From: Desulfurococcaceae archaeon
GTDB taxonomy: Archaea > Thermoproteota > Thermoprotei_A > Sulfolobales > Desulfurococcaceae
DNA length: 43,064 nucleotides
Assembly (NCBI GenBank): GCA_020833225.1
Contig: JAJHQS010000008.1
Span: 1-43,064, forward strand
Reading direction: 5' to 3'
How positions within the stretch are numbered: position 1 is the stretch's first letter; the number at the start of each line of letters is the position of its first letter. Shown one piece after another: positions 1 through 43,064 of this stretch. The translations under genes and the position numbers were made by a program. The notes beneath the pieces are model-generated. The model had not been told where the DNA came from. It did not search any database and saw only the letters and a list, made by a program, of their open reading frames with translations.

Positions 1-2
1 GA

Positions 3-200
3 GTAGTATCATCTGGCGCCATGGCATATCTCTGCGTCGAGGAGGTAAACGAGGGAGCAGTGAGGATCTATAGGAAACTAGGATATAGTATTTTGAGAAC
101 AAGACCATGGATAATCGCTAAGCCTTCTTTACATAGTCTACTAGAGCCGTGTTCACGGAATTCACCTCTCATATATTATCCATATATTTCCTATATATAA
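3..200 (+). CDS. GNAT-family N-acetyltransferase, C-terminal fragment (5' end outside window)
   Basis: Reading frame 3 is open from the first base of the window to a TAA at 198-200, giving 65 residues. The segment AYLCVEEVNEGAVRIYRKLG followed by YSILRTRPW is the typical last strand-helix of a GNAT acetyltransferase: a beta strand, an Asn that starts the helix, an Ala, and a Y-RKLGY motif that lies near acetyl-CoA. The family transfers acetyl from acetyl-CoA to amines or protein N-termini (RimI/Ard1-like). Substrate cannot be told from this fragment. The roughly 25 residues after this motif look less conserved and are probably an extension. Confidence 0.72.
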   Translation, partial: VVSSGAMAYLCVEEVNEGAVRIYRKLGYSILRTRPWIIAKPSLHSLLEPCSRNSPLIYYPYISYI

Positions 201-321
201 AAACCCCTTAAAAACTTGCATTCTTAGTTCTCCTCACTAGAAATATTGTTGGGTTTAAAAGAGTGTAGATTTCTACCTAGTAGAGAAGATCCTTAGAAGA
301 CCCGCATAGTGTAGAAGTCGC

Positions 322-331
322 GTATTTTTAA
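322..331 (+). promoter_or_regulatory. Probable TATA box for the pilin-like gene
   Basis: TATTTTTAAG lies about 30 bases before the TTG start at 360, the distance expected for an archaeal TATA box and a short-leader transcript. A purine-rich GGTGGGG ribosome site lies between it and the start. Confidence 0.4.
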
Positions 332-359
332 GTCTCTTATACTTGATGGGTGGGGTTTA

Positions 360-686
360 TTGAGAAGTATTTTGGTGTTTAATGAGAGGGGTTTGTTATT
401 AGTGTTCTTGGTGTTAGTGCAGTGTGTGAGTTTTGTTGTAGCTGAGACTACTCCTCCAATAACTATTACGCCTTCACCACCTCCTGGCGTTGGTGGAGCT
501 GTCTCGAGGATTTTGTCTTGGGTTATGTGGGCTGATTGGATAGCTGTTGCAGCTGCTTTTATTATTGGTGCAATATACTTTGCTATGGGTGATAGTGAGA
601 GAGGTAAAAGATATGTTGGTGGGGCCATTATTGGGGCTATTATTATGGCGTTTTATACTGCAATAATATCTGGTTTAATGGGTTAA
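360..686 (+). CDS. Small secreted two-helix protein, resembling TrbC/VirB2-type (CedA1-like) pilins
   Basis: 108 residues, TTG start after GGTGGGG. Residues about 11-28 form a signal peptide (LLLVFLVLVQCVSFVVA, then cleavage near A/E). The mature protein has a Thr/Pro-rich N-terminus, a long hydrophobic helix (about 50-75), a short charged loop with DSERGKR, and a second Gly/Ala-rich hydrophobic helix reaching the C-terminus. This order, signal peptide plus helix, basic loop, helix, is that of TrbC/VirB2 conjugative pilins and of crenarchaeal CedA1/TedC pilins in the Ced/Ted DNA-import systems. No CedA or CedB (VirB4/HerA-like) gene is in this window, so the assignment rests on architecture alone. 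It converges on the next gene with a 9-base gap. Confidence 0.6.
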   Translation: MRSILVFNERGLLLVFLVLVQCVSFVVAETTPPITITPSPPPGVGGAVSRILSWVMWADWIAVAAAFIIGAIYFAMGDSERGKRYVGGAIIGAIIMAFYTAIISGLMG

Positions 687-695
687 TGTGGGATT

Positions 696-875
696 TCAAT
701 ATACACTTTTACTTTGTTTATTATTCTCATATATTTCTCTCCATAAGTCGTTTAATTCTGTGGGTAAGTATACTAGGTATCTCTCGTAATCCGGATTAGT
801 GCTCATCCTAGTAATCTTCTTAGATCCAAGCGGTATAAGACCCTTAGATATGAATTCAACAATGCTCTTACCCAT
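696..875 (-). CDS. Small conserved-looking protein, possibly DNA-binding (AbrB-like pattern)
   Basis: 59 residues. I chose the ATG at 875 because GGGTGGAG lies three bases upstream (879-886) and a TATA box, TTTAAATA, lies at 905-912; the longer GTG form beginning at 917 would start before the expected transcription start. The sequence contains KGLIPLGSKKITRM and RYLVYLPTELNDLWREIY, a basic strand followed by a strand ending in LP and an amphipathic segment, loosely like the swapped-hairpin AbrB/SpoVT fold. I do not recognise the family with certainty. It is tail-to-tail with the pilin-like gene; regulation of that gene is a guess. Confidence 0.6.
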   Translation of the reverse strand: MGKSIVEFISKGLIPLGSKKITRMSTNPDYERYLVYLPTELNDLWREIYENNKQSKSVY

Positions 876-904
876 AGACTCCACCCTAGAACTAATATGA
901 AGGG

Positions 905-912
905 TATTTAAA
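905..912 (-). promoter_or_regulatory. TATA box for the small minus-strand gene
   Basis: TTTAAATA on the minus strand. Its centre is about 33 bases from the ATG at 875, so the transcript would begin only a few bases before the start codon. This supports the shorter reading of the gene. Confidence 0.5.
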
Positions 913-988
913 CCCACCGAGACAATAGTTCACATTTAAGTGAATATTAAGCTAGTTGAATAAGAGGGGATTTCAGAGTGAAATTAGA

Positions 989-1021
989 GTTCACGCTCAG
1001 AGAACCGATCGTGAACCGATC
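989..1021. repeat. Small inverted and direct repeats beside the tRNA fragment
   Basis: GTTCACG (989-995) and CGTGAAC (1010-1016) form a 7-bp stem with a 14-base loop. GAACCGATC occurs twice in direct orientation (1002-1010 and 1013-1021). The repeats lie 15 bases left of the tRNA 3' fragment. They could be recombination-site arms or a small RNA structure. Confidence 0.45.
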
Positions 1022-1035
1022 CACGCTATGGATAA

Positions 1036-1078
1036 GCCTACCACGCCGGAGATCCCGGCTCAAATCCCGGCCGCAGCA
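1036..1078 (+). pseudogene. Degenerate 3' half of a tRNA gene (possible attachment-site remnant)
   Basis: The stretch GCCTACCACGCCGG, then CCCGGCTCAAATCCCGG, then CCGCAGCA matches the order anticodon arm, T arm, 3' acceptor strand of an archaeal tRNA, closest in style to tRNA-Gly. The T arm has lost one base and carries C where GGTTC is expected, which breaks the stem. No matching 5' acceptor strand (GCTGCGG expected) or D arm is present just upstream. It is therefore a fragment, not a working tRNA. Archaeal integrated elements usually leave exactly such a 3' tRNA segment. No integrase is visible in the window. Confidence 0.6.
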
Positions 1079-1085
1079 CACCTCC

Positions 1086-1093
1086 TTTAAATA
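1086..1093 (+). promoter_or_regulatory. TATA-like box TTTAAATA
   Basis: A good archaeal TATA match, about 100 bases before the ATG at 1188. If used, it gives the tRNA-binding protein gene a leader of roughly 70 bases. The reverse complement is TATTTAAA, so a minus-strand transcript through the tRNA fragment is also possible. Confidence 0.35.
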
Positions 1094-1187
1094 CCTGTTT
1101 TAGACCTACTATGAGTATTTAGTGCAAATAATTGTATGATTATGGTTTATTATCCCTACAGAAATAAGTAAAAGCTTGGTGAGGCTT

Positions 1188-1535
1188 ATGACAGAGAAAG
1201 CTCAGGAGTTATATGATGTAGAGGAGTTTTGGAAGTTTAAAATGCGTGTTGGCTTAGTTAAAGATGCTGTGAGAGTTCCTAGGACTAAGAAATTAATTAA
1301 ATTAATTGTCAACTTTGGAGACGAGGAGAGAGTAGTTGTAGCGGGAATCGGAGACCAATATGCACCCGAGGACTTAAAAGGCAAGAAAATGATCTTTGTG
1401 ACAAATCTTAAACCTAAACAAATAGCAGGAATTGAAAGTCAAGCTATGTTAGTAGTTGCTGAAGATGAAACAACAGGCAAAGTTTACTTGATCACATTAG
1501 ACGAGAAAGTGCCCATAGGAGTAAAAGTCTGGTAA
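1188..1535 (+). CDS. Methionyl-tRNA synthetase beta-type tRNA-binding protein (EMAPII/Trbp111-like OB fold)
   Basis: 115 residues from the ATG at 1188, preceded three bases upstream by GGTGAGG; an in-frame TTG at 1176 lies before that ribosome site. The core runs from VGLVKDAVRVPRTKKL through VNFGDEERVVVAGI, FVTNLKPKQIAGIESQAM and VPIGVKVW. These are the conserved segments of the OB-fold tRNA-binding domain found at the C-terminus of bacterial MetRS and as a separate protein (MetRS beta/CsaA/Trbp111) in archaea. It binds the outside corner of tRNA and helps MetRS retain it. The first 15 residues form a helix (EKAQELYDVEEFWKFK) typical of archaeal versions. Confidence 0.88.
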   Translation: MTEKAQELYDVEEFWKFKMRVGLVKDAVRVPRTKKLIKLIVNFGDEERVVVAGIGDQYAPEDLKGKKMIFVTNLKPKQIAGIESQAMLVVAEDETTGKVYLITLDEKVPIGVKVW

Positions 1536-1550
1536 AAGATCATCTAAGTC

Positions 1551-1583
1551 TTACATATAGACACTTATGCTGAGTCTATGTAA
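1551..1583 (+). terminator. Hairpin after the tRNA-binding protein gene
   Basis: TTACATATAGAC and GTCTATGTAA pair with a two-base bulge around an 11-base loop, 15 bases after the stop codon. No long T tract follows, so termination is only suggested. The remaining 225 bases up to purB show no gene I can support. Confidence 0.3.
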
Positions 1584-1809
1584 ATACATTTCTTCCATAA
1601 TTATTTCTCGAACTTAAATCCATCTAAGATTCTCCAAATAGTTTTATAGCCTTCTCCTCGCTGAGAGAAACATTGAATTTAAATATTAATTGAGACTAAA
1701 AGCGTCTGCAACATGAACACTCTTTATCTACCATAAGATAGAGAGAATTGTAGACCTTGTAAATTATGCTAAAATTTATTGATAAAGAAATAATAAATAG
1801 GTGAAATAA

Positions 1810-3159
1810 TTGGTAGATTTTAACTCTATTTGTCCTCTTGAATGGAGATATGGCTCTAGGGAGATGAGAGAAATATTCAGTGTTGAGAACCTTGTGAAAA
1901 AATACTTGCTAGTTGAGAAGGTGCTTATTGTAGGTTTAATTAAAGCTGGATTAGTCCCAGAAAACTGCATTGAGATCTATGAGAAGTGTACTTCAAATAT
2001 TACAGCTAAAGAAATATATACTAAAGAGATGGAATTAGGTCACGATATAGCAGCCCTCACTTACATACTAGGAGAGAAGTGTGGTGAGTGTGGTCGATAT
2101 GCACATTTAGGTGCTACAAGTTATGATATAGTTGACACAGCATGGACCCTGGTGATCAGTGAGGCCCTCACTATTGTGAAAAGAAAGCTGACTCAAGTAA
2201 TTCAACGCCTTATTGAGCTGTCTAGAGAGTATAAAGATATAGTAATGGTTGGTAGAACTCATGGTCAACATGCAGTACCTATAACTGTGGGTTTTAAATT
2301 CGCTAACTACGTATATGAGCTGAGTAGGAGTTATGAAAGACTATGTGAGCTTACTAATAGAGTTGTAAGAGTAAAAATGTCGGGTGCTGTGGGAACTATG
2401 GCTGGCTGGCTGGGTAAAGGGCTTCAAGTTGAAGAAACTGTCTCAAAAATCCTCAATATTACTCCTCACGAGATATCAACGCAAGTAGCTCCTAGAGATG
2501 GCTTTGCTGAACTCATATCCTCACTAGCAATATTAGCATCGCAATTAGATAGATTTGCCTTGGAGATTAGAGAGCTATCTAGGACGGAAATAGGTGAAAT
2601 GTACGAATCTGAGCTGAGAGTAGGTAGTAGTACAATGCCTCACAAGAGGAACCCAATCATAGCTGAGAGAATTTCTGGATTAGCTAAGGTAGCTAGATCA
2701 CTTGTCATTACTGCTCTTGAAAATATACCTCTCATGCATGAGAGAGATCTTACTAATAGTAGTAGTGAGAGAATACTAATACCTCACGCCTTTCTACTGG
2801 TGGATCAAATATTAGAAGATATGCTTAAACTACTCAGCGTGTTACGCATAGACATAGAGGCTATAGAGAGAAATCTAAATTTAACCAGGGGGACAATAAT
2901 GTCTGAAGCCATCATGATTAAACTTGTTCAGAAAGGGCTGGCTAGACATGAGGCACATAAACTCCTCATGGAAATTGTGAGAAGTCTAAAACCAGGTGAA
3001 AGCTTTGCAGAAGCCCTGTTAAGAAATGAAGTAGTATCTAGACTATTAAGCCCAGAGGAGATAATAGAAATTTTAAACCCCAGAAACTACCTAGGTAACT
3101 ACTCGGAATTGATAGATAGAGCTCTCAAATATGCTGAAAAAACTCTAAGTAAATGCTGA
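1810..3159 (+). CDS. purB: Adenylosuccinate lyase
   Basis: 449 residues, the usual length. The enzyme cleaves SAICAR to AICAR and adenylosuccinate to AMP, releasing fumarate, in purine synthesis. The superfamily signature SSTMPHKRNP is at about 273-282, on the flexible catalytic loop. GRTHGQHAVP (about 148-157) carries a conserved catalytic His, and HLGATSYDIVDT (about 99-110) is the first conserved region. The TTG start follows AGGTGAA; an upstream in-frame GTG at 1801 runs into TAA at once, fixing the start. CGECG at 91-95 is an extra Cys pair of unknown use. No other purine gene is nearby, so it is probably transcribed alone. Confidence 0.95.
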   Translation: MVDFNSICPLEWRYGSREMREIFSVENLVKKYLLVEKVLIVGLIKAGLVPENCIEIYEKCTSNITAKEIYTKEMELGHDIAALTYILGEKCGECGRYAHLGATSYDIVDTAWTLVISEALTIVKRKLTQVIQRLIELSREYKDIVMVGRTHGQHAVPITVGFKFANYVYELSRSYERLCELTNRVVRVKMSGAVGTMAGWLGKGLQVEETVSKILNITPHEISTQVAPRDGFAELISSLAILASQLDRFALEIRELSRTEIGEMYESELRVGSSTMPHKRNPIIAERISGLAKVARSLVITALENIPLMHERDLTNSSSERILIPHAFLLVDQILEDMLKLLSVLRIDIEAIERNLNLTRGTIMSEAIMIKLVQKGLARHEAHKLLMEIVRSLKPGESFAEALLRNEVVSRLLSPEEIIEILNPRNYLGNYSELIDRALKYAEKTLSKC

Positions 3160-3534
3160 TGTAATCGTACAAAACATTTAGAATAATTACTTAAATTTAA
3201 TTCATAACATAACATATGTTTAAAAGCACATAACTATAGAGGTTGTGGAAAATTGAGATTATAAAGATCATTATGAGCCTTGAGGTAAAGAGCACATAAG
3301 ATGACTATAGAATAGGAATAATACGTTTTCGGAGGTTTTATTAATGTGTGTACTAATTATATATTAGTCGGGTACGTATTCTAAGAACTTAGTATTTAAT
3401 TTACTCATAGAAAATTCTATGGAATCGTAACATGGTTACGTGTTATCATTGTATAAAACCAATAGGGTTATACTTGAACTTGTAGTGAAAATTAATAGTA
3501 GACGTGTTCAGCTGGAAGAGGCTTTATTTATACA
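3160..3534. other. Intergenic region between convergent genes, with two hairpins and a 7-codon open frame
   Basis: No supported gene. Two short hairpins stand side by side: CATAGAA/TTCTATG (3406-3421) and CGTAAC/GTTACG (3426-3440), about 100 bases past the end of the minus-strand protease. A strong GGAGGT at 3331 precedes an ATG at 3344 that opens only seven codons before TAG; it may be a leader peptide or a relic. Confidence 0.4.
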
Positions 3535-4599
3535 TTATGATATTCTACTAGATGCTAGTAGTAGTGCTAGTAGTGTTATTCCCAATATATTTGCTATTTT
3601 ACCTCCTTTCTCGCCGAGAACAATGTTTGCTATTTTTCCACCATCGGTTATATATAGTGGCATTGAGTTTATTAGTGCTAAGCTAAAGTTTACAATATAA
3701 AGCCATGTTATGAATGTTATTAAGTGTAATGTTATTAATGGTGTTAATATACTTGCTGCTTCGAGTCTAGGTGCAATTGTGGCTGAAATACCGAGTATAG
3801 TTATGTTAGCAGGCTTAAACACCGCGATCTCCTTGTAACCACTGCCAAATCTCCACACTGTAAATTTAAGTACCGTGTTCTCATGAATTGACATGAAATC
3901 TCTTAAAATACTAATAGACTTTAACTCAGTACCATTAACAGCCAGGATTATATCATATGGTCTAATACCATATTCCTCAGCGAGACTTCCACGAGAAACG
4001 CTTATGACAAGTAAACCAACGTTCTGCGTTAAATTGTAAATTACTAACATAGCGATTAAATATAAAAACATATTTGCTGCGACACCAGCAGCTAGAACTA
4101 CGATTTTATTAAACTTACTAGTACTCTCAAAAGATTCCTCGTCAAGCTCTATAAATGCTAAAGGGATTAGTAAAGCTACTAATATGCCAAAGCCTTTCAT
4201 TTTAATATTTCTAGATGTAGCTACTTTAGCGTGCATATATTCGTGGGCAAGTACACTAATGAAGATTGCTGTGAGCATAAATAATAGGTCTATTCCTGTA
4301 ACACTAATTCCAGGTATTAAAATAACAGCAGCAGGCGTCTTATAGACAAATTTCACGTATATAGCTAAGATGACGGTATATATAGTGAGTCCTAGTGCTA
4401 TAATGTAAAGAGCTATCCATAAAGGATAAATTTTACTAATTATTTTACCGGGTTTTACACTACTAGATCTTCTCCACATAAAGAGAACACCATACTTAAT
4501 AGAAATAGACTTATAACGGCGTAAGTATACTTTATACAGTAGATTTATAAGTAGCCATGAAAAAGCAAGAAATACAATAAATACTTCTAACTCTTTCAT
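3535..4599 (-). CDS. Membrane-embedded site-2 protease family metalloprotease (M50) with PDZ domain
   Basis: 354 residues from the ATG at 4599, which has AGGAG four bases upstream; a TTG eight codons earlier would remove that spacing. The zinc motif HEYMH (about 119-123) lies in a membrane helix, and TDGGK (about 318-322) near the C-terminus supplies the third, Asp, ligand. Between them is a PDZ-like domain (about 196-250, GLLVISVSRGSLAEEYG then DIILAVNG) that in this family controls substrate entry. Helices flank the N-terminus. Such enzymes cut transmembrane segments of anti-sigma factors or other membrane proteins; in archaea the substrate is generally unknown. Confidence 0.9.
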   Translation of the reverse strand: MKELEVFIVFLAFSWLLINLLYKVYLRRYKSISIKYGVLFMWRRSSSVKPGKIISKIYPLWIALYIIALGLTIYTVILAIYVKFVYKTPAAVILIPGISVTGIDLLFMLTAIFISVLAHEYMHAKVATSRNIKMKGFGILVALLIPLAFIELDEESFESTSKFNKIVVLAAGVAANMFLYLIAMLVIYNLTQNVGLLVISVSRGSLAEEYGIRPYDIILAVNGTELKSISILRDFMSIHENTVLKFTVWRFGSGYKEIAVFKPANITILGISATIAPRLEAASILTPLITLHLITFITWLYIVNFSLALINSMPLYITDGGKIANIVLGEKGGKIANILGITLLALLLASSRIS

Positions 4600-4664
4600 T
4601 ACACTCCTACCTTTACTCAATTTTAAGAAAAATGAGAATTTTTATTAAAAACCTTCACTGTGGT

Positions 4665-5441
4665 TTAGTAAGATTGTTTGAGATCCCTCGTAATGATCTC
4701 AGCTACTTTTCTACCACTAAGTAGCATTCCTCCAAATATAGGCCCCATTCTTGGTAATCCATAAACATTACCAACAGCCATACCAGTAACATATAGACCA
4801 GGTATTACTTTACCAGTATATTCTACTACTAGTTTTTCTGCCAGCTCAGCATAACCGGACTTTTCACCTTTAACCTCGATCTTAAGCTCAGGTATTTTCC
4901 TTGCCGCAATATTAACTATTTCTGCACCATGTCCTGTAGCATCGACAACAGCACGGGATTCTGTGTATAGTGGGTCTACGTGAAAACCCCCCTCATGTAT
5001 AGGTGTCCACACCCACATAACCCCAGTTATTCTTAAGGGGTTTGTTCTGTAAACTAGGTCCTCAACATGTGCACCTAGGAGAATCCTCACACCTGCATCT
5101 ATAGCTCTACTAGAAAGTTTAGCTACAGCCTCGGCTGGGTCAGCTACGTAGAGGCCATATTCTGTTTTAACATATTTAATCCCAAAATCATCTAATATCG
5201 GTCTAGCTTCCTCCTGAAACACTATCCTAGGTAACAAATTGCCTCCAGGACCAGTCCCACCACCAAAGCTGAATCTTCTCTCAAAAACTAGTACTTTAAA
5301 CCCTTCTTTCGCGAGATAATATGATGCCGTTAAACCAGAGGGTCCTGCACCTACTATTACTACGTCAACTTCACTGAGCTCGTCAAGGTCTTTGAGAGCA
5401 TATCTGATAATTACTTTTGATATATGTGATTCCTTAATCAT
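4665..5441 (-). CDS. thi4: Thiazole synthase Thi4 (archaeal, probably sulfide-using)
   Basis: 258 residues. Thi4 makes the ADP-thiazole precursor of thiamine from NAD and glycine. The dinucleotide fold GAGPSG is at 31-36, followed by an ERR acidic end of strand two and the FGGGTGPGGN segment. GGFHVDPLYT (about 151-160) has His154 where yeast Thi4 has the Cys that donates its own sulfur. Archaeal enzymes with His here use free sulfide with iron and turn over many times, so this one should be catalytic. MGPIFGGMLLSG near 230 is the usual C-terminal flavoprotein-like motif. Same strand as iorAB, with a 61-base gap to the small gene upstream. Confidence 0.92.
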   Translation of the reverse strand: MIKESHISKVIIRYALKDLDELSEVDVVIVGAGPSGLTASYYLAKEGFKVLVFERRFSFGGGTGPGGNLLPRIVFQEEARPILDDFGIKYVKTEYGLYVADPAEAVAKLSSRAIDAGVRILLGAHVEDLVYRTNPLRITGVMWVWTPIHEGGFHVDPLYTESRAVVDATGHGAEIVNIAARKIPELKIEVKGEKSGYAELAEKLVVEYTGKVIPGLYVTGMAVGNVYGLPRMGPIFGGMLLSGRKVAEIITRDLKQSY

Positions 5442-5502
5442 GTAGTTTCCCTTTACACGTCTTTTGCGTAACCTAGTTTAAATCTCTTAAATAACTATGT
5501 AA

Positions 5503-5706
5503 TCATTGAGAAAAATCTCTACAATAAGTAACTTTAATTCTAACCTCAACTACTTTCTCCCTGAGAAGTATAATTGTCTCATACAACTGGTAAATTAGTC
5601 CTGATGAGACCTGATCCCCGGGCTTTAGCCTACTAATGGTACCTTCAATTTTATCTATGAGATTTAGTATTTCCTCAAGCTTATTTACGAGAATATTACT
5701 CTCCAC
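5503..5706 (-). CDS. Small helical protein translationally coupled to iorB, unknown function
   Basis: 67 residues, GTG start lying 11 bases inside the end of iorB, so ribosomes could pass directly from one to the other. The sequence is two amphipathic helices with heptad-like Leu/Ile spacing (NKLEEILNLIDKIEGTI and LYETIILLREKVVEVRIKV) joined by a LKPGDQ turn, and ends CRDFSQ. It has no catalytic motif. Its place suggests an accessory or stability factor for the Ior enzyme, which is inference. I do not recognise the family. Confidence 0.6.
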   Translation of the reverse strand: MESNILVNKLEEILNLIDKIEGTISRLKPGDQVSSGLIYQLYETIILLREKVVEVRIKVTYCRDFSQ

Positions 5707-6292
5707 GCTTTAAACCCTCTTTAAAAGCCATTCTAAGTAGAGATTTATTTAATTCTAATACATGACCTCTGAAATGCTCTTCAAGAGACTTATCTATGAC
5801 ATCTAATCCTAACAATTCACGCAGAGATTCATCTACACCTAATGCATACCCTAATATAGCTATATTAGCGGATATTGGCGAACCAGTAATTTTAGTACTC
5901 ATATCATTTGCGTTAACAACGTGTAACTTGATATCTCTAGTCTTCATCTCGCCAAACAACTGATCTCTACTTGGATATATAGATAGTGGAGGTGGCCACA
6001 AAAAGTCATTAACAGTAACATGCCCCATTTTTTTAACATAATGTATATATCTAGCAGCCTCTATAAGCTCTAATGCTAACATGTGATCAGCACTGCCCAC
6101 AGGCATAATTGGACTAGGCTCCTCTCCTATTCTAACGTAAACTACCACGCTACCGCCACGTTGACTCATTCCGTGAACTTCTGCAACAGCTACATCAAGG
6201 CCTCTAATAGTACACGCCACCCCTATAATAGAGCCAAGTGTAAGTAGTCCTTGGCCACCTACTCCCACAATTAATATATTATAACTTCTCAC
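5696..6292 (-). CDS. iorB: Indolepyruvate ferredoxin oxidoreductase, beta subunit
   Basis: 198 residues from the GTG at 6292, which overlaps the iorA stop as GTGA and has GGTGGGG three bases upstream; two GTG codons further up lie in or before that site. The protein is the gamma-type domain of 2-oxoacid:ferredoxin oxidoreductases: NILIVGVGGQGLLTLG at the N-terminus and HGMSQRGGSVVVYVRIG (about 40-56) are family signatures. With IorA it oxidises arylpyruvates made from aromatic amino acids to aryl-acetyl-CoA, passing electrons to ferredoxin, in the cytoplasm. Confidence 0.93.
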   Translation of the reverse strand: MRSYNILIVGVGGQGLLTLGSIIGVACTIRGLDVAVAEVHGMSQRGGSVVVYVRIGEEPSPIMPVGSADHMLALELIEAARYIHYVKKMGHVTVNDFLWPPPLSIYPSRDQLFGEMKTRDIKLHVVNANDMSTKITGSPISANIAILGYALGVDESLRELLGLDVIDKSLEEHFRGHVLELNKSLLRMAFKEGLKRGE

Positions 6293-8208
6293 GGACCCCA
6301 CCACAGCGCTTCCCAGTTTTCACTAGGCTTATTTGCAACCACAATTGCACGGTAAGGACATATCGCAGCACAAAGTCCACAACCGGCACACAGAGAACTC
6401 TCAATACGAGGCTTTCTAGATCCAGGTTCGACTACTATAGCGGGACAAGCTGTTAACTTAACACACGCCATACAACCAGTACATTTATCTTCTACAATAG
6501 TATATATTGGTAAGATCACTCCACGTCTTCTAGCATTTCTTAAAACCTCTAGTGCACATCTCATACGTGAAACTACAGCCACATTAACACCATGTTTAAA
6601 CTCTTCAAAAGCCTTTGTAAGCTCCTCAATAGCCTCTTTAACATGTAGTGGATTTATAATGTAGACTTTAAATCCGAGAGAACTTAGTACACTTTCAGGA
6701 GCTACTCTTATAGTAGCTTCACCCGTAGCTGTTACTCCTGTACCTGGATGTGGTTGATGACCGGTCATAGCAGTAGTCATGTTATCAAGTACTAGAATTA
6801 ATACATTACTCTTATTATACACAGTATTAAGTGCTGGTGGAATACCTGCATGGTAAAATGTTGAATCACCAATAACAGCTACAACGGGGTTTTCAATAAC
6901 CTTAGCTAATCCATGTGCTACACCAATACTACCACCCATTTCAAAACACGTCATTTGAGTTTCAAACGGTTTTTGATAACCCAGAGAGTAACATCCTATA
7001 TCACCTGTATACACAACATTACGTAATCTAGCCCTATTAGCGGCAACTTTCACAGCGTAATATGTACTCCTGTGAGGACAACCTGCACAAAGTATAGGAG
7101 GTCTTGGTGGTATTGGCGGATTTAATTTAATAGGCTCTACGTTTTCCCATGGAAGCTTATCCTCCACATTCATAAACTTCGCTACGGCTCTATATACTGC
7201 TTCAACGGTGAGTTCATAACTTTCAGGTACAAGATCTTTACCTCTAATATTAACTTTAAAGCCACATGTGGCAGCGAGGTCTTTTAACTGCATTTCCACA
7301 ATGGGATCTAACTCTTCCACTACGAGGATTTCTCTAGCGTATTCTAGTGTTTTTAATATCGGCTTACGCGGCAATGGAACAGGCATATTAACTTTTACAA
7401 GTGTAACCCTATTAGTTAAATTAAGTAAGTTTAAGACTTCTCTTACATACGTGTATGCTAAACCACTAGCAATGATAGTTTTCTCTAATCCCTGATTGTA
7501 AATGGTAACATAGTGGTCTTCTCCGCGCAGGGCCTCCCAGATCTTTAAGAGTTCTAGTTTTCTCCTCCTAGTATGTGCTGGTATAAGTACCCATCTCTCG
7601 TAATCTACAGTAAATTCACCTTTACACTTCTTTTCTATAGGAATATCCTCTTCAAGTTCTATAGGCATCCGCGTGTGGCTTATTCTCGTAGTAGATCTAA
7701 AGATCACAGGTATTTTATGCTTCGAGCTCAGCTTAAAAGCTTCTTTTATGAATTTATAGGCTTCTCTCGCATTTGATGGTTCAAGAACTGGTAAGTGCGC
7801 TAGTAAACCATACCACCTATTATCCTGCTCGTTTTGACTACTATGAGCGCTAGGATCGTCAGCTGTTACCACGACAAAACTCTCGCTGACACCAGCATAG
7901 GCAGAACTCATGAGTATGTCAGAGGCTACATTTAAACCAACATGCTTCATAGCTGTAATACTCCGCACACCAGCGATAGCTGCACCATAAGCTGATTCAA
8001 AAGCTACTTTTTCATTAACACTCCACTCAACATATATGTCGCACTCTCTAGCTACTTCTGAGAGAACTTCCACAATCTCCGTAGAAGGTGTTCCAGGATA
8101 GGCAGTTGCAAAACAAATACCAGCTTCAAGAGCCCCCCTAGCAATAGCTTCGTTTCCTAAGAGCAAAACCCTACTTCCACGAGGTCTCAGTAAGGGATGT
8201 TGCCACAA
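6289..8208 (-). CDS. iorA: Indolepyruvate ferredoxin oxidoreductase, alpha subunit
   Basis: 639 residues, TTG start behind GGTGA. The N-terminal pyrimidine-binding part contains AYPGTPSTEI and NEKVAFESAYGAAIAG. The TPP/Mg-binding part has GDIGCYSLGY, EMGGSIGVAHG and GDSTFYHAGIPP with a matching Asn about 25 residues on. The C-terminus carries two 4Fe-4S motifs: CTGCMAC with CP (Cys 576, 579, 582, 588) and CAGCGLCAAICP (607, 610, 613, 617). Together with iorB this gives the standard IorAB enzyme of peptide-fermenting archaea. First gene of a minus-strand run iorA, iorB, small protein, thi4, protease. Confidence 0.95.
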   Translation of the reverse strand: MWQHPLLRPRGSRVLLLGNEAIARGALEAGICFATAYPGTPSTEIVEVLSEVARECDIYVEWSVNEKVAFESAYGAAIAGVRSITAMKHVGLNVASDILMSSAYAGVSESFVVVTADDPSAHSSQNEQDNRWYGLLAHLPVLEPSNAREAYKFIKEAFKLSSKHKIPVIFRSTTRISHTRMPIELEEDIPIEKKCKGEFTVDYERWVLIPAHTRRRKLELLKIWEALRGEDHYVTIYNQGLEKTIIASGLAYTYVREVLNLLNLTNRVTLVKVNMPVPLPRKPILKTLEYAREILVVEELDPIVEMQLKDLAATCGFKVNIRGKDLVPESYELTVEAVYRAVAKFMNVEDKLPWENVEPIKLNPPIPPRPPILCAGCPHRSTYYAVKVAANRARLRNVVYTGDIGCYSLGYQKPFETQMTCFEMGGSIGVAHGLAKVIENPVVAVIGDSTFYHAGIPPALNTVYNKSNVLILVLDNMTTAMTGHQPHPGTGVTATGEATIRVAPESVLSSLGFKVYIINPLHVKEAIEELTKAFEEFKHGVNVAVVSRMRCALEVLRNARRRGVILPIYTIVEDKCTGCMACVKLTACPAIVVEPGSRKPRIESSLCAGCGLCAAICPYRAIVVANKPSENWEALWWGP

Positions 8209-8347
8209 CTAACTTTCACCATTAAACTATAAGGGATAAGAAAATATTAGATTAAAGATATTAAAATAACTTCGAGGTACAGTAGTGTTCTCCACGAATA
8301 TCCATATATATACTTGTATATATAGAGGTGGGTATAAATATTGTAAA

Positions 8348-8357
8348 ACTTTATAAG
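8348..8357 (+). promoter_or_regulatory. TATA box for the winged-helix-like gene
   Basis: ACTTTATAAG stands about 50 bases before the ATG at 8403, giving an expected transcription start near 8378 and a leader that includes GAGGTG at 8391-8396. Confidence 0.5.
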
Positions 8358-8402
8358 TAAGAAATCCCACTAAAAATAAATTGGGGAAAAGAGGTGCTTA
8401 CA

Positions 8403-8750
8403 ATGCCTAGGAGAGTTGTATTTGAAGATAAAGATATAATTGTAGAAATCTCGCCAAGAGACTATGAGCTACCGGACTTGGTATACGAGGCTATTAAAAA
8501 GAAAGGCAGACCTGTACTATTCCAAGAACTAGTTAAAGAATTTAGTGGTATTGTTGGAGAAGATCGTGTGAGAAAAGCTGTAAGCCATTTGCTAGCACTT
8601 AAGAAAATAATTGAATTTCCCGATGGTAGTCTAGGAACACCCGACATGGAGTGGAAACCTTCGGGAATTGTGAGAAAGAGGAGAAGGAGAAGAATTGCTA
8701 GGCTAATGGATATTGAAGGCCCCCAGAGGATACTCTATACAGTGACTTAA
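8403..8750 (+). CDS. Small basic protein with a winged-helix-like core, unknown function
   Basis: 115 residues from the ATG at 8403, six bases after GAGGTG; the GTG at 8394 lies inside that ribosome site. Residues about 25-75 read as a winged helix-turn-helix: LVYEAIKKKGRPVLFQELVKEF, EDRVRKAVSHLLALKKII, then a wing EFPDGSLG. A run of basic residues follows (VRKRRRRRIARL), suited to nucleic-acid contact. The protein is probably a DNA- or RNA-binding factor. It has its own promoter and converges with the next gene. I do not know a named family for it. Confidence 0.75.
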   Translation: MPRRVVFEDKDIIVEISPRDYELPDLVYEAIKKKGRPVLFQELVKEFSGIVGEDRVRKAVSHLLALKKIIEFPDGSLGTPDMEWKPSGIVRKRRRRRIARLMDIEGPQRILYTVT

Positions 8751-8764
8751 CTTATTTTAACTCT

Positions 8765-9400
8765 TTAACTAATCTCTTTTTTAATTCTTCCTCCTCTATC
8801 ACTCCACGGTGAAGTCTTATAAGTGTTACATTTATCTATATTCAATATAATACCATATCTACTAGTCAATTCGCAAATATAGTCTTCTGGAATAATTGCT
8901 CTCGCTCCTCGTGATGTTTCAATTATAAGTGCTCTACCTACTCGTCCAATTATCTTGGAGTCTTCCGCTATGAAGTTCAGAAATATTGGCGACCTACTCG
9001 TAGGTAAAAAAGCCCTTTGCCATTTAACTCCACGAGAATCCTCAAAAACCTCGCTAACTCTCTTACCATCACTACAATTACCCTGTTTGTCACACTCTAT
9101 AAACTCAACTTGCATTTTTAGAGCGGCTTCGCGAGCTATTAGTGTAAGTTTCTCAGCTAAATCGCTGTTAAATAATTGTGAGACCTGGATATCTTGGTTT
9201 TCCTGCTTTTTATCTGTAATAATGCTTTCACCGGCTATCTCTTTAGCCTTATGCATCCTTGATCTGAGGATTTCTTCGATCTCTACATCGCTACTTTCTT
9301 CTACCGGTTTTGAAGCCCCTGTACTTAGCTTTTTCTCTTCACTTGTAATATTCCTCCTTGCAAAATCCGTGATCTTTTTAGGTTTTTTCAGCACACTCAC
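8765..9400 (-). CDS. Hypothetical protein with charged N-terminus and compact C-terminal domain
   Basis: 211 residues, GTG start with a TATA-like CTATATA about 27 bases upstream (9424-9430), so probably nearly leaderless. Residues 1-90 are highly charged and look unstructured or helical (Lys, Glu, Ser rich). Residues about 95-190 look like a folded mixed alpha/beta domain with ECDKQGNCSDGKRV (two Cys), FLPTSRSPIFLNFIAED and RARAIIP-like strands. No catalytic motif stands out. The opposite-strand open frame over the same bases is Ser/Leu rich and is a shadow. Family not recognised. Confidence 0.7.
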   Translation of the reverse strand: MSVLKKPKKITDFARRNITSEEKKLSTGASKPVEESSDVEIEEILRSRMHKAKEIAGESIITDKKQENQDIQVSQLFNSDLAEKLTLIAREAALKMQVEFIECDKQGNCSDGKRVSEVFEDSRGVKWQRAFLPTSRSPIFLNFIAEDSKIIGRVGRALIIETSRGARAIIPEDYICELTSRYGIILNIDKCNTYKTSPWSDRGGRIKKEIS

Positions 9401-9462
9401 TAGGTTTACCCCACACCAAGAGTATATAGTAGTCTAAAGTGTGTTAAAAACTAAAGCAGTCA

Positions 9463-9473
9463 AAATATATAAG
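9463..9473 (+). promoter_or_regulatory. TATA box for tRNA-Lys
   Basis: AAATATATAAG begins about 39 bases before the tRNA. With the usual 25-base spacing, transcription would start a few bases before the mature 5' end, as common for archaeal tRNA genes. Confidence 0.5.
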
Positions 9474-9501
9474 GTAACCTCCTATTATAAATGAAGTGAC
9501 T

Positions 9502-9575
9502 GGGCCCGTAGCTCAGCCTGGTAGAGCGGCGGGCTCTTAACCCGTAGGTCCCGGGTTCAAATCCCGGCGGGCCCG
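9502..9575 (+). tRNA. tRNA-Lys(CTT)
   Basis: A full cloverleaf: acceptor GGGCCCG with CGGGCCC and discriminator G, D arm GCTC...GAGC, anticodon stem GCGGG/CCCGT around loop CTCTTAA (anticodon CTT, reads AAG), and T arm CCGGG-TTCAAAT-CCCGG. All stems pair, with one G-T pair in the anticodon stem. There is no intron and no encoded CCA. Confidence 0.96.
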
Positions 9576-9606
9576 CTTAATCCCTGGTCTAACTGGAAGA
9601 TCACTT

Positions 9607-10497
9607 ATGCTTAGACAAATAATCCCCCACATTGACCTCTATATTGTCTCTGGCACGCCATTCCTCTATATAGGTAATTCTAAGACACTAATACTTTCAG
9701 ATCTACACTTAGGTTTTGAAGAGGCGGCTTCAAGGGGGTTAAGCTATAGTCTACGTGGAGTTAGCGGATATACAGCTATTTTTCTCCCACGTATTCAACT
9801 ACGAAAAACACTAAATACACTAAGTCTCGTGCTCGGAGAGCTCAAAGTCTCTAGAGTAATAATTAATGGTGATTTAAAACACGCCTTTGATAGATTACTG
9901 AGACAAGAGCGAGAAGAAATCACTGATCTCATTAAATTTCTTAGAAGTAATGGAGTTGAAGATATTATAGTGATACGTGGAAATCACGACAACTTCATAA
10001 AGTCTGTTCTGAGAAAACTCAACGTGGAATTTATAAGTGGTTTAGCAACGGTGGTTAGTAATAAGAAGGTACTATTTGTTCATGGTCATGAAGATTTGAG
10101 TTTAGATGAATACGATATTGTGGTGATAGGCCATGAACACCCTGCCTTAAAGTGTTTTGAAGCCTATAAATTTCCATGTTTTCTTAAAATCCCCCTTAAC
10201 GAGGACAAATACCTAGTAGTTATGCCTGCTACAGGCCCCTATCACCCAGGCATAACTATAACACCTAACCCAGAAGATTACTTATCTCCACTGATCAAGA
10301 AAACTAACAATTTATACTTAATGTCTATAATTACATGGATAGAGCTCAGTGAAGTGTCAGCTAGCGGAATCACACACTTTGAATCACAGGTCTCTACAGA
10401 TCTTGTGAGAATCGACTGGTTCAAAGTTAAAGACCGCGAATACGCTGTAATAGAATTTAGAAACTATGAAGTAGCACACGCACTCTGCATGATCTAA
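9607..10497 (+). CDS. Calcineurin-like metallophosphoesterase
   Basis: 296 residues. The five metal-binding blocks of the superfamily are all present in order: SDLHLG (Asp32, His34), NGDLKH (Asp89), GNHDN (Asn126, His127), HGH (159-161) and GHEHP (His176, His178). The first half resembles the ICC/SbcD-like phosphoesterases often found beside archaeal helicase or ligase genes. The last 80 residues are a poorly conserved extension. The substrate is unknown; a nucleic-acid or nucleotide phosphodiester is most likely. It starts 31 bases after tRNA-Lys, so it may share its transcript. Confidence 0.85.
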   Translation: MLRQIIPHIDLYIVSGTPFLYIGNSKTLILSDLHLGFEEAASRGLSYSLRGVSGYTAIFLPRIQLRKTLNTLSLVLGELKVSRVIINGDLKHAFDRLLRQEREEITDLIKFLRSNGVEDIIVIRGNHDNFIKSVLRKLNVEFISGLATVVSNKKVLFVHGHEDLSLDEYDIVVIGHEHPALKCFEAYKFPCFLKIPLNEDKYLVVMPATGPYHPGITITPNPEDYLSPLIKKTNNLYLMSIITWIELSEVSASGITHFESQVSTDLVRIDWFKVKDREYAVIEFRNYEVAHALCMI

Positions 10498-10500
10498 GGC

Positions 10501-10557
10501 ACGTCAGAAAATCGACCCCTCATCAAGAGATCAGAATATGTCGGCTTCATCACACAC
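10501..10557 (-). ncRNA. C/D-box guide sRNA (2'-O-methylation guide)
   Basis: On the minus strand: box C GTGATGA (10547-10553), a 12-base guide AGCCGACATATT, box D' CTGA (10531-10534), a 5-base spacer, box C' TGATGA (10520-10525), a 12-base guide GGGGTCGATTTT, and box D CTGA (10504-10507). All four boxes are perfect and both guides have the standard archaeal 12-base length. Nine bases of the D' guide (AGCCGACAT) complement ATGTCGGCT, which as I remember it is the conserved 23S peptidyl-transferase segment around A2503; the N+5 rule would then point to U2504 (E. coli numbering). The target of the D guide is not identified. Confidence 0.85.
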
Positions 10558-10654
10558 TAGAATTTTAATAAAAGTCTGTATTTAAAATTACCCTCTCTTA
10601 GTTCTAATAACTTCACTTGTAGAGAGCAATCTTTATTAGTAGCTAATTGTAACC

Positions 10655-10675
10655 CCTCTTATGTAAAGAGGTGAG
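10655..10675 (+). promoter_or_regulatory. Ribosome site GAGGTGAG partly inside a hairpin
   Basis: CCTCTT (10655-10660) can pair with AAGAGG (10666-10671), which includes the first half of the ribosome site used by the TTG at 10679. Six base pairs are weak at high temperature, so any effect on translation is uncertain. Confidence 0.35.
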
Positions 10676-10678
10676 AAC

Positions 10679-12595
10679 TTGAAGTGGCTAGTGCTTTTAT
10701 TTCTAATAGGAGTATTTATAATTCTTACGCCAGTTTACAGTATTTTAGAGTACAGTGTCGTTAAAACACTGACAGTATATGCTCCAGCAGTCTCGAGTAG
10801 CGGCGCTGGTATATTATCAAAGATAACTCTAGGCATAGCTTACCCTGGTAATGGTAGAGTTTTCTTTTCAGCTTTACCATACACAGAAATTGAAACACAA
10901 GGTGCTGCACGAATAGCAGCTTTTATAGCGTCACTACTAGCACAAGTAGAATTTTCTAACTACGACTACTATGTTTTAGTAGAATCTACTACTCCAATTA
11001 TCGGTGGACCCAGTGCAGGTGCATTATTTACTGTAGGCTTTACTTCCCTACTACTAGGTCTATCAATAAACAATAACACAACAATGACGGGTATGATTAA
11101 TCCCGATGGAACCATAGGCCCTGTAGGAGGCTTAAAAGAGAAACTTGAGGCAGCAGCATCCAGCGGGTTTAAGGTCTTCTTAATACCACTTGGACAGAGA
11201 ATATATAAATATCCGGTTTACGAAGAGATCACTAGAGGCTGGTTAACTATTAGGAGAGTTACTTATAAAACAATAGACCTAGTAGAATATGGTAAAAAAA
11301 TAAATGTCAGCGTCATAGAAGTCGGCAATGTTCTAGAGGCGTTTTATTACTTTACAGGAGTTGATCTTGGAAAAAACGCAACTGGAATAAGCATTAAAAT
11401 AAGTATAGAATTAACCAATATTTTAAACAACGAGTTAACTAGAATAATGAGCGATATAATCGACTATATTAAAAAAACCACTAGTATTACTAATACTTTA
11501 CCTAGTGCCTATAAATATTATTACCTACAAGTAATAGAGAACTTGAATAATACGCTTGCAGGCTTAATCGAGATCTCTAGGAATTATCCTACATACGCGT
11601 TATTTAAACTAATAGATCTCTATGAATCTGCTCTATCACTATATTTACAGTTAGCGATTGCTACAGGTATCTTGAGTATAGAGAACACTATAAACTCTCT
11701 CTATAATGCTCTTAACGAGTATAGTAAAACTGCTTCGAGTAAGTGTTCTTTGGAGTCGTCTTTGGCAAGGGCATACATGTATATGGCGTGGTATTATTAC
11801 ACACAAGCTAACTCAGCGTTAAATACTAGTAATTTAGATGTCACATTAATTAATATTGCTCGTAGTTATAGAAACCTCTTAGAGCACTCAATATATGAAA
11901 ATATGGGTTCTTCCAGTAATGTAAAGTTGAGTTGTGAAGTAAATAAACTAATCCAAGTATATTCTAGTGCACTTGCCTCATATGTATATGTAATGAGAAC
12001 TCTTAATAGTGCTGGTATAACCCCTACCGGCGATATCGCTGATATACTTAACGATCGTGTCAATGTAGCCGCGTATATGAGTGAGAACAATGACATAGGT
12101 CTTTTAGGAATATCATTGCTTATACTAAGTTACACATCACTACTATTACACTCAGCTATTGGTGATACTTCTAGCATATCTGACAAATTAGAGAAAATGA
12201 TAGCTATATATACAGAGGTCTCAGAAACGCCCCTTTACAACTTATATATAGACTTAGCTAATAGTGCGCGTGAATTAAGAGATGAAGATATGTATGGTAA
12301 GGCTCTTCTCTTCGCTATTGCAGTAGTACAAGTACTCACACAAGTAGGTGCGTTAGGAGGAACCTCGAGAAATACGCAACAAAATACTTTAACATCAACA
12401 ACTCTAATTAGCAGTACACCAGGAACAAGCCCATGTATATCAAACACCACGACATATGAGACGCCTACTACAACCTCTCTGCTTGATAAGGCTAAAATAT
12501 ACGTCGATCTAATAATAGTGATCTTAGCCATTATTATATTAATTCTACTTCTAACTAAGCTGTTATCAAGAAGTAGAAAAGCAGGTATGTCTTAA
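10679..12595 (+). CDS. Membrane-anchored extracytoplasmic Lon-like serine protease (S16-type)
   Basis: 638 residues, TTG start after GAGGTGAG. A signal sequence (about 4-22) is followed by a Lon-type proteolytic domain (about 30-225): GGPSAGA holds Ser112, and GPVGGLKEKLEAA holds Lys155. The 43-residue Ser-Lys spacing equals that of Lon. There is no AAA+ ATPase. A helical region (about 230-560) follows, then a Ser/Thr-rich stalk (about 560-600), one membrane helix (about 606-627) and a short basic tail inside the cell. The protease therefore faces outward, probably at the S-layer side. Such proteins are listed in archaea as predicted serine proteases (COG1750). HtpX is 47 bases downstream. 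Confidence 0.85.
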   Translation: MKWLVLLFLIGVFIILTPVYSILEYSVVKTLTVYAPAVSSSGAGILSKITLGIAYPGNGRVFFSALPYTEIETQGAARIAAFIASLLAQVEFSNYDYYVLVESTTPIIGGPSAGALFTVGFTSLLLGLSINNNTTMTGMINPDGTIGPVGGLKEKLEAAASSGFKVFLIPLGQRIYKYPVYEEITRGWLTIRRVTYKTIDLVEYGKKINVSVIEVGNVLEAFYYFTGVDLGKNATGISIKISIELTNILNNELTRIMSDIIDYIKKTTSITNTLPSAYKYYYLQVIENLNNTLAGLIEISRNYPTYALFKLIDLYESALSLYLQLAIATGILSIENTINSLYNALNEYSKTASSKCSLESSLARAYMYMAWYYYTQANSALNTSNLDVTLINIARSYRNLLEHSIYENMGSSSNVKLSCEVNKLIQVYSSALASYVYVMRTLNSAGITPTGDIADILNDRVNVAAYMSENNDIGLLGISLLILSYTSLLLHSAIGDTSSISDKLEKMIAIYTEVSETPLYNLYIDLANSARELRDEDMYGKALLFAIAVVQVLTQVGALGGTSRNTQQNTLTSTTLISSTPGTSPCISNTTTYETPTTTSLLDKAKIYVDLIIVILAIIILILLLTKLLSRSRKAGMS

Positions 12596-12642
12596 GAGTC
12601 TTTTTAAGCGAGAAAAGTATTTCAAATATTAGGTGAAGTTAA

Positions 12643-13776
12643 ATGTGGCTGTTTTACACACCATCATTACTATTAACGCTAATAGTGGCTTACATTCTTG
12701 GATTTACAGTTATGCTTATAGGGGCAGGATATATTGCACCGCGAGTAGCTAAGCGTGTAGCTGGGAGGTTCTCACTACAGGCCTCTATGGTTATACTTGG
12801 CTTAATAGTGATCTTAGCAGGAATAGCCGGCATAGGCATAATTACTTATATTTTACTGGATATTGTTGGAGTAGAGATTACAGCAGGCTTTATTATTTCA
12901 ATTCTAGTACTCGTATTAGTGCTTAACATGATAACTTATATTCTTTCTCCATTATTGATAAATATGATGTACGGTGCTAAGAGAGATCCTCAATTACAGC
13001 GTGTCGTAGATGATGTTGCAAGAACACTTGGTTTTTCAAAGCCTCCTAGAGCAGTTATTGTTGAAGGACCACCTAATGCTTTTGCATATGGTAACTTTAT
13101 GGCTGGGAAATACATAGCTGTTTCGCGTAGTTTAATGGCAATAACTACACCTGAAGAGCTTAGAGCTGTTATTGGACACGAGCTGGGCCATCATAAACAT
13201 AGAGATAACGCTATAATGTTATTCATGGGTTTAATTCCAAGCATATTATACTTCCTCGGAGTAACTTTAGTGAGAATTGGAATTATATCAGGATACACAA
13301 GAACACTGTATTCTCGTAAGAGAGAAGGCGGTGGAGGAGGATTAGTGTTAGTTCTAGCCGGTATAGTTGCTATTATTATTAGCTTTATAGTACAAATACT
13401 TGTATTAGCATTTAGTAGACTGAGAGAGTATTATGCAGACTCTGCAGGAGCTTATGCTACTAGTCCGCGTGCAATGCAGAGAGCTCTTGCAAGACTGCAT
13501 GTATATTATAGAGGGGCACCTAGAGCTAGGGAGGAAATATCCGGTAGTAAGCTTAAAGCACTATTTATATATGCCTTTACTGAGGCTTATGCTAGCCCAT
13601 TCTATAGTTACACTCCACTAGTGGATCCTAGAAGTGTAGATATTGATAAAGTTGTAGAAGAGCTTAAGAGAGCTAAAACTGAAGATATCTCAGAATTCTT
13701 CTCCACACATCCACCAATACCTAAGAGAATAAGATCTCTTGAAGCACTTTACACTAGACAACTCCGACTACGCTAA
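12643..13776 (+). CDS. htpX: HtpX-family membrane zinc metalloprotease (M48)
   Basis: 377 residues, ATG after AGGTGA. Membrane helices lie at about 8-28, 50-72 and 82-104, then the protease domain with HELGH (His179, Glu180, His183) and the third ligand Glu262 in REYYADSAGA. Two more hydrophobic segments (about 195-215 and 233-257) sit between these, as in HtpX. It degrades damaged or misfolded membrane proteins with its active site toward the cytoplasm. A Gly-rich KREGGGGG stretch at about 226-233 is a loop insertion. The last 9 bases overlap the convergent next gene. Confidence 0.9.
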   Translation: MWLFYTPSLLLTLIVAYILGFTVMLIGAGYIAPRVAKRVAGRFSLQASMVILGLIVILAGIAGIGIITYILLDIVGVEITAGFIISILVLVLVLNMITYILSPLLINMMYGAKRDPQLQRVVDDVARTLGFSKPPRAVIVEGPPNAFAYGNFMAGKYIAVSRSLMAITTPEELRAVIGHELGHHKHRDNAIMLFMGLIPSILYFLGVTLVRIGIISGYTRTLYSRKREGGGGGLVLVLAGIVAIIISFIVQILVLAFSRLREYYADSAGAYATSPRAMQRALARLHVYYRGAPRAREEISGSKLKALFIYAFTEAYASPFYSYTPLVDPRSVDIDKVVEELKRAKTEDISEFFSTHPPIPKRIRSLEALYTRQLRLR

Positions 13777-14244
13777 TACAACTACTCTATTACCACCTTT
13801 TTTCTTAGCCTTCTTGAGAGCTCTTAAAGCCCTTCTCCTACCGGGAGTGCCCTCATAGGCCTCTCTACGGTTCTTTGCAGGTCTTCCACTAACATAGTCG
13901 ACGATTACGATAGCTGTTAATGTAGCCCCGAGCTCTCTTATTCTATTAGCTATGTACTCTAACTCGGAAACCACAAGGTCTAAATATTCTACGCCATATG
14001 GAATTTCAATTACAGCTTCTTCAGTACCTCTCTCATAGTCTAAGCCATATATAACTACACCTCTGAATTTCTGAGCAAACGCTACAACAAGTCTTGTAAG
14101 CTCGCCTGTAATAGTGTTAGGCTTGTATGGATCTAGTCCATGTTTCTCGACAAATTCTCCAAACTTGTCTAGATCAATGATTATAATGACGCCTGGAACA
14201 AGTGGTTTCTCAGAGTGAGCATTATACTCTTCATTCCTCTTCAT
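13768..14244 (-). CDS. Conserved-looking archaeal protein, possible palm-type nucleotide-binding domain
   Basis: 158 residues. GVIIIIDLDKFGEFVEKHGLD (from about 18) starts with a hydrophobic strand ending in Asp24 and Asp26, and YGLDYERGTEEAVIEIP (66-82) supplies a second acidic motif on a hairpin. That layout recalls the palm fold of GGDEF proteins and archaeal GTP cyclohydrolase III, but the GGDEF signature itself is absent. The C-terminus is very basic (TPGRRRALRALKKAKKK). I cannot assign a reaction; nucleotide binding is inference. It is tail-to-tail with htpX, overlapping by 9 bases, and shares a strand with tbp. Confidence 0.7.
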   Translation of the reverse strand: MKRNEEYNAHSEKPLVPGVIIIIDLDKFGEFVEKHGLDPYKPNTITGELTRLVVAFAQKFRGVVIYGLDYERGTEEAVIEIPYGVEYLDLVVSELEYIANRIRELGATLTAIVIVDYVSGRPAKNRREAYEGTPGRRRALRALKKAKKKGGNRVVVLA

Positions 14245-14327
14245 GGTCTAAGAGGCTGCCCGCCTCATCACTCATAAAGAATATCGGGTAAGAGAGTAAT
14301 ATATGTTTTCGTGCTAAAAACACAGAG

Positions 14328-14915
14328 TTACTCTAACTCCTCTTCTCGAGGACCTACTATGCAACCTGTGCTCCATAGTTTCTCAGCTATCTGTTTAACA
14401 GCTCTCTCAACTTCTCTTTCTTCCTTAGCACCTGTAATAACCATTTTACCACTACTGAAAACTAATAATACTACTCTGGGATCTCTCATTCTGAATATTA
14501 ATCCCGGAAATTGTTCAGGCTCATACATGCTGTCTTCTAAATAATAGGCTGCCTTTTCAAGGTTTACATACGCGTGTAGATCTCCTCCGGCAACAATATT
14601 TTGTACTTGTACTCGCGGCCTTCCCCGTATTTCAATACCATGCCTACTTAGAATTTTCAGTATTTTCTTAACAGCTTCAACTAGTTGCGCCACGCTCTTG
14701 GTGCCGGTGACAACCATTTTACCAGATTTAAAGATCAGTGCTGTTGCCCTCGGCTTATCTATGTGAAATACAATACCTGGAAATTGTTCTGGTTTATAGA
14801 CAAATTCCGGAAGAGTTGTTTCGATGTGATCAACGTCAAGCTCATGCTCTAATATAACCGTCGCAACAATATTCTCGATTCTGTAACTCCACTTAAAGGC
14901 ACTCTCAGTAGACAA
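14328..14915 (-). CDS. tbp: TATA-box-binding protein
   Basis: 195 residues from the TTG at 14915, five bases after AGGTGA; the GTG at 14924 overlaps that site. The protein is the saddle-shaped general transcription factor that binds archaeal TATA boxes and recruits TFB and RNA polymerase. The two direct repeats are clear: EQFPGIVFHIDKP with LIFKSGKMVVTG, and EQFPGLIFRMRDP with LVFSSGKMVITG. A short acidic tail (EEELE) is typical of archaeal TBPs. Confidence 0.97.
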   Translation of the reverse strand: MSTESAFKWSYRIENIVATVILEHELDVDHIETTLPEFVYKPEQFPGIVFHIDKPRATALIFKSGKMVVTGTKSVAQLVEAVKKILKILSRHGIEIRGRPRVQVQNIVAGGDLHAYVNLEKAAYYLEDSMYEPEQFPGLIFRMRDPRVVLLVFSSGKMVITGAKEEREVERAVKQIAEKLWSTGCIVGPREEELE

Positions 14916-14987
14916 ACAATTCACCTATAATAGTAATCAGTGGTTTATTTTTAAATTCTTCCTTTAATAGATAAACCCTTTAATAAC

Positions 14988-16676
14988 TTATGTGAATCCA
15001 AGTGAGAACAGTATTATCTGTAGAGCTATTGGTGTGAGAAACACGTATGTTAAGAGAAGAATAGCAGTCTCTTTAATAGAGATTTCTAGAAGCCGTTCTA
15101 AGTATAAAGCAGTTTCACCCATTAATTTTACACGATCACGCAATGTATAGAACCACACACTAGTCCCAGGAGTAGTCTTTATGAGCTCCTCTGACTTTTC
15201 ACGAAGAGCTCTTAGTAACTCTGTACTCTCATGTACTGGGATATATATTATTGAAGCCCTAATTCCAGTCTCACTATGCTCGTCGTTTGTGAGGACCTCT
15301 ATTAGATCGGTGTTCAGGGGTTCAGCTTGTTTAAGTAAAAGATCTCTCACGTAAGGCTTCATATTGTTACCGCGCATGTAAATTAGACAAAATCTCTCTC
15401 TACTAGCCCCCTCAATACACAGTAAACAAACATCATCATCGATTAGACCCGGTGCCCTTGCTTTAAAACATATATGTCTATGTAGTGGGAGTATAGGTGT
15501 TTTCTGCTTAATCTCATAAACATGTTTAAGAGCATTATCAAGAGCTACTCTTAGTCCATTTAAGTCTAGTTGTTTTTGAAGCTCCCAGTTATGAGAATCT
15601 ACTAATATTAGCTCTCCTAATCCAAGTTTCTTAGCTTTAAATTCATATTCAACTTGAATACTGTAGGGTAGATCATCAATACCAGCATATGGACGCGATA
15701 TAAAAATAAGTGAGACTTTATCGAATACAATACCACAAATTCTCCACTCATAGTACTCTGAGCAGAATCCTCCATGATAAAGTAACTCTCTCTTATCACC
15801 ACTCAAATACTCGCTTAAAAGCTTCTCTCTATATTTAGCTACATATGTTGCTGAGACAATATTCCTGTCGTGTGAACCCAATCCATGTAAAGCTAAGACT
15901 TTTTTGCCAAGTCTTTTAAAGTTCTCTGAGAGAATTGCTGGCAATCTACTACTACCAATATTTGAAAAAGGCCCGTAGTGAACATCTGTATATACTACGA
16001 GGACATCTCCAAACTCTATAATCCTAGGGTTTATAGTAACTTCTTCACCGAGTTTTTCAAATACCTCTTCGATCTCCATTTTCTTATCAAGCCAGTTCCT
16101 GAGGAAAAGTGTGCCTAAATTCGGAGCTGGTACTCTACCGAGTTTATGTTTAGACATGTAGAGATATATGATTACGTCGACTAGTACTAATACTACTAGT
16201 ATTAAAAGCCACGTGAGAAGAGCGTGTTTAGTTATGTGATCAAAGAATCTCATTATAATCAACGTAGTAGTTTGAGGTAAAATAGCTATCAAATACCTTG
16301 AGAGACTTATTCCATCTAAGCCCAGTATAACTACTATTGTAAGAGTAGCGGTAGAAGTGATTATTAGTGGAATATTTCTAACAATAATTAATAGTATCGA
16401 GGAGTAAACTAAAGTAGCGAGTGCCAGGCCGAGAGACCTCTTAATCTTATAGAATACTGTCTCCTTGTAATAAAGAGCGTAGAGTCTTGTGTATAAGAAT
16501 ACCAGTAGGGCATTAAGTAGTAGAGGATAAGATGATAAGCCAGTAGTTAATAATACTATGAGAGATAGTAATAGAAGCGCTAATACTAGATACTGCCACT
16601 TAGGTAGAGAGAACAATATTAAATAATATCTTCTAATCCGAATTCTCGGCTTATAAATAGTTGACAGCGCACTCAC
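14988..16676 (-). CDS. DUF2070-type archaeal membrane protein, predicted lipid hydrolase
   Basis: 562 residues, GTG start after AGGAG. Roughly six to seven membrane helices occupy residues 28-172, then a large soluble domain (about 190-530), and a final helix (about 540-560). The soluble part has YTDVHYGPFSNIGSSRLP (Asp231, His233), HGLGSHDRN (His264, His269, Asp270) and LVDSHNW (Asp360, His362), a set of metal-ligand-like residues. COG3356, to which this belongs, is described as a predicted membrane lipid hydrolase of the neutral ceramidase superfamily. No activity has been shown that I know of. Cys-rich spots at 305-313 and 385-400 are notable. Confidence 0.82.
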   Translation of the reverse strand: MSALSTIYKPRIRIRRYYLILFSLPKWQYLVLALLLLSLIVLLTTGLSSYPLLLNALLVFLYTRLYALYYKETVFYKIKRSLGLALATLVYSSILLIIVRNIPLIITSTATLTIVVILGLDGISLSRYLIAILPQTTTLIIMRFFDHITKHALLTWLLILVVLVLVDVIIYLYMSKHKLGRVPAPNLGTLFLRNWLDKKMEIEEVFEKLGEEVTINPRIIEFGDVLVVYTDVHYGPFSNIGSSRLPAILSENFKRLGKKVLALHGLGSHDRNIVSATYVAKYREKLLSEYLSGDKRELLYHGGFCSEYYEWRICGIVFDKVSLIFISRPYAGIDDLPYSIQVEYEFKAKKLGLGELILVDSHNWELQKQLDLNGLRVALDNALKHVYEIKQKTPILPLHRHICFKARAPGLIDDDVCLLCIEGASRERFCLIYMRGNNMKPYVRDLLLKQAEPLNTDLIEVLTNDEHSETGIRASIIYIPVHESTELLRALREKSEELIKTTPGTSVWFYTLRDRVKLMGETALYLERLLEISIKETAILLLTYVFLTPIALQIILFSLGFT

Positions 16677-16781
16677 CTTACTCCTCTCTAAACTTTAAGT
16701 TTTATTTCCTAGTTTGTAATACGATTCAAAATATGCAATATAATTATAGCTATTTAAGTACATTTTAAGTACATTAATATA

Positions 16782-17549
16782 CTATGTTAAATCACCACAT
16801 ACACAAAAAGCCTCGTGTATAAGTTGATGAAGTCTCTCCATGTCACCTAATTCAAAAGCAGATACTAACACTGCTCTAAATGGCCCCTTTGTCTTTTCAG
16901 CTATAGCTATAAGATCTGATATTATTTCGCTTGATAAGCCTTCTTCGCGGGCTTCTTCAATGAGTTTTGAAGGGTCTTCGACTAGTAGTTTAACTATCTT
17001 AGGATTACTGGCGATATCTCTCTTATTAATTACTGGAACGGCTAATAGCCCTGTCTTAACTTGTAATAGTACAAAGAGGAACCAGAGAAAAACGCCATCA
17101 GAGACTTTTTGAATAGCAGAGGCATCAATAACGTACACTAATATAGCATGTGATATCTTGGCAAGCTCTTCGAGAAAAACTCTACTAGCAGGTCTAAAGA
17201 GGAAGGCTTCCATTTGACCAGGTGTGTCTATGAGCACTAGATCCCACTTATTAATGTCGGTAAATGGCTCTTCTGAGAAGATCTCAGTTATTTTCTCAGC
17301 TATGAGCTCAGAGGCTTTTATAAAAGCCCCATTAGGCCCAAGATTATACTTTAACATAATATCTCTAAGGGTAAATAGCCTCCTAATATCAAAAATAGGG
17401 TTGTATGAGAGCTCATCTGCGCCAGGATCAAGATTTACAATAGCAACTTTTAAGAAGAGTGTTTTACGAGCCCATTCACTATAAGCCTTTACAAGACTAC
17501 TCTTACCTGAACCAGCGGGTCCTGTAAACACAACTACTACAGTTGGCAA
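16782..17549 (-). CDS. GPN-loop GTPase
   Basis: About 255 residues from a TTG at 17549, six bases after AGGTG; GTG 17558 and TTG 17555 are possible but lie in or next to that site. Walker A is GPAGSGKSS near the N-terminus, the family-defining Gly-Pro-Asn loop is LGPNGAF, Walker B is DTPGQ and the guanine motif is NKRD. Archaea normally have one such protein, related to the eukaryotic GPN GTPases that help assemble RNA polymerase II. Its exact archaeal role is not settled. It lies just downstream of the ligase gene on the same strand. Confidence 0.93.
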   Translation of the reverse strand: MPTVVVVFTGPAGSGKSSLVKAYSEWARKTLFLKVAIVNLDPGADELSYNPIFDIRRLFTLRDIMLKYNLGPNGAFIKASELIAEKITEIFSEEPFTDINKWDLVLIDTPGQMEAFLFRPASRVFLEELAKISHAILVYVIDASAIQKVSDGVFLWFLFVLLQVKTGLLAVPVINKRDIASNPKIVKLLVEDPSKLIEEAREEGLSSEIISDLIAIAEKTKGPFRAVLVSAFELGDMERLHQLIHEAFCVCGDLT

Positions 17550-17626
17550 ATACAACACCTACTATGTGCTGAAAAGATATTGGAAAACGAATTGTTCTGC
17601 TAAGAGAAGTTATGAATCACGGCTTT

Positions 17627-19444
17627 TTAGGCCTCACCCTCAACAGGTGCTTTAGCTACTTTCTTTAATTGTCTCTGATACATTTCAACTAGTTCTTGGC
17701 TTGTAGTAGCGTCTTCAGGTCTCTTATCAGGTCTCCATCTTATAAATCGTGGAAATCTAATAGAAATACCAGCATCTGGTTTTAACACCCCCTTAGCGCA
17801 TGTATGTATTGGTGAGAGTGTTAATTCTGCACCAATAATTTCAGCTACAAGTATGGGGTCTACCCAGACATCAGCCTCCATTTCAGCGTCTACTCTTGGG
17901 TGTTTTTTACTCCTAATATATGGTTTTAGGAGATCTTGTAGTTTATCTAGGTCCTCGTCTTTAAATCCAGAGCCAACTTTACACACAGTTTCAAACATGT
18001 CTTTTTCGGGGTTATAAGCTGCCATTAGAAGAGTGCCAAATTTACCTCCTCTTCGACCCTTACCATAAAAAGCACCAACGACAACTAGGTCTACAGTATC
18101 GATCATTTCGCTTCTATAATCACGTTTAAACTTTATCCATAACCAGCCTCTTGCACCAGCTTGATAAATGGAGTCTTTATGTATAGCTTTAACCATTACT
18201 CCTTCACAACCCTCACTAATAGCCTGCATAAAGAACTTCTCTAGTTCCTCTGGATCGCTCGTCTTAATATATTTAGCTACCATAAAGTCCTCTGTTTCTC
18301 TCACAATTTTTTCTAATGCAGTTCTCCTCTCAATAATTGGCTTAACTGTGTAGTCTTCTCCATTGAGGTAAAGGAGGTCAAAGAGGAAAACTTTCACAGG
18401 ATAATCTTTTACAACGATATGTATATCGTGTTTACGCTTTCTATGCATTAACTCCTGGAAAGGAAGTAATTCACCTGTGTCTTTATCATAGGCTACTATT
18501 TCACCTTCAACTATGACCTCATCGGCGTTAATATTACTAAGAGCCATTTCAGCAACGTCTGGATATTGATGAGTAATATTTTCAAGTCTTCTCGAGTATA
18601 TTACTATTTTGTTGCCTTTCTTGTGAATTTGTGCTCTCTCACCATCGTATTTGTACTCTATGAGAGCTATACCTCCAGCTTTAGCGAGAATCTCCTTCGG
18701 GTCATTATGTCTCTCAGCGAGCATAGGCCTTATGGGAATACCTACTTCCGGCTTAATTCTCTTCAAGCTCTCTAAGCCTTCGATAGCTAAGATCTTTGCG
18801 ACTTCTCCAAGATCTGATCTTAGATTATATGCCCTTTCTATTACAGGCCTGGCAGCACTACCACCGCCATATACCACTGCTAATGCATCCATTATAGTTG
18901 CATCACCTATACCAGCTCTCAACTTACCCTCTATAAACCTCACAATGAATTTTGCCTCTTTAGGCGACGCGTCTCTTAACAACCCCGCAGCCAACCTGAT
19001 CTTGAGATCTCTACTGCCTTCACCCTGTGCTTGAGCTATTTTTACAAGAGTATTATAAACACTACTCACAGTTAGCTCTCTGGAAACTCCTTGTGTAAAT
19101 GTAAATAGTGAGACCTTGACCTGTGCTTTACCTTTTAGAGTTTCAGCCGCTTTGCCTAGGTCACCAGTATTTTTGACTAATTGTTCTACTTGACTCTCGC
19201 TCACATTACACGCGAGAGAGATCACTTTTATAAGAAGCTTCTCACTAACCCCAAGTTCTGGCATACCCTTCCAATCAGGCCACAATACACCAGATACCAA
19301 ATAAACAACTTTATCTATTATTTCCGGTGGAGTACTCTTAAATAAATTCGCAAGTAAGGCAATCATCTGAGTTCTCGCAGACACTAGTTCTAACCTATCC
19401 ATTGTCTCAGCTAGAAGCTTAAATGGCATATCGCTCATATACAT
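17627..19444 (-). CDS. lig: ATP-dependent DNA ligase
   Basis: 605 residues. It seals nicks through a ligase-AMP intermediate in replication and repair. Motif [14 protein letters not shown], contains the adenylated Lys265. The N-terminal DNA-binding domain (about 1-215, [16 protein letters not shown]) is followed by the nucleotidyltransferase domain (about 240-430, with EGEIVAYD and EGVMVK) and the OB domain, ending in the [17 protein letters not shown] region. Three ATGs (19444, 19438, 19429) lie together; TTTATAAGG at about 19473-19481 suggests a nearly leaderless message. The family often begins at MPFKLLAE, so a shorter start is possible. Confidence 0.96.
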
Positions 19445-19655
19445 AACCCAATAGACTTATTCGTGTAAAACCTTATAAAAAGCACCCTCTTATTGAGCAA
19501 ACACGCGATTTTTAGAGGTGTTTTGAATACATGTACAAGAGAACAGAGATCCTATAATATCAAAACACAGCATTCCTTAGGACCTATTTGTTGTTTAAAA
19601 TGATAGTTTTAAATGTGGTCTTAATGAGTTATTAAGGAGTTTGTATTTTAAAAAT

Positions 19656-19712
19656 ACTGGTGATGAGAACCCGGCAATAATGAGCTATGATTAATCAGAG
19701 TTTCGCTGAGGG
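19656..19712 (+). ncRNA. Candidate C/D-box guide sRNA just before the second Lon-like gene
   Basis: Box C GTGATGA (19660-19666), 13-base guide GAACCCGGCAATA, a weak D' (ATGA, 19680-19683), a 3-base spacer, C' ATGATTA (19687-19693, one mismatch), 12-base guide ATCAGAGTTTCG, and a perfect box D CTGA (19706-19709). Boxes C and D and the D-guide length are canonical; D' is not. It overlaps the region that a naive reading would make the start of the following protein. It may be processed from the same transcript. Targets are unknown. Confidence 0.5.
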
Positions 19713-19719
19713 GAAAAAC

Positions 19720-21486
19720 GTGTATGTAAAATCCTCAACCGTGAAAATACTCATATCTATGTTAACACTTGTCATGTTAACTTTAAATATGATTAATCCA
19801 GCACTAGGAGAGCAACAGTATAAGACATGTAGGGTAACCCTCCTCGCGGTCTTAAGTGATGGTAGAGGTGCAACTGTTCCCGGCGAGATCAGGGTTATAT
19901 ATGGCGGAAAAGGGCTGATCTCTACTAGTAGTGGTGTCGGTGAAGATGTAGCAGTCTCTTTTAATCTCGCGTTAATGTATGCTTCAGTTATTACAGGCGT
20001 GGATTATAAGTGTTGTAATTATTACCTGGATATCAGTGCAAATGTAGGAGGACTTAGTGCTACACTATTATTTTTTATAGCGCTTTTACAGATATTTCAG
20101 GGTCAAGAATGCTCTACAAGTGTTTCAGCGACAGGTATCATAGGTCCAGGAGGCATAGTTGGAGCTGTGGCCGGGCTAGAGCAAAAACTACTCGCTGCAC
20201 AAGAGAAGAATTTAACTCTTGTATATATCCCTGGCGTAGAACTCCAACTTCTCAATTATACCCCTGTTTCTGTTAGAGGGATTTTCACTGTTTATGACTT
20301 TATATATGAAGAATTTGAGAATTCAAAAACCACTATGACAAACAAAAGCGCTCAAATAGCTTTTAGAACTATATATGAGAACTTGTCTTCTATTACTGGG
20401 AACATTTTACATCAACTAGAGAGTGTAATGTGGAGAGATGAGTACTATGAGCTTGCACATAAATACTTAGAAGAAGCGTTCACGGTAGCCTCTCATGATA
20501 GATACTATGTAGCATCTTCACTCGCTTATGCAGCGCTTGTTAATGCGTATATATCTAAACTTGCATATTTAAATACCACGAACACGGAGGCTTTACATAG
20601 AGAGATCAGTTCAACAATAGAAGAAACCCTCACTATAGCTTCAAGTATTAAGAATAAAATTATACAGGAGCTAGAAGTAATTGCGAAGACTAAGTACGTT
20701 AACCCAGCCTACTTAGATTTACTCATAACCACCTATACTAGGGCTAGTGAAGCTGAAAAATTAGCCATACAGGCGAAAACATCTTTTAGTGCTGAAAAGG
20801 ATGTCAATGAAGCTATCTATATTACAGCTAGAGCGTGGACGCGTGCTCTATCAGCTCTAGGTTGGTTCAACGTAACCCTAGATAATTATAGCAATGTAAA
20901 TGAAACTCTAAGCATGCGCAATGTGGGATTAATTAATACTAGGCTAAAAGAGTTCCTAGATGCTCACGTAAATTACTTATTGCAAATGGGTATAGGTAGG
21001 AGGATTAATTTATCTGAGAAAAACGACTTAGTGAAGTTTATACAAATATTTGAGCAATTACTAGATATCTCACGAGATCTCTATACAAGTTTACCTAGTA
21101 GAGTTTTATTTATATCTAATAGTACAGAGCTAGTTAGGTCCTTAGTAACTAGGTTGAAGAGATTAGTAGAGGGCTTTACAGAGCATTACAATTATTATCC
21201 ACTATCTACTCTACTAGTATTGGATTTAGCAGAGTATTACTTAAACCTCGGCTTTGAACCCCTTACTGTGATGTCACTTATATATACAGAGCTTCCTAGA
21301 TTAGCACTCTATATGCTTGCAGCAAGAGCCGAGAAATGGGTAACTATGGTTTCTCACCCCATCTATGCTCCACGTGAAGTAGCTGTCATTTACTCACTTG
21401 TAATTCTATTTTGTGGATTATATCTGCTTTATTCTACCTACAAGTCATTTGAGAAGAGAAGACTTCTTCTCGCAGCTGAAGTCTAA
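19720..21486 (+). CDS. Second, divergent extracytoplasmic Lon-like protease with membrane anchor
   Basis: 588 residues from the GTG at 19720, which follows GAGGGG; an ATG 11 codons upstream has no ribosome site and lies in the candidate sRNA. A signal peptide ends near PALGEQ. The Lon-type domain is diverged but keeps Ser113 (NVGGLSATL) and Lys156 (AGLEQKLLAA), 43 residues apart as in Lon, in place of the usual GGPSAG and GGLKEK. A long helical region follows, then one membrane helix near the C-terminus (VAVIYSLVILFCGLYLLY) and a short basic tail. Same build as the protein at 10679-12595, without the Ser/Thr stalk. Activity is plausible but unproven. Confidence 0.75.
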   Translation: MYVKSSTVKILISMLTLVMLTLNMINPALGEQQYKTCRVTLLAVLSDGRGATVPGEIRVIYGGKGLISTSSGVGEDVAVSFNLALMYASVITGVDYKCCNYYLDISANVGGLSATLLFFIALLQIFQGQECSTSVSATGIIGPGGIVGAVAGLEQKLLAAQEKNLTLVYIPGVELQLLNYTPVSVRGIFTVYDFIYEEFENSKTTMTNKSAQIAFRTIYENLSSITGNILHQLESVMWRDEYYELAHKYLEEAFTVASHDRYYVASSLAYAALVNAYISKLAYLNTTNTEALHREISSTIEETLTIASSIKNKIIQELEVIAKTKYVNPAYLDLLITTYTRASEAEKLAIQAKTSFSAEKDVNEAIYITARAWTRALSALGWFNVTLDNYSNVNETLSMRNVGLINTRLKEFLDAHVNYLLQMGIGRRINLSEKNDLVKFIQIFEQLLDISRDLYTSLPSRVLFISNSTELVRSLVTRLKRLVEGFTEHYNYYPLSTLLVLDLAEYYLNLGFEPLTVMSLIYTELPRLALYMLAARAEKWVTMVSHPIYAPREVAVIYSLVILFCGLYLLYSTYKSFEKRRLLLAAEV

Positions 21487-22098
21487 AAGAGTTTTCTTCA
21501 CTGATCTAGCCTCTAATACCTCGCTGAGTACTGGTTTAATGGATTTCTTAAAGTCTTCTTCCAGAGAGCTCTTTAACTGTGGATTATAAAGCGCTGCTGC
21601 AGGATGATATGTAGGTATGATTTTAACATTGAAGTTGAAAAGTCTTATAGAGTAGACTTTACCATGTTGTGTACTCATATTAGTCCACTTTAACCCAGCT
21701 AATTTAAAAATAGTTCTTGCAGAGTGCCTACCTAAACACACTATAATTCTCGGCTTAACTAATTCCAATTGCTTTATCAGGTATGGTAGACAAGCATTAA
21801 TCTCATCGTCTTCTGGATCTCTGTTACCTGGAGGTCTACACTTAACTATGTTTGTAATATAAAAGTCCTCTCTTCTATAACCAGTAGACTCTATTAGCTC
21901 AGTGAGTAGTTTGCCAGCAGGGCCGACAAAAGGTCTACCCTGTTCATCTTCTTTTTCACCAGGAGCTTCGCCAATAAACACTAGAACACTATTTCTATTA
22001 CCCTCACCGGGTACAGCTCTACGTCTATACATGTGGAGTTTACATTTAGTACAATTTAATATTTCTTCTTCAAGTATCCTCCAGGGGTCTCTACTCAA
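21445..22098 (-). CDS. udg: Uracil-DNA glycosylase, family 4 (iron-sulfur)
   Basis: 217 residues, TTG start. It removes uracil from DNA, a frequent lesion at high temperature. Motif A is GEAPGEKEDEQG (about 43-54) and motif B is YHPAAAL (about 164-170). Four cysteines, 16, 19, 87 and 103, match the 4Fe-4S ligands of the family. The C-terminal 25 residues are a Lys/Ser tail. That tail overlaps the 3' end of the second Lon-like gene by 42 bases on the opposite strand, so both reading frames constrain that DNA. Confidence 0.94.
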   Translation of the reverse strand: MSRDPWRILEEEILNCTKCKLHMYRRRAVPGEGNRNSVLVFIGEAPGEKEDEQGRPFVGPAGKLLTELIESTGYRREDFYITNIVKCRPPGNRDPEDDEINACLPYLIKQLELVKPRIIVCLGRHSARTIFKLAGLKWTNMSTQHGKVYSIRLFNFNVKIIPTYHPAAALYNPQLKSSLEEDFKKSIKPVLSEVLEARSVKKTLLDFSCEKKSSLLK

Positions 22099-22258
22099 AA
22101 ATATAACACCTTTAAGTGAAAGGTCGAGTTATCATTTTTCCTCTAATATAAGGTTTTAAATAAAAAGTTAATATACTAAGGAAACTATTAAGAAAGCATT
22201 TAACTCTTAGAATTGAATTCTTATTAAAAACTTTTATGGACTTGTAGAAGTAAGTGTC

Positions 22259-22930
22259 TTAGAAGAAGAGTTTACAGAGAATTAAACTCGTAGTTGAAAC
22301 AGCCGCTATTAACACGTTGTCATCTAGTAGTGGTGGTATTTCAAAGTGTTCTATAATTGTCGAGAACATAGCCGGTATTATACCGTGCACGCCTGTATAG
22401 CAGCATCCTATAGTTAGCGTTACAGCTAACATTGCAATATTTCCAATCCAAGATTTAGTCCTCTTACCATATACAGCATTCCTCACAATACCTGTTACAG
22501 CATCACCTAGAGACATAAATAACGGTGGTATTATAGCGTAATATGGATTTTTCAAGACAATCCAAACTACAAATAGTGATAAGCCCCATGCAATACAAAA
22601 GTTCACTTCATATGCATTGTCTTCTACTTGGAACCAGGAGAGTTCTCGACTCTTATAGTGTGGTATGTAGAGTATTACTGCTATTACCAGGGCGAACATT
22701 AATGGTATCAGCGGCGATGTGAAAATGTAGGGTGTAATGAAAGCTACTACACCACCTGCCAATATGTGTATGAGTTTCCTGTTATAGTAAACTGCAACAT
22801 TTCTCTTAAGCCCTTTCTTTAACATGTACATATATGCTCTCTTCGTAAAGTAGACTACACTAAGTACATACATAAATAATACTAATGCAAATAGAGCTTC
22901 TTGCATAGGGTTTTCCGGCAGTAAACACAT
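22259..22930 (-). CDS. CTP-dependent polyprenol/dolichol or phytol kinase-like membrane protein (SEC59/DGK1/VTE5 family)
   Basis: About 223 residues from the ATG at 22930; a GTG at 22942 lies inside the GAGGGGTG ribosome site. Six or seven membrane helices are visible. Family marks are YNRKLIHILAGG (about 50) and LGDAVTGIVRNAVYGKR (about 143-160), a CTP-binding loop with Lys/Arg. The next helix has SWIGNIAML. Family members phosphorylate lipid alcohols such as dolichol, diacylglycerol or phytol using CTP. In an archaeon the likely roles are dolichol phosphate supply for glycosylation or isoprenoid salvage; the sequence does not decide. Confidence 0.85.
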   Translation of the reverse strand: MCLLPENPMQEALFALVLFMYVLSVVYFTKRAYMYMLKKGLKRNVAVYYNRKLIHILAGGVVAFITPYIFTSPLIPLMFALVIAVILYIPHYKSRELSWFQVEDNAYEVNFCIAWGLSLFVVWIVLKNPYYAIIPPLFMSLGDAVTGIVRNAVYGKRTKSWIGNIAMLAVTLTIGCCYTGVHGIIPAMFSTIIEHFEIPPLLDDNVLIAAVSTTSLILCKLFF

Positions 22931-23043
22931 GACTATTAGCACCCCTCTAATCGACTGAGAGCTTCACATTAACACTATATGTAGATGAAAAATAAAATTA
23001 AAATTAATTATAAAGAGCTATTTGCTAGAGGTGTATTTGGTAC

Positions 23044-23808
23044 TTGGATAATTTAGCTAACGACTTAAAATATTGTATAGCTTATAGTGGTGTTGAAGTG
23101 TGTTCTCCGCTAGAATGGGGGGAGATCCTCTCTTCTAAGATCGACAACATAGCAGTGTCTGGTAATATATGTATTGGTACTAAGCTCTCATTATATAGGT
23201 TCTTACTGTTGAGGCTACTTAGACTTAGAGCGTTAAGATTGAATAATATGGTTGTAGTCTGGGGTGTTATAGCTGGTAGAGATGTCTTAAATTGCAGAGA
23301 GATCATACTAGTTAATTTAAGTGATAACGACTGGTTAAAGTTATACGCTAGAAAATTACCTAGGCTCTTAGCTCTCCCACTTTCTGAACCGCTACGGGTA
23401 CTAGTCTTTATGTTTATTGGAATTTCAGGGATTTTCATTAATCTTACAAGTGCGCAGGCAATATACGCTTTACTAGCAAAGTATGGATATATAGCTAGTC
23501 CCATAGCCTCTACTACTGGCTTTGAGACCAGCGTCTTGTGGAATTTTATCTTACATGAAAAGATAACATTTAAGGGGACAGGCCTCGAAAAACACTTAAA
23601 GGGCGTGTTAACAAGACTAGTTAAATATCACCTTGCAAGTATTGGTAGCTGGATAACACAGGTCACTATGGCTACATTACTCCCACTTTTATTGAGAACA
23701 CCGTTTTGGCTTGCTCAACTAGTGGGAATAATACTGGGCTTCGCTGTAAACTTTATATTGGGATATATTTATACGTGGAGCATGCATAGAGTAAAAAGAG
23801 TATGGTGA
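23044..23808 (+). CDS. GtrA-like membrane protein with an extra N-terminal domain
   Basis: 254 residues, TTG start after GAGGTG. The C-terminal half (about 112-250) is a four-helix GtrA domain: RVLVFMFIGISGIFINL, then helices ending with WNFILHEKITFK and GFAVNFILGYIYTWS. GtrA proteins are thought to flip or hold polyprenyl-linked sugars at the membrane. GtrA usually stands alone at 120-150 residues; here about 110 residues precede it, with an Arg/Leu-rich amphipathic stretch (LLRLLRLRALRL) and several Cys. That part matches nothing I know. It lies next to a polyprenol-type kinase gene in divergent orientation, which fits glycolipid work. Confidence 0.78.
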   Translation: MDNLANDLKYCIAYSGVEVCSPLEWGEILSSKIDNIAVSGNICIGTKLSLYRFLLLRLLRLRALRLNNMVVVWGVIAGRDVLNCREIILVNLSDNDWLKLYARKLPRLLALPLSEPLRVLVFMFIGISGIFINLTSAQAIYALLAKYGYIASPIASTTGFETSVLWNFILHEKITFKGTGLEKHLKGVLTRLVKYHLASIGSWITQVTMATLLPLLLRTPFWLAQLVGIILGFAVNFILGYIYTWSMHRVKRVW

Positions 23809-24044
23809 TATTATTGGGATTAAAACATGGAAAATACATTTATGTTGAGAGAAGTGACGGCTACTATGTTAAAGTAAGAGTCCTCAATATTAGGTTTGGT
23901 CGTGGAGAGATACAAGGTAATATCTCAGACCCATCACGATACATTATTGTAGGCTTTAAGACTAAAAAGCCACCTCACACAGCTATAGTTATAAGTGAAG
24001 AGTCTTTACCACCACCTATTAGAGAGAAACTTTATAGTGTATAA
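23802..24044 (+). CDS. Small beta-rich protein coupled to the GtrA gene, unknown
   Basis: 80 residues from ATG 23802, overlapping the previous stop by 7 bases; a TTG at 23814 with GGTGAT just upstream would give 76 residues and may be the true start. It reads as beta strands (KYIYVERSDGYYVKVRVLNIRFG) and ends in PPPIREKLYSV. It is probably translated together with its neighbours at 23044 and 24047. I see no motif for a reaction or ligand. Confidence 0.65.
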   Translation: MVILLGLKHGKYIYVERSDGYYVKVRVLNIRFGRGEIQGNISDPSRYIIVGFKTKKPPHTAIVISEESLPPPIREKLYSV

Positions 24045-24046
24045 TT

Positions 24047-24361
24047 ATGAGTACAGATGTAGATCTCTTTATTAACACTCTCAAATCTCACAGTAAGAAA
24101 GTTCTAGTAGAAAAGCAGAGAGAATACTTATTAGTGGTAGCTAGTATTAATGGCAAAGATGTAATTTTATGTTTTAAGAAAGGACTTCACGCAGACATTT
24201 ATTACGTTAAACTAGCACTCGTAGAAGACTTACCTGTTCTCGAATGTATTGAGCTAGAGTATTCCCCACTCGGACTCTACGCTTTCTCAGAGAATCCAGC
24301 TATACTGGCCGAGAATGTTATTAAAAAAGCAAGATTACTCATGGAGAGGTCAAACGTTTAA
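24047..24361 (+). CDS. Hypothetical protein, third gene of the GtrA operon
   Basis: 104 residues, ATG two bases after the previous stop. Predicted mixed alpha/beta with KKVLVEKQREYLLVVASING and a C-terminal helix (NVIKKARLLMERS). It contains two Cys but no known motif. The tight spacing makes 23044, 23802 and 24047 one operon. It meets the ATPase gene tail-to-tail with one base between. Confidence 0.68.
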   Translation: MSTDVDLFINTLKSHSKKVLVEKQREYLLVVASINGKDVILCFKKGLHADIYYVKLALVEDLPVLECIELEYSPLGLYAFSENPAILAENVIKKARLLMERSNV

Positions 24362-24362
24362 C

Positions 24363-25118
24363 CTAGCTCTTTATTCTTAAAATAGCTGGTTTAACCCCTT
24401 CACTATCTATACTGTAGAAAACCCAGCCTTGTCTATGCGAAGCCCCCTTCATTTTTAATACTCTAATTTGTCTCACAAAGACAGGTATTTGAGAAGCTAA
24501 GTCTTCAGGTATACTACTAGTCTCTAATACTCCATCCACTAAATGTTCTATTATTAAGAGATAATTTCTTAGTTCATTGGTTGAAGTATGTAGTGTAGCT
24601 ATAGTTATTATGTCACGAGACTTAGCAATATTTGCTCTCAGAGACTTTATGAAAAAGACAAAGCGTGCTGGATCTAATGAGATCATAGCCTCGTTCAGAG
24701 AGTCTATAACTACGAGTCCTCTCCCCTCTAATTTAAATTGTTCAACTATTTTAATAAGAGTAGTTATTGTGTTATCAGGATTCTCAGGTGAGATTTCATC
24801 TATAATACATGGATGAACTCTTCCCCTACGTTGTCTCATAGTATAACTAAATCCATCAATAATACTTAATAATCGCTGAGAACAGTAATTTTCAACCGAT
24901 ATTTTAAACGCTGATAGTTGTTTTAAAACTGTTAGAGGATCATCGTCAAGAGTTAAATAAACTACCGGCTCACCCGCATTAAGTACATCTTTTACGAGAT
25001 GTATTAATATAACACTTTTACCAGAGCCGCCCTCTCCAGCTAGTATTATAAAAGAACCTCTAGGTAAGCCTTCTGGTAGTAGATATCTAAATAAGTCTTG
25101 AGATAATTGTAAAGACAT
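24363..25118 (-). CDS. RecA/KaiC-type ATPase (RadA-like paralogue)
   Basis: 251 residues, ATG with AGGTG about seven bases before it. One RecA-like domain: Walker A GEGGSGKS (about 28-35), Walker B GLVVIDSLNEA, and a TLDDD segment after the second strand as in KaiC-like proteins. No N-terminal HhH domain, so it is not RadA itself. Members of this group in Crenarchaeota include regulators and RadA paralogues that assist recombination. The function here is not decided by the sequence. Confidence 0.85.
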   Translation of the reverse strand: MSLQLSQDLFRYLLPEGLPRGSFIILAGEGGSGKSVILIHLVKDVLNAGEPVVYLTLDDDPLTVLKQLSAFKISVENYCSQRLLSIIDGFSYTMRQRRGRVHPCIIDEISPENPDNTITTLIKIVEQFKLEGRGLVVIDSLNEAMISLDPARFVFFIKSLRANIAKSRDIITIATLHTSTNELRNYLLIIEHLVDGVLETSSIPEDLASQIPVFVRQIRVLKMKGASHRQGWVFYSIDSEGVKPAILRIKS

Positions 25119-25209
25119 CGTCTACACCTCTTTTTCAAAGTTTTACTTAAAGATACTTATTTAACTTTCTACTCTTTAATGTTAATAATCTAGTATCATA
25201 GAGAGTTAA

Positions 25210-25656
25210 TTAAACATATAGTTCATCTTTAATAACATTAGCTAGTATCATTGGATATACTGCAATAACTCCATCTAGATTTTTTATTTCCATGTGTATT
25301 TTTTCTAGTTCTTCACGTGTAGTAGCCCAGATAACAGCCAAGACATCGTGATCTCCTCCTGTAAGCGCTAAGTATTTAACGCACTCCATTTCTTCAAGTA
25401 CTTTTACAATGTCAAAGAGTTTTTCAGGCCTCACATTTATACCAGTAAAGCTCACGTGTTCATAGCCTAAAGACCTCGGATCTACGATAACCGTATACTT
25501 TCTTATAACACCTATTTTTTCAAGTTTTCTCACACGCTTAATAACGGCGACATCAGTTAATTTTACAATTCCAGCTAGTTCTCTAAAAGATATACGGGCA
25601 TTCTTAGCTAATTCCTTAATGATTAACTTGTCGATTTCATCTATCCTGGTTTTCAC
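25210..25656 (-). CDS. Lrp/AsnC-family transcription regulator
   Basis: About 148 residues if translation starts at the GTG at 25656; the open frame extends to 25698 and GTGs at 25665 and 25662 are also possible. The DNA-binding half has IDEIDKLIIKELAKNARISF then RELAGIVKLTDVAVIKRVRKL, the classical Lrp helix-turn-helix. The ligand-binding half (RAM domain) has VKYLALTGGDHDVLAVIWA. Such proteins sense amino acids and control their metabolism. Its start lies inside the end of the upstream gene, so the two are probably co-transcribed. Confidence 0.92.
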   Translation of the reverse strand: MKTRIDEIDKLIIKELAKNARISFRELAGIVKLTDVAVIKRVRKLEKIGVIRKYTVIVDPRSLGYEHVSFTGINVRPEKLFDIVKVLEEMECVKYLALTGGDHDVLAVIWATTREELEKIHMEIKNLDGVIAVYPMILANVIKDELYV

Positions 25657-25960
25657 GATCACCACTCTCTTCGCTACCATGTTTAATTTGAAACACACCT
25701 ATTCTCTTATACTGAAACTCCTCACCTTTGGGCTCAATGTACTCTACGAGCTTAGCATTATATCCCATAGAAACTAATAAGTACGCTAGATCTTCAAGCC
25801 AATCACGTACACCACATGTATGACAAAACGTGCCTGTGAACTCAATAATTACCTTCTCACCATTAACATCAATAATTTTAGCTTGAGCCTCAACACCATG
25901 TAACCTATTATATAGCTCAATGGCTTTATCTAGATCTTCTCGAAACTTACACTTTGACAT
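25637..25960 (-). CDS. Small CxxC protein overlapping the Lrp gene, unknown
   Basis: 107 residues, ATG five bases after GGTGGCG. A central EFTGTFCHTCGVRDWLEDLA places a CxxC at the end of a strand and start of a helix, as in NifU C-terminal domains or thioredoxin-like folds. VIIEFTGTFC resembles the strand before the NifU cysteines. The C-terminus is hydrophilic and its last 20 bases are shared with the regulator gene. Iron-sulfur or metal binding is possible but not shown. Confidence 0.72.
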   Translation of the reverse strand: MSKCKFREDLDKAIELYNRLHGVEAQAKIIDVNGEKVIIEFTGTFCHTCGVRDWLEDLAYLLVSMGYNAKLVEYIEPKGEEFQYKRIGVFQIKHGSEESGDRENQDR

Positions 25961-26138
25961 ATATTCGCCACCAAGCCAACTTAATCTAAAAACTTAATAA
26001 AAACACCGTTTTAAGAATAACTATACGGTACCATGAACGACCCACACGCTTGATCTAAACTTCTCATAGATAAACATGATTATAATCTAGTAAATTATTA
26101 TATGTTTGTAGCGAGATTAGCTAGAGGGTGTAATTAAA

Positions 26139-26657
26139 ATGGGCTTAGAGAAAGACATTTTAGAACTACTTAAGAAAATGCTTAGTTCAAGTGCTGAGGG
26201 GAAAAAAGGCCGAGAGGGATTAGAGCTGGATAAAGTAGATGTGGACTCTCCGCACGGGATATATGTTTATGATTTTAATAAAGAAAAATGGATTCTTAGG
26301 CAAGTTTCAGGTAATCCGGCTTTACCGTGGAGTGATGGTTACTACGTGGTTTATTTTGATAATACGCGGTGTCCTGCATGTAGGAATTATGATAATTACT
26401 GGTTTCCCTTTGTCAAGATCTTTGGGAGGATGTTTCCTGAAGTAAACTATGTAATTGTCCTTTGTGACTGGTTTGCACGCGAGTGTGTTTCTGACGCAGC
26501 TAGTGGCGCTTTTAAGAAATTTGATGTACATGCTTCACCGACAACAATATTACTAAGAGTGAGTAACGGTGAAATTAAAGAGAAAATTGAAACTAGCGGT
26601 GTAAAGAAAATTGATGAATTATTAAAACTAATTACAGAGCTAACTTCAAAGAAGTAA
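26139..26657 (+). CDS. Thioredoxin-fold protein with CPAC active site
   Basis: 172 residues, ATG after AGGGTG. The active-site motif CPAC (Cys78, Cys81) follows a strand (YYVVYFDNTRCPAC), and the conserved cis-proline appears in HASPTTILL. The order matches a thioredoxin domain preceded by about 65 extra residues. No signal peptide is seen, so it should work in the cytoplasm as a disulfide reductase or oxidase. Two further Cys (VLCDWFAREC) are unusual for the fold and might form a second disulfide. Confidence 0.83.
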   Translation: MGLEKDILELLKKMLSSSAEGKKGREGLELDKVDVDSPHGIYVYDFNKEKWILRQVSGNPALPWSDGYYVVYFDNTRCPACRNYDNYWFPFVKIFGRMFPEVNYVIVLCDWFARECVSDAASGAFKKFDVHASPTTILLRVSNGEIKEKIETSGVKKIDELLKLITELTSKK

Positions 26658-27149
26658 ATTTTCTAGTTAAATTTTATAGGAGATCATTATATTGTAAAGC
26701 ATTACATAATGTACTAAGTTCATCGGTGATAGACAATACGATAATTCCCTGAAGCAAATATCTTATTTATAATTAATTCTAATCACCTCTAGTGATTTCT
26801 TTACTGCCCTACCGTATTTTTCATTGGTGAACACGAAGTTATCTAGAAAGCTCTTTGAAAGTGTGAAACGAAAGTTGCAGACTTCAACACGAAAGCACAA
26901 TGTACTACAAGAAAAGCAGTATGCATAATTAGGTCTCACTAAATCTTAGTAATCGGCATTATTGATAAATGTCTTAGCGCTTTTACACCACGGTTTTGGT
27001 ATATGAAGTAGAGCGCGTTTCAGACTATGAGAATTAAACGAGAACATTATGTAATAATTAATGATGTAAAGCTTAAAAGCGTAGGGTTTAAACTCTAACG
27101 CCGAAGTTCTTAGAGAACCAGGAAAATATAGTAAAAATAGTTGGAGCTG
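26658..27149. other. 490-base region with no firm gene
   Basis: The only coding hint is a 58-codon minus-strand frame listed separately. The remainder is AT-rich. ATGATGT at about 27062 recalls a C box but no D box follows at the right distance. Confidence 0.5.
26763..26939 (-). CDS. Possible small Cys-rich protein or gene remnant
   Basis: A 58-codon frame with GTG start: Cys at residues 8, 11, 15 and 21 near the N-terminus (NYAYCFSCSTLCFRVEVC), and a natural-looking C-terminus with NEKYGRAVKKSLEVI. No good ribosome site precedes the GTG and an in-frame stop lies just upstream. It could be a real short metal-binding protein, the tail of a decayed gene, or chance. Confidence 0.25.
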   Translation of the reverse strand: MRPNYAYCFSCSTLCFRVEVCNFRFTLSKSFLDNFVFTNEKYGRAVKKSLEVIRINYK

Positions 27150-27992
27150 TCAGGGAACTTTCCCTATATTATCGGCAACAAGCTCTACAAATTTCTTAAT
27201 TTCACTTAAACAGCCATAAGCTCTCACTACTCCGGTAATATAAAGTATAAACCCGATCAATCCTGTAATATTAGGTATTATGGGTATAGGTATATTAATT
27301 ATTAGTGATGTTAAGAGGAAGAGTATAAGGGCTATCCTAAGAAAGCTTGTTGCATCACTCAACTTCCAAGTTTCCACAGTATAGATATAGAACTCTTCTG
27401 GTTTTAAAATATTATTTAAAAACGAAGTAAACTCATCTTTAATAGTATTAAAGATAGCGACAAGAACTAGGTTGATTATTGTGCTTAGAATGTATATTAA
27501 AGTACCAATTAACCTTATTATTAGTAATAGCGTAGTAAGTTCTTCGGTAATTTCAGGGAAAAATCCTTTACTAGTAGTTGTGGCAACGATATCGTTTATT
27601 TTACTAATAGTGACATAGATTAGATACATTGTAAATGGTTCTTGAATTATTAGAGTAATTATTAGTAAAAATGCAATTAGCTTATATCGATTAAAACTAT
27701 TACTCCACTTCACAAGACTCATCGTAGCGTCATAATAGAGGAGTATTGGTGTAAGTCCAATTATAAAAGCTACGGCAAATGCTGTGATCACGAGACTTGG
27801 ATTTATTGATCCACCTGTAGTAATTATATACACTACGCCAGTAGCTATGGATATATTTATAATGGTGATTAATATAATAGCGATAACAAGAGTAGATAAG
27901 TATTGTTGAAGTCTTGCAACTCCTTTAGAAATATATACAAAGTGATGCGAGAAATGCTTCATGTTATAAGCACCAGTACTGGTGTTAGCCAA
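27150..27992 (-). CDS. Polytopic membrane protein at the end of the dehydrogenase operon, unknown
   Basis: 280 residues from TTG 27992, overlapping the previous stop by 8 bases; an ATG at 27962 preceded by GGTG is an alternative start. About six hydrophobic segments are visible (near 32-55, 65-88, 107-128, 155-182, 215-235, 238-258). No charged or metal-binding residues repeat inside them. Its place after an iron-sulfur flavoprotein complex suggests a membrane partner or a transporter for the substrate, but this is inference. Confidence 0.75.
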   Translation of the reverse strand: MANTSTGAYNMKHFSHHFVYISKGVARLQQYLSTLVIAIILITIINISIATGVVYIITTGGSINPSLVITAFAVAFIIGLTPILLYYDATMSLVKWSNSFNRYKLIAFLLIITLIIQEPFTMYLIYVTISKINDIVATTTSKGFFPEITEELTTLLLIIRLIGTLIYILSTIINLVLVAIFNTIKDEFTSFLNNILKPEEFYIYTVETWKLSDATSFLRIALILFLLTSLIINIPIPIIPNITGLIGFILYITGVVRAYGCLSEIKKFVELVADNIGKVP

Positions 27993-29127
27993 CTATGGCT
28001 ATCTCTTTTACTAGCTTACCTATTTTAAATCTTTCAAGTGTTAAGTTCTCAGCTATGGGTATACTGGGCTTTCCATTTAAAACCCAATCTGCTATAAGTA
28101 ATCCTGTTATAGGCCCCATCATTAATCCATGTCCACTAAAGCCTGCAGCTACGTAGAGGTTTTCGTACGGATATATGGGTCCATATATTGGGTGATGATC
28201 TGGCGTTGTCTCATAATATCCTATCCAGTAGCGTAATATGTTAACATATTTTAATATTGGTAATAGCTCTATGATGGGCTTAATAGTGAGTCCTATGACA
28301 TCTATGCGGTGTGATGTGAGTAGTGCTTCAGGAATGTCTGCAATATTTCGCGCAAATATTATGCCTCCATGCTCTGTTTGCGTGACGTAAGGTGCACCTG
28401 GAGTGTCCCAATCAATTATTAGTGCAGGCTTTAATATCTCGGCATAAGGTTCTGTTATAATGGGATGCCTAGTTTCATCAATAACAGGGAACTCTATGTT
28501 AACTGTGGCGAGGAGCTCACGTGTACCTTTACCACCAGCAGATACTATAAAGATGTCTCCATAAATTTCACCTTTACTTGTAATAGCACTTTTAACTCTG
28601 TAACCACTCGAATTAAGCCTAATAGCCTTAGTATAGAAGTGAAAAATTACACCTAAAGTCTTCAATTTCAAGTAAAGCTTAACAAGGTTTTCAAATATGG
28701 GCATTCTTCCAGCCGTTGGATCAAAAAGTGCACCAGCAATAATGTCCTTGTTAAGACCAGGCTGTACATGTTCAACTTCATCAATGCTGAGAACTCTTGT
28801 AGGAATACCGTAATTTCTATGAAATACTGAGAGTTTTTCGAAGATTTCAAGGGTCTCAGGTTTTCTTGCAATCCACAAGTAACCGGACTGCTTAAGTTCT
28901 AATCCCAATTCACTCCTATAGTTTAACCAGAGCTCAATACTCCTCTTCATTAATATAACGTGTTCTGGCGACGTAAAAGAAGATCTAAAACACCCAATGT
29001 TCCTCCCAGACCCCCCGGCACTCAGGTATTTCTCTTCTATTACAATTATATCTCTAATACCGCGCTTCAACAGCTCATATGCTATAAAGAGGCCACTTAT
29101 ACCTCCACCTATAACTATAATTCTCAC
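27985..29127 (-). CDS. FAD-dependent amine/imino-acid dehydrogenase, catalytic beta-type subunit (DAO family)
   Basis: 380 residues. GTG start overlaps the previous stop as GTGA. The FAD motif RIIVIGGGISGLFIAYELL opens the protein. GGSGRNIGCFR (about 38-48) is where the family carries or faces the flavin, and YVAAGFSGHGLMMGP (near 340) is the conserved C-terminal FAD contact. The family includes glycine/sarcosine oxidase, D-amino acid and L-proline dehydrogenases. In the four-gene setting here it matches the beta subunit of archaeal dye-linked proline dehydrogenase (PDH1) or bacterial D-hydroxyproline dehydrogenase. Which amine it uses is open. Confidence 0.86.
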   Translation of the reverse strand: MRIIVIGGGISGLFIAYELLKRGIRDIIVIEEKYLSAGGSGRNIGCFRSSFTSPEHVILMKRSIELWLNYRSELGLELKQSGYLWIARKPETLEIFEKLSVFHRNYGIPTRVLSIDEVEHVQPGLNKDIIAGALFDPTAGRMPIFENLVKLYLKLKTLGVIFHFYTKAIRLNSSGYRVKSAITSKGEIYGDIFIVSAGGKGTRELLATVNIEFPVIDETRHPIITEPYAEILKPALIIDWDTPGAPYVTQTEHGGIIFARNIADIPEALLTSHRIDVIGLTIKPIIELLPILKYVNILRYWIGYYETTPDHHPIYGPIYPYENLYVAAGFSGHGLMMGPITGLLIADWVLNGKPSIPIAENLTLERFKIGKLVKEIAIVG

Positions 29128-29408
29128 TCTATAACACCAGCTAAAAGTACTCTAGCTGGAATAGGAACTATTGGTGGTCTAACACGATACTCAGAGATTA
29201 CTTCTTCAATTCTCCTTCCAGTAAGCTTTGCAAATATTCTAGCTGCTAATAATAGACAGCTTCTTCCCTGGCAAGGTCCAAACCCGATCTTCAAGTATTT
29301 TCTTAAAACCTCGAAGTCATCTATACCAGTCTCAACAGCATTAATAATGTCCTCGATTGTTACGTCATTGCAGCGACAAATAATTATCGGCTTCTTCTCG
29401 CCCAGCAA
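29124..29408 (-). CDS. BFD-like [2Fe-2S] subunit of the dehydrogenase complex
   Basis: 94 residues, TTG start behind AGAGGTG. Four cysteines in the pattern CxC, about 32 residues, CxxxxC (Cys 11, 13, 46, 51; IICRCNDVTIED and GFGPCQGRSC) are those of bacterioferritin-associated-ferredoxin domains. In multisubunit amine dehydrogenases this small protein or domain relays electrons between the two flavoproteins. It is coupled by a 4-base overlap to the beta subunit. Confidence 0.88.
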   Translation of the reverse strand: MLGEKKPIIICRCNDVTIEDIINAVETGIDDFEVLRKYLKIGFGPCQGRSCLLLAARIFAKLTGRRIEEVISEYRVRPPIVPIPARVLLAGVIE

Positions 29409-29419
29409 GTAAAGATAAC

Positions 29420-29433
29420 ACCTCTTAAGAGGT
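29420..29433 (-). promoter_or_regulatory. Palindrome covering the ribosome site of the BFD-like gene
   Basis: ACCTCTTAAGAGGT is a perfect 14-base palindrome that includes the AGAGGT ribosome site. Pairing within the mRNA would hide the site; two mRNAs could also pair. The arrangement resembles the one before the Lon-like gene at 10655. Confidence 0.35.
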
Positions 29434-29503
29434 AAAAGTCTAAGGTTTTTATTTTAAAATACTGGAAAGTAAATATAAATACTTATTCGTTAATTGGAAA
29501 GGG

Positions 29504-30010
29504 CTATTTAAGAGGCTTTGACAATATAGCTCTTACTTCGAGACCTAAGCCTTTTGGAACTTTAATAGTGATCACGTAGGTCTTATTTCTCTCCCACACT
29601 CTTATAACAACACCTTCACCTAATATCTCACCACTCCTGCTAAGTATCATGACCTTATCTCCAACTCTAGGTACCGGGAGGAGTTCGTGGGGTATAGTAA
29701 CATAATCAGCGTCTTGCTTTGATATATCTACTACAAAAGCGGCTAAACCTGGACATACGGCTACACATATACCACACCCAGTACACTTATCCCACACTAT
29801 TTTAGGTAACGCTATAATACTTTCCATTTGAATAGCTTTACTTGGGCAAAATGGTACACAGATATTACAGGGTATTTCTTCGGGGCATTCGAGTATGGCT
29901 ACAGGGCCTTTTAAGAGTCTTTCCTGTGGTGGTAACAAATTAAGTCTCTTTAACTCCTCTAACTTAATAACGCCTGTTTCTCGAAACGTGAACTTCTCCA
30001 CATAGATCAC
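29504..30010 (-). CDS. Two-cluster ferredoxin-like subunit of the dehydrogenase complex
   Basis: 168 residues, GTG start overlapping the alpha-subunit stop as GTGA. Two 4Fe-4S motifs: CPEEIPCNICVPFCP (Cys 42, 48, 51, 55) and CTGCGICVAVCP (Cys 76, 79, 82, 86). The C-terminal 70 residues form a beta-rich domain (RVGDKVMILSRSGEILGEG) like that in HdrA-type or PDH delta proteins. It should carry electrons from the flavin subunits to a downstream acceptor. Confidence 0.86.
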   Translation of the reverse strand: MIYVEKFTFRETGVIKLEELKRLNLLPPQERLLKGPVAILECPEEIPCNICVPFCPSKAIQMESIIALPKIVWDKCTGCGICVAVCPGLAAFVVDISKQDADYVTIPHELLPVPRVGDKVMILSRSGEILGEGVVIRVWERNKTYVITIKVPKGLGLEVRAILSKPLK

Positions 30011-31509
30011 CCAAATGAAACTGGTGATGGGAACTTCTTCCTCAGATCTTCAAGCTCATTAATACTTATAGTTACAGCCTCTTTACCTCTTTTAGCTCTT
30101 AAGAGTAATGGTGAGGCTCTATACTCCTCCCAGAGGAATTTTAAGACCTTTTCAGCCTCCTCGAGAGCTTTACTCGACCTTGATGTATCAACTAGTCGAG
30201 AAACTATAGCTAAGGAGGCTATTTTACCCTCAAGCATGGCCGCGGTGGCTTCTTCAATGCCTGAGATGTCGCCAGCTATATACATATTCTTCACTGTTGT
30301 CTCCAGGAACCTTGTCCTAACGGGTACAAAGCCTCCAAGCTCTGGCATATATTTTACAACAGCTCCAGCTTGAATAGCAAGTCTAGAGTCGGGTTCTAGA
30401 CCAATAGCTAATAGTACTAAATCCACGTCAAACTCTTTCTCAGTACCCGGTAGAGGATTAAATTTTTCATCAACAGCTATTATAGTGGCTTTTCTGACTC
30501 TAACGTCTCCTTCAACATACTTAATAGTATGTCTCGTGAGGATCGGAATACCATATCTTCTAATTTTAGCTGCATGAATAAACCATCCACCGATTTCTGG
30601 TAGAATCTCGATCACGGCGCGAACTCTCACACCAGCCTGTAGTAGTTGGTAAGCTACTATAAGGCCGACATTACCAGACCCTACTACTAAAGCACTTTCA
30701 CCAGGTTTAACACCGAACTCGTTCATAATGGTTTGTGCTCCACCAGCACCGATAACCCCAGGGAGATCATTATTTGGAAAATCTAAATATTTCTCTTGTG
30801 CACCTGTGGCAATAATGAGGGCTTTAGGCTTTATAATATAATGGGCATTTTCACCTACGACACCTACATAGCCACCTCTAAATACACCATACGCTATAGT
30901 ACTCATTAGAACTCTAATTCTCTTTTCTAAAGCAATCTTCTTTGCCAATTCTTCAGCTATTTGGAAGCCACGAAGACCTCCGAAAAGTTCTACATTACCA
31001 AAAAACTTATGTGTTTGTTTAAGAAGCTGCCCACCAAGCTTAAAGTGCTCGTCAACTATCACTACATTTAAATCATAATTAGCAGCTGTTAACGCGGCAA
31101 TGAGTCCTGCTGGACCCCCACCAATAACTAAAACGTCTGTCTCAATCTTCTCGCTAGAAGCAGGCTTATAATCCTCCAAAATACTACTTTTTGCAAGTAA
31201 ACCCCAGCCACGTTGTCTCTCAACTACTAAGCCTTCTCGCACTGGATATTTACAAGCTTTAATGTTTGGAACGCCATTAATAGTCATGAAACAACTACTA
31301 CACTTACCAATCATGCAAAAAGGTCCGCGAGGTCTACTAAATTTAGGACTCCAACTAAAGACATCTACACCAAGAGCATACAATGCTACAGCTACGCTCT
31401 CCCCCTCATAAGCCTCGATAGGATGTCCTTCAAAATAAAATATCACTCTTTTTCCACGGTTAAAAGTTATTATTGGGTGCTCGTAAATTCTTCTATCTAT
31501 ATGTGGCAA
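30007..31509 (-). CDS. Alpha subunit: 2Fe-2S plus FAD/NAD(P)-binding oxidoreductase of the dehydrogenase complex
   Basis: 500 residues. N-terminal Fer2-type domain (about 1-105) with CMIGKCSSC and a later Cys (Cys 65, 70, 73, 86). Then a two-dinucleotide-fold flavoprotein: VLVIGGGPAGLIAA (about 126-139), VVGSGNVGLIVA for the second nucleotide, and AGDISGIEEATAAMLEG near the end. This domain order is that of proline dehydrogenase PDH1 alpha, hydrogen cyanide synthase HcnB and sarcosine oxidase alpha. It probably passes electrons from the beta subunit to a nicotinamide or dye-like acceptor. It is the first gene of a five-gene operon; TTG start behind AGGGGA. Confidence 0.88.
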   Translation of the reverse strand: MPHIDRRIYEHPIITFNRGKRVIFYFEGHPIEAYEGESVAVALYALGVDVFSWSPKFSRPRGPFCMIGKCSSCFMTINGVPNIKACKYPVREGLVVERQRGWGLLAKSSILEDYKPASSEKIETDVLVIGGGPAGLIAALTAANYDLNVVIVDEHFKLGGQLLKQTHKFFGNVELFGGLRGFQIAEELAKKIALEKRIRVLMSTIAYGVFRGGYVGVVGENAHYIIKPKALIIATGAQEKYLDFPNNDLPGVIGAGGAQTIMNEFGVKPGESALVVGSGNVGLIVAYQLLQAGVRVRAVIEILPEIGGWFIHAAKIRRYGIPILTRHTIKYVEGDVRVRKATIIAVDEKFNPLPGTEKEFDVDLVLLAIGLEPDSRLAIQAGAVVKYMPELGGFVPVRTRFLETTVKNMYIAGDISGIEEATAAMLEGKIASLAIVSRLVDTSRSSKALEEAEKVLKFLWEEYRASPLLLRAKRGKEAVTISINELEDLRKKFPSPVSFG

Positions 31510-31869
31510 TAAGATGCTTCCCCTACTTATGTAGTTCAGTAACTATTTTTATGTTACATCGTGAATTTTAATTTTTATAATAATTATTCGAAAGAACACT
31601 ACTCATAGAGCTCAGGGACATTATTAAACTGGGTCTTAGATGCTACAACTAGATCTTGTTAATGCATCATTGCCAAACACTATCCCTATAATGACTATTG
31701 AGTATATATATGTATTTAACATGAATTTATGGTGGTAAAATATTTGGGTTAAAAAGTAATTGCTCAGTCTTAAGATATTGTATAATTGGACATACTGAGT
31801 ATTAGTTTAGGATATTAATTACTCTTTTAGTTAGAAATATTTTAGAGCTAGGGTTAAGAGTGTTCATTC
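31510..31869. other. 360-base divergent intergenic region
   Basis: It separates the dehydrogenase operon from the nuclease-like gene and must hold both promoters. AATATTTTAGA near 31839 fits a TATA box for the GTG at 31870. CTCAGT (31763-31768) and ACTGAG (31794-31799) can pair around a 25-base loop. No gene is seen. Confidence 0.5.
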
Positions 31870-33228
31870 GTGAGTAGATCTGTTATTTTAAATTTGACTA
31901 AGTGTTTAAATGTATTAGAAGACGTTAAAAAATGTGTAAAAACCCTTCCAGGTAGGAGAATAAAGCTAATAAGTCCCCATTGCGAAGAATACCTCGATAC
32001 TTTTAGAGAATGCACTGTTTATGCTTATGCTGAGAGTGGTGTTCTCGATGAGGCTCGTAGAGATGTGAATCTACTTATTAAGTTCTTAGATAGTGCTGTG
32101 AGTTCTGTTAGTGGTAGAGGTTGGCTTCTCTCAAGGGAAATGAGTAGTTTTGTGAAAAACCCGGTAGAGCACTTAAAAAAGAAGCTTACACTATACCTCT
32201 ATGATCTATTGAGAGGCAAACTTAGTCTTGAAGACTATGCGTCTAAGGCTAAGGCTGCTGTAACTTCTAGTTTAAATACTAATATGAGAACCCTCTACGA
32301 GGTGTGGGTTTTGACCTCTCTACTACGTGGTTTCGGTAAACTCGGCGGTAAATTAATATACCCTGAGCATGGCTATGTACACTTTGATAGAGCTGGTAAA
32401 CAGAAAGCGGGTATTTTACCGCCAAATTTCGCTGTGAGTATTCCTGGAAGAGGATCTTTAAGCCTCTTTCTCGAAGCACCGCGCCCGATTGGTTGGAGGG
32501 ATTTTAAAGACCTAAAGACAGTGTGGAGACTTTATACTACTTTAAGACCAGATATAATGGTGTATTCTGGGCTCATAACTAATATAGTTGATCTCAATAA
32601 CCCTGATTTACCGATATTAAGACCACAAGTGATAATTGAATGTAAAGAACAGAATGACTGGTATATCAGAGCACGCGAATTAAAAGGTCCTCTTGTATCA
32701 ACATTTACTTTTGATGAATGGTTTAAACGATGGCTTTCAGGTTTATGGAGTGGTTTAGCAGATGTTCTCGGTGTTAATAGTGATGTTCTCAGAGAAATTG
32801 TTGAAGGTAAGAGGCGTGGTGTTAGAGTTACAGAGGTTCAATTAGTATTGTTCTATAAGAGCGTATATAAGCCGGAGGAATTTTTCTTGGTTTCTAAACC
32901 GATACTTCCAAGTAACACGAGGAGATTTCTTGAAAATGAAGGTGTAATTGTACTTGAAGGCATACAAATAGGCTGTGAAAAATGTCTTGAAAACGTAGTT
33001 GAACACTTAGTAAAGTATGCTAAATTCCCAGTAGAGGAGGGCGATAGAAGTAGGGTTTTAATCGATAAATTATTAAGAGAACTTCTATCTCACGGAATAC
33101 ACTTAACAGAGAGTGAGCTCATAGATTATATTGAAAAATACATTTTAGAGAATATTGGGGGCTTTTTAAACTATTTACTTACTAAGAAAGAGAGTAAGAG
33201 AGTCATGGTTGAAGAAACAACTATATAG
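31870..33228 (+). CDS. Putative PD-(D/E)XK-superfamily nuclease, unassigned
   Basis: 452 residues, GTG start, probably leaderless. RPDIMVYSG (Asp228) and, after a hydrophobic strand, VIIECKE (Glu257, Lys259) form the PD...ExK pattern of restriction-enzyme-like nucleases; TLYEVWVLTSLL (Glu144) supplies the upstream helix acid and resembles the YE-W helix of McrC-like and DUF2357 proteins. Residues 1-130 are helical with several Cys; the last 100 residues look like a separate helical module. No methylase, helicase or CRISPR gene is close. It may act alone in defence or repair, or belong with the next gene; this is inference. Confidence 0.62.
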   Translation: MSRSVILNLTKCLNVLEDVKKCVKTLPGRRIKLISPHCEEYLDTFRECTVYAYAESGVLDEARRDVNLLIKFLDSAVSSVSGRGWLLSREMSSFVKNPVEHLKKKLTLYLYDLLRGKLSLEDYASKAKAAVTSSLNTNMRTLYEVWVLTSLLRGFGKLGGKLIYPEHGYVHFDRAGKQKAGILPPNFAVSIPGRGSLSLFLEAPRPIGWRDFKDLKTVWRLYTTLRPDIMVYSGLITNIVDLNNPDLPILRPQVIIECKEQNDWYIRARELKGPLVSTFTFDEWFKRWLSGLWSGLADVLGVNSDVLREIVEGKRRGVRVTEVQLVLFYKSVYKPEEFFLVSKPILPSNTRRFLENEGVIVLEGIQIGCEKCLENVVEHLVKYAKFPVEEGDRSRVLIDKLLRELLSHGIHLTESELIDYIEKYILENIGGFLNYLLTKKESKRVMVEETTI

Positions 33229-33305
33229 TAAATTTAAGAAGCACTTCACATCCTACTAATTAAACTATTTAAAATTTAAAATAAGAATATTTGTGTGGTT
33301 TATGT

Positions 33306-34292
33306 ATGGTTAAGCCAGAGTACATTATATGGATTTTTACAGCAACTTGTAACCTAGATTGTTTACATTGTTATACGTATAGATTTAGGGGTTTACGAGA
33401 ACTCAGCTTACAGGAGAAGTTGAAATTAGCTAAAGACATTGGTGAGAATGGGATTAAATATGTGAATCTTACAGGGGGAGAACCATTAATACACTCACAT
33501 CTACCACAAGTACTCTTAATGCTTCATGAATATAATGTTGAAAAGAGTATTGTCACAAATGCTACTCTAGTACGCGATAATATCGTAGAATTACTCTATA
33601 AGACCGATACTCGCATATTTGCTACTATTGAGGGTCCGCGAGAAGTTCACGACAAGATTAGAGGCCATGGATCTTATGACCTCGCTAATAGGGGTATAGA
33701 GGTTTTAAGGAAGAAACTCAGCGATATTTCAATAGTAGCTACTGTGAATAGGATAAACTATAAAAGAGTTCATGAAATAATAGATTATGTTGTCAGTATT
33801 GATATTAATGAATTAGCACTGCTACCAGTAATGCCATCAGGTAAAGCATTACAAACACGCATATACGTATCTGCAGGCGAATACCTTGAAGCTATTGAAA
33901 ACGCTTGGATAAGAGCACGTGAATATGGATTAAGACTCTCAGCTTGGTGTACACCATGGGCCCCACTCTTGAAAAGGGATATTGGATTTTGGTTTTGTCG
34001 TGAAATGAGCGGTATGGACATAGATCCTGAAGGTAATGTTCTTCTCTGCGATATATTAGACTTTAAGATCACTAGTGTGAGGGATAAAAGCGTAATAGAG
34101 GCTTTTGAAGAATATAGAAAACACCAGCTTGTTAGAGTTGTAAATACACCTCCCAAATTACCAGGAGTCTGTTTAAAGTGCCCAATTCTCCAGGGTTGTA
34201 GAGGTGGGTGTTATGCAAGAGCATATATTTTAAAACACGATCTCAATGCTGGAGATCCATTATGTCCAAGAATATCTATTAGTGGAAAATAA
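33306..34292 (+). CDS. Radical SAM protein with SPASM-type C-terminal cysteines
   Basis: 328 residues from the ATG at 33306, seven bases after GTGGT and about 35 bases after a TATTTAAAA box; a TTG five codons upstream is less likely. ATCNLDCLHCY carries the CxxxCxxC cluster (Cys 15, 19, 22). VNLTGGEPLIHSHL is the SAM-contacting GGEP motif. The C-terminus has eight cysteines, including VLLCD, CLKCPILQGCRGGCYARAY and DPLCPRI, the auxiliary-cluster pattern of PqqE, NirJ/AhbC and tungsten-enzyme-linked maturases. It likely modifies a peptide or cofactor. Genes downstream on the same strand include a molybdopterin-domain protein. Confidence 0.88.
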   Translation: MVKPEYIIWIFTATCNLDCLHCYTYRFRGLRELSLQEKLKLAKDIGENGIKYVNLTGGEPLIHSHLPQVLLMLHEYNVEKSIVTNATLVRDNIVELLYKTDTRIFATIEGPREVHDKIRGHGSYDLANRGIEVLRKKLSDISIVATVNRINYKRVHEIIDYVVSIDINELALLPVMPSGKALQTRIYVSAGEYLEAIENAWIRAREYGLRLSAWCTPWAPLLKRDIGFWFCREMSGMDIDPEGNVLLCDILDFKITSVRDKSVIEAFEEYRKHQLVRVVNTPPKLPGVCLKCPILQGCRGGCYARAYILKHDLNAGDPLCPRISISGK

Positions 34293-34433
34293 TGTGAAGA
34301 AAGGTCTTATAGCCTAGTGAGCTCTTAATCAGTAAGTTCTCTTCCCCAATATACCTGTTTGGTTTTGTCTATAAATTTATGGTCAAGTATTTAAAAGGAA
34401 ACATAGAAGTGTCAATAAATTGGTGGACATTAG

Positions 34434-35462
34434 ATGATTAGAACTGTGCGCGTAGAAGACGCTATAGGTCTCAAATTACTTCATGATTATACTTGTATAC
34501 AGCATGGATTTAAGGGTGCTATTAAGCGTCGTGGTGAGATTGTTACATTTAGTGATGTAGACATTTTAAAGAATTGTGGTCATTACTATGTTTACGTTTA
34601 TGATGAGACTTGGTCTAGACCTGGTTTTCTACACGAAGTAGAGGCTGTAGAGAAGTTTGCACATATCGTAGCAGGTGAAAATATTAGAATAGAACTAGGT
34701 GAGGAGGGTAAGGCTCTTTTAATTGCTGAGAAGAGTGGGTTATTATTAGTTAATGGAACAGTTCTCAAAGAAATTAATTCTACCGGAGTCTTCGTACTCG
34801 TAACTAGAAAGACTGGTAGTTATATTAGAAGGGGAGATCTTATCGGAATTGTAGATTTGATCCCACTAGACGTCTCAGTAGAGTTCTTTGAGGTCTTTGA
34901 GAGAAAATTAGTAGAGTATAGACCAATAATTAGAGTTATTGAACATAAGCACCCGAAAATAGGTGTTGTTGTAACTGGAACAGAAATTGTGGAAGGTATG
35001 AGGAGAGATCTAGCGGGGCCTATTGTGCTTAAAAAGATCAGTGAATATGAGTGTATTCCTGGAAGAATCGAATATGCTAGAGACGATCTTGAGGAGATCT
35101 CCGGAAAAATTCTTGCACTTCTCCTAGAACACGATGCTGTCATAGTAACAGGTGGTATGAGTGTAGACCCTACAGATAAAACTCCAAGTGCAATAGCGAG
35201 TATAGCTGATGAAGTAGTCATTTACGGTATACCTATAAAGCCCACGACTATGAGTATGGTGGCTTATAAGGGCGGTAAAGCAATTGTCGGTGTTTCTAGT
35301 GGAATAATACATTATCCAGAAGAGAACATATTAGATGTAGTTCTTCCATGGATTGCTAGCGGCGTAAAAATACCAAGGGAATTCCTCATATCCCTTGGAG
35401 AAGGAGGTCTTGCAAGCTCCTTCGTAAATAGATATTCGCCAAGAGGAGTGTTTAAACATTGA
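34434..35462 (+). CDS. MoeA/MogA-like molybdopterin-binding-domain protein
   Basis: 342 residues. The C-terminal half is a MoCF-binding domain: IGVVVTGTEIVEG then DAVIVTGGMSVDPTDKTP and VGVSSGIIHYP match the motifs that bind molybdopterin in MoeA, MogA and CinA. The N-terminal 160 residues resemble the matching region of archaeal MoeA-like proteins but lack clear domain-3 features. The stop overlaps the next start (TTGA), so it is coupled to the ABC importer. Likely roles are metal insertion or sensing of molybdopterin; the transport link is inference. Confidence 0.85.
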   Translation: MIRTVRVEDAIGLKLLHDYTCIQHGFKGAIKRRGEIVTFSDVDILKNCGHYYVYVYDETWSRPGFLHEVEAVEKFAHIVAGENIRIELGEEGKALLIAEKSGLLLVNGTVLKEINSTGVFVLVTRKTGSYIRRGDLIGIVDLIPLDVSVEFFEVFERKLVEYRPIIRVIEHKHPKIGVVVTGTEIVEGMRRDLAGPIVLKKISEYECIPGRIEYARDDLEEISGKILALLLEHDAVIVTGGMSVDPTDKTPSAIASIADEVVIYGIPIKPTTMSMVAYKGGKAIVGVSSGIIHYPEENILDVVLPWIASGVKIPREFLISLGEGGLASSFVNRYSPRGVFKH

Positions 35463-36397
35463 AGAGAAGAATTATAGTTCTCATAATAGTGATTTCGGTC
35501 ACCATGTTAGTTTTAGGAATGCTATGCTATGACTATGCAAAGAGGTTAACTATAAGCACAAACACAATCTCTCTAGGGGTAGAGTTTAATGCTCATGCAA
35601 CACCCTTCTACATACTACTTGAAAAGGGAAGTCTTAGAGAGAATGGTATTAACGTTACTAACTTATTGCTTTTTAGAACAGGTATGGAGTTAGCAGCAGC
35701 TGTTGCTAGGGGAGACATAGTTGCTGGACAAGCATGCCTAGGACCCATAATAATGATGATGGATAAGGGGATTCCAGTTAAGATTATTGGCAAAATACAT
35801 AATGGTGGCTTCGCGCTTGTAGTTGACCCAGATAAGATCAAGGATTTAAAAGACCTCAATGGCCAAGTAGTCTACACACTCGGTCCTGGGACACAAACAC
35901 ATTTTCTAGCACTTAAAATACAAGATAAATACAATGTGAGCTTTTCCGAGATAAAATCTTTACCACCACAAGAAATATTAGCAGGCCTCATCAAGAGATC
36001 TATAGTGGCTGCCATATTGCCAAAACCTTATCCAGAGGTAGCTGAATCATTAGGCTTAAAGATACTGATTGAAAGTAATGATGTATGGCCTAATATGCCA
36101 GGTAGTTACATTTTTGTCGTGGAAGAATACTATGAGAAAAATCCAGACGTTATTAAACAAATAGTGAGACTTATTGAGAACGAAATACAAGTAATCCGTA
36201 AAAATACATCATACGCTACTAAGATCGTAGCTAAATGGCTGGGGATAAGTAAGGTTATTGCTACAAAGGCTATTCAAAGTATAGAGTGGAGCACTGAGAT
36301 AGATATACAACAAATTCAAGAGTATATTGATTTTGCTTACTCCAAGGGAGTGATCAAAAAGAGATATGATGCTAATACTCTTGTAATAAAGGTGTAA
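35459..36397 (+). CDS. ABC transporter substrate-binding protein (SsuA/NMT1-like)
   Basis: 312 residues, TTG start. An N-terminal membrane or signal segment (RIIVLIIVISVTMLVLGMLC) anchors it. The body reads as the NMT1/SsuA group of periplasmic-binding proteins: ISLGVEFNAHATPFYILLEK at the front, GDIVAGQACLGPIIMM and the LYxxGPGTQTHF-type second lobe (VVYTLGPGTQTHFLALK). These bind sulfonates, nitrate, pyrimidine precursors or similar. The protein is linked to a membrane by its N-terminus and faces outward. The gene is coupled to its neighbours at both ends. Confidence 0.86.
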   Translation: MKRRIIVLIIVISVTMLVLGMLCYDYAKRLTISTNTISLGVEFNAHATPFYILLEKGSLRENGINVTNLLLFRTGMELAAAVARGDIVAGQACLGPIIMMMDKGIPVKIIGKIHNGGFALVVDPDKIKDLKDLNGQVVYTLGPGTQTHFLALKIQDKYNVSFSEIKSLPPQEILAGLIKRSIVAAILPKPYPEVAESLGLKILIESNDVWPNMPGSYIFVVEEYYEKNPDVIKQIVRLIENEIQVIRKNTSYATKIVAKWLGISKVIATKAIQSIEWSTEIDIQQIQEYIDFAYSKGVIKKRYDANTLVIKV

Positions 36398-36402
36398 ATG
36401 TA

Positions 36403-37158
36403 TTGAAAATAAAAAAGGTTATTCTGTCTATATCCGTACTCTTACTACTATGGGAGTTGTTAGGTAGAGTCAACATTTATCCAAAATATATTTTTCCACC
36501 ATTTAGCTACGTAGCGGAGTCTTTTATAGATATTGAGTATTTACATAGTGTTGTCGAAAACGCGATTATCACGTTAATTAGAGCTGGGTTAGGTTTTATT
36601 ATAGGAACCATTGCAGGCATAGTTCTAGGATTTGTTCTTGTCGGGTTAAAACTAGTTGAATATATACAACCAATAGCTACAATTCTCTTCGTGACACCCT
36701 CAGTAGTATGGGTCCCACTATTAATCTTGTGGGTCGGCTTAGACTCATTTAAATTATCTCTAGCAGCTACTTTTATTTGTAGTTTTCCACCAATATTATA
36801 TGGTATTTTAAACTCAAGTAGAACAATAGATTTAGATCAAGTAGAAGTGGCATTAACTTTAGGCGCTGACCCGTGGATTGTTCTTAGAAAAGTTATTATG
36901 CCTATGGCTATTCTTAAAACTCTCCCAATAATAAAGACTGAGGCTATAATGGTCTTTAAAACAACAATTGTAGTCGAAATGGTTGCTCTTTCATCTGGCT
37001 TAGGCTATCTCTTACTCATGTATTATCTGACTATTGACGTTCAACACATATTAGCGACTATAATGATATTATCACTGATCATGGTAAGTATTATTGAGCT
37101 AATAGATGTGTTAGAGAAGAAGATTGCTTCGAAGTGGATTGGTGAAGTATATTGGTAA
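36403..37158 (+). CDS. ABC transporter permease (SsuC/TauC-like)
   Basis: 251 residues, TTG start behind AGGTG; five bases separate it from the binding-protein stop. Six membrane helices and the cytoplasmic EAA loop, EVALTLGADPWIVLRKVIMP (about 148-167), which docks on the ATPase. LWVGLDSFKLSLAATFICSFPP is typical of this permease family. Confidence 0.93.
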   Translation: MKIKKVILSISVLLLLWELLGRVNIYPKYIFPPFSYVAESFIDIEYLHSVVENAIITLIRAGLGFIIGTIAGIVLGFVLVGLKLVEYIQPIATILFVTPSVVWVPLLILWVGLDSFKLSLAATFICSFPPILYGILNSSRTIDLDQVEVALTLGADPWIVLRKVIMPMAILKTLPIIKTEAIMVFKTTIVVEMVALSSGLGYLLLMYYLTIDVQHILATIMILSLIMVSIIELIDVLEKKIASKWIGEVYW

Positions 37159-38156
37159 GAGTTTTACTAAAAAACGTCAAGAACTACGCTCTCCACGATG
37201 TTACAGTGGAGTTCTCTCCGAAAGAACTTTCGGTGATAATAGGCCCTAACGGCTCTGGTAAAACTACTCTCCTTAAAGTAATAGCGGGTTTAGTTCCCTA
37301 TGAAGGAGACGTCTTTTTTAATAGTAAAAATGTAAATAACTTACCTCCCTATAAGAGAAATGTTTTATATATACCTCAAAAAAGCTCCTTGTTTTCACAT
37401 ATGAAAGTCTGGGATAATGTAGCTTTTTGCTTAGAAGTAAGAAAAGCTAATAAGAGTTTAATTAATGAAAGAGTCAAATGGGCTTTAGAGAAATTATCTA
37501 TAAGACACCTCTCTGAGAGGTATCCGGCTCAACTTAGTAGTGGAGAAGCAAAGAGAGTTGCTATTGCAAGGGCTTTAGTATGTGAAGGTAACCCGCTCCT
37601 ACTAGATGAACTTGAGTCATATTTAGATGTAAACTTGAGAGTTAACATATACGAGGAGACGTTGAAGATAGCTAGAGAGCTTGATTTAACAGTCATAGTA
37701 GTTACACATGATTTAGACTGGGCTATGAGCAGAGCTGATAAACTAGTCTTCTTATGGAGTGGAAGAGTGCTTTATAGTAACTCACCTGGAAAACTAGACT
37801 CCTCGCTGCTAGAACCAGAAGCTTTAGCATGGCTCGGGAGTGTGATTGAAGTTAGTGAAGTTGATCGAGTTCGCTGTAACGTCATCGTAGGAGAACAAAG
37901 CATTCCTCTCTATCTATGTGTAGAGGAAGATTTTAATGTTAAGAGAGTCTATATTCCTCCAGACAGTGCTTGGATAGACCAACACGGTAAGATACAAGGA
38001 AGAATTGTAAATAAAGTTAGATTTAATGGTATCGAGAAATTCTTAGTTAACACAGATGTGGGATTGATCGTTGCTAGGAGTATTCAATCTTCACTAACCA
38101 TTGGAGAGAAGGTTGGCGTTAGAATCTTTAGGGCTATTCCGCTGGTAGAGAAATAA
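37152..38156 (+). CDS. ABC transporter ATPase with TOBE-like C-terminal domain
   Basis: 334 residues, TTG start overlapping the permease stop by 7 bases, with GGTGA five bases before it. Walker A GPNGSGKT (31-38), Q-loop Gln76, signature LSSGEAKR (128-135, a variant of LSGGQ), Walker B LLLDE (Asp152, Glu153), and the H-loop VVTHD. About 110 residues follow the ATPase domain and hold a TOBE-like beta domain (FNGIEKFLVNTDVGLIVARS), as in molybdate and tungstate or sugar importers. SsuB/TauB-type ATPases for nitrate or sulfonate normally lack it. Some oxyanion or metal-cofactor link is therefore possible. Confidence 0.9.
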   Translation: MVRVLLKNVKNYALHDVTVEFSPKELSVIIGPNGSGKTTLLKVIAGLVPYEGDVFFNSKNVNNLPPYKRNVLYIPQKSSLFSHMKVWDNVAFCLEVRKANKSLINERVKWALEKLSIRHLSERYPAQLSSGEAKRVAIARALVCEGNPLLLDELESYLDVNLRVNIYEETLKIARELDLTVIVVTHDLDWAMSRADKLVFLWSGRVLYSNSPGKLDSSLLEPEALAWLGSVIEVSEVDRVRCNVIVGEQSIPLYLCVEEDFNVKRVYIPPDSAWIDQHGKIQGRIVNKVRFNGIEKFLVNTDVGLIVARSIQSSLTIGEKVGVRIFRAIPLVEK

Positions 38157-38158
38157 AG

Positions 38159-38213
38159 AGAGGTAATAAGAGGTAGTAAAATACGCGTCTCTAAGTAATA
38201 CCTATTATCCTCT
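38159..38213. terminator. Imperfect hairpin between convergent operons
   Basis: AGAGGTAATAAGAGGTA and TAATACCTATTATCCTCT pair with bulges around a loop of about 20 bases. It lies right after the ABC ATPase stop and about 100 bases past the end of the slipin gene, so it could stop both transcripts. Confidence 0.35.
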
Positions 38214-38311
38214 AACGATCTATTCAAGTTAAAAACAAATATTGTTAGAAAAGCTCAACATGTGACTGGTAAAAATATCATTGCAAGGTAAAATATGAAA
38301 ATAGGAAAACA

Positions 38312-39196
38312 CTATTTCTCGCTTTCACTTCTGCTAGGTGTTATTGTGCTTAGTATTTTTGAAAACCCTGTTAGTAGTTCTAATGGGACTACGATTTTAG
38401 TTGCAGGTGATTGTGCTATTGATTTAAGAGCGTCGAAGTATTGAAGTAGTAATGCATTAGGACCTAACTTACCGGCTGCTTCTTGTATTAGTTCTAATGC
38501 TCTAGCTTTACCCTCAGCTACTAATATCTCATATTGTTTTTCACCCTCACCCTTCTTTATAAGCGCCTCTCTGTGACCTTCAGCTTCTAATATAGCAGAT
38601 GTTCTCTTACCCTCAGCTTCTAGTATCATAGCTCTCTTTGTCCTCTCGGCAGCCATTTGTTTTATCATAGCCTCTTGGACTTCTCTTGGAGGTTTTATTT
38701 CCTTGATCTCTACACTGGTGACCTTAATACCCCATCTATCAGTTATTTCGTCTAATTTAGCTCTTAGTGCGGAATTCATATATTCTCTTTTAGCTAATAC
38801 ATCATCGAGAACCATGTCACCTACAATAGCTCTTAAAGTCGTCATAGCTATACCAGTGGCAGCTGTAATATAGTTTTGAACAGATGTAACTGCCAGTTGT
38901 GGATCAAAGATCTTCATGTAGATTAATAAGTCAACATCTACAGGTGCATTATCTTTAGTTATACAGGTCTGTGGTGGTATGTCGAGGACAAATTCTCTAA
39001 GATCTACTTCAACACCCCTATCAATTATTGGCACTAGGAAAACTAGTCCAGGCCCTTTAATAGCCATGAGTTTACCAAGTCTAAAAACAACTAGTCTTTT
39101 GTATTCTGGTATGACTTTAATGTGGCTTATTACAATCCCCAGTATTATTATTAAAAATATAATTACTATAACTAGAGTTATAGGGTCTATGAACAA
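38312..39196 (-). CDS. Slipin/stomatin-like SPFH protein
   Basis: 294 residues, TTG start behind AGGTG. One N-terminal membrane helix (about 8-26), an SPFH domain (EYKRLVVFRLGKLMAIKGPG, VDVDLLIYMKIFDPQLAV), and a long coiled-coil Ala/Glu region (AERTKRAMILEAEGKRTSAI) that drives ring assembly. In archaea the partner NfeD protease cuts its C-terminus. The NfeD gene is 68 bases upstream on the same strand, so both form one operon. Confidence 0.93.
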   Translation of the reverse strand: MFIDPITLVIVIIFLIIILGIVISHIKVIPEYKRLVVFRLGKLMAIKGPGLVFLVPIIDRGVEVDLREFVLDIPPQTCITKDNAPVDVDLLIYMKIFDPQLAVTSVQNYITAATGIAMTTLRAIVGDMVLDDVLAKREYMNSALRAKLDEITDRWGIKVTSVEIKEIKPPREVQEAMIKQMAAERTKRAMILEAEGKRTSAILEAEGHREALIKKGEGEKQYEILVAEGKARALELIQEAAGKLGPNALLLQYFDALKSIAQSPATKIVVPLELLTGFSKILSTITPSRSESEK

Positions 39197-39264
39197 TACT
39201 TACACCTACTTGTATTAGTGTAGAGACATGTGGAAACTAATAAATGTTTCTATATCAATTTAAG

Positions 39265-40506
39265 CTAATCTATCTTCTCTACATATAGTTTTAATCCATT
39301 TACTCGTACAACTCTCACTCTACTTCCTTGTGGTATAATACCTTTTACTGAGTATGCCGTCCAATCTTCTCCTGCAACGTAGACTACTCCGGGCTCTGTC
39401 TCCTTGATATCTGTCTTTGCATATCCCACAGTACTCTTGAGGATCTCTTCACGACTTTTTCTCTTAATCCTAGTTGTTTTTACAGCACTATATGCTATGT
39501 AGAGAAAGAGTCCTGTAATTGCTAATAAGCCACTAATAGTTGCATATATTGGTGATGTTAATGCTTGAGGTGGCGTTGTTGATAGTGTTAATGCTAGTCC
39601 AATAGCCGCTAGAGCAATGCCTATTATTCCGAAGACGCCAAAGCCAGGTGTAAAGACCTCTATACCTAGTAGAACTCCACCTGATAACACTAGTACTAAG
39701 TGTAATATTTCAACTGGTAGTAGAGCCATAGAGTATAGGGCTAAGATGATCATTATGGCTCCTGCTATCCCATAACCTTGGAAGCCCGTCGTAAATATTT
39801 CAACTAGAATTAATATTATGCCAGCTAAAAGCATAATTTCTGAGACCAGCGGATTTGAAAGCACAGATAATAACTTCTCCCACATTGAAGGTTCTTCTCT
39901 AGTTTCTACTTGTAAATCAATGGATCTTAATACTTCATCTAGAGATTCAACTTCAATAGCTAAACCTATTTTGCTAGCTTCACTAGCAGTATAGGTTTTA
40001 GCGTAAACAACTAGATCTTCGGCTATCTTAGAGGCATTTTTTACACCCATTTTCTCAAGTAGAGAGGATACTCTCGCCTTAACATATTCCACAGTTTTAG
40101 GCTCTGCCGGTATTGGTGAAATTCCGCCAATAACAGCTCCAGGACCCATATATATTCTCCTACAAGCTAGAGAAATAAACGCAGCAGCTGAAACAGCAAA
40201 ACCACCTTGAGGAATCCATGTATAACACTCGATATTTTTCTCTAAAATAATGTTCACAATTTTATCAGCAGCTGCTAAGTATCCACCATAACTATTAACT
40301 CTAAATATAAATGCTCTTCCCTGATAGTGAGAAACAACTCTCTCAATATAGGCTACTGTACCACCATCAATATTAACCTCAAGATCAACTAAAACAGAGC
40401 CCTTCTCAGCAACACCACCTACGTCTACACTAGACATTATCAAAAGCATTAATACTGAAAATAGTATGGAGACAACACATATTCTAATTCTCAAAACCAT
40501 GTTCAC
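39265..40506 (-). CDS. nfeD: NfeD/ClpP-class membrane serine protease (long form)
   Basis: About 413 residues from GTG 40506, eight bases after GGTGG. The N-terminal ClpP-like domain has GGFAVSAAAFISLACRRIYM with the probable nucleophile Ser106, and EYVKARVSSLLEKMG with the likely base Lys143; the family uses a Ser-Lys pair. Four or five membrane helices follow (about 220-345), ending in an OB-type NfeD domain (YVAGEDWTAYSVKGIIPQGSRVRVVRVNG). It processes the adjacent slipin. The usual ASAG around the serine is here AVSAAA, a small divergence. Confidence 0.9.
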   Translation of the reverse strand: MNMVLRIRICVVSILFSVLMLLIMSSVDVGGVAEKGSVLVDLEVNIDGGTVAYIERVVSHYQGRAFIFRVNSYGGYLAAADKIVNIILEKNIECYTWIPQGGFAVSAAAFISLACRRIYMGPGAVIGGISPIPAEPKTVEYVKARVSSLLEKMGVKNASKIAEDLVVYAKTYTASEASKIGLAIEVESLDEVLRSIDLQVETREEPSMWEKLLSVLSNPLVSEIMLLAGIILILVEIFTTGFQGYGIAGAIMIILALYSMALLPVEILHLVLVLSGGVLLGIEVFTPGFGVFGIIGIALAAIGLALTLSTTPPQALTSPIYATISGLLAITGLFLYIAYSAVKTTRIKRKSREEILKSTVGYAKTDIKETEPGVVYVAGEDWTAYSVKGIIPQGSRVRVVRVNGLKLYVEKID

Positions 40507-40629
40507 CCATCTATCCACCTAGGCTTTATAATTATCCATAAGGTAATACATATAGCTTTACTATTATAGGGGGTATTTTACCTCTTTAGACACAAAATTA
40601 CCATAGAACTCAATTGGGTTGATTGGCTT

Positions 40630-41403
40630 TTGGATAAATCTAAAGCTTATAGTAGGTTAAATATTACTATAAAAGCTGGTTTTTACGGATTATTAGTAGC
40701 GATATTACTTTATTTTATCGCCTATATTCTTACAACAATTTATTTGTTGTGGGTACTCGATATAATTGAGGTGCCTGCTCGCGAGTTTATTACAGGGGCT
40801 TCGTGGGCATTTACACTTAGATCTATACTACTAATTATAACATTAGTAATTGTTTTCCTAGTTATCGTCATCTCTAAATACATGGGATTACAACCTCTAT
40901 CTATGTTGGAGCGGTTTATAGTTATTAGAAAATATACTAGAGTGCTTTTATTAGGAATTATAGTATTTGTGAGTATAATAGTTTACGCTGTTTATATGGC
41001 CCCAATAATATATAGTATTGTATATAAAACTATTGCTAGTAGAGATCTCTTCTTCATTAAGCCGTGGGATAGATTTTACTATTTATGGATGAGACCTGGC
41101 TGGATCTATAGTGAAATTAAACAATTGCTTTTTGAATTAAATGTAGCAGTATTAATAGCTACATTATTCTTTTTAATTATAATACTTATTGAGCTAGTAG
41201 CTCTTAGAACTCTAATTAATAGACTTAATCACTTAGGAGTGATTTCTGTTTCTTTAAGCATAATAACATTAGTAGCCTACAGCGTGCTCAAAGTACTCAA
41301 CATTACAAGTATACTCCTAGAGCTAGTAGCTCTGATATCTCTTCTTCTATATGCATATGGTAACTCAAAACTCATAGAATCTTTACAATTACTATTAGTG
41401 TAA
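40630..41403 (+). CDS. Polytopic membrane protein, unknown
   Basis: 257 residues, TTG start with only a weak ribosome site. Six or more hydrophobic segments (near 17-42, 62-85, 106-130, 170-192, 204-222, 226-244). The loop between helices 3 and 4 contains FIKPWDRFYYLWMRPGWIY, rich in aromatic residues. There are no catalytic or transporter signatures I know. It diverges from nfeD with a shared 120-base promoter region. Confidence 0.7.
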   Translation: MDKSKAYSRLNITIKAGFYGLLVAILLYFIAYILTTIYLLWVLDIIEVPAREFITGASWAFTLRSILLIITLVIVFLVIVISKYMGLQPLSMLERFIVIRKYTRVLLLGIIVFVSIIVYAVYMAPIIYSIVYKTIASRDLFFIKPWDRFYYLWMRPGWIYSEIKQLLFELNVAVLIATLFFLIIILIELVALRTLINRLNHLGVISVSLSIITLVAYSVLKVLNITSILLELVALISLLLYAYGNSKLIESLQLLLV

Positions 41404-41545
41404 ACTATTGTTTTTCGCTAATGACACGCTCGCCGAGCTTATTGCAGAGTTCGAAGGTAACTATGCTATGGCATTGGAGTAGTATTATAGTGAAATTAGT
41501 AATTAACAGCTAGGTAGAGATGTCGAAAAATGCTTAAATAATATT

Positions 41546-41610
41546 GGTCGGAGCCTCCCTGAAACCCGTGTGAAAGCTCCATAGCTCGGAGCTATGTGAA
41601 CATGGAACAG
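41546..41610 (+). ncRNA. Candidate structured RNA (GC-rich island)
   Basis: In an AT-rich gap, about 65 bases are clearly GC-richer and self-complementary. CATAGC/GCTATG closes a hairpin at 41580-41596, and GGAGC (41550-41554) can pair with GCTCC (41576-41580). A TATA-like GCTTAAATAATA lies at 41532-41543. GC-rich islands in AT-rich hyperthermophile genomes often mark RNA genes. No C/D boxes or tRNA form are present, so the class is unknown; the strand is a guess based on the TATA box. Confidence 0.3.
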
Positions 41611-41642
41611 GTGCTTCCGGTACTATTTTATTTAGGCTTTCT

Positions 41643-42104
41643 CTATTTATTTTCTTTACATCTATACTTGTTATCTATTTCTTTTAGTTTTGATATGTTA
41701 TGTTCTTCGCCGGGGTCTGGCTTTTCAATGGATAGCCAAGCGTCTATTATTTCCCGTGCAAGTATATTTGTTACAAGTCTACCGCTCATGGTGAGTATAT
41801 TTGCATCATTCCAGAGTCTTGCTCCACGCGCAGTTTCAGGGTCATTGCAGAGGGCGGCGCGCACACCCGGGATCTTATTAGCAACTATTGATACACCAGT
41901 CCCCGTATAACATATTAATACTCCGAATCGAGCTTCACCACGTGAGACAGCTAATGCAACTTCTAGTGCTACATCAGGCCATGGTTCAGGTTTCCCAGTC
42001 TTAATAGAGCCTGCCTTAATTACATAAAAGCCCTTTTTCTCTAGGTATGAGGCAGCTTCTAATGCACAGGGATAGGTGTCATCAGAGCCTACAATAATGC
42101 GCAT
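41643..42104 (-). CDS. rpiB: Ribose-5-phosphate isomerase B family (RpiB/LacAB)
   Basis: 153 residues from ATG 42104, eight bases after GGGTG; TTTAAAATA at about 42142-42150 fits its TATA box. IIVGSDDTYPC opens the fold; CYTGTGVSIVANKIPGVRAALC contains the catalytic Cys and anion-hole region, and WNDANILTMSGR matches the HNDANVL segment (Trp replaces the usual His-Asn pair start). It interconverts ribose and ribulose 5-phosphate, or the equivalent hexose phosphates. Archaea more often use RpiA, so the exact sugar is not certain. Confidence 0.86.
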   Translation of the reverse strand: MRIIVGSDDTYPCALEAASYLEKKGFYVIKAGSIKTGKPEPWPDVALEVALAVSRGEARFGVLICYTGTGVSIVANKIPGVRAALCNDPETARGARLWNDANILTMSGRLVTNILAREIIDAWLSIEKPDPGEEHNISKLKEIDNKYRCKENK

Positions 42105-42196
42105 TAAGAGTAACACCCTTAATTTCGGTATGTGTTTCTTAGTTTAAAATATGCCTTAAAGAGCGATCTGGGTATGTTTCATTACTGGCGGTGCTT

Positions 42197-42331
42197 ATGA
42201 GAATTGCAATGATCTCTATTACACCATTAACACCCTGCGGTATTGCGAAGAACTCTGATATGCTTGTAAAAGAGTTAAAAAAACAATGTAATGTAGAGGT
42301 TTTACTTATAGATATAACAAAATCTTTATAA
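42197..42331 (+). pseudogene. Truncated glycosyltransferase (N-terminal 44 codons)
   Basis: ATG with GGTG four bases upstream, then MRIAMISITPLTPCGIAKNS and a helix DMLVKELKKQC followed by strand VEVLLIDI. This is the normal first strand, Gly loop and helix of a GT-B glycosyltransferase (GT4-like), but TAA follows at codon 45. The usual 300 or more residues are missing. It is a remnant, probably cut by recombination or insertion near the mobile gene on its right. Confidence 0.6.
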
Positions 42332-42495
42332 AAACCAATATATAGCCGTGTTCACTTCATGGAGTGTACTAGTGAATTACTCGCTGAGAACATTTAATAG
42401 ATTAAATACGGCTACTGGATTAGCTATAGGATGATTATTTATAAATAGCCTCACACAGCTGTTTCAGGTTTCATATTGGTTTATATGGTTTGATT
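42332..42495. other. Region between the glycosyltransferase remnant and the small minus-strand gene
   Basis: No complete gene. A frame from about 42351 reads VFTSWSVLVNYSLRTFNRLN and continues to a TGA, then goes on as hydrophobic sequence, as a decayed membrane-protein gene might. GCCGTGTTCAC here (about 42344) also occurs at 145-156 near the left end. Confidence 0.3.
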
Positions 42496-42639
42496 TTATT
42501 CTTCTGCTATTATTACTGCGTGTACTTTTTTACCGTGTAGTGGTTTTATTTCAGCTTGGTATTTTGCTAATGGGTATAAGACTACTGTCCCACCTCTATA
42601 CTTTATCACAGAGCACTTTGCATATATGAATTTAGCCAA
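42496..42639 (-). CDS. Small protein divergent from the TnpB-like gene
   Basis: 47 residues from TTG 42639, four to five bases after GGTGGTGAT; a GTG at 42654 lies before the transcription start expected from the TATA box at 42671. The sequence AKFIYAKCSVIKYRGGTVVL then PLAKYQAEIKPLHGKKVHAV with IIAEE looks like a compact beta-rich protein, perhaps AbrB-like, with a short acidic end. It is shorter than usual gene-calling limits. Its head-to-head position with a transposon-type gene suggests a regulator or passenger, which is inference. Confidence 0.6.
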   Translation of the reverse strand: MAKFIYAKCSVIKYRGGTVVLYPLAKYQAEIKPLHGKKVHAVIIAEE

Positions 42640-42670
42640 TCTATCACCACCCACTAATACTGATAGATAC

Positions 42671-42679
42671 CTTTATAAA
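42671..42679. promoter_or_regulatory. Shared divergent TATA box
   Basis: CTTTATAAA reads as a TATA element in both directions. With 26-base spacing it places one start at about 42701 (the TTG of the TnpB-like gene, leaderless) and the other at about 42649 (ten bases before the small gene's TTG). Confidence 0.5.
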
Positions 42680-42700
42680 CCCTCACTATCAAAATATAAA

Positions 42701-43064
42701 TTGGTGAGCTACCCTGTGAAGGGTGAAGAGCCCACTGTTATTGAAGCCTTGAAGATGAAGGCTCTCCCCGAGGGTAGCTGTGACAATCTATTAGAGTTTC
42801 TGAGGCTCTACCGTGATGCAGTACAGTTAGTAGTTGACGGGATTTGGAGTATTAATGAGAAGCTCTCCAGGAGGAAGCTACACAAGCTATTCTACAACGA
42901 CTTAGTCTCCATGGGTTTTAGAGCACATCACGCTAAAGAGATATATGTCTATGCTAATAGTTTAGTGGAATCAGCTAGGAGTAATGGTGGTAGAAAACCA
43001 GTACTCAGAAAACTAAGTGCTAGAATAGATAAATATGATTACAAATTAGACTTAGACAACATGA
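42701..43064 (+). CDS. TnpB-like (IS200/IS605 OrfB family) protein, N-terminal part; runs off the window
   Basis: 121 codons to the end of the window, TTG or GTG start. The sequence has EALKMKALPEGSCDNLLEFL, then LYRDAVQLVVDGIWSINEKL, FRAHHAKEIYVYANSLVESA and RSNGGRKPVLRKLSARID. From memory this is the N-terminal wedge/helical domain of the crenarchaeal OrfB/TnpB group; its RuvC acidic residues and zinc finger would lie beyond the window. TnpB is an RNA-guided nuclease of IS200/IS605 elements, with its guide RNA at the 3' end. No TnpA is seen here. Confidence 0.6.
   Translation, partial: MVSYPVKGEEPTVIEALKMKALPEGSCDNLLEFLRLYRDAVQLVVDGIWSINEKLSRRKLHKLFYNDLVSMGFRAHHAKEIYVYANSLVESARSNGGRKPVLRKLSARIDKYDYKLDLDNM

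Follow-up and report, generated by a model that had tools for sequence, protein, structure and literature searches.

Archaeal guide RNAs evolve fast, and their targets are usually assigned by short complementarity alone. The closest described systems to the locus considered here are the dual-guide C/D box sRNAs of Sulfolobus acidocaldarius, Ignicoccus and Pyrobaculum reported by Dennis et al. 2015 (PMC4644070); that paper describes the same boxes, 12-nt guides and 9-bp pairing across N+5, and also dual guides with two 23S targets within 100 nt and a location in the peptidyl-transferase hotspot, features that our locus likewise has. Methylation is known to cluster in domain V (PMC4644070, PMC7994747), and 61 sRNAs have already been identified by RNA-seq. 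The S. acidocaldarius copy of the present sRNA may well be among these and is probably listed in a Sulfolobus transcriptome under an sR number. Neither U2504 nor the U2504/U2479 target pair appears in the main text of PMC4644070. In Table 3 of the same paper the D' target of Thermoproteus tenax sR50 is alignment position U2753, which at the offsets of that paper (269-274) equals approximately E. coli 2479-2484, and so sR50 may share its helix-89 target site with our sRNA, a correspondence drawn from numbering only; its other guide is assigned there to U2883 and 2783, not to the U2504 position, and the guide order differs. RNAs of this kind are well known; what is unusual here is the strength of the target assignment.

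The window, i.e. the whole 43,064-nt stretch from a Desulfurococcaceae archaeon, carries on its minus strand an uninterrupted, full archaeal C/D box sRNA core, read directly from the letters (Table 1). Boxes C, D', C' and D follow one another in order with the k-turn GA/AG elements, as in archaeal C/D box sRNAs generally, and the C/D' and C'/D intervals of 12 and 12 nt fall within the usual ~10-13 nt, a spacing that is kept in the homologues. The preliminary description had placed the element between two protein genes on the opposite strand, which is where it lies, and had called all four boxes exact with guides of 12 nt; the guide lengths and the exactness of C, D' and D stand, whereas C' begins with U instead of the R of RUGAUGA, the sole deviation. 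It had also judged the arrangement very unlikely by chance; searched for strictly, the architecture occurs once in the window and is absent from all 400 windows simulated by a first-order Markov model with the same dinucleotide make-up. Chance resemblance or a pseudogene, in favour of which only the short length of the element can be cited, is excessively improbable in view of this result, of conservation across the order and of the covariation described below. Elsewhere in the window a weaker C/D-like array on the plus strand (19660-19709; GTGATGA ... ATGA ... TGATTA ... CTGA) overlaps the beginning of the ORF that starts at 19687 and is a relaxed match, of which 0.03 are expected per window.

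Table 1. Features of the sRNA locus and its flanks in window coordinates
Feature	Position	Strand	Basis or remark
C/D box sRNA gene	10501-10557	-	Approximate transcript; box-to-box core 10504-10553; anatomy, simulations, homologues
C box GTGATGA	10547-10553	-	Direct reading; kept in relatives
D' guide AGCCGACATATT, 12 nt	10535-10546	-	Own 23S (L055) and N+5 covariation
D' box CTGA	10531-10534	-	Direct reading
Spacer TCTCT, 5 nt	10526-10530	-	Direct reading
C' box TGATGA	10520-10525	-	Direct reading
D guide GGGGTCGATTTT, 12 nt	10508-10519	-	Own 23S (L055); GGGTCGAT conserved in homologues
D box CTGA	10504-10507	-	Direct reading; kept in nearly all homologues
TATA-box-like element TTTTAAATA	10579-10587	-	~26-34 nt upstream of C box; direct reading
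Metallophosphoesterase gene, calcineurin-like, PF00149	9607-10497	+	Tail-to-tail with sRNA; context marker
Lon_C domain membrane protein ORF	10679-12595	+	Other flank of sRNA; Pfam

Scanning the window with Rfam at gathering thresholds returned tRNA only, with no model above threshold for the sRNA. In a relaxed scan RF01304 sR5, RF00095 snoPyro_CD and RF01139 sR2 scored 24.1, 24.2 and 21.1 bits against gathering cut-offs of 40, 45 and 42, none reaching its cut-off; the alignments of all three run end to end along the C/D architecture, but their guides differ, so that the resemblance is generic.

The targets were sought in the organism's own 23S gene, a partial copy on contig C31 (L055) that is truncated at the contig end, so that the search covered the part remaining after loss of the 5' half from the assembly. 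Domain V reads ...CCCAUCGACCCCGCGGUUUGCUACAUCGAUGUCGGCUCUUCC... there, and ATGTCGGCT is found at L055:1482 in the context TCGATGTCGGCT, i.e. at A2503-U2504. Positions are named in E. coli numbering, counted from what we take to be A2503 of the E. coli 23S. Positions 4-12 of the D' guide form nine contiguous Watson-Crick pairs with 23S AUGUCGGCU (nt 2503-2511), which puts U2504 at N+5, and positions 4-12 of the D guide, for which the preliminary description gave no target, form nine with AUCGACCCC (nt 2478-2486, the 3' strand of helix 89), which puts U2479 at N+5. With two 23S targets 25 nt apart, the sRNA is a classical double guide. The nine-base complement to the peptidyl-transferase centre that had been proposed for the D' guide is thus present in the organism's own rRNA, the suggested search of both guides yields a match for each, and the three guide bases beside D' fail to pair, as had been remarked. 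The same is true of those beside D, so that the duplexes are of 9 bp and not 10-12. Both conform to the published rule for targets, nine or more consecutive pairs including N+5 (PMC4644070). Against a 3.5-kb stretch of 23S, 2.7% of random 12-mers drawn from the window attain nine pairs including N+5, from which two such guides within 100 nt are expected by chance at ~4e-5. For the 16S no match was found in the organism's assembly (G000), which is rated 99.55% complete. Domain V of the own 23S is interrupted by two AT-rich insertions (L055:~866-1240 and ~1625-1848) that look like archaeal rRNA introns, the first holding a decayed LAGLIDADG-like frame at 891-1082.

The geometry of these duplexes also bears on another proposal, that the C/D sRNP chiefly chaperones the folding of helices 89/90, with methylation weak or absent for want of pairing by guide bases 1-3 beside D and D'. 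Pairing of both guides does end at position 3, one guide addresses the 3' strand of helix 89 and the other, 25 nt away, the 5' strand of helix 90, and such roles have been proposed for double guides of this sort (PMC4644070). We regard it as unlikely, for reasons that come from the relatives of the sRNA.

Searching the DNA of 60 relatives yielded 11 homologues that retain both guides intact. The sequence model built from these, R1, was applied to 197 genomes of the order and finds the sRNA in 104 (72 of the 118 good ones), with matches rare outside the order. About half of the order's genomes, among them a clade of family f2 that has U2504, have no model match, and the sRNA is therefore not universal in the order. 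Among the carriers are what we take to be Sulfolobus acidocaldarius (G074), S. tokodaii (G105), Thermosphaera aggregans (G024), Desulfurococcus mucosus (G034), Pyrolobus fumarii (G053) and Ignisphaera aggregans (G038); copy L093, presumably that of S. acidocaldarius, reads TGATGACGTCGACATAGGCTGAGCAATGAAGAAGGGTCGATAACCTGA. The boxes, whose absence from related genomes had been named at the outset as evidence against the RNA, are conserved across the homologues. Over the ~90 sequences read, hardly any change is seen in the guide cores GCCGACATA and GGGTCGAT, against free variation in the spacer, in the positions next to the D boxes and in the flanks. In the Sulfolobaceae-like genus g42 (L104, L105, L210) guide position 8 is mismatched and pairing is gained at positions 2-3, N+5 still being U2504. 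A Micrarchaeota match, L042, shares the D' guide and not the D guide. Pattern-scan matches over genome contigs were mostly bacterial ones of chance origin, the second guide being found only in the Desulfurococcaceae/Thermoproteota ones.

The sRNA lies a few bases past the 3' end of the metallophosphoesterase gene, and most of the family relatives examined share this tail-to-tail arrangement, as might be expected if the locus acted mainly in cis or on mRNA, as a k-turn or antisense element regulating that convergent gene. We consider this very improbable, since outside the family the same guides occur in other gene contexts (Sulfolobaceae-like genomes), and conservation falls on the pairing with 23S, in which one base changes together with the rRNA. 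The large gene on the other flank (10679-12595) and a second large gene of the window, at 19687-21486, look like paralogues that encode membrane proteins carrying a Lon/S16-type domain, the Pfam assignment being for the first only. In the Sulfolobaceae-like genomes the ~75 nt directly 5' of the C/D sRNA form one hairpin with a basal stem of 8-9 bp, an internal loop and a 3' ACA, so that an H/ACA-like sRNA and the C/D sRNA stand in tandem (L079, L080, L082, L085, L092, L093, L095, L097, L099, L102, L103, L104, L105); a search for a target of this hairpin upstream of the Sulfolobaceae copies found none.

Upstream of the C box, A+T content among 24 family relatives peaks at 0.91 at -31 to -35, which is where an archaeal TATA box would lie if transcription began slightly ahead of box C, by a few bases. 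Most archaeal sRNAs have no TATA box of their own, and only ~20% of archaeal C/D genes have a TATA-like motif (PMC7994747), whereas a TATA-like element is conserved here and lends indirect support to expression of the locus as an RNA of 50-60 nt.

The clearest support for the U2504 assignment comes from homologues in two families that read GACGT instead of GACAT, i.e. G for A at N+5, where the 23S reads UCGACGUCGG, i.e. C for U at 2504. C2504 is seen in the 23S of G038, G048, G058, G076, G083, G091, G097 and G102 (family f3) and of G066, G106, G116, G121, G131, G145 and G154 (family f2). Among genomes in which the sRNA was read, the guide base is G in 17 of 17 with C2504 and A in 47 of 47 with U2504 (the latter including G023, whose guide reads GCCGACATA), these genomes being non-independent observations. 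The tally covers genomes with a 23S sequence; guide G also occurs in 13 genomes that lack one (G101, G112, G140 and G158 among them), and guide A in G122 of family f3. Guide-G pattern matches in G012 and G046 were rejected as chance, being situated away from the true sRNA loci of these genomes. When the site is masked, the 23S tree implies two or more changes for C2504 and rejects a single clade of C2504 genomes (p-AU 0.001); either C2504 was gained twice, or it was gained once in the common ancestor of families f2 and f3 and then reverted in the U2504 clade of f2, in the searched members of which no copy of the sRNA was found. Three assemblies of one genus (G067:C54, G107:C84, G127:C14; L256-L258) break at ~23S nt 2501-2503, inside the guide target, probably an assembly effect and possibly an insertion there.

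A guide base that changes alongside its 23S target base is strong evidence for the role of the sRNA, and because the covariation falls on the very nucleotide that would be methylated it lends independent support to the target assignment and indirect support to methylation there. It is also what weighs against a mainly chaperoning RNP, since the guide base exactly opposite N+5 tracks U or C at 2504, and methylation needs a Watson-Crick pair at N+5, whereas annealing alone would be nearly satisfied by G:U or A:C; selection for duplex strength alone could, on the other side, also maintain this pair.

We are highly confident in reading the locus as an archaeal dual-guide C/D box sRNA for 2'-O-methylation of U2504 and U2479, a reading in which transcription, RNP assembly, methylation and chaperoning are inferred. 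It is based on the anatomy, the complementarity to the organism's own 23S, the conservation, the covariation of guide and target base and the genes for nop5 and fibrillarin, which are adjacent ORFs on contig C76 of the genome (Nop, E=1.6e-73; fibrillarin, E=1.9e-102). For the double-guide RNA, the C/D and C'/D' k-turn motifs would bind L7Ae and then Nop5 and fibrillarin; the D' guide on nt 2503-2511 would place fibrillarin at the 2'-OH of U2504, in the wall of the peptidyl-transferase centre, and the D guide on nt 2478-2486 would direct 2'-O-methylation of U2479. Given the 25 nt between the sites, a single RNP probably engages both, and during assembly it may in addition keep helices 89 and 90 open, as the paired stretches are strands of these helices.

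If the prediction is right, the second modification has a bacterial counterpart in AviRb, which makes Um2479 (PMC9508554, PMC1829167), the same nucleotide with the same 2'-O-methylation; unlike the sRNA, AviRb is a protein methyltransferase for avilamycin resistance and is not RNA-guided. A literature search for Um2504/Um2479 in archaea returned the AviRb papers only, with no mention of methylation at archaeal 2504.

To our knowledge, U2504 is usually treated as invariant, and some archaea carry C at this position despite that reputation. The orientation of base 2504 governs the species selectivity of antibiotics of the A-site cleft (PMC5154188). The sRNA described here keeps both its guides across an order, with support from covariation at the nucleotide predicted to be methylated that is independent of complementarity, and the assignment would point to ribose methylation at 2504 and 2479. 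On balance we favour the view that this is an order-wide guide for 2504 ribose methylation and that the methyl group matters enough for the change of U2504 to C in f3 (Ignisphaera-like) and f2 to have come with a change of the guide from A to G, the guide being lost in the U2504 clade of f2, which would make this a natural case of guide-target coevolution at the active centre of the ribosome.
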